NCBI GenBank assembly: GCA_938084055.1
Contig: CALKDK010000019.1
Location: forward strand, 1-64,000
Direction of reading: 5' to 3'
Length of the DNA: 64,000 nucleotides
From: an uncultured Luminiphilus sp.
Lineage (GTDB): Bacteria > Pseudomonadota > Gammaproteobacteria > Pseudomonadales > Halieaceae
Within the stretch, counting starts at the first letter, position 1. Every line of letters starts with the position of its first letter. Shown piece by piece: positions 1 through 64,000 of this stretch. The translations under genes and the position numbers were made by a program. The notes below the pieces were generated by a model. It was not told the DNA's origin, did not search any database, and saw only the letters and a list, made by a program, of their open reading frames with translations.

Positions 1-709
1 ATATCGATTGAAAGAACAAAAACATGATGAAGAAAAATGCCACGCCGCCCAGCCCAGTACTTAAAAAGAAGCGGTCCAGCCTGAGCTGGGAGTTAACCAA
101 CACATCTCCCTTGGGACTGAACCGCTTAGCCAATTGCTGCGCCGTGCCGTGCAGAATCTCATCGGGCGTATCCAGCCAGCGGTTTGCGGCAGACTCGTCG
201 GGGGTACCAGACTCATCAATTCGAGCCATTATTTCTTCAAAACCAAGACCTTCCCTCGCCGACACGTTGAGGACAGGAACGCCGAGAGCCGCGGCCAAGC
301 CCGCGGCATCAAACGACAATTTGTTATCCCTGATGACGTCCGCCATGTTGCCCAAAACGGTCACCGGTTTACTGTGCTTCTCACATTCGCGGATAACCTG
401 AAGGATAAAATGCAGGCATTTTTCCAGGCGGGTTGCATCGGCGACGCACAGCACGTGCGTTACATTGACATCGGCCAGTGCATCATTCAAAAAATCGACT
501 GCAATGGCTTCCTCACCAGAAATCGGCTGCAGGGAATACGTACCGGGGAAATCAACCAGCTCTGTATCCGGCGCGTCAGCCAGGCTGCCCGTAGCGATGT
601 CCACCGTAATGCCCGGGTAGTTGGCAACCCGCTGGCTCAGCCCCGTCAGACGGTTGAAGAGCGAACTCTTTCCCGAGTTCGGGCTACCCAACAGCAATAC
701 CCGATTCAT
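1..709 (-). CDS. feoB: Ferrous iron transporter FeoB, N-terminal part (cut by window edge)
   Basis: FeoB is the inner-membrane Fe(II) permease with a cytosolic G domain. Reading the minus strand from the ATG gives a protein beginning MNRVLLLGSPNSGKSSLFNR. It carries the G1 P-loop (GSPNSGKS), a YPGIT switch I, DFPG (G3), NMAD in the G4 position and SARE (G5). A first hydrophobic segment (GGVAFFFIMFLFF) starts just before the edge. About 236 codons are present; the family is usually 600-800 aa, so the transmembrane part lies outside. The ATG overlaps the feoA stop as ATGA, so translation is probably coupled. The G4 motif is NxxD, as in FeoB generally. Identification is firm; the only incompleteness is the window boundary. 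Confidence 0.95.
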   Translation of the reverse strand, partial: MNRVLLLGSPNSGKSSLFNRLTGLSQRVANYPGITVDIATGSLADAPDTELVDFPGTYSLQPISGEEAIAVDFLNDALADVNVTHVLCVADATRLEKCLHFILQVIRECEKHSKPVTVLGNMADVIRDNKLSFDAAGLAAALGVPVLNVSAREGLGFEEIMARIDESGTPDESAANRWLDTPDEILHGTAQQLAKRFSPKGDVLVNSQLRLDRFFLSTGLGGVAFFFIMFLFFQSI

Positions 710-978
710 GCATCCACCCCTGACAGGCCGCCGGGGGCAACGAAAACCGCCAGGGCAACGTCACGATCCAAAGAAAATACCGAGTTACTGATAGCGTAGA
801 CCCGGGGTGCGCCAAAGCCCGGGGTCAACAAGCACCGCACCAAGGTACCGGGGTGGAAACCAAACTCCATGATCCTGCCCTGATACGCCTCGGACAGGGC
901 CTCATCGAACCCGGTGACCTGTGCAGACTCTCCGGCTCGTAGATCCCAAAGCACCTTAGCAGCGTGTGTGGTCTTCAT
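706..978 (-). CDS. feoA: Ferrous iron transport accessory protein FeoA
   Basis: This is a small cytosolic SH3-fold protein that supports FeoB-dependent Fe(II) uptake. It has 90 aa; the family is usually 75-85 aa. It shows the FeoA pattern of an N-terminal strand (LRAGESAQVTGF), a helix with R-I-M-E-F-G-F-H-PG, and C-terminal strands with the A-ISNSVFSLDRDVA stretch typical of the family. It lies immediately upstream of feoB with a four-base ATGA overlap, so the two form one operon. I see no convincing Fur box in the 76 bases between it and greA, so regulation is unknown. Confidence 0.9.
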   Translation of the reverse strand: MKTTHAAKVLWDLRAGESAQVTGFDEALSEAYQGRIMEFGFHPGTLVRCLLTPGFGAPRVYAISNSVFSLDRDVALAVFVAPGGLSGVDA

Positions 979-1054
979 AGGCGGTTCTGACCTGAGGTCC
1001 GTGAGAGCGGCGCAGACTACCGAGAAAACTGAAGGGGTTCAAACGGCCACCACC

Positions 1055-1531
1055 TCAGAGATGACGCACCCGCTCTATCTCGTAATGTATGTCACCGCTT
1101 GGCGCCCTTACCACGACTTCATCTCCCTCACTCTTACCGACGAGGGCGCGGGCTATGGGCGAGCTGACCGAAATGAGGTTGGCCTTCACGTCAGCCTCAT
1201 CCTCACCCACAATACGGTAGGTCACTTCACCGTCATCCTCGACGCTGATCAGATCTACCGTGGACCCAAAAATGACTTTACCCGTAGGCGGGATCGAGGT
1301 GACGTCAATTACCTGGGCGTGGGACAGTTTGTGCTCGATGTCCTTGATGCGTCCCTCCGCAAAACTTTGCTGTTCGCGCGCCGCGTGGTACTCCGCATTT
1401 TCCTTCAGATCGCCATGCTCCCTCGCTTCTGCGATGGCCTGACTAATTCGCGGCCGATCCTCGCGCTTCAACCGATCCAGTTCTTCCCTTAGGGCCCGTT
1501 CACCGACCACCGTCATGGGTACCTTGTTCAT
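1055..1531 (-). CDS. greA: Transcription elongation factor GreA
   Basis: GreA binds the secondary channel of RNA polymerase and stimulates cleavage of backtracked transcripts. The protein has 158 aa, the standard length. The N-terminal coiled coil contains the acidic tip region ([17 protein letters not shown]) that defines the family. The C-terminal FKBP-like domain follows (FGSTVDLI..., then [16 protein letters not shown]). The start ATG overlaps the carB stop by four bases, so it is the third gene of carA-carB-greA, an order common in gammaproteobacteria. GreB is less likely because of the KENAEY signature and the C-terminal SPIARALxGK sequence. Confidence 0.97.
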
Positions 1532-4500
1532 GCCTTAATACTCTCGTGTAAATCCTGGAGCCTGCGCACTGAGACATCGGCCTCCTGCTCGAGCGCCATA
1601 CAAACAGCTTCCGCTGCCGCGAGGGTGGTGGTGTAAAACACGCGGTGCTGCTCAGCACTGGCCCGGATGGGCGCCGAGTCCTGAATCGCCGTACGACCCT
1701 CTGTCGTGTTCACAATCATACTCGCTTCATCGTTTTTTATGAGATCAACGATATGCGGCCGACCCTCCCTCACCTTGTTGACCCGACGCACCTCAAGACC
1801 CGCTGATTCGAGGGCGCGCGCCGTGCCCCCGGTTGCCGCCAGCGTAAATCCCTTTTCGACGAGACGCCTGGCAACCTCAATGGCTCCGGGTTTATCAACA
1901 TCCCGAACGCTGAAGAGCGCCAGCCCTGACTGTGGCGGGTCATCACCGGCACCCAACTGCGCCCGGGCGAAAGCCGCAGCAAACGTATCCCCAGTTCCCA
2001 TGACCTCCCCGGTAGACTTCATTTCCGGACCGAGGATGGGGTCGGTGCCCGGGAATTTATTAAAGGGCATGACCGCCTCTTTAACCGCGTAATAGGGCGG
2101 TATGACCTCATCCGCCACACCCTGCTCCCCGAGGGTCTGCCCCACCATGCATCGCGCGGCAATTTTAGCCAGGGAAATACCCACTGCCTTGGAGACGAAA
2201 GGCACGGTTCGTGACGCCCTTGGGTTTACCTCGATAACATAAATTTCATCATCCTGATAAGCCAACTGAACGTTCATCAAACCGCTCACACCCAACTCCA
2301 GCGCCATGGCCCGAACCACTTCACGCATCTGATCCTGTACATCCGATGCGAGGCTGTAGGGGGGTAACGAGCAGGCGGAATCTCCGGAGTGCACTCCAGC
2401 CTGTTCTATGTGTTGCATAATGGCGCCGATTACGACGGTCTCCCCATCGCTTACCGCATCGATATCAACCTCGATCGCATTGCTGAGAAAACTGTCGAGC
2501 AACACGGGGGAATCCTCCGACACCCTGACCGCATCGCGCATGTAGCGCAGCAGGTCGTCTTCGCGGTAGACAATCTCCATCGCACGTCCACCGAGGACGT
2601 AAGAGGGACGCACCACCAGCGGATAGCCAATCTCGACCGCCGCACTGACAGCTTCATCAACGCTGCGTATCGTTATATTTTCGGGCTGGCGCAGACCCAG
2701 TTTATTGATCATCTGCTGAAAGCGCTCACGGTCTTCGGCCCGGTCTATCTGGTCTGGCGTAGTGCCAATAATGGGCACCCCCGCCCTCTCAAGGTCACGA
2801 GCCAGTTTCAGTGGGGTCTGGCCGCCAAACTGGACGATGACCCCCTCAGGCTTCTCAAGATCAATGATTTCGAGCACATCCTCCAGGGTCACAGGCTCGA
2901 AGAACAGGCGATCGGAGGTATCGTAGTCCGTTGAGACCGTCTCAGGATTACAGTTGACCATAATCGTCTCATAGCCATCCTCGCGCATGGCGAGCGCTGC
3001 GTGGACACAGCAGTAATCAAATTCAATACCCTGACCGATGCGGTTGGGTCCTCCTCCAAGAACCACAATTTTGCGTCGTTCACTGGGCGAGGCCTCACAC
3101 TCTTCCTCGTAAGTCGAATACATGTAGGCCGTTGATGTTGCGAATTCGGCTGCGCAGGTGTCCACGCGCTTGTAAACGGGTCGCAGTCCCAATGCCTGCC
3201 GACACTGCCTGACCTCAGCCTCAGTGGCATGCAGGAGTACCGCAAGGCGAGCATCTGAAAAACCCTTGCGCTTTAATAACCGCAATTCGGCCACACCAAT
3301 ATTTTCGACTCCCCTGCCATCCAGGGAGGCTTCAAGCGCCATCAGCTCCTCGATCTGGACCAGGAACCAGGGGTCAATACCCGAATACCCTGCCACCTCC
3401 TCCAGGGAGAAGTGGGATCGAAACGCATCGGCCACATACCATATTCGATCTGCACCGGGATTGGTCAAAGCGTCGATCAGCTCGGCCCGGGTGTCCGCAT
3501 CGTTGACTGTGATTCTGGGTTCAAACCCGCAGGAGCCAACCTCCAGTCCCCGCAGGGCCTTCTGCATCGACTCCTGAAAGGTGCGGCCAATCGCCATCAC
3601 CTCACCCACTGATTTCATTTGGGTCGTCAGGCGCGGATCAGCAGTGGCAAATTTTTCAAAGGCAAACCGGGGAATTTTAGTAACGACGTAGTCGATCGCG
3701 GGCTCGAATGAAGCCGGCGTGCGCCCGCCGGTGATCTCGTTGGCAAGCTCGTCAAGTGTGTAACCAACAGCCAGCTTTGCCGCTATCTTGGCAATGGGGA
3801 ATCCGGTCGCTTTGGAAGCCAGCGCTGAAGACCGGGAAACCCGAGGATTCATTTCAATAACGACCATGCGCCCGGTATCAGGGCACAGGCCAAATTGGAC
3901 GTTTGAGCCGCCGGTCTCCACACCGATTTCTCGCAGCACCGCCAACGAGGCGTTGCGCATTATTTGGTATTCCTTGTCAGTCAGCGTTTGTGCGGGCGCT
4001 ACCGTTATGGAATCTCCGGTATGCACGCCCATTGCATCGAAATTTTCAATGGAACAAATGATGATGCAGTTGTCGTTCCGGTCGCGTACCACTTCCATTT
4101 CATATTCTTTCCAACCGATAAGCGACTCATCGATCAGCAATTCATTGGTCGGGGATAAGTCGAGTCCGCGCTGACAAATGGCTTCGAACTCATCACGGTT
4201 GTAAGCGATGCCGCCCCCCGAACCGCCCATGGTAAACGAGGGCCTGATGATGCAGGGAAAGCCAATATCATCCAGAACACCAAAAGCCTCTTTCATGGAG
4301 TGGGCCAGCGACGCACGTGGGGTCTCAAGACCAATGCGCTTCATGGCCTGGTCAAACAGCTCACGATTCTCGGCCTTGTCGATGGCATCTTTGGTCGCAC
4401 CGATCATTTCCACGCCGTACTTGTTGAGAACTCCCTCGGCAGCCAATTTCAGCGCACAGTTGAGGGCTGTCTGGCCGCCCATGGTGGGCAGAATGGCATC

Positions 4501-4749
4501 GGGGCGCTCGCGCTCGATGATACGGGCAACCGTCTGCCATTCGACCGGCTCTATGTAAGTCGCATCGGCCATGGCCGGATCCGTCATGATCGTAGCCGGA
4601 TTTGAATTGACCAAAATGACCCTGTAACCCTCTTCACGCAGGGCTTTGCAGGCCTGCGCTCCGGAGTAGTCAAATTCACAGGCCTGGCCAATAACGATGG
4701 GCCCCGCACCCAGAATCAGAATACTTTCCAAATCAGCGCGTTTGGGCAT
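1528..4749 (-). CDS. carB: Carbamoyl-phosphate synthase large subunit
   Basis: CarB makes carbamoyl phosphate from bicarbonate, ammonia delivered by CarA, and two ATP, feeding pyrimidine and arginine synthesis. I chose the ATG giving [20 protein letters not shown]. This yields 1073 aa, the same as the E. coli enzyme; a longer in-frame extension would run through carA and is rejected. Two homologous ATP-grasp halves are visible ([14 protein letters not shown] at the start, [14 protein letters not shown] near the middle). The last ~140 residues form the MGS-like allosteric domain ([28 protein letters not shown]). One base separates it from carA, and its stop overlaps greA. Confidence 0.98.
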
Positions 4750-4750
4750 A

Positions 4751-5899
4751 TCAGACACCCTCCTGTTGGGCACGCCGATCGCGCATCGCCCGAATGAAGG
4801 GGTCGAATAACTGGCCAGCGTCCTGGGGACCCGGACTGGCCTCGGGATGCCCCTGAAAGCTGTAGGCGGGCACATCCCGCCGGGCAATACCCTGCAGCGT
4901 GCCGTCAAATAGCGAGCGGTGGGTCACCTGCAGGTTGTCGGGTAGTCCCTGCTCCGACACGGTGAAACCGTGATTTTGGCTGGTTACCATCACGGAGCCG
5001 TCATCCAGTTTTTGCACCGGGTGGTTCGCACCGTGGTGGCCAAACTTCATTTTTTCGGTTTGGGCGCCACTGGCGAGGGCCATAATCTGGTGACCAAGGC
5101 AGATACCGAACAGTGGTATCTGTCGCGTCATGACCTCGCGGGCCAGGTCAATCGCGTAATGACAGGGCTCGGGATCGCCGGGGCCGTTAGAGAGAAAAAT
5201 GCCATCGGGCGAGTAGGCGCATACCGTTTCGATATCCGATTGCGCGGGCAGCACCGTCAGCGAGCAACCCCGGTCCACAAGCATTCTCAAAATGTTGCGC
5301 TTGATACCGAAATCCAGTGCCACGACGGAAAATTCGCCAGCGGGCGGCGGTTGCTGTTGCCCCCACTGCCAGCTTCCCTCGGCCCAGGTATAAGGTTTCC
5401 CGGTGGTGACTTCCTTCGCGAGATCCATACCGACAAGCCCTGCAAAGCTTCGGGCGCGGCTGAGGGCAACCTCTGGATCAGGGTTCTGACCCGCGAGAAT
5501 ACAGGCACTCTGGGCACCCTTGTCACGCAGAATTCGGGTCAACTTACGTGTATCGATGTCCGCGATGGCAACGCTTCCCTCTGCAACGAGAAAGTCAGAC
5601 AGGCTCTGCTCGCTGCGCCAGCTGCTCGCCACCAGGGGCAAGTCCCGAATCACCAGTCCCGCCGCGTGAATTCGGTCCGACTCATTGTCTTCCGATGTGA
5701 TACCGGTGTTGCCGATATGGGGATAGGTCAGGGTCACAATCTGTTTGGCGTAGGAAGGGTCTGTCAGGATCTCCTGATAGCCCGTCATAGCAGTATTAAA
5801 GACGATCTCACCGATCGTCTCGCCATCGGCGCCGATCGAAGAGCCGCGAAAAATCGTGCCATCTTCCAAAGCGAGGATAGCGGCTTTTGACACATTCAT
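4751..5899 (-). CDS. carA: Carbamoyl-phosphate synthase small (glutaminase) subunit
   Basis: CarA hydrolyses glutamine and channels ammonia to CarB. Its 382 aa match the E. coli length. The N-terminal CPSase domain ([27 protein letters not shown]) is followed by a class I glutamine amidotransferase domain. The nucleophile is Cys267 in FGICLGHQ, with His and Glu in [13 protein letters not shown]. It is the first gene of the carA-carB-greA operon. The 244 bases between it and the divergent MFS gene hold a long inverted repeat (listed separately) that may sit in its leader. I do not see a recognisable arginine or pyrimidine operator. Confidence 0.98.
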
Positions 5900-5985
5900 C
5901 TCCCAGTTGGCAGGGCCTACACAGCCGTGATTGTCACACCAGTTCCACGTAACAAGCCTAAACAGGCTGGCGGCACCGGCAGGGC

Positions 5986-6017
5986 GTGGGTAACGCTGGG
6001 ACCCCGGCGTTACCCAC
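5986..6017. repeat. Perfect 11-bp inverted repeat between carA and the MFS gene
   Basis: The arms GTGGGTAACGC and GCGTTACCCAC are perfect complements separated by 10 bases. The repeat lies 87 bases upstream of carA and about 100 bases upstream of the divergent MFS gene. Neither strand has a T-run after it, so it is not an intrinsic terminator. It could be a leader hairpin for the car operon or a binding site for a dimeric regulator; the sequence alone does not decide between these. Confidence 0.6.
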
Positions 6018-6143
6018 CGAAATAGCCCCAGAGGCTGGGACGCTAGTCTATTTGAACACCCCTGTCCTGTCCATCAGCAAGCTGAAAACATTGAGTTCAG
6101 CGCTACTTCCTCTAGGATGCCGGGTGCCGACAACGAGATCGCC

Positions 6144-7361
6144 ATGCCCGCAGAAAGCCTCAACCCAGATGATGAACAGCGCCTCAGCCCATTGCAGCTG
6201 GGGCTCCTGACGCTGGGCCTGCTGACGACTGCCATCGGCCAATCCTTTATTTTTGCCGTATTGCCGCCGCTGGGTCGGGAAGTTGATCTCAGTGTCATGC
6301 AGATCAATACCATCATCGCCTCCTCTGCGTTGGTATTCAGTGCGACCTCACCCATCTGGGGCCGCATGTCCGATCGCATCGGCAGAAAGCCAGTCATACT
6401 GGTAGGCCTGCTGGGTTATGCCCTCGGAAATTTTGTTTTTGCCCTCATTTTTGACTCCGCAATGAGGGGCTGGGTGTCGGGATCATTGCTCTTTGGGATG
6501 ATTCTGGTGGGGCGCTGCTCACAGGCGGTGGTCATGTCCGCCACGAATCCGGGTGCGGCCGCCTATGCCGCCGATTTCAGCGCACGCAGGCACCGCACCC
6601 GAGCCCTGGCACGCCTCGGAACGGCGGGTAGCCTGGGTATGATCATTGGGCCCATTGTCGCGGGTGCACTGGCCGGTCTCGGCTTACTATTTCCACTGTA
6701 CACGGCCAGCCTTCTGGCAGCTGCCGCTGCACTGCTGATCGCCGTCAAGCTGCCCGCAGGCGAGCCAAGAGACCCGAGAGCCAGGACCACGAAACGACTG
6801 AAGTTCACAGATCCCAGATTGAGGCTGTACCTGCTCTGCTCCTTTGGCGGTTTTACTGGCTTTGCAGGATTACAGCAGACGCTGGGTTTCCGACTTCAGG
6901 ACATGCTGTCTCTCACGGGCACCGAAACCGCACAGTACACCGGTTTTGCATTAATGGTGGCGGCGCTCTTCTCATTCAGCATGCAGGTGCTGGTGGCCGC
7001 CCGATTTCAGGGCCGCCCCATCACTCTGATAAGAGCAGGTGTCACGCTACTCCTCGCGGGCGCCCTGGTCATCGCCCTTCCCGGCTCCTTCACGCTGGTC
7101 CTGACCGGGATGGCCTCCCTTGGTGCCGGACTCGGCCTCGCCGTGCCGGCCATTGCCGCTTCCGCCTCGCTGGCCGTGTCACCCGAGGAGCAGGGTGCCG
7201 CTGCTGGCCTGGTGACCGCCTGTCCCGCAGCCGGGTTCGTAAGCGGCCCACTGATATGCGGCTTCCTCTACGAAATCGATCCGACATGGTCGGCACTGGG
7301 GGCCGCGGTTATCCTGTTTTTTGTCGTGTTGGCTGCGGCCAAAATGCGCGGTAACGGCTGA
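6144..7361 (+). CDS. Major facilitator superfamily transporter (drug:proton antiporter type)
   Basis: This is an inner-membrane secondary transporter, probably an exporter. It has 405 aa from the chosen ATG and about 12 hydrophobic segments. The loop 2-3 motif A reads GRMSDRIGRKP, as in drug-efflux and Tet-like MFS proteins. Segment 5 has the glycine/proline-rich stretch GTAGSLGMIIGPIVAG, resembling motif C of antiporters. An upstream in-frame ATG at 6117 would add nine residues but has no ribosome-binding site; the chosen ATG has a weak purine stretch (ACGAG) eight bases before it. The gene is divergent from carA and convergent with the thioesterase gene. The substrate cannot be inferred. 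Confidence 0.85.
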   Translation: MPAESLNPDDEQRLSPLQLGLLTLGLLTTAIGQSFIFAVLPPLGREVDLSVMQINTIIASSALVFSATSPIWGRMSDRIGRKPVILVGLLGYALGNFVFALIFDSAMRGWVSGSLLFGMILVGRCSQAVVMSATNPGAAAYAADFSARRHRTRALARLGTAGSLGMIIGPIVAGALAGLGLLFPLYTASLLAAAAALLIAVKLPAGEPRDPRARTTKRLKFTDPRLRLYLLCSFGGFTGFAGLQQTLGFRLQDMLSLTGTETAQYTGFALMVAALFSFSMQVLVAARFQGRPITLIRAGVTLLLAGALVIALPGSFTLVLTGMASLGAGLGLAVPAIAASASLAVSPEEQGAAAGLVTACPAAGFVSGPLICGFLYEIDPTWSALGAAVILFFVVLAAAKMRGNG

Positions 7362-7364
7362 GTT

Positions 7365-7799
7365 TCAGCGCTGCAAACCTTCCAAAGCGGCGCGTATTTT
7401 CGGAGGGATCTGTGCCGAGCGCCCCGTGGCACGATCAACAAATGCATGGGTAAATCGTCCGGTGGCGCAACTCTCGGCCGCAGCCGCTGTAAAGACGCCG
7501 ATTTCCCAAGTGACGGATTTACTCCCAAGGCGATCAATGCGTAAACCCAATCGCAGTTCATCGGGATAACTGACCGGGGAAAAATAATCGCAGGAGGATG
7601 CGACGACATAGCCCACAACGGGGTCACGGCCCGGCTGCATACCCCCGTGCTCGATCAGGAAACGGTTAACCACGCTGTCAAACCAGGCGTAGTAAACGAC
7701 GTTGTTGGCATGACCATAAATATCATTGTCGGCCCAGCGGGTTGTCAGATCATAAAACTGCGAGAAGCGTTCCCGGGGTGCTGGCGTGGGGTGTGGCAT
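7365..7799 (-). CDS. Hotdog-fold acyl-CoA thioesterase (4HBT/YbgC type)
   Basis: This is a probable cytosolic acyl-CoA thioesterase of 144 aa. The 4HBT active-site pattern is clear: RWADNDIYGHANN, with Asp in the position of the catalytic acid, followed by VVYYAWFDSVVNRFL. It is the last gene of the fatty-acyl block, with two bases between it and the iron alcohol dehydrogenase. It may release a free acid from the acyl-CoA handled by the upstream enzymes. Substrate chain length cannot be told from sequence. Confidence 0.85.
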   Translation of the reverse strand: MPHPTPAPRERFSQFYDLTTRWADNDIYGHANNVVYYAWFDSVVNRFLIEHGGMQPGRDPVVGYVVASSCDYFSPVSYPDELRLGLRIDRLGSKSVTWEIGVFTAAAAESCATGRFTHAFVDRATGRSAQIPPKIRAALEGLQR

Positions 7800-7801
7800 C
7801 G

Positions 7802-8947
7802 TCAGCCTGACCAGGCCTTTTCATACAAGCTGCGGGCCGCGGACTCGTCGACCTCGACGGGGTTGTTGATCAACAACCGCTGTTGCAGCATGGCATCACT
7901 TGCCAACAGGGAAAGGTCCTCTGCCGGTACACCTGCAGCTTCCAGGGTGGCAGGAAGGCCCGACAGGGCAATGAGATTTTCAAACCACCCTACCAAACCC
8001 GCGCCATCCGGCCGGATATCACCGGGTAATTCACGGGCCAATTCGCTGTAACTATGCTCAACTGCAGACGCGTTGTAAGACAGTACGGCGGGGAGCATCA
8101 GTGAGTTACTGAGACCGTGGGGGATGTGGTAATGGCCGCCCAGAGGATAGGCCAGGGCATGAACGGCGCCCACCGGAGCATTGGCAAAGGCCTGACCTGC
8201 GAACATCGACCCGATCAGCATGGCTTCCCGTGCCATCAGATCCGAGGGTGTCTCCAGCACTTTTTCAATGTGACCACCCAGGAGTCGCAAAGCGCGCAGG
8301 GCCAACATATCGGAAATCGGGTTTTTCTTGATTTTTGACGTGTAAGCCTCGATCGCATGCACCATGGCGTCGATGCCCGTCATCGCGGTAGCGGCCCGCG
8401 GCAGTCCCAGGGTCAGCTCGGCGTCCAGCAGCGCGAGGTCGGGCAACAATACCCGTGAACTGACACCCGCTTTGGTGGTTTCGCCCGTAGTGATGACGGC
8501 AACGGGTGTCACCTCGGAGCCAGTGCCTGCAGTCGTCGGCACCAATATCAGCGGCAGTCGTCCAGCACGGACCTGATCGACACCGTAAAGATCCTGCAGC
8601 GCCTGGTCACCCACCATCAGAACTGCGACCACCTTGGCCACATCCATAGAGCTCCCGCCCCCAACGGCCACAACACCGTCGGCGCCGTGAGCTCTCGCGG
8701 CCTCGAGTGCCGCTGCCACCACCGCTTCCGCCGGGTCGGCGGCCACACCATCGAAGGTAGCCACCGCCTCGCAATCTGCAGACAGGGCACTTTGGATCGG
8801 CGCAATCAGGCCCAGCTGAACCAGACCCGTATCGGTAACAAGCAACGGACGGCGCATTCCCAGCAACTGGAGCTCAGCACCCAGTGTTTGCGCCGCGCCG
8901 GCACCAACGGAAATTCGGGGCACCGTGCTGAAACCAAAGGCCGCCAT
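7802..8947 (-). CDS. Iron-containing (group III) alcohol dehydrogenase
   Basis: This is a 381-aa NAD(P)-dependent alcohol dehydrogenase with a Rossmann N-domain and a helical metal domain. The NAD loop GGGSSMDVAK is present near residue 100. The metal ligands are visible in GIDAMVHAIEAY (Asp and His) and in VHALAYPLGGHYHIPHG (two His). Family members act on short or medium alcohols, 1,3-propanediol or 4-hydroxybutyrate. It sits two bases downstream of the MDR reductase in the same transcription unit as thiolase and the hydroxyacyl dehydrogenase. This suggests that an alcohol or aldehyde is fed into, or drawn out of, that acyl-CoA pathway. The exact substrate is unknown. Confidence 0.9.
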   Translation of the reverse strand: MAAFGFSTVPRISVGAGAAQTLGAELQLLGMRRPLLVTDTGLVQLGLIAPIQSALSADCEAVATFDGVAADPAEAVVAAALEAARAHGADGVVAVGGGSSMDVAKVVAVLMVGDQALQDLYGVDQVRAGRLPLILVPTTAGTGSEVTPVAVITTGETTKAGVSSRVLLPDLALLDAELTLGLPRAATAMTGIDAMVHAIEAYTSKIKKNPISDMLALRALRLLGGHIEKVLETPSDLMAREAMLIGSMFAGQAFANAPVGAVHALAYPLGGHYHIPHGLSNSLMLPAVLSYNASAVEHSYSELARELPGDIRPDGAGLVGWFENLIALSGLPATLEAAGVPAEDLSLLASDAMLQQRLLINNPVEVDESAARSLYEKAWSG

Positions 8948-8949
8948 GG

Positions 8950-9930
8950 TCAGAACGTGAAGATCACTTTGCCCTTCGCACGGCGCTCCATCATCGCCGC
9001 ATACCCCGACTCAAAGGCCGCGATCGGAAAGACGTCCGTGACGACAGGCTTTATCTTGCCCGACTCAAACCACTCCCAAAGCGTTTTCACATTATCCATG
9101 TGCACTTCAGGTTCCTCGGACATGAACCGCCCCCAGAAAACCCCCACAATCTGACAGCCTTTCAACAGGGTGAGATTCAGGGGGATTTTTGGTATTGGGC
9201 CATTGGCAAAGCCAATCACCAAAAAGCGCCCCTGCCAGGCCATGGACCGAAGTGCAATTTCACTGAAATCGCCACCTACCGGATCGTAGACCACATCGAC
9301 TCCCCGGCCCTCGGTCAGCTCCTTGAGACGACCCTTCAGATCTTCGGTGGTGTAGTTGATGACCTCGTCAGCGCCCAATGTTTTGCACAGCGCCAGTTTT
9401 TCGTCACTGCTGGCGGCCGCAATTACCCGGGCTCCCAGGGCTTTACCCAGCTCCACCGCCGTGCTGCCCACACCACCCGCAGCACCCAGCACCAGCAGAG
9501 TTTCACCGGGCTGGATATTGGCACGCTGGACCAGGGCGTAATAGGAAGTAAAGTAGGTAATACCAATACCCGCCGCCTCGGTCATGGACAACGCCGATGG
9601 CTTCGGCAGCAGGCTGTTTTCGTTCACTACCACCGTATCGCAAAAGCCACCGACCATGCCCATTTGCACGACTTCATCGCCGACCTTCCAGCGCGTTACC
9701 GCGTCGCCAACTGCCTCCACAACACCCGCACACTCACCGCCAGGTACAAAGGGCAGTTCGGGCTGGAACTGGTATTTCCCCTGAATAATAAGGACATCCG
9801 GAAAATTCAGCCCCGCTGCCTGTACCCGCAAACGCACATCACTGGGGCCCAGCTCGGGAACGGACCAGTCATTGCTCAAATCGAGCTTGTCCGGGAGTCC
9901 GAGCTCCCGACACACGAGGGCAACTGCCAT
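8950..9930 (-). CDS. NADPH:quinone reductase-like medium-chain reductase
   Basis: This is a zinc-free medium-chain dehydrogenase/reductase of 326 aa. The GroES-like half contains VQAAGLNFPDVLIIQGKYQ, the pattern of the quinone-reductase branch. The nucleotide fold has VLGAAGGVGSTAVELGKALG. The Cys/His zinc ligands of alcohol dehydrogenases are missing. I chose the ATG (MAVALVCREL) that begins one base after the thiolase stop; a longer frame would run into thiolase. In human and bacterial relatives the group reduces quinones or enoyl thioesters. Given its neighbours, an enoyl-CoA or enone reductase role is plausible but inferred. Confidence 0.87.
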   Translation of the reverse strand: MAVALVCRELGLPDKLDLSNDWSVPELGPSDVRLRVQAAGLNFPDVLIIQGKYQFQPELPFVPGGECAGVVEAVGDAVTRWKVGDEVVQMGMVGGFCDTVVVNENSLLPKPSALSMTEAAGIGITYFTSYYALVQRANIQPGETLLVLGAAGGVGSTAVELGKALGARVIAAASSDEKLALCKTLGADEVINYTTEDLKGRLKELTEGRGVDVVYDPVGGDFSEIALRSMAWQGRFLVIGFANGPIPKIPLNLTLLKGCQIVGVFWGRFMSEEPEVHMDNVKTLWEWFESGKIKPVVTDVFPIAAFESGYAAMMERRAKGKVIFTF

Positions 9931-9931
9931 T

Positions 9932-11110
9932 TCAGTAGACCTCAAACAGGCCGGCGGCGCCCATACCACCACCGACGCACATTGTGATGACAACATACTT
10001 GACGCCCCGACGCTTGCCCTCCAGAAGGGCATGGCCAACCATGCGTGATCCACTCATTCCGTAGGGGTGACCCACAGCAATAGCGCCGCCATTGACGTTG
10101 AGCTTGTCATTGTCGATCCCCAACCGGTCCCTGCAATAAAGTACCTGCACCGCAAAAGCCTCGTTCAATTCCCAGAGGCCGATATCATCCACTGACAGAC
10201 CGTGCTGCTTGAGCAGCTTGGGCACGGCAAAAACCGGTCCTATACCCATTTCATCCGGTTCGCAGCCTGCCACGGCCATGCCGCGATACGCGCCCAGCGG
10301 CTGCAGCCCCAACTGCTCCGCCAATTTGGCCTCCATGAGGACCTGAGCCGCCGCACCATCAGACAGCTGGGATGCGTTGCCCGCCGTTATGGTTCCGCCT
10401 TCGATGACCGTCCTCAAACCCTTGACACCCTCCAGGGTGGATGGTCTGACACCTTCATCTGCGCTGACGGTGACCTCAGCCTCGGACTGCTCTCCGGTCT
10501 CTTTATTCCAAACTATCCGCGTGGCCGTAACGGGAACGATTTCATTCTCGTACTTACCCGCCTCATACGCAGCCGCAACGCGCATTTGCGACTGGAGCCC
10601 GTATTCATCCATGGCGTCTCGCGGGATGCCATAACGCTGTGCCACCACCTCGGCGGTTTGCAGCATGGGCATGTAAATGTCTTTATGCATCCCCATCAGC
10701 GCTTCGTCCGCAATCCGGTGGGTATTCATGTGCTCATTTTGCACCAGGGAAATGGAATCCTGACCGCCACCGATAGTGACATCCATACCGTCAACGATGA
10801 TTTGTTTGGCAGCCATTGATACCGCCATCAGGCCCGATGAACACTGACGATCAATAGTCTGTCCACTGACGGTAACGGGCAGTCCGCCGCGCAAGGCAGC
10901 AAGGCGGCCAATATTCATGCTCTGGGTACCCTGGGTCAGGGCGGCGCCCATGGTCACATCGTCTACCCTGTCGCCCTCAATACCGGCACGCTGCACCGCA
11001 GCGCGTATGGCGTGACCACCCAGGGAGGGCCCCGCCAAATTGTTGAAGCTGCCACGATAGGCTTTACCGATCGGGGTACGCGCAGTTGACACAATAACGG
11101 CTTCTCTCAT
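9932..11110 (-). CDS. Acetyl-CoA C-acyltransferase (thiolase)
   Basis: This thiolase cleaves 3-ketoacyl-CoA, or condenses acetyl-CoA. It has 392 aa, typical for family II thiolases. The acyl-carrying cysteine is Cys90 in [10 protein letters not shown]. The second and third catalytic regions read [16 protein letters not shown] and [13 protein letters not shown], with the conserved His and Cys. It sits between the hydroxyacyl-CoA dehydrogenase-like SDR and the MDR reductase on the same strand, so a degradative role in this acyl-CoA block is most likely. The GHPYG sequence in place of the commoner GHPxG Ile/Leu variants is typical of many proteobacterial FadA/FadI relatives. Confidence 0.95.
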
Positions 11111-11121
11111 GTTTCGAATCC

Positions 11122-12042
11122 TCAGTTTTCGAGTTTGATACCCAGTCCTTCGGCAGCCTTACCGACCATTTTGAAGGTCTGTTCAAAACCGGCTTTTAGC
11201 TGTGTTTCCGGGCCTTGTGAAATTTGCTCCCAATGGGCCGCTATACCCTCGGGCGTCTGCTGATCTTCGGGTAGCCACACACTCTCAGTCTCTACAATCT
11301 TGGCCACCGCATAGGCGCCTGCCCCAGCACCAATAATCGTATGTGTTGGCGCATCTTCGCCCACCATAAAGAGCACGGCCGGGGTCACTGTTTCCGGCGT
11401 CAATAGATTAAATGCCTGCTCACTCATCAGCCCCTCAGTCATGCGGGTACCCGCTGTGGGAGCCAGGGCATTAACCCGTATATTGTACTTGGCGCCCTCC
11501 TGAACCAGGGTATTCATGAAGCCCACGACACCCAGTTTGGCAGCGCCATAGTTGCTCTGGCCAAAGTTGCCGTACAGGCCACTGGAGGAAGATGTCATGA
11601 CAATGCGGCCATATTCCTGTCCCTTCATGATTTCCCAAACGGCCTTGGTACAGTTGACGCTTCCCATAAGGTGCACCTCCAGTACCGTCCGAAAGTCAGA
11701 CAGCTCCATTTTCGAGAAGCTCTTGTCCCGCAGTATCCCCGCGTTGTTGATCAGGATATCGATCCGGCCCCACTTGGCCATAACCTGCGCCACCATGTCG
11801 GTGACTTCTTCCATATTGGCCACATTGGCAGGGTGCGCCATAGCCTCACCGCCTGCCGCTTCAATCTCTCCGACTACCGATAGTGCCGCATCGCTGTTCT
11901 GGCCCTCACCGTTAACGGATCCTCCGAGGTCATTCACCACCACGCGCGCACCGCGCTTCGCAAGTTCGATGGCATGGCTTCTTCCAAGCCCGCCACCCGC
12001 ACCGGTCACAATAGCGACCTTGCCGTCATAACGAATCGTCAT
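11122..12042 (-). CDS. SDR 3-hydroxyacyl-CoA dehydrogenase, HSD17B4/MFE-2-like
   Basis: This is a short-chain dehydrogenase of 306 aa. The NAD motif is [15 protein letters not shown], followed by [14 protein letters not shown]. The [31 protein letters not shown] and [11 protein letters not shown] stretches closely resemble the dehydrogenase part of peroxisomal multifunctional enzyme 2 (HSD17B4). That enzyme oxidises (3R)-hydroxyacyl-CoA. A C-terminal extension ([13 protein letters not shown]...) also matches that family. The start has a GGAGAG site. Adjacent MaoC hydratase supplies the other half of the MFE-2 reaction pair, so the two genes look like a split MFE-2. The chosen start removes an upstream stretch that overlaps the MaoC gene. 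Confidence 0.9.
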
Positions 12043-12068
12043 GTCTTCTCTCCAAAAATAAATAACTG

Positions 12069-12533
12069 TCAGGCGATTACGGTCATACCTAGCCACTCGG
12101 CATACAGCGCCGGCGTCTCCTCGCCCTCTATCTCAACTGTGATGTTTTGTTGCGTCAGAAAGCGATTGTCGTCCTTGCGCTCGACGCTGGCGAGTTCAAT
12201 ATGGGCGCGAACACGCTTGCCCGCCCTGACAGGCGCCAGGAACCGAACTTTGTTCAGCCCGTAGTTGACGCCCATCACCAAACCCTCCGGATGGACTGAC
12301 ACGCTTTCACAGAGTTTAACCAGCATGGAGAGGGTCAAAAAACCATGGGCTATGGTGCCGCCAAACGGTGTCTTGGCCGCATTTTCCTCGTCAATATGAA
12401 TAAACTGGTGATCCTCGGTACAGTCCGCAAATTCATTGATGCGCTCCTGACCCAAAGTAACCCAATCACTGGTCCCCAGTTTTTGGCCTGCTTTTGCCAG
12501 AAACTCATCGACCGAAAGAATTTGTATCGCCAT
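12069..12533 (-). CDS. MaoC-like (R)-specific enoyl-CoA hydratase
   Basis: This is a single-hotdog hydratase of 154 aa. The hydratase-2 motif is visible as FADCTEDHQFIHIDEENA...FGGTIAHGFLTLSM, with the Asp/His pair used to add water to trans-2-enoyl-CoA. The family makes (3R)-hydroxyacyl-CoA, which is the substrate form of the HSD17B4-like dehydrogenase immediately downstream. The gene lies between acyl-CoA dehydrogenase and that SDR, giving the order dehydrogenation, hydration, second dehydrogenation, thiolysis along the operon. NodN-like and PhaJ-like proteins are the closest relatives by pattern. Confidence 0.9.
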   Translation of the reverse strand: MAIQILSVDEFLAKAGQKLGTSDWVTLGQERINEFADCTEDHQFIHIDEENAAKTPFGGTIAHGFLTLSMLVKLCESVSVHPEGLVMGVNYGLNKVRFLAPVRAGKRVRAHIELASVERKDDNRFLTQQNITVEIEGEETPALYAEWLGMTVIA

Positions 12534-12589
12534 CTGGATTTATCTCCCTAGTTGTCACGTTGGCAGCTACGCTGCCGGTTGCATCCGTA

Positions 12590-13846
12590 TCAGCCATCCC
12601 GGAATGTGGCGCGCGGCTCCGTCGCTCCATCACTATATTTTTTCAGCTCGTGGCGACCCACTACCATCCGGTGTACCTCGTCGGGCCCGTCGGCAAGGCG
12701 CAGGGTCCGCTGACCCGCCCACATCGCCGCCAGGGGGAAATCCTGGGAGACCCCGAGACCACCGTGCATCTGAATGGCGTCGTCAATAACTTTCAGGGCC
12801 ATATTGGGGACCACCGTCTTGATCATGGAGATCCAGATTCGCGCCTCTTTGGCGTCCATATTATCCATCATCCAGGCTGTTTTTAAGGTCAGCAATCTGG
12901 CCTGCTCGATCTGCATTCGCGCATTGGCTATCACATCAATATTGCCACCCAATTTGGCCAATGGACGGCCAAACGCCTCCCGGCTGGTAGCGCGTTCGCA
13001 GAGTAACCGCAGGGCCTTTTCCGCTGCACCAATGGAGCGCATGCAGTGGTGAATCCGTCCGGGCCCCAAACGTCCCTGGGAAATTTCGAAACCTCGTCCC
13101 TCACCGAGAATAATGCTGTCCTTCGGTACACGGACCTCGTTCAATTTGACGTGCATATGACCATGGGGCGCATCATCCATATTGAACACGGTGAGGTGTC
13201 GGAGAATTTCAACGCCGGGGGTATCCATAGGCACCAAAATCTGGCTCTGCTGCTTGTGCTTGGGCGCGTCCGGGCTCGTTTTCACCATGCAGATCATCAC
13301 TTTACATCGAGGGTCACCGGCACCTGATGTCCAGTGTTTCTCGCCATTGATGACCCACTCATCACCCTCGAGCACCGCATGACTGCAAATATTGGTGGCA
13401 TCCGAAGAGGCCACACCGGGCTCGGTCATGCCAAAGCAGGAGCGAATTTCACCGCGCATCAAGGGCTCCAGCCAGCGGGCTTTTTGCGCCTCGCTTCCGT
13501 ATTTATGAATGACCTCCATGTTGCCGGTGTCGGGCGCTGAACAATTGAACACCTCGGCACCGAGATGACATTTGCCCATCTCCTCGGCAAGGTGCGCATA
13601 GTCGACTGTATTGAGCCCCGATCCGTGTGGGCCATCGCCGGTCAGGAAAAAATTCCAGAGTCCCCGCTCTCTCGCACCCGCCTTCATTTGCTCGAGAATT
13701 TCATTTTGACGGGCCGTGGACTCCCAGGGATCTCCCTTCTTCACTTCGGCAAAAAACTCGGCCTCAAATGGCATGACGTGTTCAGCGATATACTGGCTGA
13801 CAGCCTCAAGCGTGGGGGCAACGCGATCGGATATACCAAGATCCAT
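12590..13846 (-). CDS. Acyl-CoA dehydrogenase
   Basis: This is an FAD-dependent dehydrogenase of 418 aa that introduces the trans-2 double bond. It is of the long N-terminal ACAD10/11-like type: residues about 150-190 read CFGMTEPGVASSDATNI, and the C-terminus has QMHGGLGVSQDFPLAAMW and LADGPDEVH, with the probable catalytic Glu in DGPDEVH. The start MDLGISDRVAP is preceded by AAGGAA at the right distance. An in-frame extension of 11 codons upstream is possible but less supported. It is the first gene of the seven-gene acyl-CoA block and has its own promoter with an overlapping palindrome. Confidence 0.93.
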   Translation of the reverse strand: MDLGISDRVAPTLEAVSQYIAEHVMPFEAEFFAEVKKGDPWESTARQNEILEQMKAGARERGLWNFFLTGDGPHGSGLNTVDYAHLAEEMGKCHLGAEVFNCSAPDTGNMEVIHKYGSEAQKARWLEPLMRGEIRSCFGMTEPGVASSDATNICSHAVLEGDEWVINGEKHWTSGAGDPRCKVMICMVKTSPDAPKHKQQSQILVPMDTPGVEILRHLTVFNMDDAPHGHMHVKLNEVRVPKDSIILGEGRGFEISQGRLGPGRIHHCMRSIGAAEKALRLLCERATSREAFGRPLAKLGGNIDVIANARMQIEQARLLTLKTAWMMDNMDAKEARIWISMIKTVVPNMALKVIDDAIQMHGGLGVSQDFPLAAMWAGQRTLRLADGPDEVHRMVVGRHELKKYSDGATEPRATFRDG

Positions 13847-13918
13847 GGAATGTTCCTTATGGGTGCAAGCCAACGGCATGGGAGAAACTGGCGAGGGCGC
13901 GGTGGAGCGCCTTTTTTG

Positions 13919-13946
13919 AACATAGCGTATGTTTTCTAAATGTCAA
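13919..13946 (-). promoter_or_regulatory. Sigma70-type promoter with overlapping palindromic operator for the acyl-CoA operon
   Basis: On the minus strand TTGACA (13941-13946) is followed after 16 bases by TATGTT (13919-13924), a good -35/-10 pair about 70 bases before the acyl-CoA dehydrogenase ATG. The -10 is one arm of the palindrome AACATA-GCG-TATGTT (13919-13933). The heptamer AACATAC occurs twice on the minus strand, one copy within this palindrome and one just upstream of the -35. A repressor of TetR or similar type would block the promoter from this site. That is inference; no regulator gene is adjacent. Confidence 0.6.
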
Positions 13947-13988
13947 GTATGTTAGCGTTTGAGACATCGCCACAAGTGAAACAGACCC

Positions 13989-14726
13989 GTGACCGACGCC
14001 GTTAGTATTGAGGGACTCAGTCACTATTTCGGAGAGCAGACGGTTCTTCAGGATGTCTCTTTTTCTGTGGCCAGCGGCGCACAGCTCGCCCTGCTCGGTC
14101 CCAACGGGGCGGGCAAGACCACCCTGTTTTCGCTTCTGACCGGTTTATTACCCATCCGTACGGGTAGGATCACCGTGTTTGGTCATGAGGTCGCCGAGTC
14201 GCCGGGTAAAGCGCTGGCAAATTTGGGAGCAGTCTTTCAGCAACCCACCCTGGACCTCGATCTATCCCTTATCCAGAACCTCGCCTATCACGGCGCCCTG
14301 CAGGGAATGGCACCAGGGGAGGTCCGTACCCGAGCCCGTTTGGAATTGGACAGATTTGGTCTCTGGGATCGACGCGATGAGCCCGTGCGCAGGCTGAACG
14401 CGGGGCACCGACGCCGGGTGGAGATAGCTCGGGCTCTACTGCACGAACCAAAGCTACTGTTGCTTGACGAGGCGACCACTGGACTGGACCTGGCCAGCAG
14501 GGTGAATCTACAAGAACACATCCGGTCACTGGTGCAGGAGAGGGGCCTATCCGTCCTGTGGACAACCCATCTCGTTGAGGAACTGGCAGCTGATGAGCAG
14601 GTCATTTTGCTGAAAGCGGGTGCCGTGCAGGCCCAGGGAGCGTTGTCCAGCCTGGTAGCGGCAGCCGGTATGGCTGATGCAAAAGACCTGCTGCTCGGCC
14701 TGTCAGCACCGGCACACACCCCATGA
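13989..14726 (+). CDS. PQQ-associated ABC transporter ATP-binding protein
   Basis: This is the cytosolic ATPase of an ABC-2 type transporter, 245 aa from a GTG start. The Walker A motif is LLGPNGAGKTTLF and the Walker B motif LLLLDEATTGLD. The signature normally reading LSGGQ is LNAGHRRRVEIARAL. That GHRRR form is what I recall for the family tied to PQQ-dependent alcohol catabolism (TIGR03864 type). The stop overlaps the permease start as ATGA. The pair converges on pqqABCDE, fitting a PQQ-linked function. Whether it moves a toxic alcohol product, PQQ or something else is not known. No strong ribosome-binding site precedes the GTG. Confidence 0.85.
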   Translation: MTDAVSIEGLSHYFGEQTVLQDVSFSVASGAQLALLGPNGAGKTTLFSLLTGLLPIRTGRITVFGHEVAESPGKALANLGAVFQQPTLDLDLSLIQNLAYHGALQGMAPGEVRTRARLELDRFGLWDRRDEPVRRLNAGHRRRVEIARALLHEPKLLLLDEATTGLDLASRVNLQEHIRSLVQERGLSVLWTTHLVEELAADEQVILLKAGAVQAQGALSSLVAAAGMADAKDLLLGLSAPAHTP

Positions 14727-15529
14727 GGCCGTCCCGTTATTTCCATTGTTTTATTGGTGTACTCAGGCGAGAGTTTCAGCGCACTGTGCAGCAGCGCAGC
14801 CGATTTATCAGCGCACTGGTCAGACCCATGCTCTGGCTGGCTGTTTTTGCGGCGGGGTTTCGGACGGTACTCGATGGTGTGACTGTGCCACCCCACACCG
14901 CCCCCGTGGACTATGAGGTTTATATCGCGCCCGGGCTGGTGGGGATTATTGTCCTCTTTAACAGCATGCAGAGCTCACTCTCCATGGTCTACGATAGGGA
15001 GATGGGGAGTATGCGGGTTCTGCTGACCAGCCCCCTACCCCGCAGCTGGCTGCTGATCAGCAAACTGCTGTCCAGCGCCATGGTATCCCTGGCGCAGGCC
15101 TACGTATTCCTCTTGCTTGCCCGATTATTTGGCGTCGTGCCTCCCGCCCTTGGCTACCTTGCCGCGCTCCCGGCGATACTGCTGGGTGCCATGTTGCTGG
15201 GCGCACTTGGCCTGTTCCTGGCGTCGAGGATCGACCAGCTGGAAAACTTTGCTGGGGTCATGAATTTTGTCGTCTTCCCGCTGTTTTTCCTGTCGTCAGC
15301 ACTGTATCCACTGGCCACTATGCAGGCGGCCAGTGAATGGGTTTACTGGGCCTGTATGGTCAACCCGTTTACCCACGTGGTTGAACTGATCCGCCACGCC
15401 CTGTGGCTCGACTTCAATGCCCCCGCATTGACCGTGACAGCGACTGCCGCAATTGTCCTCATGGCAACAGCCATCGCCAGCTTTGACCCTGCCCGAAGAA
15501 TGTTTTCAGGACGCGCTGGGAGGCACTGA
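14723..15529 (+). CDS. ABC-2 type permease partner (PedC-like)
   Basis: This is an integral inner-membrane permease of 268 aa with about six hydrophobic segments. The ABC-2 signature region is visible (YDREMGSMRVLLTSPLPRSW). The overall pattern agrees with permeases encoded next to the GHRRR-type ATPase in PQQ-dependent alcohol catabolism loci (TIGR03861/PedC type, from memory). It starts within the ATPase stop codon, so the two proteins should be made together. The gene ends 73 bases from the convergent pqqE; that gap holds a GC-rich hairpin but no T-run. Confidence 0.82.
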   Translation: MRPSRYFHCFIGVLRREFQRTVQQRSRFISALVRPMLWLAVFAAGFRTVLDGVTVPPHTAPVDYEVYIAPGLVGIIVLFNSMQSSLSMVYDREMGSMRVLLTSPLPRSWLLISKLLSSAMVSLAQAYVFLLLARLFGVVPPALGYLAALPAILLGAMLLGALGLFLASRIDQLENFAGVMNFVVFPLFFLSSALYPLATMQAASEWVYWACMVNPFTHVVELIRHALWLDFNAPALTVTATAAIVLMATAIASFDPARRMFSGRAGRH

Positions 15530-15575
15530 GATGATGGACAACGCCAGGTCTCCAGAGCCCGCCCGGCGGCACAGC

Positions 15576-15602
15576 CGGTCCGCTGGCATCAGCGGCGGAC
15601 CG
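15576..15602. repeat. GC-rich hairpin between convergent permease gene and pqqE
   Basis: CGGTCCGCTG and CAGCGG-c-GGACCG pair with one bulged base across a four-base loop. It lies between two genes that face each other, where a bidirectional transcription end is expected. No T-tract follows on either strand, so it is only a weak candidate terminator. Confidence 0.4.
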
Positions 15603-16730
15603 TCAGGACTGACTCGCCAGAATATCCCGGGATGCCTGCAGGGTTCGATAGCGCATGGCCGTGCCCCCCGTTTTATGACAGTTTGCGGCGGTCAGGGCAG
15701 CATCCACGAGATGGCGCTGTTCTGACTTCGTACAGACCGGATCGGCCTGGGTGGGATCCCCCGTCAAGGCGAACGCCTGACAGCGACAGCCACCAAAGTC
15801 ACGCTCCTTTTCCGGACAGCTTCGACAGGGTTCCTGCATCCAGTCGAAACCACGATAGGCATTGAACGCTTCGCTGCGGTGCCAAACAGTGTCAATGTCC
15901 ATGTCACGAACGTTGGGAAACTCGAGGGGCAAGCTACGGGCGCTGTGACAAGGTAATGCCATACCGTCCGGGGCAACCGCGAGAAACATCTGCCCCCAAC
16001 CATTCATACACGGCTTGGGCCGATCCTCGTAGTAATCTGGGACCACAAAAAAAATGCGCATACCCTCGGGATGCGCCTCTCGCCATGCATTGGTCACTCG
16101 TTCCGCATGCTGGATCTGTTCACCACTGGGCATGAGTTCATCACGGTTGAGTAGCGCCCAGCCGTGGTATTGGGTGTTGGCAAGCTCAACATAATCGGCG
16201 CCCAGCGCACTGGCCAATTCGATAATCTGCTCGACCTGGTCAATATTGTGCCTGTGCAGAACGAAGTTCAGCACCATCGGGTAGCCAGCCGACTTGACGG
16301 CTTCCGCCATGGCAAGCTTGTGGGCAAATGCTTTACGACTGCCCGAGAGCAACGCACTGACCTCTTCCTCCGCCGACTGGAAGCTGACCTGAATGTGGTC
16401 GAGACCGGCTTCTCGGAGCGCCAGCACGCGTTCGCGGGTCAGGCCAACCCCAGATGTGATGAGATTGCTGTAGAAACCCAGCTGACGGGCCTCGGCAACC
16501 AGAAGCTCGAGATCCTGCCTGACCAAGGGCTCACCGCCAGAGAAACCCAGTTGGGCGGCCCCCAGTTGCCGGGCCTGGCGCAGAACCCTCAGCCAATCCT
16601 CGGTCTCCAGTTCCTGCCCTGCTGCGGCCATCTCCACGGGGTTTGAGCAGTAGGGGCATTGCAGTGGGCAGCGGTAGGTCAGTTCGGCCAGCAACCAAAG
16701 CGGCGGGGAAGGCGTTGGAGGGGCTGACAT
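15603..16730 (-). CDS. pqqE: PqqA peptide cyclase (radical SAM/SPASM enzyme)
   Basis: PqqE joins the Glu and Tyr side chains of PqqA by a C-C bond, the first step of PQQ synthesis. It has 375 aa. The radical SAM cluster ligands are Cys21, Cys25 and Cys28 in CPLQCPYC, followed by FSGGEPL. The C-terminal SPASM domain keeps its cysteines ([27 protein letters not shown]). The PqqE-specific NTQYHGWA loop is present. The gene is last in pqqABCDE, nine bases after pqqD, consistent with PqqD delivering the substrate to this enzyme. Confidence 0.97.
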
Positions 16731-16739
16731 CGAGGGCGC

Positions 16740-17009
16740 TCAGACCGGTTCTATCCAGCGTCGCGCGCTGGCAATGGCCATGAACTCCTCAATATCGCCG
16801 GCAATATCCTCGACATCGGGAAACCGAGCGGAGAGGTCCGCAATGATATCTCCAACCGAACGGCTGCCATCCACACAACCCAGTATCAGACTGGCGCTGT
16901 CGTTCAGCTTCACCATTCCCTCGGGGTACAGCAGGACATGACAGTTCTGTGCTTCCTCCCACTGCATGCGAAAATGCCGGTTAAGCCTCGGTATCGTCGT
17001 TTTGTTCAT
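16740..17009 (-). CDS. pqqD: PQQ biosynthesis chaperone PqqD
   Basis: PqqD binds the PqqA precursor peptide and presents it to PqqE. It has 89 aa, with the RRE-type winged-helix pattern: PRLNRHFRMQWEEAQNCHVLLYPEGMVKLNDSASLIL, then VDGSRSVGDIIADL. It lies between pqqC and pqqE on the same strand with short gaps. Identification follows from both sequence pattern and position. Confidence 0.95.
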   Translation of the reverse strand: MNKTTIPRLNRHFRMQWEEAQNCHVLLYPEGMVKLNDSASLILGCVDGSRSVGDIIADLSARFPDVEDIAGDIEEFMAIASARRWIEPV

Positions 17010-17039
17010 GGTTTAAACACTATCATCATGGGGCGCCAA

Positions 17040-17789
17040 TCAATCGGGGACTGCAACAGGACCACCGTCACTGCTGTGGTAGGGCGGTGCACCGTGCACA
17101 TAGGCCATGGTCATCGCATCCAACATCGTCCAAAGCACATCAAGCTTGAATTGCAGGATGTCCAGCGCATGCTCCTGGGCAGAGCGACTGCGAAAATAAT
17201 CCAGCGTTACCTCGAGCCCGTGCTCCACATCACGCCGAGCCTCCCCGAGGCGCTTGCGAAAATAGGATAATCCACCCTGGTCGATCCAGGGGTAATGCTC
17301 GGGCCAGGTGTTGAGTCTCGAGCGATGTATTTCTGGCGCGAACATTTCAGTCAGTGAGGAGCACGCGGCCTCCTGCCAGGTGGCGCGCCGTGCAAAACTA
17401 ACATAGGCATCCACCGAAAATCGGACGCCCGGCAGCACATAACGGAGATCAGTTACCGCTTCTCGCTCCAAACCAACAGCGTCAGACAGCTCGAGCCAGG
17501 CCGCTATACCACCCTCGTCACCCTCAGCACCGTCGTGGTCAAGAATGCGCTGTATCCATTTGACACGGGTTTCCCGATCGGGGCAGTTGGCCAGAATCGC
17601 CGCGTCCTTCTGAGGGATCATGATTTGATAGTAGTAGCGGTTGGCCACCCAGCCCCGAATCTGCGGGGGCGTGAGCTCCCCTGCGTACATGGCTTTATGA
17701 AAGGGATGGTGAATATGGTACCGCTCTCCCTTGGCACGCAGTCTGGCCTCGAATTCCGAGCGACTGAGTGCCGGCTCAGATGTCGCCAT
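17040..17789 (-). CDS. pqqC: Pyrroloquinoline-quinone synthase PqqC
   Basis: PqqC catalyses the final ring closure and eight-electron oxidation to PQQ without a metal or organic cofactor. It has 249 aa, the usual length. It starts its helical bundle with [16 protein letters not shown], and the family hallmarks [19 protein letters not shown] and RILDHDG are present. The ATG shares one base with the pqqB stop, so translation is coupled. Confidence 0.97.
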
Positions 17790-18745
17790 CAGACCTCCCG
17801 ATCCTCGGCCAGCTGAGCGGGCTGCGTCGCCGCCACATCGAACTCCAGACCGTCAACAGCAACCTCAACACCTTCAGCTTCCACAGCCTGTCGCTCAGGA
17901 GAATCCTCAATCAGGATGGGGTTGGTGTTGTTGATGTGAATAAGGATTTTTCGTGGCCGCTGCAAGCGGCGCAGCCAGGCCAGCATGCCGTCGTCGCCGC
18001 TCTGGGGTAAGTGCCCCATGTCGCTGGCGAGCTTGGTGCCCACCCCGGCGAGCGCCATCTCATCTTCACGCCAGAAGGTACCGTCCACCAGTACACAGTC
18101 CGTGCTCTCCATCAACGTGAGTAACGCCTCATTCATTTTGCCGAGGCCCGGGGCGTACAGGAAGGCCGTCTCCGCGACCCTGTCCCTTACCAGGTAGCCG
18201 ACGTTGTCACCACGATGCGGATCGTGCCGGTGGGGTGAATACGGGGGCGCTTTGCCATCCAGGACGATCGCCGTCAGTTCGATGCCGGGAACGCCCTCCA
18301 CCTCGAAGGATCGACCGTCGATGGGCACCTCATGGTGCACCACGCCGCCATCCCAACTCTCCAGCATGCGGAATATGGGGAAACCGGTCGATAAATCCTC
18401 GGCCACCATGTCGGTACAGTAAACCTGTAGCGGACAGCCCTCGCGCAGCATGAGTAGCCCCGTCGTATGGTCGATCTGGCTATCGGCCAGCACGATGGCC
18501 CTGATGCCGGTATCACGGGGTCCCTCGCGGGGCTGTAGAGGTGGTGCAGCCTCGAGCTGGCTACGCAGGTCGGGGGACGCATTGAACAGAAGCCAGGCCA
18601 CACCGTCCATGGAGACAGCGATGGAAGACTGGGTACGGGCATGTGCTGCAAGTGCTCCGGAACGAACGCCCGAGCAATTTCTGCAATTGCAGTTCCATTG
18701 GGGAAAACCGCCGCCGGCTGCCGATCCGAGAACACGTATTTTCAA
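17789..18745 (-). CDS. pqqB: PQQ biosynthesis protein PqqB
   Basis: PqqB is a metallo-beta-lactamase-fold hydroxylase that acts on the Glu-Tyr derived intermediate. It has 318 aa. The N-terminus [20 protein letters not shown] is the family signature, and it fixes the start at a TTG codon preceded by GAGGG. Further hallmarks are [18 protein letters not shown] and [10 protein letters not shown]. The unusual TTG start and the hairpin between pqqA and this gene would both lower its output relative to PqqA. Confidence 0.96.
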
Positions 18746-18775
18746 ACCGCTATACCCTCGGGACGCCGATCGGGG

Positions 18776-18806
18776 AAAAGTGGGTTACCCGGGTCCCGGG
18801 CAACCC
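18776..18806 (-). terminator. Attenuator-like hairpin between pqqA and pqqB
   Basis: On the minus strand GGGTTGCCCGGG and CCCGGGTAACCC pair over 12 positions with one G-T wobble around a single central base; in RNA the inner pairs must open to form a small loop. The stem is followed by ACTTTTC. It lies nine bases after the pqqA stop. It would end part of the transcripts after pqqA, giving an excess of precursor peptide mRNA over enzyme mRNA. Known pqq operons show such an excess; the mechanism here is inferred. Confidence 0.6.
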
Positions 18807-18814
18807 CGACATCA

Positions 18815-18886
18815 TCAGCGAACGCTAAAATACATGGTCACTTCGAAGCCAACACGCAGGTCAACAAATTCTGGCTTGGTCCACAT
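18815..18886 (-). CDS. pqqA: PQQ precursor peptide PqqA (23 aa)
   Basis: This tiny gene encodes the ribosomal precursor of PQQ, with the Glu and Tyr that become the cofactor. It reads MWTKPEFVDLRVGFEVTMYF and ends SVR. The conserved E-x-x-x-Y unit is EVTMY (Glu15, Tyr19). A near-perfect ribosome-binding site (AAGGAGGT) lies seven bases upstream of the ATG. It is first in pqqABCDE and separated from pqqB by 69 bases containing a hairpin. It is easily missed because of its length, but the match to the family is unambiguous. Confidence 0.97.
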   Translation of the reverse strand: MWTKPEFVDLRVGFEVTMYFSVR

Positions 18887-18927
18887 TCCATACCTCCTTG
18901 ATCACAACAAGCTACTTTTGAGCCGCG

Positions 18928-18957
18928 ACTATAGCGCCGTTTGCCACTGCCTGCCAA
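18928..18957 (-). promoter_or_regulatory. Probable sigma70 promoter of pqqABCDE
   Basis: On the minus strand TTGGCA (18952-18957) and TATAGT (18928-18933) are separated by 18 bases. Transcription would start about 35 bases before the pqqA ATG, just ahead of the strong ribosome-binding site. No operator-like repeat is obvious next to it. Confidence 0.55.
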
Positions 18958-19743
18958 CCTGCCCCTCCCAAACCCGCGGGCCCCCAACTCCCGTCTTGAA
19001 GTGCTTTGACGCAGAGGAATTTCCCGCTTTCGATGTTGGGACAGGGCCTATCCGAGCTGGGGCCGGCCAGCACCCGCACTGACCCGCAGGCATTTCGACA
19101 AGCGCACCCACCCTGCCCTCAGAAAAATCCGCACAGCATTGTGGCCCTTGAAAAAAGTGGGCTGGACATAAGGTCCGCAGCCCCTGATCGGGGAACTCCA
19201 CAAAACACCTCGCCGTCCGCAAGGGAGATATTGTCAAAATACTCACTGCCCACGGGCGCTGTCCACTGGACGCCATGTAAGTGCCATAACCAGGCTTGCA
19301 GGCCACGGGGACGCCTTCGGTTCCGGACTTGGCATAGGTCATGTCGGGATTCTCCGTTATCGGCATTATCTAGGCTGCATACTCACCGCCCCGTCCGGCA
19401 CCGCAAACAGTCGGTCCGGGCGTCACGAGACACGCGTTATACAGGGCAACACCAGAGGTTCTGGCCAATGCGCAGGACGCGTGGACGCCCCGCCACTGTG
19501 GTAAAGCGGCAGGCGACCCGGTGCAAAACCCGGTCCCATGGACAAATGAAAACAACTTTTTAGCTAATGGCAATCAAATAGCAAGATAACCCCGGCTCTG
19601 GCCGCGCCGAGCAGCGGCCACCTGTGCCCAGTCAAATCCTGTGCCATCGGGGTGGCAGGGCAGGGACACCCTGAACAGCGTACAACTCGCCTCCGGGACC
19701 GATTGAGCGCCGCAACAAATTCAAGGCCCGGGGGCCAGCCCGT
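18958..19743. other. Non-coding stretch upstream of pqqA
   Basis: About 790 bases between the pqqA promoter and the end of prpE hold no gene I can support. Open frames of 67-185 codons exist on both strands, but none has a family pattern, and base composition looks like that of neighbouring spacers. The one minus-strand frame over 140 codons (ending at 18929) is rich in Cys, Pro and Gly and lacks a ribosome-binding site. It may be a decayed gene. I see no terminator with a T-run at either end. Confidence 0.5.
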
Positions 19744-21618
19744 TCAGCTCCCCAACAATTTGGCGATTTCCTCGAGCGCGGCAGGCTCTTCGATAGTTGA
19801 GGGTATTGACCAGTCTTCACCGTCAGCAATCCGGCGCAGCGTACTTCTGAGAATTTTTCCGGAGCGGGTCTTGGGTAACCTTGCAACCACCAGCGCCCGG
19901 TTAAAGGCGGCGACGGGACCCACAGTGCTTCGCACCCGCGCTATCAAATCTGCCTCCAGCACATCCGGCGTGTACTCCACGCCATCCTTGAGTACCACCA
20001 GCCCCAGGGGCAGCTGGCCTTTCAGGGCGTCCGCAATACCGATAACAGCACACTCGGCCACCGCCGGGTGCCCAGCCACTACCTCTTCCAACTCCCCTGT
20101 CGACAGCCGGTGGCCCGCTACATTTATCACGTCATCCGTACGCCCCATGATGAACAGATAACCCTCCGAGTCCAGATACCCGCCGTCGCCAGTCAGATAA
20201 AAACCCGGGTAAGGCGCCAGGTAATCGGCATCGAATCGGACGTGATCCTGCCAGAGTGTGGGCAGGCACGCGGGTGGCAAAGGCCGCCTGATGGCGACCG
20301 CGCCCTGCTCACCCGCGGGCAGCGACCGACCCTGCGCATCTAGGATTGCGACGTCATATCCGGGCAGTGGTCGCGTTGCGGACCCCGCCTTCACAGGCAA
20401 CAACTCCAAACCCAGTGGATTGCTGGCAATAGCCCACCCCGTTTCAGTCTGCCACCAGTGATCGATAACTGGACGGCCGGTGATCCTTCCCAGCCACTCG
20501 AGGGTCGGTGGATCCAGGCGCTCGCCAGCCAGGAACAGCGTCTCCAGACAATCGAGATCATAGGCTGCAAATTGTGCACCCGTCGGATCCTCTTTGCGTA
20601 TGGCACGAAAGGCCGTGGGAGCTGCAAACAATACCTTGACACGATAGTCACTGACCACGCGCCAGAAGGCACCGGCGTCGGGGGTGTTGACGGGCTTACC
20701 CTCGTAGAGGACTGTCGTGCACCCCATGAGCAGCGGTGCGTACACAATATAGGAGTGACCTACCACCCAGCCAATATCACTGGCCGCCCAGAAAACCTCT
20801 CCCGGCGCCGTGTCATAGACCGCTGACATGGACCATGCCAGCGCCACGGCATGGCCACCGTTGTCGCGCACGACCCCTTTGGGCTTACCCGTGGTGCCGG
20901 ACGTGTAAAGTATGTATAGCGGGTCCGTCGCTGCGACCGGAACGCAATCTGCAGCCGCTGGCGCCTCTGAAAGTACCTGCCAGGAACTGTAACCCGGCTC
21001 GGTGAGGACCCAGTCAAGCTGGGGCCGCTGCAGGACCACAACATGGATGTCAGTAACAGAGGTGAGCGCCAATGCCTCGGCCACGATCGGCATGTACTCG
21101 ACAGTTTTCGTGGCCTCAATGCCGCAGGTCGCGGTGAGCAGTACCTTCGGTGCCGCATCGTTCAGCCGCACCGCCAGTTCAGCAGCAGCAAAACCGCCAA
21201 ACACAACGCTGTGGACAGCACCCAGTCTGGCGCAGGCCAGCATGGCGATAACAGCCTCAGGAACCATGGGCATGTAAATAACCACTCGATCCCCCTTTCC
21301 CACGCCAAGCCCCCGGAGCCCGCCGGCGGCAACGGCGACCCGGTTTTGCAGTTCTCCATAGGTGATCGTTTCACTGGCACCCGTGACGGGAGAGTCATAG
21401 TGAATGGCGGGCTGTTGTCCCCGGCCTGCAGCGACATGACGGTCCACCGCGTTGTAGCAGGTGTTCAACACACCTTCGGCAAACCAGCGCTCCATAGCAT
21501 TCTCATCCACGGAGAGCGCCTGGCGGGGTGCTACATACCAATCCAGCAGCTGAGATCTCTCGAGCCAGAAGCGCTCCGGATTGTCCCTGGCCTCATTGTA
21601 GATGTCTGTGTAGCCCAT
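19744..21618 (-). CDS. prpE: Propionyl-CoA synthetase
   Basis: This enzyme activates propionate to propionyl-CoA through an acyl-AMP. It has 624 aa from the chosen ATG (MGYTDIYNEARDNPERFW), which has an AGGAGA site; the E. coli protein has 628. A longer frame exists upstream but lacks a site. AMP-binding motifs are YTSGTTGKPKGVVRDNGGHA, WWQTETGW and LTGDGGYLDSEGYLFIMGRTDD. The acylation-sensitive lysine is in KTRSGKILRS near the end. The GHAVALAW stretch after the P-loop and the overall length fit PrpE better than acetyl-CoA synthetase. It stands alone on its strand, but its product is the same as that of the propionyl-CoA synthase 9 kb away. Confidence 0.88.
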   Translation of the reverse strand: MGYTDIYNEARDNPERFWLERSQLLDWYVAPRQALSVDENAMERWFAEGVLNTCYNAVDRHVAAGRGQQPAIHYDSPVTGASETITYGELQNRVAVAAGGLRGLGVGKGDRVVIYMPMVPEAVIAMLACARLGAVHSVVFGGFAAAELAVRLNDAAPKVLLTATCGIEATKTVEYMPIVAEALALTSVTDIHVVVLQRPQLDWVLTEPGYSSWQVLSEAPAAADCVPVAATDPLYILYTSGTTGKPKGVVRDNGGHAVALAWSMSAVYDTAPGEVFWAASDIGWVVGHSYIVYAPLLMGCTTVLYEGKPVNTPDAGAFWRVVSDYRVKVLFAAPTAFRAIRKEDPTGAQFAAYDLDCLETLFLAGERLDPPTLEWLGRITGRPVIDHWWQTETGWAIASNPLGLELLPVKAGSATRPLPGYDVAILDAQGRSLPAGEQGAVAIRRPLPPACLPTLWQDHVRFDADYLAPYPGFYLTGDGGYLDSEGYLFIMGRTDDVINVAGHRLSTGELEEVVAGHPAVAECAVIGIADALKGQLPLGLVVLKDGVEYTPDVLEADLIARVRSTVGPVAAFNRALVVARLPKTRSGKILRSTLRRIADGEDWSIPSTIEEPAALEEIAKLLGS

Positions 21619-22065
21619 CGGTTCTCCTGTGAGCAGGACTATTGGTATGGCGCCCGGAGCAACGCCCGCGGCCCCGGGCGCCCCACGGGGGAGGTGCGGG
21701 ATAAGCCCGCCGCCACTCCCGCGACCCGTAAGCTGGCCTCGCCGGCTTAATCTTTTTGGCCCTGCCCTGATACCTCCGCGCGGCTTGGACAGGAGCAGGC
21801 ATAGGCCAAAATACCAGATGGGTGCAGCCACTGACCACGTTATCCTTTGTCACTCTGTCCAAGGCGCCAGAGCCCAAACCTGTGCGAAGTCGCGTGAGGG
21901 TGCAGCCCTTACGATCTATTTTTCCGATTGATTTTTATAAATTAATCTGGTTGCCGTTGCGCCTCAGCTTGCCTACATTTTGGGTCATGGGATCTACGTT
22001 TCAGTCCATGAGCCCAGATCCGACTGAAGTTCGGCAACCGATACAAAATATGGAGTGAACAAATA
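21619..22065. other. Divergent intergenic region between prpE and katG
   Basis: The prpE-proximal half is GC-rich with no gene pattern; the katG-proximal half is AT-richer. A candidate promoter for katG lies here (listed separately). I do not see a recognisable OxyR site; the four spaced ATAG half-sites are not evident. Confidence 0.45.
21951..21979 (+). promoter_or_regulatory. Candidate katG promoter
   Basis: TTGCCG (21951-21956) and TACATT (21974-21979) are 17 bases apart and about 85 bases upstream of the katG ATG. The katG start itself has TGGAGTGAAC as ribosome-binding region. The match is moderate. Confidence 0.4.
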
Positions 22066-24321
22066 ATGCTGAAAGTAAAAACACTTGTTGCTGCTGTAGC
22101 GCTCACCACCTCAATGATTGGCACAGTGCAGGCCGACAACACCTTCGCCAAACCGCCCACCTTCTGGTGGCCGGAACGCATTGACCTGACCCCACTGCGT
22201 CAACACAACCCGGACGCAAATCCCTACGGTGCAGATTTCAACTACGCGGCAGAATTCGCAAAGGTGGATATGGCGGCGCTCAAGGCTGACGTCCGCGCGA
22301 CGCTGACCGACTCCCAGGATTGGTGGCCGGCAGACTACGGCCACTACGGACCGTTTTTTATCCGCATGGCATGGCACAGTGCGGGTACCTATCGGGTTGC
22401 CGATGGGCGGGGTGGTGCTGGTGGCGGGCAGCAGCGTTTTGAACCGCTCAACAGCTGGCCAGACAATGGCAACCTGGACAAAGCCCGCAGGCTGATGTGG
22501 CCCGTCAAACAAAAATACGGTCGACAGGTGTCCTGGGCGGATCTGATGATACTCGCCGGTACCGTCGCTATGGAGGATATGGGTTTTAAATCCTTCGGTT
22601 TTGCCGGTGGACGAGCCGACGACTGGGAGCCCGACTTGGTTTACTGGGGTCCAGAGACGGTCATGCTGGCCGACGAGCGGTACTCTGGGGAGCGCAAGCT
22701 GGACAATCCTCTCGCCGCGGTCCAGATGGGGTTGATCTATGTGAACCCTGAGGGCCCCAATGGTAATCCTGATCCTGCACTCGCCGCTCACGACATTCGC
22801 GAAACCTTTGGTCGTATGGCAATGAATGACGCTGAAACAGTGGCACTGATCGCCGGTGGCCACAGTTTTGGCAAGGCACACGGAGCGCACAAACCCGACG
22901 GCTGCCTCAGCGTCGAGCCCGGCGGAGCCGGACTCGACGATCAGGGCTTCGGTTGGAAGAACAGCTGCGGAAAGGGCCATTCAGAAGACACTATCACCTC
23001 GGGGTTTGAGGGTGCCTGGACAGCAACCCCAACCCGGTGGAGCATGATGTATCTGTCCAATCTGTTCGCCTACGACTGGGAAATGACCAAAAGTCCGGCA
23101 GGTGCCACGCAGTGGGTGCCCAAAGGGGGTCAGGCGGCAGGCACAGTGCCCGACGCCCATGTCGCCGGTAAAGGCCATGCCCCGATTATGTTTACAACGG
23201 ACCTGTCACTGAAGGTTGACCCTGCCTACCGAGCAATAGCGCAGAGTTTCCTTGAGAACCCGACAGAATTTGAGGATGCATTTGCCCGCGCCTGGTTCAA
23301 GCTCACCCATCGTGATATGGGCCCGCGGGCTCGCTATGTGGGCACCGATGTGCCCGCAGAAGTCCTACTGTGGCAGGATCCCATTCCCGATGTTGACCAT
23401 GAACTGGTGTCCGACGACGATGTTGCCCAGTTAAAGGCAGCCCTACTGAACTCGGGTGCAACCGTCTCGCAGCTCGCCGCTACCGCATGGGCATCGGCCG
23501 CCAGCTACAGGGACAGCGACATGCGCGGTGGAGCCAATGGTGCCCGTATCCGCCTAACGCCGATGAAGGACTGGCCGGTTAACGACCCCGCTGAACTGGC
23601 AGATGTACTGGCCAAGCTAAACGCCGTGCAAACGGCGTTCAACGATAAACAGCAGGGTGACAAACGCGTATCTCTGGCGGACATCATTGTCCTTGGAGGC
23701 GCTGCCGCCATTGAGAAGGCCGCCGCTGAAGCGGGGTACACGGTAGAGGTTCCCTTTAAGCCGGGTCGCATGGATGCAGCCCAGGAAATGACAGACATCG
23801 ACTCATTCGCAGAGCTTGAGCCCACCGCAGATGGCTTCCGTAATTACTACAATGCCGACGCCAACTATATGTCGCCCGTCAATGCCATGATCGACCGGGC
23901 TAACCTGCTCGACCTTAATCCAGCGCAAATGACGGCACTGGTTGGCGGCCTGCGGGTTTTGGGTGTCAACGCCGATGGCAGCGACACGGGCATACTCACC
24001 GAACGCCAGGGTGTGTTGAGCACCGATTTCTTCACCAACCTGCTCGATATGTCGACTGTCTGGGCACCTTCCGGCGATTTTCAGGGCCAGTATGTGGGCA
24101 GTGATCGCCGCTCAGGGGCCCGCAGGTGGACAGCGACCCCCGTGGACCTGATGTTCGGCTCCAGCTCCGAGCTGCGTGCCATCGCTGAGGTTTACGCAGC
24201 CAGTGATGGTGGTGGAAAATTCATTGACGACTTCGTCAGTGCCTGGGCAAAGGTCATGACCAATGACCGCTTTGACCTGGAAGCCGTTGGCAGCACCCGC
24301 AGCGACATGGCTGCACGCTGA
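22066..24321 (+). CDS. katG: Catalase-peroxidase with signal peptide (exported KatG)
   Basis: This bifunctional haem enzyme disproportionates H2O2 and has peroxidase activity. It has 751 aa with two homologous halves. The distal haem residues are Arg100, Trp103 and His104 ([13 protein letters not shown]), and the proximal His is His266 ([11 protein letters not shown]). The Met-Tyr-Trp crosslink needed for catalase activity is intact: Trp103, Tyr225 ([11 protein letters not shown]), Met251 (GRMAMND). Residues 1-23 form a Sec signal peptide ([17 protein letters not shown]..., cleavage after VQA), so it should act in the periplasm, like the KatP subgroup rather than cytosolic KatG. A stem-loop terminator follows directly. 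Confidence 0.95.
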
Positions 24322-24341
24322 GCCATTGGTCAATCTGGAAC

Positions 24342-24369
24342 AGCCCGGCGTATGGCGTCGGGCTATTTT
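24342..24369 (+). terminator. Rho-independent terminator of katG
   Basis: AGCCCGGCG and CGTCGGGCT form a nine-pair stem with one G-U wobble and a five-base loop, followed by ATTTT. It begins about 20 bases after the katG stop. Confidence 0.75.
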
Positions 24370-24556
24370 CACTACAGCTCCCTGACGATGGTCTGACAGC
24401 AAGGCGCAGTGCAGATCGTCTGTGTACGCTCCACATGATGCCCGTGCCGCTCACCAACAGGTCGTCGCAAAAAGCCGGTCAAGCGCCGCTACCGCGCTGG
24501 GAAAGCGCGCTATCGCCGCGGCACATGCCGGACAACCCGGTCGTTCCGCCTGATAC

Positions 24557-24937
24557 TCAGTTGTCCACAGATCGCGAGCGCTCGTAAGGTTTTTGCCCGG
24601 GAGAACCCGACATGGGCGTAAACCGTATCCCGCCACTCTCCTCTTCGTCAGGTTCACGGCCGCTGTCGCCACCGGCGGGTTGAAGCTCGGTTGCCCCCCC
24701 GCTGGCCACGCCAATGGACTCCACCACGAGGGTATCGCCGTACCGCCCAGAGCTGGCTTTCAGGCAAGCTGAGCCGGCTGCAGCGCGGGCCGTCCCCTCT
24801 TCGGCTGCGGTCCACTGCCCGGACGAACCCAATCGCAATTCATCCAGTGTCGCTGCAATAACAGCCTCGCAGTCCGTCTCCGCCATCGCCTCACCAAAGG
24901 TCAGCAGGGTTACTGCCAGCAAAGTACAACGCTTCAT
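24557..24937 (-). CDS. Small secreted protein of unknown function
   Basis: I do not recognise a family. The predicted protein has 126 aa and starts with a Sec signal peptide (MKRCTLLAVTLLTFGEAMA, cleavage before ETDC). A GAGGAAAG site precedes the ATG, which decides this start over longer frames. The mature part has two cysteines (in TDCEAV and GSACLKA) that could form a disulfide, and an Ala-rich helix between them. A polar Gly/Glu-rich tail (PDEEESGG, SGSPGQKPYERSRS) looks disordered. It lies between the exported catalase-peroxidase and the TorF porin but is on the opposite strand to both, so it is its own unit. A periplasmic location is expected. Confidence 0.65.
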   Translation of the reverse strand: MKRCTLLAVTLLTFGEAMAETDCEAVIAATLDELRLGSSGQWTAAEEGTARAAAGSACLKASSGRYGDTLVVESIGVASGGATELQPAGGDSGREPDEEESGGIRFTPMSGSPGQKPYERSRSVDN

Positions 24938-25333
24938 ATTTCTTTCCTCGTTCCGGGTAGTCGTACCACACCATACGCAGGAACTCGGGGAAGAGGTTTT
25001 ACGCACAGGTATTTCTCGCTGCTGCTGGTATCTTGACCGTCCTCTTCCACGTCCAGATCCAACGCGGCGCAATCGTGGCACCGGGCCGGAGGGACGGTTA
25101 TCTCCTGGAAAATCACGCTCGGTTTTGGTGCGAACTTGCCCTAAAAAGGCGCTCCCGTTTACGGGAATGCAGGGCTCTTTATATGGGGATAAATGTTTTT
25201 TACCTATGTTTTTCAATAACTTGAAAAAGTTGGCAAGGTCTGTGCTGCAGGGCTGGTGTGCAAGGCGCAGAGGCAGTGCTACCAACTCTCCCAAGCGCGG
25301 ATCTCCCACTTTTGTTGTTAACGAGGACCCACT
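24938..25333. other. Divergent spacer upstream of the TorF porin gene
   Basis: About 400 bases between the small secreted protein and the porin. It contains the perfect inverted repeat TTTTTCAA-taac-TTGAAAAA (25209-25228), listed separately, and an ACGAGG ribosome-binding site just before the porin ATG. No coding pattern is seen. Confidence 0.5.
25209..25228. repeat. Perfect 8-bp inverted repeat upstream of torF-like gene
   Basis: TTTTTCAA and TTGAAAAA are separated by TAAC. It lies about 105 bases before the porin start. The 8-4-8 geometry suits a dimeric helix-turn-helix regulator, but a weak RNA hairpin cannot be excluded. Confidence 0.5.
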
Positions 25334-26074
25334 ATGAACTCCAAGCTTTCCCCCACCGTTTCACTGAGAACTCTGGCCGCAGGATCCGTGCTGGCAATGA
25401 GTGCCCTCACGCTCCCAGCCCAAGCCGGTGAGTGGAGCGCCAATGCAGCAATGACCAACAACTACATTTGGCGAGGCCTCACCCAGACTGAAAACGAGGC
25501 AGCCATCCAGGGCGGCATTGACTACGCCCACGACAGCGGATTTTACGCCGGCACCTGGGTATCCAACGTCAACTACGGACCCTCTGACGTGTACTCCTAT
25601 GAGCACGATCTTTATGCCGGCTTTGCCTTCGACACAGGTGCCGTCAGTTGGGATGTAGGCTACCTGTACTACAACTACGACAAGGAGGCAGAGTTCGACT
25701 TTGGCGAGGTGTATGCCAAGGTTGGATTCGGGGGCTTCAGCGGCGCGGTGTATGTGCTGACCAACACCGAAGCCGATGAAGGGCCCGGCCAGGATTTTGA
25801 TGCGGGCGGCACCTACTACGTATCGGCAGACTATGGTTTTGAGGTCGGTAACGGCATTGGTATAGGCCTGCATGTTGGCTACCACGACGGCGACTTCGCC
25901 GAAGCCTTTAACGGAACGACCGGTGGGTATTACGATTACAACATCAGCGTCGCCAAAGACGGCTTTGCCTTCATGATGAGTTCCACAGACGTCGAGGGGC
26001 CCGCCGCTGACGGCGGTTACGACAACGACGAGATCAAATTCGTAATTAGCTATGCCGTCGACATCTCCATGTAA
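25334..26074 (+). CDS. TorF-family putative outer-membrane porin
   Basis: This is a 246-aa predicted beta-barrel of the TIGR02001/TorF type. A Sec signal peptide ends at PAQA-GEW. The family start WSANAAMTNNYIWRGLTQTENEAAIQGGIDYAH is clear, followed by alternating aromatic strands (FYAGTWVSNVNYG, YEHDLYAGF, WDVGYLYYNYD) and an aromatic-rich C-terminal end (IKFVISYAVDISM). It is single, with an upstream inverted repeat and a perfect terminator after it. The family is common in marine gammaproteobacteria; the permeating solute is unknown. Confidence 0.9.
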   Translation: MNSKLSPTVSLRTLAAGSVLAMSALTLPAQAGEWSANAAMTNNYIWRGLTQTENEAAIQGGIDYAHDSGFYAGTWVSNVNYGPSDVYSYEHDLYAGFAFDTGAVSWDVGYLYYNYDKEAEFDFGEVYAKVGFGGFSGAVYVLTNTEADEGPGQDFDAGGTYYVSADYGFEVGNGIGIGLHVGYHDGDFAEAFNGTTGGYYDYNISVAKDGFAFMMSSTDVEGPAADGGYDNDEIKFVISYAVDISM

Positions 26075-26089
26075 CCAGCGGTAATGAAG

Positions 26090-26116
26090 AGCCCGCTTGT
26101 CAGCGGGCTTTTTTTT
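26090..26116 (+). terminator. Rho-independent terminator after TorF porin gene
   Basis: AGCCCGCT and AGCGGGCT form a perfect eight-pair stem with a four-base loop, followed by seven T. It is a textbook intrinsic terminator 15 bases after the stop. Confidence 0.95.
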
Positions 26117-26336
26117 GCCCAGTCCCCGGGCCCGGGAGTGCCTCGCAGGCCCCATTGCGCAACCGCGATGCCCGGCAGCAGGCGCACTCCGGTAGCGCCA
26201 AAGCGCACCCGCGGCCTCGCCAGGCCAGGTTATCGAGCCATGAATAACCGACGGTGGAATGCCATCACCTCTATGGAGGTTGCAATATCAGATAGCACGG
26301 GCGACCCTCCCCGGATGAACAAGCTGGGGTAGTCAC

Positions 26337-27788
26337 ATGGAGATCACCGGGATTGATGCCGCCGTGGAGGCTTTGCTGGCGCCCGTCGCATCGGCCGTGT
26401 CCAAGCTGGTGTTCTACGCCGTGCCCGTGGGCAACAGTGAATTACCCCTCATCGTCCTGTGGCTCGCTGCAGCGGCACTGTATTTTACCATCTACCTCCG
26501 GTTCATTAATTTCCGTGCCCTGTGGCTGGCCATCCGCCATGTTCGTGGCGATTTCAGCGACCCCGAGGCTAAGGGCGAAATCAGCCACTTCAAAGCAGTA
26601 GCGACCGCCGTATCGGGCACAGTCGGTGTCGGAAACATCGGGGGCGTAGCCGTTGCCATCAGCATGGGAGGCCCCGGGGCCACTTTTTGGTTGCTTGTTG
26701 CCGGCGTTCTGTCGATGTCTACCAAGCTCGTGGAGTGCACCCTCGGCGTGAAATACCGCCGACAAAATGCAGATGGTAGTGTTTCTGGTGGACCCATGTA
26801 CTACCTTGAACACTGGTTCCAGCGCAAACGCTGGCCGCGCACGGGACGTCTGATGGGCGGATTTTACGCGCTGGCCCTGGTGATAGCGGGTTTTGGTATT
26901 GGCAACATGTTCCAGGCTAACCAGGCCTACACCCAATTCCTGGTCATCACAGGAGGCGACAGCAGTTGGCTTAGCGATCGCGGTTGGTTTTTCGGCCTGG
27001 TACTCGCCACGGTGGTCGCACTGGTGGTCATTGGCGGCATCCGGTCGATTGCCAGGGTAACCGTCGTTCTGGTGCCGTTTATGGCGGGTCTCTACATCAT
27101 CAGTGCGCTCGCCGTCATTGCCTTGAGCGCAGAGCACATTCCAGCCGCGTTGCGCATGGTTATGGAAGGCGCGTTCACATCCCAGGGTGCGACGGGCGGT
27201 GCGCTGGGCGCTATGGTGATAGGTTTTCAACGGGCGCTTTTTTCCAATGAAGCGGGGCTGGGCTCTGCCTCAATTGCCCACTCTGCGGTGCAAACAGACG
27301 AACCGGCCTCCGAGGGAATTACCGCGCTTCTTGAACCCTTCATCGACACGGTAATTATTCTCAGCCTGAGCTCCCTCGTTATCCTCACCAGCGCTATTCC
27401 CAACGGGCTGATGACGGCCGAAGTCGCAGGTATAGAATTGACATCGGCTGCATTCGCCGTCCACTTCGAGTTCGCGCCCTACATCATCGCGTTGGCGGCT
27501 CTGCTGTTTGCCTTCTCCAGCCTGCTTGCCTGGTCGTACTACGGCCTGAAAGGCTGGACCTATTTATTCGGGGAGAGTCGCATCGTGCAGTTATGTTTCC
27601 AGATGCTCTTCTGCACGTTCATTGTCATCGGCTGCATGCTGCAGCTCGTGGCTGTGCTTGATTTTTCGGATGCGATGATTTTTGTCATCGCCATTCCTAA
27701 CTTGATCGCGCTGTATCTCTTCGCACCCGAGGTCCGGGATGACATTACACGCTACATTCAGAAACTGCGTGACCAGGGCCGCTATTAG
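26337..27788 (+). CDS. Sodium:alanine/glycine symporter (AGCS family)
   Basis: This is a Na+-coupled amino-acid importer with 483 aa and about 11 hydrophobic segments. The family signature is clear: GTVGVGNIGGVAVAISMGGPGATFW near residue 97, then VECTLGVKYR and GGPMYYLE, and later FSNEAGLGSASIAHSA. It is slightly longer than many bacterial AGCS proteins because of the loop WFQRKRWPRTGR. It faces the TauD-type gene with four bases between stops. I looked for a glycine riboswitch in the 220-base leader and found none; a short ACCTC-tatg-GAGGT repeat sits about 55 bases before the ATG. Confidence 0.93.
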   Translation: MEITGIDAAVEALLAPVASAVSKLVFYAVPVGNSELPLIVLWLAAAALYFTIYLRFINFRALWLAIRHVRGDFSDPEAKGEISHFKAVATAVSGTVGVGNIGGVAVAISMGGPGATFWLLVAGVLSMSTKLVECTLGVKYRRQNADGSVSGGPMYYLEHWFQRKRWPRTGRLMGGFYALALVIAGFGIGNMFQANQAYTQFLVITGGDSSWLSDRGWFFGLVLATVVALVVIGGIRSIARVTVVLVPFMAGLYIISALAVIALSAEHIPAALRMVMEGAFTSQGATGGALGAMVIGFQRALFSNEAGLGSASIAHSAVQTDEPASEGITALLEPFIDTVIILSLSSLVILTSAIPNGLMTAEVAGIELTSAAFAVHFEFAPYIIALAALLFAFSSLLAWSYYGLKGWTYLFGESRIVQLCFQMLFCTFIVIGCMLQLVAVLDFSDAMIFVIAIPNLIALYLFAPEVRDDITRYIQKLRDQGRY

Positions 27789-27792
27789 TGGC

Positions 27793-28614
27793 TCAGTAAG
27801 GGTGGTCACCCTCGCTGACAACTCGGTGCAGGCGCCGCGAGGCAGGAAGGAAGTCATTCACAGGCTTGTGCTGGGTGCTTCTGTTATCCCAAAGTACAAT
27901 GCTGTCCTGCGCCCAGCGAAAACGGCAGGTGTGTTCCGGTAGTACGGCGTGCTCGCAAAGAAATCCGAGCAGCGCGGACGACTCCAGGGGCGGCAGGCCT
28001 TCGATATGGGACGTGAATAGCGCGTTCACATAGAGGGCCTTTTTACCGGTTTCGGGGTGAGTCTGAACCACGGGATGACGCACCGGAGGATTTTCAGCCA
28101 GGGCGTTAGCCAATCGCTCCCGACCACCGGGCTCGGCGAGGCTCTCTTTAAAACCCTGCGCAAAATCATGCACTGCAAACAGGCCGTCAAGGTAGCGTTG
28201 CATACCCTGCGACAGAGCGTCGTAGGCAGAGGTCATACTCGCGAAAAGTGTATCTCCACCGACCTCAGGAATCAGCATACCCCGGAGCACAGTCACTGAT
28301 GGCGGATGCTGTCGGAAGGTCATGTCCGAGTGCCATACCTCTATCTTTGACGGATTTTCCGGGGTGCTCTCCAGAATCATGACCTCCGGTAAATCCGGTA
28401 CCGTGCCATAGGCGGGGTGGGTTTGCAGGGGACCAAAGACGGCGGCGAGGGCACGCTGCTGCCGTGGGTCAATAGCCTGGTCCCGGAGAAAGAGAACCTC
28501 GTATTCGTTGAGCAGGCTGCGGAGGGCTGTGGCTGTTTCAGCGGTCAGCTCACTGGACAGGTCGAGGCCGGTTATCTCAGCACCTAGGGCACCCGCTACT
28601 CGTCTGATCTGCAT
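27793..28614 (-). CDS. TauD/TfdA-family Fe(II)/2-oxoglutarate dioxygenase
   Basis: This is a non-haem iron dioxygenase of 273 aa from the ATG preceded by GGGAGAGG. The iron ligands are His95 and Asp97 (EVWHSDMTF) and His249 (LWDNRSTQHK). A downstream Arg in PASRRLHRV fits the 2-oxoglutarate site. TauD relatives hydroxylate taurine, sulfonates, 2,4-D or other small acids; sequence does not tell which. Its nearest same-strand neighbour upstream is the cyclase-family gene about 200 bases away. No sulfonate uptake genes are present, so a taurine role is not supported by context. Confidence 0.9.
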   Translation of the reverse strand: MQIRRVAGALGAEITGLDLSSELTAETATALRSLLNEYEVLFLRDQAIDPRQQRALAAVFGPLQTHPAYGTVPDLPEVMILESTPENPSKIEVWHSDMTFRQHPPSVTVLRGMLIPEVGGDTLFASMTSAYDALSQGMQRYLDGLFAVHDFAQGFKESLAEPGGRERLANALAENPPVRHPVVQTHPETGKKALYVNALFTSHIEGLPPLESSALLGFLCEHAVLPEHTCRFRWAQDSIVLWDNRSTQHKPVNDFLPASRRLHRVVSEGDHPY

Positions 28615-28810
28615 TAATGTCACCTCTCCCACGTACTGGACGACAAGTGCCACACCCCCTCAATAATGCGGGGCCCTCAAGGCTCTGCGGCGCCATGCTA
28701 GCACCGCGGGACAAAAGCGTAAGGGTCCGTTTGCACTACCCGAATGTCCGGGAGCAATACCCGGGCGAGTATCGAGGGTTAAACCCCGCGACCGGGGGGT
28801 CGACGGCAAC

Positions 28811-29758
28811 CTACCAGAGCGCGACTGGGTTGATGATCATCTGGACGGCTCCCTTAAGTCGCGCCTGCCCAAGGACAAACATGAACTCCGTCACTGACTC
28901 ACGTGCCAGGCGCCCGGTATTCATAGTCTCCAGGATGTAGATGCCGTTATCTCGGAGTAACACAATATGATCATAAAAAACCCGGTCACCCTCTGCCGGA
29001 GGAACGGCACCGAGGCCCCAGGTATCGGCGCCCACAGCGACGGGCTCCAGCCCCGCCAGAAATTCTGCGGCCTCATTGGTAATTCCCGGTATGGTGCTGC
29101 CCCAGGTATCGGGGTTGGACTCCAGCATCGCATCTGTCCACCCGGTATGGATGAGAATGACGTCCCCGGATCCGACGTCAACACCCTGCTCTGCCATCGC
29201 CGCCTTGAGGTCGTCGCTACCGATAGGTTGTCCAGCCGCAAGTGATTCGACGTCGAAAAACCTGGCCATGTCGATAAGAACACCCCGGGCGACAATCGGG
29301 GGGATCTGGCTGGTATCCAACCGTGTGAGCCCCGTGATCTCTGAAAAATCCTGCCCCCGGTTGCAGTTATAAAACATACCCGCTTCACCCATATGACCGA
29401 GGCCATCCAATTGGGGGCCCGTGCCCAACCACATTTGCACCAGATCGTCATTCGCACTGGCTTCCCAGCCAATGGCTGGCGCCATGGTTTGGCCAAACTG
29501 CTGACTGGGCTGGACGACCTGTAATTGGGTGTAGCGGGGTGGATAAGCCGGCATCCCCGGTTCAATCACAATGCCCAGGGGATGGGTCTCCCCCTTTGTT
29601 ATCAGGCGCGACGCGGCCATAACATGCTCAGGCGACAGCCGATTCGCAGCGCCGAGCTGGTCGTCAGGCCCCCACTGTGACGGAACGCACTCCTCCGACG
29701 CCGTTGCGTTGAGCGTACCCATAGCAGCGACAAGTCCCACAACCAAACGCATACCCAC
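28811..29758 (-). CDS. Secreted cyclase-family (kynurenine-formamidase-like) hydrolase
   Basis: This is a metal-dependent amidohydrolase of the PF04199 cyclase family, 315 aa. An N-terminal Sec signal (MGMRLVVGLVAAMGTLNATAS) predicts export. The metal-site region reads GTGPQLDGLGHMGEAGMFYN, in place of the usual HxGTHxDxPxH; the first His is absent but Asp and the second His are kept. A later stretch GDVILIHTGW is conserved. GTG is chosen because GGGAG lies seven bases upstream; ATG two codons later is an alternative. It is divergent from the propionyl-CoA synthase gene. The substrate is unknown. Confidence 0.82.
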   Translation of the reverse strand: MGMRLVVGLVAAMGTLNATASEECVPSQWGPDDQLGAANRLSPEHVMAASRLITKGETHPLGIVIEPGMPAYPPRYTQLQVVQPSQQFGQTMAPAIGWEASANDDLVQMWLGTGPQLDGLGHMGEAGMFYNCNRGQDFSEITGLTRLDTSQIPPIVARGVLIDMARFFDVESLAAGQPIGSDDLKAAMAEQGVDVGSGDVILIHTGWTDAMLESNPDTWGSTIPGITNEAAEFLAGLEPVAVGADTWGLGAVPPAEGDRVFYDHIVLLRDNGIYILETMNTGRLARESVTEFMFVLGQARLKGAVQMIINPVALW

Positions 29759-29892
29759 AATATTGCTCCCGCTATCATCTTTTCAAAGTCCCAAGTGAAG
29801 CATATTGGGACCTGCGCGGGGAACGGTTGGGTAAATTAAAATTCGCCAGCCCCACTTCTGACCAAGCAAACCCAGTGCTCTTGGTAGCCTTT

Positions 29893-29916
29893 GTGTTTGT
29901 AATTACTTACAAACAC
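29893..29916. promoter_or_regulatory. 24-base palindrome, candidate operator
   Basis: GTGTTTGTAA and TTACAAACAC are perfect 10-base complements with TTAC between them. The site lies 135 bases upstream of the cyclase gene and about 380 bases upstream of propionyl-CoA synthase. The form matches sites bound by dimeric TetR/GntR-type regulators. There is no T-run suited to termination. Which gene it controls is unknown. Confidence 0.6.
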
Positions 29917-30096
29917 GTCGCTACAGGCCCGGATAGCACTGTTCTGGAAAACAATAGGCTAGCCCGAAAAACCGCCGCTGTTACCCATCCATACCCCCAG
30001 GCTCGGCAGCGCCCGGATCGGGTGCTGCCACGTCAAGCCAGCAACCGAGGAGCTGCCCACCGGGTTAAATCGGTTTGCACAGAAAAATCCAAGCGG

Positions 30097-30111
30097 AAAA
30101 TTGCCAATTTT
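30097..30111. promoter_or_regulatory. 15-base AT-rich palindrome upstream of propionyl-CoA synthase
   Basis: AAAATTG-C-CAATTTT is a perfect palindrome with a single central base. It lies about 185 bases before the propionyl-CoA synthase ATG. It could be a binding site for an activator or repressor; this is positional inference only. Confidence 0.45.
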
Positions 30112-30221
30112 TCTAATCCGTCCAGATTCTGTGGCCGTAATTCTCCTCAGTTTCTGGTCAATCAATGAAAACAGCTGCCCCATCGGGTGGTATCCGGGAA
30201 CCCAGAGTGACGAAAAACCCT

Positions 30222-30256
30222 GAAGTCGTTGGTATGCATGCGTTGGAAGCGACTTC
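30222..30256 (+). repeat. Stem with duplicated CGTTGG in the propionyl-CoA synthase leader
   Basis: GAAGTCG (30222-30228) pairs with CGACTTC (30250-30256) around a 21-base interval that contains TGCATGC and two direct copies of CGTTGG. The element ends 25 bases before the ribosome-binding site. It may be an RNA leader structure or a protein site. Confidence 0.4.
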
Positions 30257-30294
30257 TAACCGGAGCCCAGAATGCTCCACAGGGAGAATTTCAT

Positions 30295-33200
30295 ATGACC
30301 GTAGGAGTCGCTTGGGAGCAACTGTGCTCACAGGTGGGGGAAGACGCTCTCCGCCGTTTGATCAATGATTCACCTGAGGAATTTTTTGGTGACCTCGCCC
30401 GCCGTAACGTCCATTGGTATGACCAGGATGCTCGACAGTGGCTGAGTTTTAATTTGACCGAACGCTGCTGGGCCGGTTTCGATTCGAACTCGGGACAGGG
30501 CGTTGCCAGCGGCGCCCTCCCGGAGCAGGACAATCCCTGGAGTCGGGTTCTTGATGACAGCAGAGCGCCTTACCTCCGCTGGTTCGTCGGGGCCCACACG
30601 AATGCTGCATTCAACGAACTTGACCGACATATCCTACAGGGGAGGGGCAGCAAGACCGCGCTGATTTTTGAGGGTGATCGCTGGGACCCCTCCAAAAACC
30701 AAGGCCGGGGCGGACCCGTAACGGAGCAACGCTTCAGTTACAGGGAACTGCTATTCGAGGTCGTTGTCCGGGCCAGGGTGCTCACCAACCTGGGATTACA
30801 AACGGGTGACCGCATCGCCCTGAACATGCCCAACATCCCGGAACAGATTTTCTACATTCTTGCTGCCCAGCGGCTGGGCATTGTCTACACCCCCGTGTTT
30901 GGTGGTTTTTCGGCCAAGACATTGTCGGATCGTCTGCATGACGCAGGGGCCAAAGTCGTGATTACCGCCGATGGCGGTTACCGAAACGCTGAAGCGGTCC
31001 CCTTCAAAAGCCAGTACACGGACCCTGCGCTGGATAACTACGTGCCGAGGGACGCTGCGTTGAAGGCGCTGTCCGAAACGCTGGCGAGCTACCCAGAAAT
31101 TGACGATGGCGAGGCACTGCTCGCTTCAGTCAGCGCCGCGCTGGCCGGGGAAATCACCCTCGAGCGAGCCGACGTCATGCGCGAACTTGGCGCTATCTTG
31201 GGTGAAAATGCGTCTATCTCCGCTGAAAAAAGCGCAAAACTTCGAACTGAGGTTGCCATTGCGCTATCCCGCGTGGGCCATGACGTGGAGGCGGTCGTGG
31301 TGGCCACCTACACGGGTCAGGAAGTTGTAGAGTACGAGCGGGATGCGTACTCAAACGACCTTGTGGCCGCAGCCAAGCAGCAGTTCTCGGAGGAAATTGC
31401 TGCCCCGGACCTGGCCGGCCTCGAAACCCTGGATGACACGCGCTTCCAGGCAACCCTGAATTCCCTGCAGCCAGTTGTGCCTGTGGAAGCGAACTGGCCG
31501 CTATTCATCATCTACACGTCAGGCTCAACGGGCAAACCCAAGGGTGTGGTGCATACGCACGGCGCCTGGCTGGCCGGTGTTACCCACTCGATGCACGCCG
31601 TGTTCGAGGGCACCACCGATGACACACTCTATGTCGTGGGTGACCCGGGCTGGATCACGGGCCAGTCCTACCTGATCGCAGCGCCACTTTCGATGGGCAT
31701 GACAACGGTTGTTTGTGAGGGCTCCCCCCTGTTCCCCCATGCCGGTCGCTTCGCCTCGACGATAGAGCGGTACGGGGTCACGCTATTCAAGGCAGGGTCC
31801 ACCTTCCTCAAAGCAGTGATGACCGACCCCGCCAACGCACGGGACATGGCGGGCTTCGACATGAGCTCCCTGCGTACCGGCACATTTTGTGCAGAACCGG
31901 TGTCCCCCGCGGTGCAGCAATTTGCCATGGAAAATATTTGTCCTCACTACATCAATTCCTACTGGGCGACAGAGCATGGCGGTATCGTTTTTTCATGCCC
32001 CTCTGGCGGCTACAAAAACCTTCAGCCTGATGCCAAGACATGGGCGCTACCCTGGATACAGGCGCAGGTCAGGGTAGCTGAATCAACTGCGGATAGTGCC
32101 GTTGGAGCCTGGCGCGAAGCCGATGTGGGAGAGAAAGGTGAGTTGGTGATCACCCGCCCCTACCCCTACCTCGCCCATACACTGTGGGGCGACAAGGAAA
32201 ACTTTGGCCGCGATGGTTGGTGTGGCGATTTGCCGCGCTTCAAGGCGGCGTATTTTGAGCGCTGGGCCGACGGGTACAGCTACACACAGGGCGACTATGC
32301 CCGAAGACATGAGGACGGCGGCTTCACCCTGCACGGTCGCTCCGACGACGTCATCAATGTGTCTGGTCACAGGATAGGAACCGAAGAAATTGAAGGCGCC
32401 ATTCTCCGCGACAAGACCCTGCGCGAGGACTCGCCGCTGGGTAATGTGGTGGTGGTGGGGGCACCCCATGATGAAAAGGGCGAAACACCGGTCGCCTTCC
32501 TCGTGGCCGCACCGGGACGCAAGCTGAGCGATGATGACTTCACTCGTTTACAGGGATTGGTGCGCAGCGAAAAAGGGGCGACCGCCGTCCCATCTGACTT
32601 CCTTGTCGTGCCAGCTTTCCCCGAGACCCGCTCGGGAAAATACATGCGCCGGACCCTCAGGGGGTTGCTGCTGGATGCTCCGTTGGGCGACCTCACCACG
32701 CTGAAGAATCCCGAGGTTGTTGACGTCATTCGAGAAGCCATTGGCCAGTGGCGTGACCATGGTGCGCTGGCCCAGGCACGCCAGATAGTGCAGACCTGGC
32801 GCTATATCAGGCTAGAGATACACCGCCTCACCGAGGCCCAAACCGTCGCACTACTGTTCATTAACAACCCACCGGTCAATGCACTCAATGAGCGGGCGCT
32901 GGACGAGCTACACACTGTAATCCACCAGATCAAGCATCAGAGCAACATCGATGCGCTGGTTGTTACAGGGGCACGGGGAACCTTCGTTGCGGGTGCCGAT
33001 GTCAAGGAACTACTGAAAATTGGGGAGGTAGGCGATACCGCCTCGGCACTGACACCACCCCATGCCGCACAGGCGGCCTTCGCGGCCATAGAAAGCCTCG
33101 ACATGCCGGTTGTCGCGGCTATCAATGGCCCCGCGCTGGGGGGCGGTAATGAACTGCTGCTGTCCTGTGCGTATGTCATCGCTGCCGACCACGCGACCTT

Positions 33201-35715
33201 TGGCCAACCCGAAGTCAACCTGAACCTATTGCCCGGTTACGGCGGCACCCAGCGTCTTACCCGTAAGCTGCAAGCCCGTCACGGTGACCAGGGTGTCGTG
33301 GAAGCTCTGGGCATCATGCTACGGGGTCGCCCCATAGACGCGCAACGAGCAAGGGACATTGGCCTCGTTGACGAGGTCGTTCCCGTCGGCAGCGTGTCGG
33401 CACTGGACCACGCCATGTTGCGGCTCAGGGAGCATTTCAATGGGCAGACCAGCATCAGCCCTGTCCTTGAACAGCAGCGCACCCTCCTACAACAACGGGA
33501 AGCACCACTCGCCGTTGGGGATACCGTCAAAGCACACCCGGAAGTCACGTCGGCACTGTCACAGCTCGCCGCCGGCGGACGTGAGCACGTGTCCCGACGT
33601 ATTCTCGAAGCGACATTTACCGGACTTGATCAGGGAGTCTCCGCTGGGCTCGATGCCGAAGCGCGGCTATTTGCCGAATCGGTCTGTGATCCCGCTTCGG
33701 GTCCTGCCGGCATCACTGCTTTTTTGGAGAAACGCAGCCCAGCGCTGCCTTGCCAGCCCAAGGAGGTACCCGCCTATCCCGGCCCAGAGCAACTTACCGA
33801 ACTGGAATCGTCGGGAAACTTGCTGCCCGTGGGCGCAAGTTTCTACCCCGGCGTCACTCCCATTCCCGCGCACCAGTACGGCTGGGGAGTCGCGAGATCA
33901 GAACACGACGGAGCGCCGGAACACGGCGACCCCAGTGTTGCAGAACGTAAACTGGTGTTCCCCACCCCGACGCCGAGAGCGGGGGAGGCATTGATCTACG
34001 TGCTGGCATCAGAGGTGAATTTCAACGATATCTGGGCTGTCACCGGCATACCGGTTTCTCCATTCGATGCCAGGGAATCTGATGTTCAGGTCACTGGGTC
34101 CGGCGGCGTGGGTCTGGTTGTCTCGCTGGGTGCCGAGCTGGTTGCCGAGGGCAGGCTGTCGGTCGGTGACCTTGTCACGGTTTATTCGGGACAGAGTGAA
34201 TTGATGTCTCCTGACCAGGGCCTGGATCCCATGGCAGCTGACTTCCGCATTCAGGGCTACGAGCGCAATGACGGTACCCACGGCCAGTTCCTGGCGGTCC
34301 AGGGACCACAGCTGCACCCGAAGCTGAGTGCGCTCACATTTGAGGAGGCGGGTTCCTATGGCCTGACCATGGGGACGATCCAACGCGCGCTGTTCACCAC
34401 CCTCAACATTGAGGCTGGCAAACGGCTGTTTGTTGAGGGCGCATCCACAGGAACAGGTTACGACTGCCTCCGCAGTGCCACTGCCAGTGGGCTGTCCTGC
34501 CTGGGCATGGTGTCCAGTGATGATCGCGCGGCGCGAGTCCACGCCGCAGGCGGTGCCGCCATCAACCGCAAGGACCCCCGATGGCAGGACATTTTCACGG
34601 CGGTCCCGGACGACCCCGCTCAGTGGCGAGCCTGGCAGGCGGCGGGGGTACCCTTCGTCAAGGCTGCGGAAGAGGCTGCCGGCGGCGGCCTAGACTACGC
34701 TGTATCCCATGCCGGGGAGAACGCTTTTCCGCGAACCTTCCAGATGCTGGGAGAGAATGGCGTACTGGCATTTTACGGCGCCTCCTCCGGGTACCGCTTC
34801 ACGTTCCTGGGCAAGCCGGGTGCCTCGTCACCGGCAACCATGTTCCGACGTGCAGGCTTGCGTCCAGGCCAGACCATACTGATTATTTATGGGCCCGGGG
34901 CTGATGACGGTATCGTCGACAACACCGCGATCGAGGCGATCGAAGTCGCCTGCCAGAGCGGCGGCCAGGTTGCCGTTCTCGTCGACACCATTGCCCAGCG
35001 GGAGTTTGTCAGCTCGCTGGGGTTCGGACCCCGAGTAAGGGGCATTGTCAGTATCGAGGAGATTGCCAAGCGCCTCGGTGATGACTTCGCACCGCCCGGT
35101 CCGTTCCCTCGAATGCCCGATCCATTTACGGAATCGGCGGCGTTCCGGGAGGCCGTCCGCGACTTCTCGGATAAAACCCTCAAACCCATTGGCTCCGCCA
35201 TTGCCCCGGCATTGCGAAACACGCTGGACAAGCGTGGTCTACCCGATATCGTTTTTGAGCGCCGCGGGCGTGATGGCCTGGCCCTGGCATCGGCGCTGGT
35301 GAAACCCAACACGGGGCGCGTCGTGTATTCCGAGGATCTCGACGGGCAGTGCTTCAGCTTTTACGCACCCCAGGTATGGACACGGCAACGACGTATTCTG
35401 ATGCCCACTGCGGAAATACGCGGGACACACCTGAATACGTCCCGGGAGTTTGCCGAAATGCAGGAACAAATCGCTTCCGGACTGCTCGCTGTCCTGCCAC
35501 CAACGCCAGTCACCATGGAGGAGCTGCCTGAAGCTCACCAGGCCATGTGGGAGAACCGGCATAAAGGCGCAAATTATGTGGCGGTACACGCCCTGCCCCG
35601 CGCCGGGTTGAAGACGAAAGAAGAGCTCTACCGAGCTTGGGCACTACGCGACGCCGCCGAGCGCGGCGAACAGATAACTCAAATAGAAACGGGTTCAGCA
35701 GGAGCACTCCGATGA
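30295..35715 (+). CDS. pcs: Propionyl-CoA synthase (trifunctional fusion)
   Basis: This enzyme turns 3-hydroxypropionate, CoA, ATP and NADPH into propionyl-CoA in one polypeptide. It has 1806 aa; characterised homologues have about 1820. The AMP-forming acyl-CoA synthetase spans ~1-830: IYTSGSTGKPKG at 406-417, YWATEHGG, and catalytic Lys782 in RSGKYMRR. It includes the ~150-residue helical insertion typical of this family before the P-loop. The crotonase domain (~837-1120) keeps both catalytic Glu, Glu953 (GGGNEL) and Glu973 (FGQPEVNL). The Ccr-like NADPH reductase domain (~1219-1806) has EGASTGTGYDC. The ATG follows AGGGAGAA; an upstream in-frame GTG-rich extension has no site. The stop overlaps the malonyl-CoA reductase ATG. 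Confidence 0.96.
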   Translation: MTVGVAWEQLCSQVGEDALRRLINDSPEEFFGDLARRNVHWYDQDARQWLSFNLTERCWAGFDSNSGQGVASGALPEQDNPWSRVLDDSRAPYLRWFVGAHTNAAFNELDRHILQGRGSKTALIFEGDRWDPSKNQGRGGPVTEQRFSYRELLFEVVVRARVLTNLGLQTGDRIALNMPNIPEQIFYILAAQRLGIVYTPVFGGFSAKTLSDRLHDAGAKVVITADGGYRNAEAVPFKSQYTDPALDNYVPRDAALKALSETLASYPEIDDGEALLASVSAALAGEITLERADVMRELGAILGENASISAEKSAKLRTEVAIALSRVGHDVEAVVVATYTGQEVVEYERDAYSNDLVAAAKQQFSEEIAAPDLAGLETLDDTRFQATLNSLQPVVPVEANWPLFIIYTSGSTGKPKGVVHTHGAWLAGVTHSMHAVFEGTTDDTLYVVGDPGWITGQSYLIAAPLSMGMTTVVCEGSPLFPHAGRFASTIERYGVTLFKAGSTFLKAVMTDPANARDMAGFDMSSLRTGTFCAEPVSPAVQQFAMENICPHYINSYWATEHGGIVFSCPSGGYKNLQPDAKTWALPWIQAQVRVAESTADSAVGAWREADVGEKGELVITRPYPYLAHTLWGDKENFGRDGWCGDLPRFKAAYFERWADGYSYTQGDYARRHEDGGFTLHGRSDDVINVSGHRIGTEEIEGAILRDKTLREDSPLGNVVVVGAPHDEKGETPVAFLVAAPGRKLSDDDFTRLQGLVRSEKGATAVPSDFLVVPAFPETRSGKYMRRTLRGLLLDAPLGDLTTLKNPEVVDVIREAIGQWRDHGALAQARQIVQTWRYIRLEIHRLTEAQTVALLFINNPPVNALNERALDELHTVIHQIKHQSNIDALVVTGARGTFVAGADVKELLKIGEVGDTASALTPPHAAQAAFAAIESLDMPVVAAINGPALGGGNELLLSCAYVIAADHATFGQPEVNLNLLPGYGGTQRLTRKLQARHGDQGVVEALGIMLRGRPIDAQRARDIGLVDEVVPVGSVSALDHAMLRLREHFNGQTSISPVLEQQRTLLQQREAPLAVGDTVKAHPEVTSALSQLAAGGREHVSRRILEATFTGLDQGVSAGLDAEARLFAESVCDPASGPAGITAFLEKRSPALPCQPKEVPAYPGPEQLTELESSGNLLPVGASFYPGVTPIPAHQYGWGVARSEHDGAPEHGDPSVAERKLVFPTPTPRAGEALIYVLASEVNFNDIWAVTGIPVSPFDARESDVQVTGSGGVGLVVSLGAELVAEGRLSVGDLVTVYSGQSELMSPDQGLDPMAADFRIQGYERNDGTHGQFLAVQGPQLHPKLSALTFEEAGSYGLTMGTIQRALFTTLNIEAGKRLFVEGASTGTGYDCLRSATASGLSCLGMVSSDDRAARVHAAGGAAINRKDPRWQDIFTAVPDDPAQWRAWQAAGVPFVKAAEEAAGGGLDYAVSHAGENAFPRTFQMLGENGVLAFYGASSGYRFTFLGKPGASSPATMFRRAGLRPGQTILIIYGPGADDGIVDNTAIEAIEVACQSGGQVAVLVDTIAQREFVSSLGFGPRVRGIVSIEEIAKRLGDDFAPPGPFPRMPDPFTESAAFREAVRDFSDKTLKPIGSAIAPALRNTLDKRGLPDIVFERRGRDGLALASALVKPNTGRVVYSEDLDGQCFSFYAPQVWTRQRRILMPTAEIRGTHLNTSREFAEMQEQIASGLLAVLPPTPVTMEELPEAHQAMWENRHKGANYVAVHALPRAGLKTKEELYRAWALRDAAERGEQITQIETGSAGALR

Positions 35716-38700
35716 ATGATTTCGTGCAGTTCAGCGACGACGTTGTGAGCCAATCCAAAGCCGGGCGCCGGCTGGAGACAAAATCCATCGTTCTCACCGG
35801 CGCAGCAGGCTCGATCGGCCGCTTTATCAGCCGTCAGTTACTGCGCGAGGGCGCACGGGTCATGATGACCGGGCGTGACGTCAGCAAACTCGAGGGGTTT
35901 GTCGATATCCTATGTGACGAGGGTTTTGCCCGGGAGAATATGGTGGTCATGGCAGGCGACTGCGCCGATCCCGAGATCTGTCGAGAGATCGTCGCCGCAA
36001 CCGTGGAGGCCTTCGGCACCATCGATGTATTGGTAAATAACGCTGGGGCTGCTGGTCCCAAATACACGCTGCGGGACATACCGTTCTCCGACGTGGAAAT
36101 GCGTACCGCAGGATCCGACCAGACCATGTTTGACTCGGCGATGAACCTGCTGGGGGCACCCTGGAATATGGCCCGAGCCGCCGCACCCCACATGTCAGTT
36201 GGCGCATCCATCATTAATGTTTCTACCATCTTTTCAAGGACCCACTATTACGGTCGCATTCCCTACGTTGTGCCCAAGTCAGGCCTGAACGCCTTATCCA
36301 AGGGGTTGGCACTGGAACTGGGGGAAGAGCGTGGCATCCGGGTCAATACAATATTCCCCGGGCCGATTGAATCCGAGCGCATTGATACCGTATTTGCGCA
36401 CATGGACGAACTCCAGGGCCTGGAACCCGGCAGCACCGGCCGTGAGTTCCGGGATCTAATGATTACCACACGGCAGGGCGATGACGGCCTGGAGTATCGC
36501 TATCCCACGCCCACGGACGTTGCCTCGGCAATCACGTGGCTCGCATCGGAAGAATCCGCAGCCCTTTCGGGTCATCACGTGGAAGTCACCAATGGCATGC
36601 AGGTTCCTGCCCAGAGCCGCTCGCAACTGGTGTCCTGGCCAGATAAGCGCCTGGAGGACCTGTCAGATAATATCGTGCTGATCCTGGGCGGTTCTGATTA
36701 TGAAGAAGCTGTAACCTTCGCAGAGCGCCACACAGAAAGTGGGGCGCGGGTGCTACTGGCGTTCCGTAACCTCGAATCAGTGGGGCATGCTCGGGCAATC
36801 ATTCAGGCGCGGGAACTGGAGTCCGTGCAGCTTTCACACCTCGACCCTCTCCGTCGCGAATCCATGGACAGAACCATGCAATTCATAGACGATCATTTTG
36901 GCCGGCTTGATGGTGTCATCGTCTTGCCGCAGAAGAAAAACGGCCAGTACGGCTATTCGATCTGCACTGCGACAGATGACGATGTGGAAAATTTTGTTAA
37001 GGATGAAGTCGTCGCACCCGTCGCCTTTGCCTCCACGCTGGCCACCAACCTGAGTCGCTGGTTTGGCAAGTGCGAGCCGCCCGCGATCACCTATGTCACC
37101 AACCCTAGCGATGGTCACGGCAACCTGCTAAACGAGGTGATTAGAGCGTCAAATGAGGCGTTAATCAGGGGTTGGCGGCACGAGGACGATACCCTGACGA
37201 CTGCCGGCGAACTGGCCTGGGCAGTGCAGCCCAACCAGTTGGTGCGCTACGACACGGAAGACAGGGATGCCCTGCCCTTTGCTGCGGATTGGGCGGCGAC
37301 ACTGACCAACCGGGTCAGGCAGATGGACCCCATTAATCTCTGGATACCCAAAGACATCAAACGCGCAACCGGCAAAGGCGCAATGCCTACATCACTGATG
37401 CGCGTGCTGCCCGGCCTGCACAAAGGCAAGACCGCCGTGATTACCGGTGGCAGCCTCGGAATTGGACTGCAGTTGGGCCGCTATCTGGCTATTGCCGGGG
37501 CTCGGGTACTGCTCAGTGCGCGGAGTGAATCCAAGCTGCTGGAGGCCAAGTCGGAAATTGTCGAGGAGCTGCGCGGCATCGGGTACCCAAACCCGGATTC
37601 ACGGATACACACATTGGCCAACATCGACGTGGGTGATCCGGCAGCACTCGACCAGCTACACCGCCACGCCGTGGATTTGTTTGGACAGGTAGATTTCCTC
37701 ATCAACAATGCCGGCATATCCGGCGCAGAGGAAATGGTCGTGGATATGACGCTCAAGGACTGGGATCGCACCATGGAGGCGAACCTGATCTCAAACTACT
37801 CCCTGATCCGCAAGTTCGGTCCACTGATGAAGGATAAGGGGCGGGGCTCCATACTCAACGTCTCCAGCTATTTTGGTGGCGAAAAATACGTCGCCGTCGC
37901 CTACCCCAATCGGGCGGATTACGCAGTCTCAAAGGCGGGACAACGGGTGCTGGCTGAAATCCTGTCACGCCACCTGGGTCCGGAAATCCAGATTAATGCA
38001 CTGGCTCCTGGTCCTGTGGACGGGGCGCGATTGCGCGGTCTGGGCGACGCACCCGGCCTGTTTGACCGTCGTGGGCGGCTGGTGCTTGAGAATAAGCGCC
38101 TCAACCAGGTCCATGCCGCGATCATTGCCGCCGTGGCAGAAGGCTATCCCGTCGAGGACATCAGGAAGCTCTCGGCCAATGCCATCGAGGTTTTACCCCA
38201 GCGCAAACTGCCCAAGGGACTGAGCCGTCTCTATGCGCAGGTGAAGGATTCGGGGGGCATGGGGAGTTCCAACAAGTGCCTCCTGCATATGGGAATGGCA
38301 GTGAAGCTGGTTGAGCGTTTGGTCAATGCAGGGGTATTCACCGCTGAGGACAAGGACGAATTTCTGGGCTCCTTTGTCGATGCACCCTCACCTTTCTTTG
38401 ACAAGGAAGCCTGCCTGCAATCGGCGAGCCAGATTGAGTCAGGCATTCTGAACAGATTGCACCTGCACAAGATGCCGACAGACGAGCAGGTCGGACTCTC
38501 TACGGTCTTTCACCTCGCTGATGAAATTGTTAGCGGCGAGACGTTCCACCCCTCCGGCGGTCTCAAATTTGACCGGTCAGTGACGGAAGGAGAGCTGTTG
38601 CTTTCACCGAGTGAAAAGGACCTGGCTCGCCTCAGTGGCAAGCGCGTTGTGGTTCTCGGCGACTGTATGCGCAATGAAATTGCTGAGGTCGCGAAGGGCT

Positions 38701-39362
38701 TCACGACCAACGGCATTGAAAAGCTGTGGGTACTGACCAGGACAGAGGAAACAGCGACCGCTCTCTTCCATGCACTCGATTGTGACAATGCAGATAACAT
38801 CGATGTACGTTGCATTGGCAATGATATCGAAGGGGCACTCGACACCCTGCTGCGCAACGAGGGTGGTTTCGATGTCGTCGTGAGCAGTCCTTTCGAGCGG
38901 CTACCCCTCAATGCACTGGCTGGCGAGCGTGGAGGCGACTGGGATCGGGTTCTGTCGGATGAACAGTTCCGGCAACTGGTACATGAACAGCTCACCCACC
39001 ACTTCAGAAGCGCCCGTATTGCTGCGCTGGTCCCCAACTGCCAGATTGTGCTGTTGACCCCGGACACCTCACTGGCATCCACCCGTGAGGAGTTTGCCCT
39101 GGCTCTGTTCGTCAAGAACTCACTCCATGCGTTCACCGTAACATTGGGCGTGGAGAGTGAGCGGCTACCCACCGTACCGGCAGTCAACCAGGTGCAGCTC
39201 ACCCGGCGAGCCCACACCGAGGAGCCCTCCAACGACCAGGAGCTGTCAGAAGAGATGGAGCGACTGGTCGCCGCGGTGATGCAGTGCTCGGTACCCGCTC
39301 CGTCACCCAAGGAAAGTCGTTACCTATCAAAAATCTTCAGGGGTAATGCGGTCACGGTATAA
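35712..39362 (+). CDS. mcr: Malonyl-CoA reductase (bifunctional, 3-hydroxypropionate forming)
   Basis: This enzyme reduces malonyl-CoA to malonate semialdehyde and then to 3-hydroxypropionate with two NADPH. It has 1216 aa, against about 1220 in Chloroflexus. Two complete SDR units are fused. The N-half (semialdehyde reductase) has TGAAGSIG at 29-36 and Tyr185/Lys189 (YVVPK). The C-half (CoA-thioester reductase) has TGGSLGIG at 578-585 and Tyr737/Lys741 (YAVSK). The chosen ATG overlaps the upstream stop (ATGA) and follows AGGAG; a longer frame inside the upstream gene is rejected. Its product is the substrate of the preceding gene, so the pair is a functional unit. A strong terminator follows. 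Confidence 0.96.
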   Translation: MNDFVQFSDDVVSQSKAGRRLETKSIVLTGAAGSIGRFISRQLLREGARVMMTGRDVSKLEGFVDILCDEGFARENMVVMAGDCADPEICREIVAATVEAFGTIDVLVNNAGAAGPKYTLRDIPFSDVEMRTAGSDQTMFDSAMNLLGAPWNMARAAAPHMSVGASIINVSTIFSRTHYYGRIPYVVPKSGLNALSKGLALELGEERGIRVNTIFPGPIESERIDTVFAHMDELQGLEPGSTGREFRDLMITTRQGDDGLEYRYPTPTDVASAITWLASEESAALSGHHVEVTNGMQVPAQSRSQLVSWPDKRLEDLSDNIVLILGGSDYEEAVTFAERHTESGARVLLAFRNLESVGHARAIIQARELESVQLSHLDPLRRESMDRTMQFIDDHFGRLDGVIVLPQKKNGQYGYSICTATDDDVENFVKDEVVAPVAFASTLATNLSRWFGKCEPPAITYVTNPSDGHGNLLNEVIRASNEALIRGWRHEDDTLTTAGELAWAVQPNQLVRYDTEDRDALPFAADWAATLTNRVRQMDPINLWIPKDIKRATGKGAMPTSLMRVLPGLHKGKTAVITGGSLGIGLQLGRYLAIAGARVLLSARSESKLLEAKSEIVEELRGIGYPNPDSRIHTLANIDVGDPAALDQLHRHAVDLFGQVDFLINNAGISGAEEMVVDMTLKDWDRTMEANLISNYSLIRKFGPLMKDKGRGSILNVSSYFGGEKYVAVAYPNRADYAVSKAGQRVLAEILSRHLGPEIQINALAPGPVDGARLRGLGDAPGLFDRRGRLVLENKRLNQVHAAIIAAVAEGYPVEDIRKLSANAIEVLPQRKLPKGLSRLYAQVKDSGGMGSSNKCLLHMGMAVKLVERLVNAGVFTAEDKDEFLGSFVDAPSPFFDKEACLQSASQIESGILNRLHLHKMPTDEQVGLSTVFHLADEIVSGETFHPSGGLKFDRSVTEGELLLSPSEKDLARLSGKRVVVLGDCMRNEIAEVAKGFTTNGIEKLWVLTRTEETATALFHALDCDNADNIDVRCIGNDIEGALDTLLRNEGGFDVVVSSPFERLPLNALAGERGGDWDRVLSDEQFRQLVHEQLTHHFRSARIAALVPNCQIVLLTPDTSLASTREEFALALFVKNSLHAFTVTLGVESERLPTVPAVNQVQLTRRAHTEEPSNDQELSEEMERLVAAVMQCSVPAPSPKESRYLSKIFRGNAVTV

Positions 39363-39374
39363 CGCGTCATAGCT

Positions 39375-39429
39375 GGGCGGGGATGCCGCCCACACCGTTT
39401 ATCAAGGGGCCAGGTAGGCCCCTTTTTTT
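39375..39429 (+). terminator. Tandem hairpin and rho-independent terminator after malonyl-CoA reductase
   Basis: A first hairpin (GGGCGG/CCGCCC, 39375-39391) is followed by GGGGCC-aggta-GGCCCC with seven T (39405-39429). The second is a typical intrinsic terminator and closes the two-gene operon about 45 bases after its stop. Confidence 0.92.
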
Positions 39430-39539
39430 GCTAACGGCCCACCGCCTTACCGTGACACAAGGGCATCCACCGGAGCCCCCTTAGGCGCCCTGTACGCGGT
39501 CAATACAGGGTGTCGAAGGCCTGTGGTTGGGTGATCTTG

Positions 39540-40973
39540 TCATTGCTTACCCGCCAATTGCACCAGGTTGGCCTGGTGCTGCTGGCGGTCAATGCGGTAG
39601 TACACCAGCGCCCAGAGCATGAGTGCCCACAGCAGGCATTGGCTGGGAATTAGGGTCGCTCCCAGATTCCATAAAACGCTTTCGCCAACGTCACCAGGGA
39701 CGGCTCCCTCGGGGAAGTCCACCCACTGGAGCATCAGTCCAGCGATAAAAATACCGATGCCCTGATTGGTCTTGCGAACGAATGTCAGTGCGGCGAAGAA
39801 GACGCCCTCACTGCGCCGGCCAGTTGTAACCTGCGCCTGCTCAACCAGGTCCGCCACCATGGATCCGAGTACCGCCTGCATGGCAATGATCAAGCCCAGA
39901 TCCAAGGTGTTGATGGTGACTACGATAATAAAAAGATTGGGGTCGCCGTTATCGGGCAGCACCCCCATCAAACGCAGGAAAACCGGCAGGGGCTGGATGG
40001 TAAATGCCAGGATTCCCAGGGTAATCACAGCACGCTTTTTGCCAAGCAGGGTTGCCATGGGTGACGCGATCAGCAGGCCAAGAACAGCAGAAACGACCAC
40101 CAGTGCCGTCCAGTAAAAAATCTGGAGTGAGGAGAACTGCCAGAAATAAGTCAGCATCAAGAAGGCCAGTGCGGCAGTGAGCCCCGTCGCTACGGAGCCG
40201 GCAATGCTCGATAAAAACAAAGCAAAAAAGTTTTTGTCAAACAGGGTTTCCCGAATCTCACGAAACGCCGACTGAAGGGAACCCCGTGTAGCGGGCTGCT
40301 CGTCACCGAAATAACGGACATACTTTTGTGTCCCGAGCGCGGATATCAGAATGGCGCAAAAAATCAGGGCGCCAGCCAGCCAACCGTAGGTTGAATAACC
40401 CTCGCGGTTCAGCGTTCCTACGGGTTGTGTTTCCGTTGGCACCAGCAAAAATCCGAACATGATGACCGCAAGAGCAGTGCCACCACTCCAGGCAAAAAAC
40501 AGTCGCCATGACTGGACTGCCGTGCGCTCATCGTAATCATGTGTGAGTTCAGGTAACAGCGAGGAACTCGGGGTTTCAAAAAGCGTGATGAGTGTCCTGA
40601 TCAGGACAGCCATGGTAAGCAGATAGATAAAAAGCCCCGTGGAGCCCCAATCGGGTGGGTTCCAGAGCAACGCGTAACAAGCGGCCACGGGAAGAGCAGA
40701 GGCATACATAAAGGGGTGGCGGCGCCCCCAGCGGGATCGCGTTCGATCTGACCAATAACCAATCACCGGGTCGCTCAGGGCATCCAGCACCATTGCAATC
40801 AGCAGGGCTGATCCCACCAGTGCGGCATCCAGGCCCACCACCGTGCTGTAGAACAAGAGCAGAAAATAGGCAAAGCCATTGTCCTTGATGCCATAAGCCA
40901 TGGCGCCAATACCGTGAAAAATTCTGGCGCTTAAGGGTAGTTCCTGATGCAAATCGCTATGTTCTGCAGTCAT
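39540..40973 (-). CDS. GPH-family (glycoside/sodium symporter-type) MFS transporter
   Basis: This is an inner-membrane cation symporter of 477 aa with about 12 hydrophobic segments. The GPH pattern is clear: early FLLLFYSTVVGLDAALVGSALLIA, then DALSDPVIGYWSDRTRSRWGRRHPFMY, and LITLFETPSSSLLPELTHDYDERT. The family imports sugars, sugar acids and sometimes other solutes. It is last in a minus-strand series with the dehydrogenase- and decarboxylase-like genes and the TonB receptor, 254 bases from the nearest. A nine-pair hairpin lies directly upstream of its start. Confidence 0.9.
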   Translation of the reverse strand: MTAEHSDLHQELPLSARIFHGIGAMAYGIKDNGFAYFLLLFYSTVVGLDAALVGSALLIAMVLDALSDPVIGYWSDRTRSRWGRRHPFMYASALPVAACYALLWNPPDWGSTGLFIYLLTMAVLIRTLITLFETPSSSLLPELTHDYDERTAVQSWRLFFAWSGGTALAVIMFGFLLVPTETQPVGTLNREGYSTYGWLAGALIFCAILISALGTQKYVRYFGDEQPATRGSLQSAFREIRETLFDKNFFALFLSSIAGSVATGLTAALAFLMLTYFWQFSSLQIFYWTALVVVSAVLGLLIASPMATLLGKKRAVITLGILAFTIQPLPVFLRLMGVLPDNGDPNLFIIVVTINTLDLGLIIAMQAVLGSMVADLVEQAQVTTGRRSEGVFFAALTFVRKTNQGIGIFIAGLMLQWVDFPEGAVPGDVGESVLWNLGATLIPSQCLLWALMLWALVYYRIDRQQHQANLVQLAGKQ

Positions 40974-40994
40974 TGCCGGTTATCCATTTTGAGT

Positions 40995-41016
40995 AGCCCC
41001 TGTATAAACAGGGGCT
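40995..41016 (-). repeat. Strong hairpin just upstream of the GPH transporter start
   Basis: AGCCCCTGT and ACAGGGGCT form a perfect nine-pair stem with a four-base loop, 21 bases before the ATG. No T-run follows in the direction of the GPH gene, so it is not a classical terminator of the upstream genes. It could influence translation of the transporter or mark an RNA end. Confidence 0.5.
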
Positions 41017-41227
41017 TTCCAGTTAGCTGCCCCAATAACGTCATCCCTGCCCCTTCCGACACCCAAGGTGGGTGCAGTTGGGGCTAAACTGCGGCCTGTG
41101 GCATCAAGCCACACCCCTTTCGCTTCGGGACTTTGCAATCTCCGCCAAACCTGGACGGACGTCGCCCTGACCGAGTAATAGGAAGGCGATACCCGCAGCC
41201 AGCATCATCGACCCACGGGTAATCTGT

Positions 41228-42394
41228 TCAGGCCCATACGAGGCCGGTATCCAGGTAGTTGCCGGCCACCTCAAGGACATTCTCGTCAAGGATTTCCATG
41301 GTGGCTGCTGCTTCCTGCTGTTTTTTCAAGGTCAGTAAATCCAGCTCCTGACACTGGGCAAAGGGGCCTTGTTTTGCACCAAATGACAGGCTCCAGGCAG
41401 CGTCGATCTCTAACGGGTCAGCCACCTCATGGGCGGCGAGTAGCAGCGCATGGCTAAGAAAGACTCCCATCAAACAGTTCTCGATATGGGTGTCTTGGGG
41501 GACCTCGCTGACGAATCCGGGCTGGGCATACGCGGGGTCGGGATAGCTGTAAAACCCCCGCCCGGACTTGATGCCCAACCGGTTGCCCTCAATCAGGGGC
41601 GTAAGAAACTCTAGAATGCGTGGACGAAGGTGCTGGTTGCGGTGATTGGGACGCCGCCAGCTGTCAAAAATGACGTCCAGGCCAAACAGATCCATAAGGC
41701 CCACAGGCCCGATAGCTACGCCCTGAGACTGCATCCAGGCCCGGTCAATACTCTCTGGGGTTGCCACCCGGTCCATTAGCAGTTGCAGTGAGGCCCTCAA
41801 TAGCGGCCCCAGTATGGCGTTGATAACGTAGCCCGGATTTTCTTTCGCCAATCGCAGCGGAAAACCACCCAGACGCCTGACATGGGTCTCCAGTCGATCC
41901 AGTACCTGTGGGTCCGTTCGGGTGCCGCCAACAATATCAAAGACTCTCGCCCCGAGGTGAGAGTGAAGCGCGGCAAATCGTTGCGGATGAGCCAGCGCCG
42001 TCTCCAATTCAGACGGCAGGAACGTTGATGTGTTGGTGGTAATGAGGGTTGTTGGCCCGCACAGGGCATCCAGCTCCTGCAATACGGTGCGTTTGATATC
42101 GATTTGCTCGGGGACAGATTCACTGACCAGCGCAACATTGGCAACAGCACCGGCCAGTTCGGTCGTGCCATCAATCATAGGCAGCGCGCGCTCGAGTACA
42201 CCCTCGGTGAAAAATCCCTGCTGGCCAAGGTACTGGCCCATGCCAAGCAAGCGCGCCTGCAGCGACTCTATAGCCTGGGGGGATTGATCGTAGAGCGTAC
42301 AGCGCAGACCGGCAGCGCCGCACAGGAGTGCGTTGAAGCAGCCCATGGCTCCGGCACCCACAAAACACACGGACTGTATATCGGGGTAAGTCAT
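41228..42394 (-). CDS. 3-hydroxyacyl-CoA dehydrogenase-family protein
   Basis: This NAD-dependent 2-domain dehydrogenase has 388 aa. The Rossmann motif is VCFVGAGAMGCFNALLCGAAG, and SESVPEQIDIKRTVLQEL and TNTSTFLPSELE follow as in 3HCDH proteins. The usual HFFNP catalytic region is altered to ALHSHLGARVFDIVGG, but a His remains. NPGYVINAILGPLLRASL opens the C-domain. I chose ATG; a TTG two codons upstream directly abuts the stop of the decarboxylase-like gene. Because of the altered active-site region the substrate may not be a fatty acyl-CoA. Confidence 0.82.
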   Translation of the reverse strand: MTYPDIQSVCFVGAGAMGCFNALLCGAAGLRCTLYDQSPQAIESLQARLLGMGQYLGQQGFFTEGVLERALPMIDGTTELAGAVANVALVSESVPEQIDIKRTVLQELDALCGPTTLITTNTSTFLPSELETALAHPQRFAALHSHLGARVFDIVGGTRTDPQVLDRLETHVRRLGGFPLRLAKENPGYVINAILGPLLRASLQLLMDRVATPESIDRAWMQSQGVAIGPVGLMDLFGLDVIFDSWRRPNHRNQHLRPRILEFLTPLIEGNRLGIKSGRGFYSYPDPAYAQPGFVSEVPQDTHIENCLMGVFLSHALLLAAHEVADPLEIDAAWSLSFGAKQGPFAQCQELDLLTLKKQQEAAATMEILDENVLEVAGNYLDTGLVWA

Positions 42395-42400
42395 TGCCAA

Positions 42401-43231
42401 TCAACTACCCTGCCCAGAGGGCGCCAGGCACCGCGTCCACTGCTCGGGCAGGGCCAGGTTGGTGCTGCCCTGGGTAATGATGGTCCGTTGGTATTCCAGG
42501 ACCGGCAGATCCCGCAGCGTATTCACTATGTGGTACTGGGTGGGATTCTGCTCCCAGGTAAGCGACTGCCAGTTCACGACACCTTCACCTATGAAGACAT
42601 TCTTGTAGATGTTTTCCGACGGAAACGTGACGGCCTCGTTGATTGACGGTGGTCCGTAGCCACCTGCCGCGGGGAGGAAGCGCCACGTCAGCGGGTGATT
42701 CCGTCCTGTGGCCTCCCGTTCTGCAGTGGCCACTTCATCAGGGGGCACTTCGCTCAGGTTTTTGGCGCTGATTTCGACAATACTGTGACCAAAATGACTG
42801 GCATTACATCGCCAGGTGCCGTCCTCAACAGTATGCTCAGGAATATCCGCGTAGATTTTGGGTATGCCCTGCACTTCCCGGCCGACCAGAATCGGGTCGG
42901 TCAAGTTTTCCCAAATCACCAGGGCATAATTTCCCACCAGCTGTTCGCCAGCGCCCTCAAATACGGCGGCCGCGTTGACACCCACCATGTTGTAACCGCG
43001 ACCCGCCAGCCAATCGATATTCTTGTTGCAGGCGTAATATACGGTCACAACAGCTTCATCAGCCAGTTGAAAGCCGTTGGGTAACAGCGCCGCTAATTTA
43101 TCCCGGTCCGTCCGGTAGGACACCGCGATAACCGTAACATCCCGGTACCAGCCGCTGGTCTTCGCGCCTGTGTACCTCGGTCCGAAGTGCGCGGGCATCA
43201 TGTAGCTGGCACCCGGGTCTACAGTAAACAT
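42401..43231 (-). CDS. Acetoacetate decarboxylase-like protein
   Basis: This cytosolic protein has 276 aa and the ADC fold. The Schiff-base lysine region is conserved as GREVQGIPKIYADI (Lys125), comparable to the GxPK of clostridial ADC. An AGGAGA site precedes the ATG. Family members decarboxylate acetoacetate, or act as aldolase-dehydratases on related 2- or 3-oxo acids. It is followed without a gap by the 3-hydroxyacyl-CoA dehydrogenase-like gene, so they are probably co-expressed. The combination suggests breakdown of a keto acid, but the substrate is not clear. Confidence 0.85.
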   Translation of the reverse strand: MFTVDPGASYMMPAHFGPRYTGAKTSGWYRDVTVIAVSYRTDRDKLAALLPNGFQLADEAVVTVYYACNKNIDWLAGRGYNMVGVNAAAVFEGAGEQLVGNYALVIWENLTDPILVGREVQGIPKIYADIPEHTVEDGTWRCNASHFGHSIVEISAKNLSEVPPDEVATAEREATGRNHPLTWRFLPAAGGYGPPSINEAVTFPSENIYKNVFIGEGVVNWQSLTWEQNPTQYHIVNTLRDLPVLEYQRTIITQGSTNLALPEQWTRCLAPSGQGS

Positions 43232-43419
43232 AAAATCTCCTCAAGCCATCGCCACTACAGCAGTCCTTGGTAAACACGGGGTTTGGTTGCGTATCGCCCG
43301 GACCGTAAAGGGGGATCCTGGCGACCTGACCCCCGGCTATCTCTGTCAAAGGCCCACCAGCCAACCCCCGCTCGCGGCCAAAAACTCTACCCGGGCCCGG
43401 GCGCAGCCTGATCAGCCGG

Positions 43420-45771
43420 TCAGAAGAACACCGCAGCCTCTATCCCGTAGGTTCTTGGATTAATGGGTGTTCCCGTGCGACGCACACCATCAGCAAGCGC
43501 GCTGACAGAAAAGTCATTGGCAAAGCTCACCTCGTCCGTCAGGTTGAGACCGTAAAGGGCAACCTCAAAACGTTCGCTGGCAGGACGCCATGCGAGGCGA
43601 GCGCTGAGTTGATGGTAGCTGTCGATCGTCTCAATATCGTCGTTGAAAACCGTGACGTACTGGTCGTCGACCCAGCTGAAGCTGCCACTCAGGACCGCCA
43701 TACCACTGGCCATGGGTTGCGAGTAGATCGCCGATAGACTCACTTTGTTGTTGGGTGTTCGATTGAGCTCATTTCCCCGTACGTTTCGCACCTCGTTGGA
43801 CTTGTTGTCGGACACAAAAAAGTCAGCCTTGTAATCTGACTTGAGGTACGAATAGTTGCCAAGGAACAGCAGCTTCTCACTGACAGCCCAGGTAGTCTCC
43901 AGTTCCGCACCATAGACCTCGACGTCGGGTGCATTGGCCAGTCGACTCGTCACAATGCCACTGTTGGGGTCCAGGATAGCAAGCTCCACCTGCATATCCT
44001 CGTAGTCGTAGTAAAACAGTGCGGAGCGGATGGAAAGGTCTTCTCCGATGGTCCCTTTGAAACCCAGCTCATAGGCCTGGACATCCTCGTTGGCCACCGT
44101 GGATTCATCTTCCGGCGTGGTGGGATCGTCCTGCATAGCTCCCAGCCGGAAGCCTCCGGGCTTGTAACCGGTAGAAAAGGTCCCGTACACCATACCCGCA
44201 TCTAAAACGTCGTAAGAGGCACTCACACGAAAATCCGTAGAATCCCAGGAGGCTTCATGGCTGTCTGTCAGATCAGAAACCAGGATGCCTATTCGCGGGC
44301 AGCCCGAGGGCACTGAATAAGGATCACCACTGGCGATAAGTTCGGGCAGGCGTTGCTCCCCACAAAAATCGAGCACCGAGTCATAAAATATGGTTTGGGA
44401 CTCGTCTCCGACCTTCTCGTCTTCGCTGTATCGCAACCCCGCTGACAGCATCAGCCGATCCGTGATGTTCCAGTCAACCTGGCCGTAGAGCGCTTTGGAC
44501 TCCACCTCGAGCTCGCCTCTCTGGGAATAGAAGACGCCCTCGGGATTGGGTACTCCCGACAGGTTCTGGGTCAAAAACGGATTGTTCGCGTCGGTCAGTG
44601 CGTAGGGCTGATCGAGTTCGTTCTTCAGGTAAAACGCTCCAATCAACCACTGTACGGGCGCGTCACCAGTGGAGAACAACTGTAGCTCGTGCTGGGTGGT
44701 TGTCTCTGCCTGACCAATGGTTTCTACAAACGAGGCTGGACTCGCAGTGCCGTCGAAGTCTTTGGCCCCGTCCCAGCTATAATCCTGATAACCATTCAAT
44801 AGCCTAATTGACAGGGTATCCAACTCAATCGTCAACGTTGACTGGTAAGTCTCCTGATCATCAACCTCAACAAATCCCTGAAAATCCGAACTGCGTTTAA
44901 ATGGATCCGTTTGGTCTGGCGCTGTTGTTACCGGTGAGAACAACTCAGGATTAACCACGATCTCACCCAGTTTGGAGGGTGCGCCCGCTTCATTGCGGTA
45001 CCCATCCAATTTGGCCCGTTCCAGCGTCTCACTTTTAAATGTTGCGCTGAAGTAGCGCATATTCCACTGCACGCGATCGCCCAGATCGAGGCTCAATTGC
45101 GCTTCAAATCGCTGGGCATCGGTACCGATTGGATCCGGTCCGGAAACATTTTCGGTGAAACTGTCAGCATCCTGCTGGCTGTAATGGACGAGGTAACCCA
45201 CGCGATCGCTGATAGGACCACTGCTGGTCAGGGCGAGGGTCTTACGCCCGTAGTTGCCCAGGCGTCCTCGAGCGATATGCTCAAATTCCGCGCCCGGCTT
45301 TTTGGTGATGACGTTGATGGCACCGCCCGTAGTGTTACGGCCAAACAGCGTGCCCTGGGGGCCACGAAGCACTTCAATGCGCTCCGTCAAATCGACCGGC
45401 GCAGACAGGACAGCGGCTTCACTGGCATAAAATCCATTGTCGTAGACCCCCACACCGGGCTCGGTACCCGTCGTGTTGGTTTCCCTGCCAATGCCCCGGA
45501 GGTAAACGCGATTGCCCTCGCCGCCGCCCGCCGTCTCCTGATAGGACATGCTCGGCGTGAAGTTGGCCACGTCCTGGGGCGAGTAAATGCCCAGTGCAAT
45601 GCGCTGCTCAGCGGATACCGCAGTAATCGCAATCGCGGTATCCGCCAGCGTGGATTCACGCTTCTGTGCCGTCACCACAACCTCTTCCAACAGCGGCTGA
45701 CTGCTACCCGGGAGGGGAAGCGTCGCCAGGTACCCAATTGCCACAGCCAACACCGTTTTTGCATTTTTCAT
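43420..45771 (-). CDS. TonB-dependent outer-membrane receptor
   Basis: This receptor imports a substrate across the outer membrane with TonB energy. It has 783 aa. A signal peptide (MKNAKTVLAVAIGYLATL) is followed by the TonB box-like LEEVVVTAQKRES. The plug domain has VYLRGIG, VDLTERIEVLRGPQGTLFGRNT and GGAINVITKKP, and the barrel ends with TYGIEAAVFF. This pattern is of the PupB/FyuA-like group widespread in marine Proteobacteria, with no fixed substrate. The chosen ATG gives the best signal peptide. It is divergent from a TetR regulator and upstream of decarboxylase- and transporter-type genes, suggesting an organic substrate rather than iron. Confidence 0.92.
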   Translation of the reverse strand: MKNAKTVLAVAIGYLATLPLPGSSQPLLEEVVVTAQKRESTLADTAIAITAVSAEQRIALGIYSPQDVANFTPSMSYQETAGGGEGNRVYLRGIGRETNTTGTEPGVGVYDNGFYASEAAVLSAPVDLTERIEVLRGPQGTLFGRNTTGGAINVITKKPGAEFEHIARGRLGNYGRKTLALTSSGPISDRVGYLVHYSQQDADSFTENVSGPDPIGTDAQRFEAQLSLDLGDRVQWNMRYFSATFKSETLERAKLDGYRNEAGAPSKLGEIVVNPELFSPVTTAPDQTDPFKRSSDFQGFVEVDDQETYQSTLTIELDTLSIRLLNGYQDYSWDGAKDFDGTASPASFVETIGQAETTTQHELQLFSTGDAPVQWLIGAFYLKNELDQPYALTDANNPFLTQNLSGVPNPEGVFYSQRGELEVESKALYGQVDWNITDRLMLSAGLRYSEDEKVGDESQTIFYDSVLDFCGEQRLPELIASGDPYSVPSGCPRIGILVSDLTDSHEASWDSTDFRVSASYDVLDAGMVYGTFSTGYKPGGFRLGAMQDDPTTPEDESTVANEDVQAYELGFKGTIGEDLSIRSALFYYDYEDMQVELAILDPNSGIVTSRLANAPDVEVYGAELETTWAVSEKLLFLGNYSYLKSDYKADFFVSDNKSNEVRNVRGNELNRTPNNKVSLSAIYSQPMASGMAVLSGSFSWVDDQYVTVFNDDIETIDSYHQLSARLAWRPASERFEVALYGLNLTDEVSFANDFSVSALADGVRRTGTPINPRTYGIEAAVFF

Positions 45772-45810
45772 ATCGTCAACGCCCAAATTAAACTTACTTA
45801 TATGTAGGAT

Positions 45811-45839
45811 TTAATATATAAAACTTGTATGAAAGACAA
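45811..45839 (-). promoter_or_regulatory. Candidate promoter of the TonB receptor gene
   Basis: On the minus strand TTGTCT (45834-45839) and TATTAA (45811-45816) are 17 bases apart in an AT-rich stretch between the receptor and the divergent TetR gene. The TetR protein is the obvious candidate regulator, but I could not find a good palindrome here. Confidence 0.35.
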
Positions 45840-45939
45840 ATTAAATGCTTTTATTATATCGGTCAACAAGTTTTTTGGCCGAGACACGCGGACGTCGTCC
45901 TATATACTGGCGCTTCAGTGCATGGCTCTCGAGGTCCTT

Positions 45940-46587
45940 ATGTCAGACGCAGCCCAGGCTGATCTTCCCGTTGCAAAGCGCCGCAGAAAACCACAGGAGC
46001 GCGCCGAAGTGACGCGTAACCGGCTCATTGAAGCTGGGCAGCTGTTATTCCCTGAGCGCGGCTTTCATGCCGTCTCGGTCAGGGACCTGGAAACCGAGGC
46101 GGGTGTCAAGCGCAACGTCCTTGCCTACCACTTTGAGGACAAGGAAAATTTATGGCGAGCATCGACCGATGCGATTTTCGGTGAAATGAAAAGCGCGTTT
46201 GAACAGCGTCTCGACATCGTGCGCGAGGTCTCCGGGCGCGATACCCTCGCCTTCATTGTTCGCTTCTACGTCTACTTCCATGCCCGCAATCCACGGCTCA
46301 GCCGGCTCATGAGCCAGGAGGCGACGCGCCAGAGCTGGCGGCTTAGATACATTATTGACAAGCACGTCAGACCATCAGCAATACAAATGGAGAAGCTGGT
46401 TCAGGAAACCGAAGGGCTCTCCAGGGAAGCATTCGTGCATTGGTACTACATTATGATCAGCAGCACTTCCACCATTTTTTCCTTCGCGGCAGAGTGTGAA
46501 GACCTATTTGGCGTGGACCCCTGCAGCGAACCAGAGGTTGAAAGGCATGCGGAAATGCTGGTTTCAATGCTGCTCGATAAGCGCTGA
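45940..46587 (+). CDS. TetR/AcrR-family transcriptional regulator
   Basis: This is a DNA-binding regulator of 215 aa. The N-terminal helix-turn-helix reads TRNRLIEAGQLLFPERGFHAVSVRDLETEAGVKRNVLAYHFEDKENLW, the standard TetR form. A basic patch (KRRRKPQERAE) precedes it. The C-terminal ligand domain is all helical. The start MSDAAQADLP is favoured by GAGG nearby; longer frames begin within the AT-rich intergenic stretch. It is divergent from the TonB receptor, so it most likely controls that receptor and the downstream decarboxylase/dehydrogenase genes. Confidence 0.9.
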   Translation: MSDAAQADLPVAKRRRKPQERAEVTRNRLIEAGQLLFPERGFHAVSVRDLETEAGVKRNVLAYHFEDKENLWRASTDAIFGEMKSAFEQRLDIVREVSGRDTLAFIVRFYVYFHARNPRLSRLMSQEATRQSWRLRYIIDKHVRPSAIQMEKLVQETEGLSREAFVHWYYIMISSTSTIFSFAAECEDLFGVDPCSEPEVERHAEMLVSMLLDKR

Positions 46588-46648
46588 AATATAAGGCTAA
46601 ACAACACGCCCGGGCCAAGAGCCCATGGCACCCAATCCGCTGGGGACC

Positions 46649-47203
46649 TCAGGACAACGCGACGACACACCGCTGCTTGTCCAGGAACTGCTGGACATCG
46701 CTGTCCATGGCAAAGTTATCGCGATAGTCGGTCATGTAGCCACGGGCATGCTCACGCAGTCGTTTTCTTTGCAGTGCGGAGCAGTAACGCCGCACGTCTT
46801 CCTCCGTCTCCAGAATGAGTGGCGGTACAGCCGCGGTATCGCCCTTGGAATTTTTAGCAACCATGGTGAAGTAGCAGGTATTCGTATGTCGGCGCGCGCC
46901 CGTCTGTATATTCTCAGCGACGACTTTAATACCTACCACCAGTGACTTGGTGCCAACATAATTCACCGAACCCAGCAGTGAAACCACCTCTCCCACCTCA
47001 ACAGGCTCCAGGAATTCAACCGCATCGACGCTGACCGTGACGCAATAATTTCCAGCGTGCTTGCTCGCGCAAACGTAGGCTAATTTGTCCATCATGGACA
47101 TCAATGTCCCACCGTGCACTTTGCCACCAAAATTGGTGTAGGCGGGGACCATGAGTTCAATGATGGTGCGTTGGGAGTAGGAAACGGGATGACCTTCCTG
47201 CAT
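46649..47203 (-). CDS. Acyl-CoA thioesterase (YciA/ACOT hotdog type)
   Basis: This hydrolase has 184 aa from the ATG preceded by GGAGGAAC. The hotdog signature is ELMVPAYTNFGGKVHGGTLMSMMD, with the HGG of acyl-CoA hydrolases, followed by CVTVSVDAVEFLEPVEVGEV and GTKSLVVGIKV. A C-terminal helical extension (EEDVRRYCSALQRKRLREHARG) is typical of the longer bacterial form. It lies alone between the TetR gene (convergent) and the TIGR03643-type gene. Substrate range is likely broad. Confidence 0.88.
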   Translation of the reverse strand: MQEGHPVSYSQRTIIELMVPAYTNFGGKVHGGTLMSMMDKLAYVCASKHAGNYCVTVSVDAVEFLEPVEVGEVVSLLGSVNYVGTKSLVVGIKVVAENIQTGARRHTNTCYFTMVAKNSKGDTAAVPPLILETEEDVRRYCSALQRKRLREHARGYMTDYRDNFAMDSDVQQFLDKQRCVVALS

Positions 47204-47328
47204 GGGTTCCTCCACAAAAAAACCAGAACATGACGGGCACACCAACGTCCTGGCGGCGGAGTGCCTGATTATTCTAATTACGTCGCCCTGGTTCCAATGG
47301 ACTGCTCCGTGGAGTGGCTGAAGTCAGA

Positions 47329-47583
47329 TCATCGGCAGCGCTGGGTAGGGCAGCGAAAGCGGCCGATCTCAAAACCCCGGATACGGAGGTGCTTGGTCTT
47401 TCTCCCCGAGACACGCTTGCGCCATACCCGAAAAGACCGGGGCTTGAGTTGCCCCCGCATGAGGGCAACAACCGCGCCCTCATCGAGACCGTATTCAATC
47501 ACAATGGCCTCAAACGGCGTACGATCCTCCCAGGCCATCTCAATGATGCGACCCACGTCATCTGGCGACAGGTCACCCGTCAT
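47329..47583 (-). CDS. TIGR03643-type small conserved protein
   Basis: This is a small basic protein of 84 aa from the chosen ATG. It shows the family sequence DVGRIIEMAWEDRTPFEAI, GLDEGAVVALMRGQLKPRSF and RVWRKRVSGRKTKH. The N-terminal part looks like a helix-turn-helix, so DNA binding is possible, but the family has no assigned function that I know of. The frame continues upstream for about 50 codons with low-quality sequence, so I placed the start at MTGDLSPDD; there is no strong ribosome-binding site to prove it. Confidence 0.75.
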   Translation of the reverse strand: MTGDLSPDDVGRIIEMAWEDRTPFEAIVIEYGLDEGAVVALMRGQLKPRSFRVWRKRVSGRKTKHLRIRGFEIGRFRCPTQRCR

Positions 47584-47844
47584 GAGATCGAGGTCACTCG
47601 ACGAGCAGTGGAATAATGGCAATGCATGACAAACGGAAGTCCCTACGCAACGTTCTACCGGTGGAAGGGTAATCAAACGGCTGCGTGCCTGCCACAGGGC
47701 AGCAGCAGCGCGGCACGGCGTTTCATCGCGACCCAAGCAATAACGGCGTTCTAATGGGCATTACCATCAGAACTTTTCTTGGCGACAGTGTCCCTCAGTT
47801 TGTTAAAGTCCATGGCACTTCGCGCAGGGAACTCCTCAAGTCAT

Positions 47845-48969
47845 ATGAAGCCTACAGTTAAGCGGGGCCTACTGCCCCTATTCCTCGTCCTGTTGGTAGC
47901 AGGCTGTTCGGACTCCGACAACCCGCCCCCCAACACGCTCCCCCAACCCGAGCCCGAGCCTGAACCCGAACCCGTTCCCTTCGAAATTCTCTACGAACAA
48001 GGTGTCGATCAATACCTGGGCGAATACACACCCATGACCTCTGACTCAGCCGACGGCATTGTCCAGCACACCTTCGGTGCCGGCGACGGACCGCTCTGCC
48101 TGCTGGGCGGTGAGTACACCATGGCGACCCGAGACGGAACAGCTGACGATCTGATGATTTTCCTTGAGGGTGGCGGCGCCTGCAGTAGCCTGTTTTGCCA
48201 GGCCACGCCAACCGCAGCGCCTGGGATACCGGAGCGCGGCATTCTTGATCCAGCTTTCCCCGACAACCCCGCGGCGGAGTACAACGTCGCCTACCTGCCC
48301 TACTGCGATGGGTCGGTATTTTCCGGTGATGCCGAGTATGACACCGACGATGATGGCGCGATCGATCGCTACCACCGTGGCCTGAAAAATCTGTCGGCGT
48401 CCATTGACGTCATTGCATCAACCTTTCCCGCGCCATCGAGAATTTTACTGACCGGGAACAGTGCCGGTGGCTATGGTACCGACTACATGCTGCCCCTCGT
48501 GCGCAAGCTGTATCCCGATACGCCCATTGACCTGGTCAATGACTCGGGGGTTGGCGTTGCAAAACCGGGTTTTGTGGAGCTCCTCGGTGAGGAATGGAAC
48601 TCCCTACGGTTCATTCCCGAGGACTGCGAAGACTGTATTAATGATGATGGCCACACAACGGGCTACCATATCTTCCAACTCGACGAAGACCCAAACCTCA
48701 GGATGGGCTTCATGAGCACCAAACAGGATGTTGTGATCGCCGATGTGTTTGTTGGTATCGGTGGCGAGGCCTTTGAAGCGGCGCTGATCGAGGAAATGGC
48801 CACGCTCGAAGAAGCTCATCCCGAGCGTTTCCGCAGCCTGATCGCCGACGGGAACAGTCATACCTTCATACAGGCGCAGTTCGACCGTGAGGTTGCGGGA
48901 ATACCCGTGTATCAGTGGGTCACTGACATGCTCAATGGCGCTGAGGACTGGCAGAGCATCAGTGACTGA
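47845..48969 (+). CDS. Pectin-acetylesterase/NOTUM-like lipoprotein
   Basis: This is a predicted alpha/beta-hydrolase of 374 aa, anchored as a lipoprotein. The lipobox is LLVAGC (Cys21). A low-complexity PEPEPEPEP linker follows, then the hydrolase domain with FLEGGGACSSLFCQ near the oxyanion hole and LLTGNSAGGYGT carrying the nucleophile Ser206. His339 in DGNSHTF fits the catalytic histidine. The stretch DTDDDGAIDRYHRG resembles a calcium-binding loop. Paired cysteines (CEDC) suggest disulfides. The start was chosen for the signal peptide; longer frames lack a site. The ester it cleaves is unknown. Confidence 0.85.
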   Translation: MKPTVKRGLLPLFLVLLVAGCSDSDNPPPNTLPQPEPEPEPEPVPFEILYEQGVDQYLGEYTPMTSDSADGIVQHTFGAGDGPLCLLGGEYTMATRDGTADDLMIFLEGGGACSSLFCQATPTAAPGIPERGILDPAFPDNPAAEYNVAYLPYCDGSVFSGDAEYDTDDDGAIDRYHRGLKNLSASIDVIASTFPAPSRILLTGNSAGGYGTDYMLPLVRKLYPDTPIDLVNDSGVGVAKPGFVELLGEEWNSLRFIPEDCEDCINDDGHTTGYHIFQLDEDPNLRMGFMSTKQDVVIADVFVGIGGEAFEAALIEEMATLEEAHPERFRSLIADGNSHTFIQAQFDREVAGIPVYQWVTDMLNGAEDWQSISD

Positions 48970-49240
48970 CACCGAGGGCAGGCCCGGGGCCGTCAGCCGA
49001 AGCGTCAACCCAGGGCGGTAACCGCCAGCGGCCCGAGCGCTTTCGACCCATATGGCACAGCGCCCTCCGGCGCTGCTCCGGGCAGTGCCCGGGTGGGTGT
49101 GAGGAGACCGCGACGCCAGTGCGGTCTGGGCCCGGCCAGGTCGATGACACTTTCCAGCGACAGCAGACAGGCCGATCTGTCTTCTCAGCAGAACCCGGAG
49201 CCCACTGCCCGTTCAGCCCTGTGTCGCGCCCTGCCCACCC

Positions 49241-49954
49241 TTAGAGTTTAGCGTCGTGGAAGACGTTCTGAACGTCTTCACAGGCGTTTAGCAAATCCAG
49301 TAATTTTTCAAACAGCTCTAAATCCTCACCGCTGACCACCGTCTCGCCCCTGGGCACGAACTGAATTTCATCCACATCAAAGTCAATATCGGGAAAGGCC
49401 TCAGTCAGGCAGTTGCGCGTCTTCGCGTATTCCGTATTGGGTGCCATTACGGTCACCACGCCACCATCGCTCTCCACTTCGGAAACATCCACATCTGCCA
49501 GCAACAGCGCCTCAAGGACAGCATCCTCATCTCCGGGAAAAACAAAGACGGCCGCATGGTCAAACATGTGCGCCACCGTACCCGGTGTACCCATCTTCCC
49601 TTTACCTTTTGTGAACGCGGGTCGGACGTCACCAATAGTCCTATTGGGGTTATCCGTAAGACACTCCACCAGCAACATGGTCCCCCCGGGACCGAACCCT
49701 TCATAGCGGGCGACCTGATAGTCCTCCCCGGCGCCGGATTCTGCCTTGGCCATTGCCTTGTCAATTACGTGGGAGGGAACCTGATCTTTTTTCGCCCGCT
49801 CAATGAGCGACCGAAGCGACAGGTTGGCCGCCGGATCTGTGCCACCCGCCTTCGCACTGACATAGATTTCGCGACTGTAACGGGAATAGACCGCGGTTTT
49901 CATGGCCGCAGTCTTTGCCATGGAAAGTTTGCGGTTTTGGTAGGCGCGTCCCAT
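49241..49954 (-). CDS. yeeN: YebC/PmpR-family protein (YeeN-like)
   Basis: This protein has 237 aa and the YebC fold. The N-terminus MGRAYQNRKLSMAKT, the EIYVSAKAGGTDPAAN motif and RYEGFGPGGTMLLVECLTDNPNRTIGDVR fit the YeeN branch, which differs from YebC in the N-terminal region. Family members act in ribosome function at difficult sequences or as transcription regulators; recent work favours translation. The ATG used is the second of two adjacent ones. It is followed on the same strand, 63 bases upstream, by the EamA transporter gene. Confidence 0.85.
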   Translation of the reverse strand: MGRAYQNRKLSMAKTAAMKTAVYSRYSREIYVSAKAGGTDPAANLSLRSLIERAKKDQVPSHVIDKAMAKAESGAGEDYQVARYEGFGPGGTMLLVECLTDNPNRTIGDVRPAFTKGKGKMGTPGTVAHMFDHAAVFVFPGDEDAVLEALLLADVDVSEVESDGGVVTVMAPNTEYAKTRNCLTEAFPDIDFDVDEIQFVPRGETVVSGEDLELFEKLLDLLNACEDVQNVFHDAKL

Positions 49955-50020
49955 CACATGCTCCGAAATAAGGTCGTAACAACTGTCAGTTTACCGTGAA
50001 TCTGCATGGGGATGAGAACA

Positions 50021-50905
50021 TCACCCAGCCGGTAATTGGTTTCTCGCCCTCGACATTCGCCATACGGCCAGGGCAACGGCCACGCCCCCCAGCATCTGGG
50101 TAAGGGTGAATGTTGCCTGTAAAACGGGGATAGACATCAATGCAGTGAAGAGAGGAATGAGGAACAGGTAACCGCTGGTCACTTCAGCACCACCCAGCTG
50201 CAAGGCGGCAAACCAACAACCGAAGGAAAGTATGGAAGCGGGCACCACCAGCCAGACGAATAACCCCAGATCCATTGCCGTTGCAAGGTCAATGCCGGGT
50301 ATGCCCAGGACCATGATAAGCAGTTGAATTTCCAGGCCTCCAATCAGCATCTGCCAGCCATTCAGGCTCCATCCCGTCACACCCAGACCGGCGCGCTTGG
50401 TGAACACGGTCGCCCCAGCCCAGCTAAAGGCACCCAGTAATGCCAGCGCAAACCAGAGGATTTCAACGGTCCCGTTGGATCCGACGCCCGACCCTATGAT
50501 GAGCGTGACCCCCAGCATACCGATGGCCAGGGACAGGAACTGCCCCCCTTCAGGCACCTGTCGGGCCATCAGTCCCTGCAGAAGGGTCACCCAAATTGGC
50601 ATGGTTAGGGTGAGTAGTGAAATGGTGGCGGCGCTGAGATGGGCCATTGCGATAAAGCCAGCACCGAAGAGCACGGCCGTCTGCAACGTGCCTACGACGA
50701 CAAGGCCTATTGAATCCCGGTAGGTTCTTGGCAACTCCAACTGGCCCCGAAGGTATAGCCAGACCAGTGCCAGCAAACCGGCCAGCGTAAACCTGCTGGC
50801 CACCAGTGCCAGCGGGTGAACGTCCCCGTTTATGAACAGCTTGGATATAACGAAGGCCGACCCCATCAATACGGTGGACGCCAGCAGGAGAGCGTAATAG
50901 CGCAT
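50021..50905 (-). CDS. EamA/DMT-family transporter
   Basis: This is an inner-membrane protein of 294 aa with ten hydrophobic segments in two EamA repeats (about 5-140 and 150-285). The early motif MGSAFVISKLFINGDVHPLALVASRFTLAG is typical. Family members export metabolites or amino acids. It lies 11 bases downstream of the SDR gene on the same strand, so the two may form a unit. The substrate is unknown. Confidence 0.87.
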   Translation of the reverse strand: MRYYALLLASTVLMGSAFVISKLFINGDVHPLALVASRFTLAGLLALVWLYLRGQLELPRTYRDSIGLVVVGTLQTAVLFGAGFIAMAHLSAATISLLTLTMPIWVTLLQGLMARQVPEGGQFLSLAIGMLGVTLIIGSGVGSNGTVEILWFALALLGAFSWAGATVFTKRAGLGVTGWSLNGWQMLIGGLEIQLLIMVLGIPGIDLATAMDLGLFVWLVVPASILSFGCWFAALQLGGAEVTSGYLFLIPLFTALMSIPVLQATFTLTQMLGGVAVALAVWRMSRARNQLPAG

Positions 50906-50916
50906 TCGCAGCCGGC

Positions 50917-51747
50917 CTAGCTAGTCAAATCATCCCCAGCCAGGCGCCGGGTAATCCACTGGTAACCCGTCGGCAACAGCTGGGTCAGCAATTGCAGAAA
51001 CCAGGCATCCATACCCACCAAAATACGCGGCTTGCCCCGGGCTGCATGCTTGAGAATGGTTGCAGCCGCCCTCTGAGGACTGGTCCTGACTACTGCGCGA
51101 AATCTCGTATCCCGCTCTTCTGCACTCATATCCGCAACTCTCCCGTCGGCCCGTGCGCGCAGTGCAATGTTGGTAGCGACGCCTCCGGGATGCACACAAC
51201 TCACCCGCAGCGAACTACCGTGGTACTCGGCCTGCAGTGCTTCAGTAAAACCGCGAACCGCAAATTTTGCTGAGTTGTAGGCGCTTTGGCTGGCGATACC
51301 GACCATGCCAAAAATTGACGACACGTTGACCAAATGGCCCGTTTTCGCAGCGCGCAACAGGGGCAAAAAGGCCCGGGTGGACCACACCACACCCCAGTAA
51401 TTGATCGCCATCAACCACTGAAAACTCTCTTCACTTGAATCCTCGAAGTAGGCACCATAGGAAACACCGGCGTTGTTGAAGACGGCATCTAGCTGCTCAG
51501 TTGCGGCGGAGACCTGCCCAGCCCACGTTTCAATCGCCTCGCGACTGCCGCAATCAACGATACTCGTGGCTACCGGTGCAATGGCCTCATCAAGAGACGA
51601 ACGGGTTGCCTGCAACCGGTCGGCGTCGATATCGCAGAGCCAGAGCTGGCAGCCAACACCATTCAATTGCTGGGCCAGTGCCCTGCCAATACCATCACCT
51701 GCTCCAGTGATGACAGCTTTCTTGCCATGGAAATAGTGAACAGCCAA
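50917..51747 (-). CDS. Short-chain dehydrogenase/reductase
   Basis: This is a classical SDR of 276 aa. The cofactor motif is VITGAGDGIGRALAQQL, NNAG is present (DAVFNNAGVSYG), and the catalytic Tyr-Lys pair is in YNSAKFAVRGFTEAL. PGGVATNIALRARADG follows. The C-terminus (LKHAARGKPRILVGMDAWFLQLL) is of the type that associates with the membrane in retinol/steroid dehydrogenase-like SDRs. The substrate is unknown. It shares its strand with the EamA gene. Confidence 0.9.
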   Translation of the reverse strand: MAVHYFHGKKAVITGAGDGIGRALAQQLNGVGCQLWLCDIDADRLQATRSSLDEAIAPVATSIVDCGSREAIETWAGQVSAATEQLDAVFNNAGVSYGAYFEDSSEESFQWLMAINYWGVVWSTRAFLPLLRAAKTGHLVNVSSIFGMVGIASQSAYNSAKFAVRGFTEALQAEYHGSSLRVSCVHPGGVATNIALRARADGRVADMSAEERDTRFRAVVRTSPQRAAATILKHAARGKPRILVGMDAWFLQLLTQLLPTGYQWITRRLAGDDLTS

Positions 51748-51864
51748 GAGGTTGAGTCCCGATAAATCTTGCGCTCACCCTAGGGTATGCGGGGTGTGCA
51801 GACAAGCGTTTAGCCGTTAATGTTGGCGCAAGGCACGCCAACCGCCGGAGCAACCCTACCCATT

Positions 51865-52779
51865 ATGATTCCAGCTAACGAGAACTTCGAGGGCACCTGG
51901 CCTTTTCAACCCCGTTTCTGCACGGCCTCAGGATTTAAACAGCACTTTATCGACGAGGGCCCACGTCATAGCGAGACCCTTCTGCTGCTTCATGGACAGC
52001 CCACCTGGGGCTACCTGTACCGAAACATGATTCCGGGACTGGCGGACCGCTACCGGGTCGTGGTGCCCGACCATATGGGGTTTGGCAAATCAGAGACACC
52101 CGATGACCGGGAGTACACCCTCAAAACCCATGTGGAAAATCTGGAGCGTTTTCTTGAGTCACTGGCGCTTGAGCCACTGACTGTGGTGGCTCAGGACTGG
52201 GGGGGTCCCATAGCGGGCGCGCTGACCGCTCGCAATCCGGAACGGGTCAAACGCCTGTTTCTCATGAACACCGTCCTTGGCTACGGTGGTGGCAAGGCTG
52301 AGAATGGTAAAACTCCCTGGTTCCAGTGGATTGAAAAACATGCGAATGCGGGGACGCTGGAAGGCATTTTGGGGGAGCTGGGCAGCACGGTACTGGCCAT
52401 CATGAAAATACTTGGCTTTCAGAATTCCAGTGTCGTGACCGATACCTGGATTCGAGCCTATTCCGCGCCCTTTCCCGACCGGGCAAGTTGTATCGGCGCA
52501 ATCAATTTTCCGCTGGATATTCACGAGGGGCGTTTCCTGCCCTTTGTTATCGAGACAATGAAAACCGGGAATATAGACGCTCTGCGCAGCAAAGCGGCCA
52601 TGCTGGTGTCCGGTGACCGGGATTACGCAATAGCCAAGGATCATGCGGTGAGTGACTTTCGCGGGCTGTATCCGACGGCGCCAATTGTAGATGTCGAAGG
52701 CGTGGGGCATTTCTGCCAGGAAGATATCCCGGATACTCTGGTCGCTTTGATCGACAGTTTTGTGCAAGCCAACCCATGA
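51865..52779 (+). CDS. Haloalkane dehalogenase-like alpha/beta hydrolase
   Basis: This hydrolase has 304 aa. The nucleophile is Asp111 in VVAQDWGGPIAG, the form used by haloalkane dehalogenases, in which Trp112 helps bind the halide. The oxyanion region is LLHGQPTWGYLYRNMIP and the catalytic His is His282 in VEGVGHFCQED. HGQPTW is closer to the DhlA-like subfamily (HGEPTW) than to the HGNPTS form. Fluoroacetate dehalogenase and epoxide hydrolase also use Asp, so activity needs test. It is followed by the homocysteine methyltransferase gene 21 bases later. Confidence 0.85.
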   Translation: MIPANENFEGTWPFQPRFCTASGFKQHFIDEGPRHSETLLLLHGQPTWGYLYRNMIPGLADRYRVVVPDHMGFGKSETPDDREYTLKTHVENLERFLESLALEPLTVVAQDWGGPIAGALTARNPERVKRLFLMNTVLGYGGGKAENGKTPWFQWIEKHANAGTLEGILGELGSTVLAIMKILGFQNSSVVTDTWIRAYSAPFPDRASCIGAINFPLDIHEGRFLPFVIETMKTGNIDALRSKAAMLVSGDRDYAIAKDHAVSDFRGLYPTAPIVDVEGVGHFCQEDIPDTLVALIDSFVQANP

Positions 52780-52800
52780 TATTCCGGAGATAGCAAGCCC

Positions 52801-53742
52801 ATGGAAGAAAAGACAGCCGCAGGTCAGCCGATTACGCTACTCGATGGGGGCATGGGACAGGAACTCATCCGGCGCAGCCGCGCCGATAAACCACACCCTT
52901 TGTGGTCGCTCAAGGTCATGCTGGACGAGCCTGAACTGGTCTCCGAGGTGCACCGGGATTTCTGCCTGGCCGGGGCGAAGGTGATTTGCCTCAACACCTA
53001 TTCCGTTACGCGTCACCGGCTGCAGATGGGCAGCGACCTACCCGATTTGCCGGACCTGCTGACGCTGGCTCGAGGACTGGCTGAGGCCGGAGTCGCCGAG
53101 TCGGGTTGCAGCAATGTGGACATTGTCTCGTCACTGCCGCCCCTAACCGCGTCCTACCTGATCAACAGTCCGCTGTCAGAGCAACAGATGGCCGACGAAT
53201 ACGAGGAGCTTATCAGGCTGCAAATGCGCCACGTTGATGGCTTCATCGCAGAAACCATACCGACGATTACTGAGGGACAGGCGGCGCTGCGGGGGGCTGA
53301 CAGCGCAGGTTTCGCCATTCACCTCGCCCTGACGGTGCTCGATGAGGACGGAACCCGCCTGCGCTCGGGTGAGTCATTGGCGCAGGCGCTCGAGGTGCTG
53401 CTCCCGCTCGGGCCCAGCTCGGTAATGATCAACTGTTCGGTGCCTGAGGCGATAGACCAGGCAATGCCGGTTCTTGCGGGCAAAACACAGCGTTTCGGCG
53501 CCTACGCCAATGGGTTTCATTCCATAACCGCACTTAAACCAGGTGGAACTGTGGACGTGCTGACCTCCCGGGAAGAACTGACACCTGACGTCTACGCTGC
53601 CATGGCGCTGGGCTGGTTAAACCAGGGCGCTTCCCTCGTCGGCGGATGCTGCGAAGTCGGGCCCGACCACATCCGGACGTTGGCTGCGGAGACTGCCGCG
53701 TTGGGCCACCCGTTGGTCGGGATACGGGGCCTCGGCGGCTGA
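52801..53742 (+). CDS. Homocysteine S-methyltransferase family protein
   Basis: This is a TIM-barrel methyltransferase of 313 aa. It starts TLLDGGMGQELIRRS, the family opening. The zinc ligands are in MINCSVPEA and LVGGCCEVGPDHI, so the Cys-Cys-Cys site is complete. The middle domain (VDGFIAETIPTITEGQAAL) is also typical. BhmT/MmuM relatives methylate homocysteine from S-methylmethionine or betaine; sequence cannot fix the donor. It converges on the HiPIP gene with ten bases between stops. Confidence 0.88.
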   Translation: MEEKTAAGQPITLLDGGMGQELIRRSRADKPHPLWSLKVMLDEPELVSEVHRDFCLAGAKVICLNTYSVTRHRLQMGSDLPDLPDLLTLARGLAEAGVAESGCSNVDIVSSLPPLTASYLINSPLSEQQMADEYEELIRLQMRHVDGFIAETIPTITEGQAALRGADSAGFAIHLALTVLDEDGTRLRSGESLAQALEVLLPLGPSSVMINCSVPEAIDQAMPVLAGKTQRFGAYANGFHSITALKPGGTVDVLTSREELTPDVYAAMALGWLNQGASLVGGCCEVGPDHIRTLAAETAALGHPLVGIRGLGG

Positions 53743-53752
53743 TTCTGAGACC

Positions 53753-54076
53753 CTATTTCCTCACCCAACTGTTGCACCATCCTGCCGCGTGGACCCGCTT
53801 GCCGGCGAAGATAGGGCAGACGCCAAAATCATCGTCGAGGGCCTGGTAGATAGCGCAATTGGTGCACTGTTGCCCTGCTCCATTGGCTCCAGCCTTTTTC
53901 GGCCACTTTGCCGTGTCAACTTCCGTGTGGTCAGCAACATAGCCCAGCGCCGTCGCGGTGGGGTCGTCCGCTGCAACAACAGGCCCCTGTGCGTGGGAAA
54001 AACGCGCCAACAACAGGCCTGGGGGTGCCAGGGCCGCTGCCCTGAGAAACTGTCGACGATTGTACCTACAAGGCAT
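53753..54076 (-). CDS. Tat-exported high-potential iron-sulfur protein (HiPIP)
   Basis: This is a small periplasmic electron carrier of 107 aa. The signal peptide carries the twin-arginine motif NRRQFLRAAALA, as expected for a protein that folds around its cluster before export. The four cluster cysteines are Cys71, Cys74, Cys87 and Cys101 (CTNCAIY, GVCPIF, GWCNSW) in the HiPIP spacing. In photosynthetic or respiring purple and marine bacteria HiPIP passes electrons between cytochrome bc1 and reaction centre or oxidase. No photosynthesis gene is in the window, so its partner is open. Confidence 0.93.
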   Translation of the reverse strand: MPCRYNRRQFLRAAALAPPGLLLARFSHAQGPVVAADDPTATALGYVADHTEVDTAKWPKKAGANGAGQQCTNCAIYQALDDDFGVCPIFAGKRVHAAGWCNSWVRK

Positions 54077-54333
54077 GCGTACTCCGATTGGTAGTGGGTT
54101 ATGGGCTGTACGACAGGTTGACAGTTCCAGCCTGTTGGCGTCCAGTTTCTGTCGACATGGGGCACGGATAGCCCGAGCGCAATGGGCATGCTTAAAAATA
54201 ATCTAAAGTTATGTATTTTATTTTATATATAAATAATAAGAATTAATACCACACATTTCCCACTGGCTGCTGTTTAAAAAGACCAGCCCGCACCCCACTA
54301 TGGTCGCTATTCAGAAATTTATTGGAGAAAATC

Positions 54334-54420
54334 ATGAATAGCTCTCAGTATGATCTCTTGGCAATTGCTGTCGGAGCAACATTTATTGTGCTTCCGATGA
54401 TGTTTTATCCTTTTTTATAA
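54334..54420 (+). CDS. 28-residue single-span membrane micropeptide
   Basis: I do not recognise a family. An ATG with GGAG eight bases upstream starts a 28-codon frame. The peptide begins MNSSQYDLLAIAVGATFIVL and ends PMMFYPFL. It has a polar N-terminus and a hydrophobic stretch long enough for one membrane span. It sits in an AT-rich island (about 54190-54440) unlike its neighbours, which suggests a strong promoter or transferred DNA. Small single-span peptides often assist oxidases or transporters; no partner is evident. Expression is inferred from the ribosome-binding site only. Confidence 0.55.
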   Translation: MNSSQYDLLAIAVGATFIVLPMMFYPFL

Positions 54421-54443
54421 ATATTTTTCATATTTTTATCCTT

Positions 54444-54462
54444 GGCTGGCTCTTTGCCAGCC
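54444..54462 (+). repeat. Perfect 7-bp hairpin after the micropeptide gene
   Basis: GGCTGGC and GCCAGCC are perfect complements around TCTTT, 23 bases past the micropeptide stop. The T-rich run lies before rather than after the stem, so it is only a weak candidate terminator for this transcript. Confidence 0.4.
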
Positions 54463-54668
54463 GCCGCTGACCGGCCATTTACGTGGCGGTCGGCACCCCT
54501 TCCCCCACCCGCCGATCCGCCTTTTTTCGCCCTGCAGGCGGTGGCAGGCTCGCCGCGCCGGGTATCCACCTGCTGGCTGGAAAAAGCGGCGTAAATCCCC
54601 TCAAGGTTTTGCTCTTTTGGTCGCTCATGAAGTAAGACCTGGTTTCACAAGCCCAAGCGGAGTAGGAC

Positions 54669-55373
54669 ATGCCCTCCCCAATCCCTATAAAAACGGCTGG
54701 TGCGCTGATGGTGACCCTATTTGGGCTGATGTTGGGTGCGGGCTGCCAACATGCCGCGCAGGGCAACCGCACAGCCAATTACCCTATCGGCGAACAGTTT
54801 CCACAGATTTACCAAAAGAACCTGCAGGCCAGTGCCCACTGGCAGTTGATCGCCCACAACGAGGCCCAGCTGTTGGTGAATCGATTTGAGGAGGTGCCAG
54901 CCCTACAACTTAGCCCCCCCGACGGCCGAAGTGGGTCACCATTTCTCGGCGCTTACTACGACTTTTTGGCGGAGGGCCTCCTCAATGAGGGCGCACTGGT
55001 CTTTGACGCAGCGCAGGAGCTCCGTGTGGAGTACGACATTGAGGTGGTAGAGTTTACAGACCGCAGCCAACTGAATCTTCCTCCCGGATTTGTCTCGGCC
55101 TCCGCACTGTCGCTTTATATCATCGCCCACGCAGTTGAAACATGGTCCAACCCGGCAGCTCTGCTCATACCCGCCGCAGTCGGGGCCGATTTTTACAACT
55201 ACATGAATTCTGATTCTGCCGCTCCGGATACTGAAATTATCCTGACCACCCGGGTGCGCGGCGAGTCGCGCCTACTGTACAGCCACTCTTCAATCTACTA
55301 CCTGCGGACCGCGGATAGGGGTCTGTATGACAGTCCGGGATCGATCAGGGTACGGGGGCCTGTAGCGCTATGA
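54669..55373 (+). CDS. Outer-membrane lipoprotein upstream of FlgO-like gene
   Basis: I do not recognise a named family. The protein has 234 aa and a lipoprotein signal with lipobox LGAGC (Cys26). The mature part has mixed strands and helices, including a hydrophobic stretch (ALSLYIIAHAVETW... ALLIPAAVGADFYNYM) and a strand-rich end (EIILTTRVRGESRLLYSHSSIYYLR). The stop overlaps the FlgO-like gene start as ATGA, so the two are co-translated and probably work together at the outer membrane. Such pairs accompany FlgO/FlgP-type lipoproteins, but this gene is not in a flagellar cluster. Confidence 0.75.
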   Translation: MPSPIPIKTAGALMVTLFGLMLGAGCQHAAQGNRTANYPIGEQFPQIYQKNLQASAHWQLIAHNEAQLLVNRFEEVPALQLSPPDGRSGSPFLGAYYDFLAEGLLNEGALVFDAAQELRVEYDIEVVEFTDRSQLNLPPGFVSASALSLYIIAHAVETWSNPAALLIPAAVGADFYNYMNSDSAAPDTEIILTTRVRGESRLLYSHSSIYYLRTADRGLYDSPGSIRVRGPVAL

Positions 55374-55948
55374 ACAAGACACCCGATTATCGCATCCCCA
55401 CCGTCGTTGTCGGGCTACTGGTAAGCCTGATGGGTTGCAACGGTTATCACGGGAGCAATGCGGCGACCAATTCGATCTATGCCGGCCAAGAACAAACCGT
55501 CGATATCCGTGATGAAGTTGAGCAGGCCTGTTCACGGCTGGTCCGCCGGGCGAAGCATACCAACAAACGGGAGGACACCCTGCTGGTTGTCAGCTTTGCC
55601 GATCTCAGTGCGCTGCACCAGTCATCGAAGCTCGGTCGCCTGATGGGCCAGGACTGCAGTACCGAGGTCGTCAGGGGTGGCTACAAAGTGACCGAGACCT
55701 TACTTGCTGACGCTCTCTTTATTGATCCGGCACAGGGGGAACTCATGCTATCCCGGGATCTGGAACTACTCGCCCAAACGCATGAGGCGACTGCGGTGGT
55801 AGTGGGCACTTACACCGTGGGTCGAAACGCGGTCTATGCCAACGCCAGGCTCGTCCGATCCAGAGACGCCCTGGTCTTGTCGGCCGTATCCTTTGAACTG
55901 CCACTCACCCGGGAAGTCAGTCAACTGATTGCCCGAAGATCTTACTGA
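55370..55948 (+). CDS. FlgO-family outer-membrane lipoprotein
   Basis: This predicted lipoprotein has 192 aa (lipobox LMGC, Cys23). The FlgO domain is visible as LLVVSFADLSALHQSSKLGRLMGQDCSTEVVRGGY, then ELMLSRDLELLAQTHEATAVVVGTYTVGRNAVYANARLV. In Vibrio, FlgO sits with FlgP at the flagellar base. No flagellar gene is nearby, so a general envelope role is equally possible. It follows the lipoprotein gene with a four-base overlap and ends 26 bases from a convergent gene. Confidence 0.85.
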   Translation: MNKTPDYRIPTVVVGLLVSLMGCNGYHGSNAATNSIYAGQEQTVDIRDEVEQACSRLVRRAKHTNKREDTLLVVSFADLSALHQSSKLGRLMGQDCSTEVVRGGYKVTETLLADALFIDPAQGELMLSRDLELLAQTHEATAVVVGTYTVGRNAVYANARLVRSRDALVLSAVSFELPLTREVSQLIARRSY

Positions 55949-55974
55949 AAGTTTCCAGACGCCGCTCTGCGGGC

Positions 55975-56412
55975 TCACTCCAACGGCTGCACTCCCCTGC
56001 TGCGAACAAGTCGCCAGTTGGGTGTCCATGGCTGGGCATAGGCAGCCCGGGTATCTCCCCCATGCTCCCAGCCCCGGCAATGGTTCATTTCATGGTTAAG
56101 AAGGGCCTCTGACGCGGGCAGGAGCAAATGCACCTCGCATACCGCTTTATTCCATCGGGCCCTGCGGAGAGCACAGCCATTACTCCTGCCGTCCGTGCAA
56201 AAAGGCGTCAAAGTCGCCTTGCTATCATGGTACCGGAGGCGCACCTCGGCCCTCAGTAGATCTGGACAGGGCAGCCGGTCCGCATGAAAACAAACCTTGA
56301 GCCTGGGGGGCTGACCAACCCACGCCGCGAGTAGCACGGCGGACAGGATTCCGAACAGAACGAGCCACTGCTGCTTTGTAAACAGGGAATGATAGTCGTC
56401 TGGTTCCGCCAT
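55975..56412 (-). CDS. Small membrane-anchored protein with HExxHxxGxxH zinc motif
   Basis: I do not recognise a characterised family. The protein has 145 aa with one N-terminal membrane span (WLVLFGILSAVLLAAWVG) and a periplasmic part with six cysteines. Near the C-terminus it has HEMNHCRGWEH (His107 to His117), which fits the HExxHxxGxxH pattern of metzincin zinc proteases exactly. The domain is far smaller than known metzincins, which need ~200 residues. It may be a minimal peptidase, or a zinc-binding protein with a convergent motif. It converges with the FlgO-like gene. Confidence 0.65.
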   Translation of the reverse strand: MAEPDDYHSLFTKQQWLVLFGILSAVLLAAWVGQPPRLKVCFHADRLPCPDLLRAEVRLRYHDSKATLTPFCTDGRSNGCALRRARWNKAVCEVHLLLPASEALLNHEMNHCRGWEHGGDTRAAYAQPWTPNWRLVRSRGVQPLE

Positions 56413-56857
56413 GCCCCCTTCATCCCGCGGGAAATAAAAACGTTACTCTGCCATAAAAGACGGTAGAACTGTCATGGTCGAGCGGGCCCGGCGAGGATCG
56501 TCAGGGACGGGCCACGCAAAATATCGAGCTGCTCAGCCCCGTTGGGTCGCGCGCCGTGCGGATCATGCCGGTCCCGGGAGTTTGAAGGGACCCGGATGAT
56601 CGCCATTTCCCTTTGGCTTGGCATGGGCTTATGTCGCCAGTCACTCGCTGGGACAGCTGGTCAGACCGCTGGCGTCCAAGATACGAATTGCCCGGTGGAG
56701 CCCCAGCCAATTGCCGGCAACGGCGCCAAACTGATGCAGCACGGCAGGGGATCTGGAGCTGTGGGCAGTAGCGCACCAAACGTGGGCTTGCACGGCGATA
56801 CATGGGTAATCACCGGGAGCGGCTCAGGCAGGCCAAACACTGCCCCAGCAGAGCTCA
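56413..56857. other. Gap with no supported gene
   Basis: The 445 bases between two minus-strand genes hold only frames of about 65-110 codons on both strands without ribosome-binding sites or family patterns. I see no RNA structure with a T-run. It may contain the promoter of the metzincin-motif gene and remains of a lost gene. Confidence 0.4.
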
Positions 56858-58465
56858 TCATCTTGTCAGCTTGAAGCCAGGGTAACCCTGCTGCTGTATC
56901 TCTTCACACAGCTCGCGGTAGACATGTGCACCTCCGATGTATGACAGCAGCCGCCTTTGTTTACCTTGGATATTGGCGCCGGTATACCAGGAATCAACCG
57001 TTACCATCAGCGTGGCGTTCGCCACCTCGTCGTGATGCCTTACCCACTCCTCCTCCCGCTCCAGGGTGGGTTCCATAGACCGGTGGCCCGACTCCCGCAC
57101 GTGACTGATCGCTTCTGTGACCCAGTCTATTTGCTGCTGGACACAGGTCTGGACGTTGCAAAAGGCCGCAGAAGGGGACAGCGGCCCGCCTATCAGGAAC
57201 AAATTGGGAAATCCGTGAACCTGCAGCCCCAGGGTAGTGCGAATGTCACGTCCCCACAGCGCCGCCAATGACTGCCCACCTCGACCCCGCACACCCATAC
57301 GCGACAGCGTACCGGTACCCGCGTCAAACCCGGTCGCCATGATCAGCACATCAAGGGGGTACTCTTTATCGCCAACCCGCAAACCGCCTTCATAAAATCC
57401 CGATATGGGTTCAGCCTTGACGTCTACAAGCTGCACGTTGGGGCGATTAAACGCCTCGTAATAGCCACTCTCCAATGGCACGCGTTTCAGCCCGTAGCCA
57501 TGATCACTGGGGATAAGTTTGTTGGCCAGAACAGGATCGTTGATCTGGACACGGATCTTGTTGCGGACGAATTCTGTCAGTTCCGCATTCATCACGGGAT
57601 CCACCAGCGTCTCCGGAAAAGTGCCGACAAACATTTTCAGGGAGCCATCGGCCCAACATTCCTCATAAACGTCATTTCTCTGCTCAGGAGTCAGCGTAGC
57701 CGCATGTCCCTCCTCAGCAGGATCCCAGGTGAAGCCACCAAACGTAGTGTGGACAAGCTTACTGATGTGGGGGTAGTCGGCTCGCCAGTCTGACATGATG
57801 TGCTTATCGACCTTATAGTTTTTCATGCGCACTGCGTATTGCGGTGTGCGCTGGAAAACCGTCAATTCAGAGACCTCCGGCGCCAGGGTCTGGATTACCT
57901 GAATACCGGTGGCGCCATTGCCTATGACACCAACGCGCTGACCATTGAGATCGACCGGTTGCTGCGGCCATCGTGCCGTGTAATACACCCTTCCCTGAAA
58001 CGTTTCCTGATCCGGGATGGACAACACCTTGGGCGTTGATAGAAGCCCTACGCAGCTGACGAGGTAACGCGCGGTAAAGGTCTTTCCCGTGTCTGTCACC
58101 ACCCGCCACTGGGCCTGCTCCTCCAGCCACTCGGCAGACGCCACACGAGTCTCAAACTCTATGGCGCTATAGAGGTCAAAGCGGCGGGCAACATGTTGCA
58201 GGTAGCGCTTTATCTCCGGCTGGGCGGGAAACCGCTCAGACCAATCCCAGTCGTCCAGTAATGCCTGTGAAAACCAGTATTGATAAATATTGGCCGGCGA
58301 GTCGACACGGCAGCCAGGGTAGGCATTCCAGTACCAGGTCCCCCCCACATCCGGCGCCGACTCAATGGCCCGCACCGAGAAGCCCGCCTCGCGCAGCTTG
58401 TAGGTCTGATAAAGCCCAGAGATACCCGCGCCCACAACCAGGGCATCAAACTGTTCACTGCTCAC
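56858..58465 (-). CDS. Flavin monooxygenase of the Baeyer-Villiger type with altered fingerprint
   Basis: This is an FAD/NADPH monooxygenase of 535 aa. It has two dinucleotide sites, VVGAGISGLYQ at 11-20 and GVIGNGATGIQVI near 184. GGTWYWNAYPGCRVDSPANIYQYWF is the cyclohexanone-monooxygenase-type segment. The class fingerprint F-x-G-x3-H-x3-W-P/D reads FQGRVYYTARWP (156-167), so Tyr162 replaces the His. That His matters for Baeyer-Villiger oxidation in studied enzymes, so the reaction may differ. Overall length and the rest of the pattern fit the cyclopentanone/cyclohexanone group. Neighbours do not indicate the substrate. Confidence 0.9.
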   Translation of the reverse strand: MSSEQFDALVVGAGISGLYQTYKLREAGFSVRAIESAPDVGGTWYWNAYPGCRVDSPANIYQYWFSQALLDDWDWSERFPAQPEIKRYLQHVARRFDLYSAIEFETRVASAEWLEEQAQWRVVTDTGKTFTARYLVSCVGLLSTPKVLSIPDQETFQGRVYYTARWPQQPVDLNGQRVGVIGNGATGIQVIQTLAPEVSELTVFQRTPQYAVRMKNYKVDKHIMSDWRADYPHISKLVHTTFGGFTWDPAEEGHAATLTPEQRNDVYEECWADGSLKMFVGTFPETLVDPVMNAELTEFVRNKIRVQINDPVLANKLIPSDHGYGLKRVPLESGYYEAFNRPNVQLVDVKAEPISGFYEGGLRVGDKEYPLDVLIMATGFDAGTGTLSRMGVRGRGGQSLAALWGRDIRTTLGLQVHGFPNLFLIGGPLSPSAAFCNVQTCVQQQIDWVTEAISHVRESGHRSMEPTLEREEEWVRHHDEVANATLMVTVDSWYTGANIQGKQRRLLSYIGGAHVYRELCEEIQQQGYPGFKLTR

Positions 58466-58699
58466 TGTCTACTCCACCTGTCATGCGACGCTGCGCCACC
58501 CTGAAGCAAAGTGTCTCCCTGCCAACGCCCCTCTTCATCGATAGGCATCCCGAGGTAACTTCAAACCCCTGCAGCTCACAATCCCTTGGGCGTCCAAGGG
58601 CGGTCCTGCCCGCAGAGGCATCTTGCACCCAAAGCACCCCCGCCCACCCAACATCACCGTGAGATTTCATCACAACGACCACGGGAAGCCCGGAGTGCG

Positions 58700-59008
58700 T
58701 CAAATGTCTGTTTTGTCACCCAGCCACTTGACGTTGGCAACCACAGCGTCCCATCCTCCTTCGAGAACAGGAGCGACAGCATCTGCAATACCGCTCTCTG
58801 TCCGGTAATTCAGATAGGCCTTGTAGTGCTCGGCGCTATCCCATACCTCGAGGGCAGAGTAAGTGTTCGATGTCTCATCGAAATAGACATCAACATTCTG
58901 GCACCCATCGTAGTCTCGTGTCCCCGGCAACGCCGCCCGGAGCATTTCACCAACGGCGTCAGTCGCGCCCTCTTTGCATTTAAAATCAACACAAACCAGA
59001 TATTTCAT
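58700..59008 (-). CDS. Antibiotic biosynthesis monooxygenase (ABM)-domain protein
   Basis: This is a small ferredoxin-like-fold protein of 102 aa of the YgiN/ABM type. It begins KYLVCVDFKCKEGATDAVGEML and contains RDYDGCQNVDVYFDETSNTYSALEVWDSAEHYKAYLNY, the typical order of strands with the WxSxExYxxY motif. Members act as dimeric quinol monooxygenases or as stress proteins. It lies 235 bases upstream of the Baeyer-Villiger-type gene on the same strand; a joint role is possible but unproven. Confidence 0.85.
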   Translation of the reverse strand: MKYLVCVDFKCKEGATDAVGEMLRAALPGTRDYDGCQNVDVYFDETSNTYSALEVWDSAEHYKAYLNYRTESGIADAVAPVLEGGWDAVVANVKWLGDKTDI

Positions 59009-59216
59009 AGTGTCTCCATTCGCCTGTAAGTGAACTGAAAATCAAAGGTTCCACGAGCAGTGGCATCCACGCCCCTAAGGACACAGCTTAAATCGGGCCC
59101 GGTGCATACACCCGGTTTTTCCGGATCATGCACCACTGTGCCAGAACCCTGTCCGCGAAGCCTTTTTGATGCTAGCGTGATTCTTCTACCAATGACCATA
59201 CCAAGGAACCGACGTT

Positions 59217-59585
59217 ATGATGAATTCTGAAATCCTGCTTTCGCTCCTACTCCTTGCAACACATGTCTGGCTGGTCCCGATGGCGTTTAGCCTCGCCCAC
59301 GCCAAGTGGCTGCTTGGCGCCCGGGACGAAACCGTCGAACTCTCCCTGCTGACCCTCAGGGCCAAACGGGCGGCCGCCAATTACATGGAGTCCCTGCCCG
59401 CTTTTCTCGCCATAGCACTGCTTTTGCAAATCGAAGGTACCGACGCCGGCAGTCTTGCCCTCTACTGGCTGGCGTTACGAGGGGTCTATCTGCTGCTTTA
59501 CGTTCTGGGAACACCCATTATCCGCTCCGTCGTGTGGATAGGCTCCGTCCTCGTACTGGTTAAAATGGCGGTGCTGCTGCTCTGA
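59217..59585 (+). CDS. MAPEG-family membrane protein
   Basis: This is an integral membrane protein of 122 aa with four hydrophobic segments. The MAPEG pattern is visible: an early Ala/Lys region (HAKWLLGARDE), then RAKRAAANYMESLPAFLAIALLL and LRGVYLLLYVLGTPIIRSVVWIGS. In eukaryotes the family conjugates glutathione or makes eicosanoids; bacterial members are mostly uncharacterised. A second ATG one codon later is an equal candidate start. Its role is unknown. Confidence 0.85.
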   Translation: MMNSEILLSLLLLATHVWLVPMAFSLAHAKWLLGARDETVELSLLTLRAKRAAANYMESLPAFLAIALLLQIEGTDAGSLALYWLALRGVYLLLYVLGTPIIRSVVWIGSVLVLVKMAVLLL

Positions 59586-59772
59586 CCGGAGCCGGTAATA
59601 GGCTGACTCACAAGGCTTTGATCGAGTCCGGGCAGTTACCGCCACGGTATTCCAGGCGCGTTGCTGCATGTTAGCGGCGGGCATTAATCGTTAAGCTCAC
59701 ACAGGGGCCACACTGCTGGGCGAAAACCTCTGCTAAGGTAGGGTGGCGAGCCAACTAAAGGGAGATCTAATC

Positions 59773-60825
59773 GTGTCAGAAACTTATACCACCGAAGGTC
59801 GGGGACAGCTGTACGGCGATATCACTCGCACCGTGGGCGATACCCCCTGCGTCAGGTTGAATCGGATTGCGCCGGACCATGTCGAGGTCTATGTCAAAGT
59901 GGAATCCTTCAACCCGCTGAGTTCGGTAAAAGATCGTCTCGCGCTGAATATTATCGAGATGGCGGAGCGCAGTGGCAAACTGAAGCCCGGACAGACTGTG
60001 GTCGAAGCCACCTCAGGAAATACCGGAATCGGTCTGGCCATGGTTTGCGCAGCACGGGGTTACCCACTGGTCATCACCATGGCCGACAGTTTTTCAATTG
60101 AGCGGCGACGCCTGATGCGATTCCTGGGTGCAAAGGTCGTTCTGACACCCCGTGCCGAGAAGGGTATTGGGATGTACCGTAAGGCCCGGCAACTCGCTGC
60201 CGACAACGACTGGTTTTTTGCGGCACAGTTTGAATCTGAAGCCAACGCTGACATTCACGAAGCGACCACCGGGCGGGAAATTGTCGCCGATTTCTCTGGA
60301 TCTCGCCTCGACTACTGGGTAACGGGCTACGGCACCGGCGGAACGGTAACCGGTGTGGCAAGGGTTCTGCGCAGGGAGCGGCCCGATTGCAAAATCATCC
60401 TTTCAGAGCCGCACAACGCGGCACTTGTAGGCTCTGGCACAGAGCAGGCGCGCAACGACGATGGCTCCCCGGATGGCAGTCATCCCGCCTGGGAGCCGCA
60501 TTTGATTCAGGGCTGGACACCCGACTTCATCCCTCTGGTGCTTCAGGAGGGCATCGACCAGAACGGGTTCGATGAAGTCAGGCCCGTAGATGCGCAGGAC
60601 GGTATGGCCTGGGCACAACGACTGGCCAGGGAGGAAGGCATACTTACCGGCGTGTCGGGTGGCTCGACGGTCGCTACGGCGATGGAAGTCGCAGAACAGG
60701 CCGAAGCGGGCAGCGTACTGTTGGTCATGTTGCCAGATACCGGCGAGCGTTATCTCTCGACACCCTTGTTTGAAGCGATTCCAGCGGAGATGACCCCAGA
60801 AGAGCAGGCGCTCGCCGACAGCTGA
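59773..60825 (+). CDS. Cysteine synthase (O-acetylserine sulfhydrylase)
   Basis: This PLP enzyme makes cysteine from O-acetylserine and sulfide. It has 350 aa from a GTG that follows AGGGAGA. The cofactor lysine is Lys53 in SSVKDRLA; TSGNTGIG and GYGTGGTVTGVAR (phosphate loop) are conserved. The insert AALVGSGTEQARNDDG...HPAWEPHLIQGW is longer than in E. coli CysK, as in some marine forms. A cystathionine beta-synthase without its regulatory domain cannot be fully excluded. It precedes terB-like by 15 bases. Confidence 0.92.
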   Translation: MSETYTTEGRGQLYGDITRTVGDTPCVRLNRIAPDHVEVYVKVESFNPLSSVKDRLALNIIEMAERSGKLKPGQTVVEATSGNTGIGLAMVCAARGYPLVITMADSFSIERRRLMRFLGAKVVLTPRAEKGIGMYRKARQLAADNDWFFAAQFESEANADIHEATTGREIVADFSGSRLDYWVTGYGTGGTVTGVARVLRRERPDCKIILSEPHNAALVGSGTEQARNDDGSPDGSHPAWEPHLIQGWTPDFIPLVLQEGIDQNGFDEVRPVDAQDGMAWAQRLAREEGILTGVSGGSTVATAMEVAEQAEAGSVLLVMLPDTGERYLSTPLFEAIPAEMTPEEQALADS

Positions 60826-60840
60826 ACGAGGGTTACCCGG

Positions 60841-61287
60841 GTGATTAGCAAGATCCTCGACATGTTCGCCGCCGGCAGTGCCCCCTCGGGGCCCTCCACC
60901 GAAGACAGGTTACAGCTGGCCTCGGCGGCGCTGCTGATCGAAGTAGCGAAGGCTGACGCCGCTTTTACTACCGATGAGCGCCAGGTCCTGCTGGAACTCC
61001 TGCGCAGCACGTTCGTACTGGATGATGCCGCTCTTGCCGCCCTGGAGTCACTGGCTGCACAACGCGCGGATGAGGCCGTGTCGCTCCATGAATTTACCCG
61101 GCGAGTCGTGGAGAACAGTTCACCTGCGGAGCGCTGTGATCTGATAGGCCTGATGTGGCAGGTCGCTTTTGCCGATGGCCATCTGGACAAGTATGAGGAG
61201 CACCTGATACGTCGGGTTGCAGACCTGATTTACGTATCCCACTCCGACATGATGCGTTTAAAGCACCAGTTTCGGCGGGAATCATAA
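60841..61287 (+). CDS. TerB-family tellurite-resistance-type protein
   Basis: This all-helical cytosolic protein has 148 aa and a GTG start. It shows the TerB pattern: LQLASAALLIEVAKADAAFTTDERQVLLELL and LIGLMWQVAFADGHLDKYEEHLIRRVADLIYVS, including the DG-x-D/E metal-binding-like positions. TerB-domain proteins occur in envelope and stress systems; here no other Ter gene is present. It follows cysteine synthase with 15 bases between, so the two may be co-transcribed. Confidence 0.9.
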   Translation: MISKILDMFAAGSAPSGPSTEDRLQLASAALLIEVAKADAAFTTDERQVLLELLRSTFVLDDAALAALESLAAQRADEAVSLHEFTRRVVENSSPAERCDLIGLMWQVAFADGHLDKYEEHLIRRVADLIYVSHSDMMRLKHQFRRES

Positions 61288-61530
61288 GCTGAACTAACCT
61301 CCCACCCAACGACCAGCGCGCTGACCAAACCACGGCGGGCGCCACGGCATCTGTATCCTGTACCCGAACAACGGCCCGACGCGCCTGCAGGTCGCGTTTA
61401 GCGCCTCCTCCCATGACACACAGAAAGCAATCTTCGGCGCGTTTGTGGCCTGAGCTGGTGCCTGCACGCGGAGGGATCAGGAGACGGGGCCGGGCATCTC
61501 AATAACGCCGGGGCCCTGGGAAAACCCGCG

Positions 61531-61914
61531 CTAATTCATGTCGTCAAGGGGGACTCGAGTCACAACGCGCACAACCACTGGGCGCCAGGGCAACAACCGA
61601 AACGAGCGGATAAAGAAAGTTTGGAAAATTCCAACGCCCAGCCAAACCAGAAAGGCCTCGTAACGCCAGTCAGCCAGGAAGCCCTGTATCTGCCCGAGCC
61701 AGCCCGCTCGCTCCGGGAGCCCCTCAATGTTCAAACTTGCCTCACAGCGCTGGGAAGCACAGTTACTGACCTCGTCGTAGGTGTCCAGCATCTGGCCTAC
61801 AACACCGGACACCTCCACCACGGGCAGAACAAAGGAGAGAAGGCTGAACAGAAGGGCCAGGAAGGCGCTCCATGCCAGCGCATCACTGATGCGTTTTTTC
61901 ACTTTGCCTACCAT
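61531..61914 (-). CDS. Small two-span membrane protein of unknown function
   Basis: I do not recognise a family. The 127-aa protein has a basic N-terminus (MVGKVKKRIS), a membrane span (ALAWSAFLALLFSLLSFVLPVVEVSGVV), a loop with a CASQRC cysteine pair likely in the periplasm, and a second span (FLVWLGVGIFQTFFI). It ends with a basic tail (RPVVVRVVTR). It lies just upstream of korB's stop on the same strand, but the 24-base gap and unlike function leave any link open. Confidence 0.6.
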   Translation of the reverse strand: MVGKVKKRISDALAWSAFLALLFSLLSFVLPVVEVSGVVGQMLDTYDEVSNCASQRCEASLNIEGLPERAGWLGQIQGFLADWRYEAFLVWLGVGIFQTFFIRSFRLLPWRPVVVRVVTRVPLDDMN

Positions 61915-61938
61915 AGCGGATACCGCCGACTCTGCGGA

Positions 61939-62988
61939 TCAGCGTAGCCCAGCATTGATTGAGTCAAGGAACCGTGAGCCCGGGCACAGCTGCCGTTCGG
62001 TCATCGAGTTCAGGGGGCGGCGCGCCGTGCCCAACACATCGTGCAACTCCTCACTGTCCCGCTGGATATAGAGTAGTCCCGTGAGGATTTTGCCCTCCTT
62101 CTTAAAATGGCTGGTGGCCTCAAGGGCCGACTGCCGGTCCTCAATATCGTAGTCGTTATCCTGCTTGTAGAGCCTGACCACTGAACCATCATGCATGCAG
62201 ACCTCGCAGGTCGCCCCGGAATCATAGGTCGCCGTAATTTCCTGGCGCATGGGCACAAAATCTACGGGCATACCGGTATTTGCGCCTCGCACATACTCGT
62301 AACTCTTGGTGGATTCGCTGTGATTATTAAACGTCACACAGGGCGACACCACATCGAGTAACGCGAAACCGCGATGGCTGATGGCCGCCTTAATCAGCGG
62401 AACCAGCTGCTGCTTATCACCAGAAAAACTCCGGCCCACAAAGGTTGCACCAATTTCTATGGCGAGTCGGGCAAGATCAATCGGGGAATACATATTGATA
62501 TCGCCTTTTTTATTGGGCGTTCCGGTATCCATGGTTGCCGAGTCCTGCCCCTTGGTCAGCCCATAGCAACCGTTGTTCTCAACAATGTACGTCATATTGA
62601 GATTGCGCCGCACCACATGGGCAAATTGGCCCAGCCCTATGGAGGCCGTATCCCCATCACCAGAAATTCCGATATAGATCAGATCACGATTGGCGAGATT
62701 GGCACCCGTTGCTACCGATGGCATCCGACCATGAACGCTGTTGAAACTGTGCGAGCCCGAAAGAAAGTAAGCGGGCGTCTTGGATGAGCACCCGATACCC
62801 GACAGCTTGGCCACCTTGTGCGGCTCTATGTTGAGTTCAAAACACGCATCGATAATCGCCGCACTGATGGAGTCGTGACCACAGCCCGCGCACAGGGTGG
62901 AAAGACCTCCTTCATAATCCTGCCGGGATCGACCCAACTCGTTGATCGGCGCTTCAGGGTGCCGGAATGATGGTTTTACATAAGTCAT
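61939..62988 (-). CDS. korB: 2-oxoacid:ferredoxin oxidoreductase beta subunit (KorB-like)
   Basis: This is the TPP-binding subunit of a 2-oxoglutarate- or 2-oxoacid:ferredoxin oxidoreductase, 349 aa. The TPP motif runs GDGDTASIGLGQFAHVVRRN...NNGCYGLTKGQ. Cluster-type cysteines (LCAGCGHDS, IGCSSKTP) are present. It overlaps the alpha subunit stop as ATGA. The absence of a separate gamma or delta gene here suits the two-subunit Kor form found in aerobes. The enzyme may act in either direction, oxidising 2-oxoglutarate or fixing CO2 when reduced ferredoxin is available. Confidence 0.9.
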   Translation of the reverse strand: MTYVKPSFRHPEAPINELGRSRQDYEGGLSTLCAGCGHDSISAAIIDACFELNIEPHKVAKLSGIGCSSKTPAYFLSGSHSFNSVHGRMPSVATGANLANRDLIYIGISGDGDTASIGLGQFAHVVRRNLNMTYIVENNGCYGLTKGQDSATMDTGTPNKKGDINMYSPIDLARLAIEIGATFVGRSFSGDKQQLVPLIKAAISHRGFALLDVVSPCVTFNNHSESTKSYEYVRGANTGMPVDFVPMRQEITATYDSGATCEVCMHDGSVVRLYKQDNDYDIEDRQSALEATSHFKKEGKILTGLLYIQRDSEELHDVLGTARRPLNSMTERQLCPGSRFLDSINAGLR

Positions 62989-64000
62989 GCCATCTCCTCC
63001 TCGGTGGCGTTACGCCGGGTGAGCGGAGTGACGTTTCCGTGGGTTATGTAATTGCGGATCATTCCAGCAATCTTGCGTGCCGTTACCGGCAGGCCATCGT
63101 ATTCCAGAATAGGTATCAGCTTTTCCTTGGCGGGCGCACTGGTCTCGTTAAGCATCAGCCGACGCATTTGGCCATCTCGATTCTGCTCAATAACAAAAAT
63201 TCGATCGTGTTCACGGATGAATTGCTCGACATCCATGTTGAATGGGAAGGATCGAATTCGCATGGTGTCAAGGTCAATGCCCTCCTTCTCAAGAATCTCT
63301 ATAGCCTCGTAAGCTGGTGATGCGGTTGTGCCAAAAAACACCACGCCATGCTGGGTCTGCATTTCGGAGTGCTTGATTTTGGGCTCGGGCACAATGGACT
63401 TGGCGGTTTCAAATTTCTTGAGCAGCCGGTCCATATTGCGAACGTATTCGGCGCCATCTTCTGTATATGCGGCGTACTCATCCCGGGAGGTGCCGCGGGT
63501 AAAGAATGCGCCTTTATCCGGGTGTGTGCCCGGGTAAGTCCGGTAGGTAATGCCATCGCCATCGACGTCTTTGTAGCGGCCGAAGCGCTCCTCCATCTGA
63601 TCGAGATCCGCGGCGCTAAGGACCTTGCCTCGGTCATAGCGAAAATTGTCATCAAATTCCAGCGGCGGCGACATCCACTCGTTCATCCCCAGATCGAGAT
63701 CACTCATGATAATAATGGGCGTCTGGAGCCGCTCGGCCAGGTCGAAGGCCTCCACCGTCATGCTAAAACATTCCGCGGGGGTCGCCGGGAATAACAGCAC
63801 GTGTTTGGTATCGCCATGGGAGGCGTAGGCCGCCATCAACACATCAGACTGCTGCGTGCGCGTTGGCATACCCGTGGAGGGCCCGGCACGCTGCACGTCG
63901 ATAAGAACGGTCGGCACCTCGGCGAAATAGGCCAACCCCAGAAACTCGCTCATCAGCGAGACCCCGGGACCACTGGTCGCCGTAAAGGCCCGGGCCCCAT
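62985..64000 (-). CDS. korA: 2-oxoacid:ferredoxin oxidoreductase alpha subunit, cut by window edge
   Basis: This is the partner of korB. The visible part is the C-terminal ~338 residues. At the window edge the frame reads through GARAFTATSGPGVSLMSEFL, the hallmark of the alpha-subunit pyrimidine/TPP-interface domain. It continues with FAEVPTVLIDVQRAGPSTGMPTRTQQSDVL. The gene therefore starts outside the window, and an internal ATG at 63953 is not its true start. The N-terminal gamma-type domain, if fused as in other two-subunit Kor enzymes, lies outside. Confidence 0.92.
   Translation of the reverse strand, partial: GARAFTATSGPGVSLMSEFLGLAYFAEVPTVLIDVQRAGPSTGMPTRTQQSDVLMAAYASHGDTKHVLLFPATPAECFSMTVEAFDLAERLQTPIIIMSDLDLGMNEWMSPPLEFDDNFRYDRGKVLSAADLDQMEERFGRYKDVDGDGITYRTYPGTHPDKGAFFTRGTSRDEYAAYTEDGAEYVRNMDRLLKKFETAKSIVPEPKIKHSEMQTQHGVVFFGTTASPAYEAIEILEKEGIDLDTMRIRSFPFNMDVEQFIREHDRIFVIEQNRDGQMRRLMLNETSAPAKEKLIPILEYDGLPVTARKIAGMIRNYITHGNVTPLTRRNATEEEMA

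Follow-up and report, generated by a model that had tools for sequence, protein, structure and literature searches.

A propionyl-CoA synthase and malonyl-CoA reductase operon in a Luminiphilus-type genome and its probable part in light-linked CO2 co-assimilation

Here we analysed a 64,000-nucleotide stretch of DNA (the window) from a draft genome, 82.75% complete, of a Luminiphilus-type member of the Halieaceae near HTCC2080, in line with the initial annotation, which took the host for a gammaproteobacterium. Two large genes lie on its forward strand. The first, pcs (30295–35715; 1806 aa), is predicted to encode a trifunctional propionyl-CoA synthase (PCS) with 3-hydroxypropionate (3-HP):CoA ligase, 3-HP-CoA dehydratase and acryloyl-CoA reductase activities. 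The second, mcr (35712–39362; 1216 aa), is predicted to encode a bifunctional malonyl-CoA reductase (MCR) made of two SDR halves. Both reading frames are complete from ATG to stop, and the mcr start overlaps the pcs stop as ATGA at 35712–35715. Residues 19–1785 of PCS aligned with 6eqo_A at 1835 bits (phmmer), and MCR aligned with 8hi4_A over residues 18–1216 (1009 bits) and with 8hjw_A over residues 20–1216 (958 bits). Homology to the solved chains of PCS and MCR extends along almost the full length of both proteins, which probably share the activities of those enzymes. Pfam assigns ACAS_N/AMP-binding, ECH and zinc-dehydrogenase domains to PCS, matching the fusion of ligase, enoyl-CoA hydratase and acryloyl-CoA reductase in about 1800 aa that marks this enzyme. 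The two SDR halves of MCR, together about 1200 aa, each carry a Rossmann motif and YxxxK, as expected of the bifunctional form. The key motifs of the two proteins could be read (YTSGSTGKPKG, SGKYMRR, GGGNE, FGQPE, two TGxxxGxG, and YxxxK in both MCR halves), and we presume the catalytic residues to lie within them. An intrinsic terminator at 39404–39424 (forward strand; an 8-pair stem, then T5) ends the operon; it is distinctive by its stem, T tail and place rather than by site count, because the window holds 9 terminator-like sites against 8.2 in shuffles. The earlier description of two complete giant fusion enzymes with their key residues in place, overlapping as ATGA and closed by a terminator, is borne out.

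A GPH-type MFS symporter gene adjoins mcr in the window (Pfam). In four relatives (G060, G071, G099 and G063) such a gene is co-directional and 138–183 nt downstream of mcr, identified by Pfam for the G060 copy, with which the other three cluster. This could indicate that external 3-HP or acrylate, derived for example from DMSP, is taken up and used via PCS. We regard such a role as very unlikely: MCR would then be superfluous, yet it directly follows PCS at every relative's locus where the contig extends far enough, and the symporters are only 36–38% alike. On the other side of the operon, a palindrome, GTGTTTGTAATTACTTACAAACAC (29893–29916), was dropped as a regulatory site, as comparison with 13 relatives showed no such palindrome ahead of their PCS genes. 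It also fits TGTN12ACA, which we take to be a PpsR-like pattern.

Closer to pcs, at 30114–30139 on the forward strand and 181 nt before the PCS start, is a predicted promoter site of the RpoE-ChrR (singlet-oxygen ECF sigma) type, TAATCC-N16-CGTA. We take RpoE-ChrR to correspond to group ECF11. Of 36 Halieaceae genomes in which the region could be tested, 34 have a strict match to T[GA]ATC[CT]-N16-CGTA ahead of PCS. The pattern was defined on 10 genomes, and outside those it fits 24 of 26. A chance match is expected at about 0.0005 per 500 bp, and the sites upstream of PCS have 14 clearly different spacers. In G103 the site has one mismatch. It is lacking in Chromatocurvus, which is light-stimulated and has both MCR and the photosynthetic reaction centre (PufLM), and is absent at G488 and at the three examinable MCR loci outside the family sample (L131, L133 and L137). 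The site resembles the promoters of the singlet-oxygen regulons of P. syringae, Shewanella and Rhodobacter. For the first two, published excerpts give the consensus TGATCC-N16-CGTA, with the same N16 spacing, and list the variants TaATCt and TGATCt (PMC5507510, PMC4336711); our TAATCC compares with the TaATCt reported there for P. syringae katG. Two differences from these regulons stand out: the putative target here is a carbon-fixation operon, and the system is suggested here by the promoter site, its putative sigma and anti-sigma genes not having been located. A rough motif regex, which is a weak test, returned no ECF sigma gene in about 1.8 Mb of sequence stretches. RpoE-ChrR is presumed to be present and to read the site upstream of pcs. 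None of the matches listed from the open-licence literature, in the portions available, links RpoE-ChrR or singlet oxygen to PCS or MCR, and the placement of this published consensus before PCS, apparently kept across the Halieaceae, seems to be new. Stretches of the photosynthesis cluster held two strict sites against 1.1 expected, and we therefore claim no RpoE-ChrR link for that cluster. A site before a PAS-domain regulator gene in G060, taken for PpsR, was also set aside, since it is missing before the homologues in three other genomes.

The genome encodes PufL and PufM, and across the family MCR appears to track the reaction centre. In the Halieaceae sample, PufLM occurs in 39 of 47 genomes with MCR and in 14 of 93 without it. 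Among near-complete genomes the counts are 19/19 and 6/59 (p 2.6e-13, kinship ignored). The all-genome and near-complete p-values treat genomes as independent, and the cautious test is the one at genus level, where all five MCR genera fall among the six PufLM genera, out of 28 (p 6e-5). The eight MCR-bearing Halieaceae genomes in which PufLM was not found are all less than 90% complete. Outside the family sample, four of six MCR-bearing genomes have PufLM, and it was not found in G540 and G541. Six near-complete genomes (G012, G037, G038, G039, G087 and G097) have PufLM and no MCR; phototrophy therefore does not need MCR. Trees gave no resolution on a joint movement of MCR and PufM. One MCR tree lacks 14 of 34 rows and the G138 branch in the other is an artefact, and no main claim rests on either. 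MCR is carried by L. syltensis, C. halotolerans and P. rubra, for which the published excerpt reports light-dependent yield gains on malate of 14%, 47% and 54%, respectively, with no gain on pyruvate in L. syltensis and P. rubra (PMC3666943).

The steps that could follow propionyl-CoA are encoded away from pcs-mcr, in one operon. It holds MeaB, a carboxyltransferase and a biotin carboxylase/biotinyl protein together with methylmalonyl-CoA epimerase (136.6 bits; NCBIfam cut-off 114.95) and methylmalonyl-CoA mutase (1262 bits against a cut-off of 876). Two subunits of a candidate propionyl-CoA carboxylase (PCC) were assigned by Pfam domains and operon place, both scoring under the NCBIfam cut-offs. 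Two short carboxyltransferase matches of AccD/AccA length are also present in the genome. The epimerase and mutase steps of the methylmalonyl-CoA route to succinyl-CoA are represented, both above cut-off, and these genes together with the PCC candidate would complete, as a new finding here, a linear route from acetyl-CoA and 2 HCO3- to succinyl-CoA. The operon had been called stand-alone, with the other bicycle genes absent from the window. That holds for the scanned part, where Pfam found no bicycle gene besides PCS and MCR among 20 proteins (beyond position 22,000); genome-wide it does not, given the operon above and an isocitrate lyase elsewhere. Of the enzymes that the initial annotation proposed to search for, the mutase was clearly recovered and PCC as sub-cut-off candidates, and mesaconyl-CoA transferase was not found.

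That transferase bears on whether the complete 3-hydroxypropionate bicycle operates and gives autotrophy, as the first-arm enzymes might suggest. The chemistry of PCS and MCR would be that of the Chloroflexus bicycle, but no genome of the genus (0/57) has the marker mesaconyl-CoA C1–C4 transferase (TIGR04253) above its 725-bit cut-off, and the best match in our genome reaches 93 bits. Matches of 521–531 bits in G074 and G111 were rejected as bicycle genes: the neighbours of the G111 candidate are acyl-CoA dehydrogenases, an SDR and a thiolase, and the G074 candidate sits in a gene row with matching lengths. We consider the full bicycle extremely improbable. The Calvin cycle is likewise not indicated, as the RuBisCO large subunit was not found in our draft genome and turned up in a single genome of the 57 in the genus (G083, itself 65% complete).

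A further published proposal is that Luminiphilus is autotrophic by the HP/HB cycle, which would also use MCR and PCS. True 4-hydroxybutyryl-CoA dehydratase (HBD) does occur in the genus, in 13 of its 57 genomes, each of which also has MCR, and the ligand motifs CFQRC and YHRxSYVCKTG could be read directly in nine of these. Conversely, it was not found in 29 of 42 MCR-bearing genus genomes, including six of the 10 that are at least 95% complete, HTCC2080 and L. syltensis among these. Neither our draft genome nor the near-complete relatives G059 and G078 yielded a true HBD. The HBD-like protein of our genome has C, Y, H and A at the four places that we take to be the 4Fe-4S ligands (C99, C103, H292 and C299), and two of the four are missing. 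Similar HBD-like genes (62–78% identity) also occur in genera without MCR (g2, g9, g10, g16, g19 and g20). The claim does not fit this lineage, unless another protein carries out the HBD step, and we hold the cycle to be highly unlikely here.

Plain anaplerosis during growth on acetate or other sources of acetyl-CoA, with light playing no particular part, is a more serious alternative. The route would end in succinyl-CoA, and crotonyl-CoA carboxylase/reductase, the mark of the ethylmalonyl-CoA pathway, is above cut-off in 0/57 genus genomes; sub-cut-off matches (139–159 bits) fall in PCS, judged by place and frame length. Against it, a genuine isocitrate lyase is encoded in our genome (NF005074; 1040 bits against a cut-off of 446), matches to this family occur in 128 of 140 relatives, MCR is linked to PufLM, and the promoter site is of a photo-oxidative-stress type. 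We judge it unlikely. Supply of propionyl- or methylmalonyl-CoA for membrane lipid remodelling or a storage polymer under photo-oxidative stress seems improbable. Cyclopropane fatty acid synthase does belong to RpoE-ChrR regulons elsewhere, according to the published excerpts (PMC5507510, PMC4336711), but the Pfam-named neighbours of pcs-mcr include no lipid or polymer synthesis gene, and an operon leading from propionyl-CoA to succinyl-CoA is present.

We therefore favour, as the probable role of pcs-mcr, the committed part of a light-linked linear CO2 co-assimilation valve that consumes ATP and NADPH, under a promoter of RpoE-ChrR type, in an aerobic anoxygenic phototroph. Acetyl-CoA + 2 HCO3- + 3 NADPH + 3 ATP would yield succinyl-CoA through ACC, MCR and PCS and then PCC, epimerase and mutase, outside any autotrophic cycle. 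With transcription from such a promoter, expression of the operon would most likely rise under conditions in which bacteriochlorophyll, light and O2 together generate singlet oxygen. Bicarbonate would then be fixed into the TCA cycle at the expense of photochemical ATP and excess reductant, and this anaplerotic valve would keep carriers oxidised and spare organic carbon. The two enzymes, the downstream genes, the PufLM tie and the conserved site can be read from the genomes; enzyme activity, reading of the site by RpoE-ChrR, light induction and physiological benefit are what they suggest. Of the roles first proposed, reductant sink and supplement to photoheterotrophy are favoured by the PufLM tie and the promoter site, and anaplerosis fits the route, while odd-chain lipids gained no support. 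One point against the valve is the cost that using up NADPH might have for a cell under oxidative stress. More tentatively, singlet oxygen at an over-reduced photosystem may free RpoE from ChrR and switch on the PCS-MCR sink, draining the over-reduction. No such stress-gated carbon-fixation loop appears among the literature matches listed, as far as the excerpts extend. If carbon fixation is switched on in this way, light, redox balance and CO2 uptake would be coupled in one simple circuit, with the RpoE-ChrR-type site as a concrete switch. The linear route is what this widespread genus could run, and the HP/HB cycle is most likely not possible in most of its species, which restricts the published inference of autotrophy.

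Among the closest known systems is that of a near relative, HTCC2080, a marine gammaproteobacterium of the genus Luminiphilus, with 92% MCR identity, the same operon and promoter site, and the same upstream cyclase, TauD and Na/alanine symporter genes. Ours is a separate species genome with different downstream neighbours. The trait itself is already noted in print for HTCC2080, for which an excerpt records mixotrophy via a "2-hydroxypropionate cycle" (sic) as proposed (PMC3463544, citing Thrash 2010). The NOR51-B pair mentioned in the initial annotation is real: MCR of L. syltensis NOR5-1B is 69% identical to ours, with PCS beside it. The aerobic anoxygenic Alphaproteobacteria Erythrobacter sp. 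NAP1 and Porphyrobacter are likewise aerobic phototrophs that lack the full bicycle and pair PCS with a bifunctional MCR, and 6eqo, with which our PCS shares homology along almost all of its length, is presumably the NAP1 enzyme. Our operon differs in being gammaproteobacterial and in its RpoE-ChrR-type site, which the available excerpts do not describe for NAP1 or Porphyrobacter. According to the same kind of partial source, the key 3-HP enzymes are common to NAP1 and the phototroph Porphyrobacter ULC335, and the 3-HP bicycle genes of the latter are up by day (PMC10674011).

The two genes of the operon are complete. Propionyl-CoA synthase (PCS; 30295-35715) is followed by the bifunctional malonyl-CoA reductase (MCR; 35712-39362), which overlaps it as ATGA, and a terminator 3′ of MCR (39404-39424) closes the operon. 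In alignments, 6eqo_A matches PCS residues 19-1785 (1835 bits) and 8hi4_A matches MCR residues 18-1216 (1009 bits); PCS contains ligase, crotonase and reductase signatures, and MCR both SDR signatures. The initial annotation, which had described a complete enzyme pair with this overlap and terminator, is borne out by the coordinates, near-full-length alignments and signatures. PCS lies directly 5′ of MCR in every fetched locus with enough upstream contig. The window belongs to contig C19 of a draft genome that is 2.92 Mb and 82.75% complete, and its MCR is 96% identical to that of a Luminiphilus MAG, 92% to HTCC2080 and 69% to L. syltensis NOR5-1B. Since PufL and PufM of the photosynthetic reaction centre (PufLM) were also found in this genome, the host is, judged by its genes, a bacteriochlorophyll phototroph.

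Contig C79 of the same genome carries a run of carboxyltransferase, biotin carboxylase/biotinyl protein, methylmalonyl-CoA epimerase, methylmalonyl-CoA mutase and MeaB genes. The mutase, for which a genome search had been proposed, is thus present, and it and the epimerase score above curated cut-offs; the two candidate carboxylase subunits are named from domains and place, with scores below the NCBIfam cut-offs. Two short carboxyltransferase matches of AccA/AccD length lie on C71 and C29. Because this run and these carboxyltransferases are present, acetyl-CoA could by gene content be converted to succinyl-CoA with uptake of two bicarbonates, a conversion that by textbook stoichiometry consumes 3 NADPH and 3 ATP (one cleaved to AMP). 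Isocitrate lyase is encoded on C47 (532 aa, 1040 bits, cut-off 446), so the PCS-MCR route is probably not the only path of acetyl-CoA assimilation. A second acyl-CoA mutase (L033:16391-19368; 554 aa) lies about 16 kb beyond the window on C19; Pfam finds the mutase domain only, it has its own MeaB, and AMP ligases, an Fe-alcohol dehydrogenase, a P450 and a luciferase-like monooxygenase are nearby.

An alternative is the 3-hydroxypropionate/4-hydroxybutyrate (HP/HB) cycle, all enzymes of which were reported in eight Luminiphilus MAGs, with likely autotrophy inferred (PMC9802188). We used its key enzyme, 4-hydroxybutyryl-CoA dehydratase (HBD), as a test of the cycle. The genome encodes one full-length HBD-fold protein (C59, 520 aa; best match 1u8v), in which Tyr and Ala replace C103 and C299 of 1u8v and 6vjr (1u8v numbering), positions that in 1u8v we take to be ligand residues. 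Among 26 further HBD-family proteins, 14 contain CFQRC and YHRxSYVCKTG (nine from Luminiphilus) and 12 are ligand-less (all from Luminiphilus). Sorted by identity to true HBD with a match threshold of E 1e-30, the 57 Luminiphilus genomes comprise 13 with true HBD (89-100%), 22 with a paralogue (32-36%) and 22 with no match. MCR is present in all 13 true-HBD genomes; true HBD was not found in 29 of the 42 MCR-positive Luminiphilus genomes, including 6 of the 10 with completeness of 95% or more. Genera lacking MCR also have HBD, at 62-78% identity. Because the HBD-fold protein is ligand-less and no true HBD was found in most MCR genomes, HP/HB can be set aside for this lineage, unless an unknown dehydratase performs the step, and is open to one subclade of the genus only. 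The C59 run (L054:4542-9551) comprises a GntR regulator, a CitE/HpcH-like lyase, an MmgE/PrpD protein and the ligand-less protein; we regard it as a catabolic unit whose HBD-fold protein is not the HP/HB enzyme. The C59-type protein recurs in 22 Luminiphilus genomes.

Other CO2-fixation pathways were also sought. RuBisCO was absent from the draft and matched in 1 of the 57 genus genomes, a large-family match in the 65% complete G083 (L099; G083:C258:1173-2015) that could stem from contamination or represent a RuBisCO-like protein. Crotonyl-CoA carboxylase/reductase exceeded the cut-off in none of the 57, and of the mesaconyl-CoA genes that the initial annotation suggested searching for, the transferase likewise yielded nothing above cut-off. 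Near relatives of mesaconyl-CoA C1-C4 transferase (521-531 bits) were seen in G111 (L061:2220-15653) and G074 (L062), the former embedded in a cluster of acyl-CoA dehydrogenase, SDR and thiolase genes.

Across 140 Halieaceae genomes, MCR occurs in 47, PufLM in 53 and both in 39, and all five MCR genera are among the six PufLM genera, of 28 (Fisher p 6e-5). Outside Luminiphilus, PufLM is found in 4/5 MCR-positive versus 5/78 MCR-negative family genomes (p 3e-4); within it the association is weak (35/42 versus 9/15, p 0.08). Among 78 near-complete family genomes the counts are 19/19 versus 6/59, and these six phototrophs without MCR count against a strict tie; two of them, G087 and G097, have no PCS-type match either. 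The operon is wholly or partly present in 45 of the 57 Luminiphilus genomes, including three with PCS domains cut at contig ends (G064, G073, G076). Across the phylum MCR is rare (2 of 398 genomes sampled, this genome and G488). Of seven MCR genomes examined for it, PufLM was present in G488, G537, G538 (a Wenzhouxiangella MAG) and G539, and was not found in G540, G541 or G542, the last being G040 counted again.

The upstream DNA of ten Luminiphilus genomes aligns poorly overall (mean column identity 44%) but has 11 invariant columns, eight of which spell T[GA]ATC[CT]-N16-CGTA. This pattern corresponds to the published RpoE-ChrR consensus, TGATCC-N16-CGTA for singlet-oxygen-responsive PSPTO_1043 of P. 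syringae and TGATCC ... CGTAAT for Shewanella oneidensis RpoE2 (PMC5507510, PMC4336711). The putative site here is TAATCC-N16-CGTA (30114-30139, plus strand). Strict matches lie 118-208 nt 5′ of the estimated PCS start in 34/36 testable genomes, and in 24/26 outside the ten pattern-defining ones, against a chance rate of 0.0005 per 500 bp in Markov-shuffled upstream sequences; their N16 spacers include 14 clearly distinct from one another. The upstream DNA of G108 and G095 is too short for the test, and the G103 site (TCATCC-N16-CGTA, 188 nt 5′ of PCS) has one mismatch. The site before PCS is the sole strict match in 155 kb of this genome, and all 39 strict matches in 1.43 Mb of loci, many overlapping, stand before PCS. 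No such site was found before PCS in Chromatocurvus, at three MCR loci examined outside the family sample or at G488. Scanning for sigma-70 promoters yielded nothing on the plus strand ahead of PCS. A 24-bp palindrome, GTGTTTGTAATTACTTACAAACAC (29893-29916), lies in the intergenic region between divergent genes and was missing in 13/13 relatives compared.

Four elements could thus be established from the genomes: both enzymes, the downstream genes, the PufLM tie and the conserved promoter site. In the proposed mechanism, an RpoE-ChrR pair would exist in the host and read the putative promoter, light would raise the operon, and flux from acetyl-CoA to succinyl-CoA would relieve over-reduction. 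Published work lends this circumstantial support: the genes up by day in Porphyrobacter ULC335 include 3-HP bicycle genes (PMC10674011), and light raises the yield of L. syltensis, C. halotolerans and P. rubra on malate; on pyruvate, L. syltensis and P. rubra show no such gain (PMC3666943). The accessible text of that study discusses reductant build-up, with CO2 fixation as its sink for other bacteria, and lacks the word hydroxypropionate. The large light gain of Chromatocurvus, which lacks the site, speaks against the promoter being required for light-stimulated growth. As early as 2010, the PCS-MCR route had been put forward as a basis for mixotrophy in HTCC2080 (a '2-hydroxypropionate cycle' in the citing paper, PMC3463544), and the accessible text on six Halieaceae isolates reports no complete canonical CO2 fixation pathway, with 'hydroxypropion' not in its main text (PMC10100682). 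As far as the literature searched shows, the HBD ligand test restricting the HP/HB claim, the counted PufLM tie and the RpoE-ChrR-type site are new.

In G111 (L063/L143, G111:C18), PCS and MCR are broken over several frames, one MCR piece with stops, reflecting decay or sequencing error. L. syltensis MCR clusters with NOR5-3, near Chromatocurvus and apart from other Luminiphilus, hinting at transfer or a mixed genus; a second tree gave no resolution. GPH-family symporters stand beside PCS-MCR in two subclades (L088:4161-5612 and window 39540-40973), one co-directional with the operon and the other convergent, and are only 36-38% alike.
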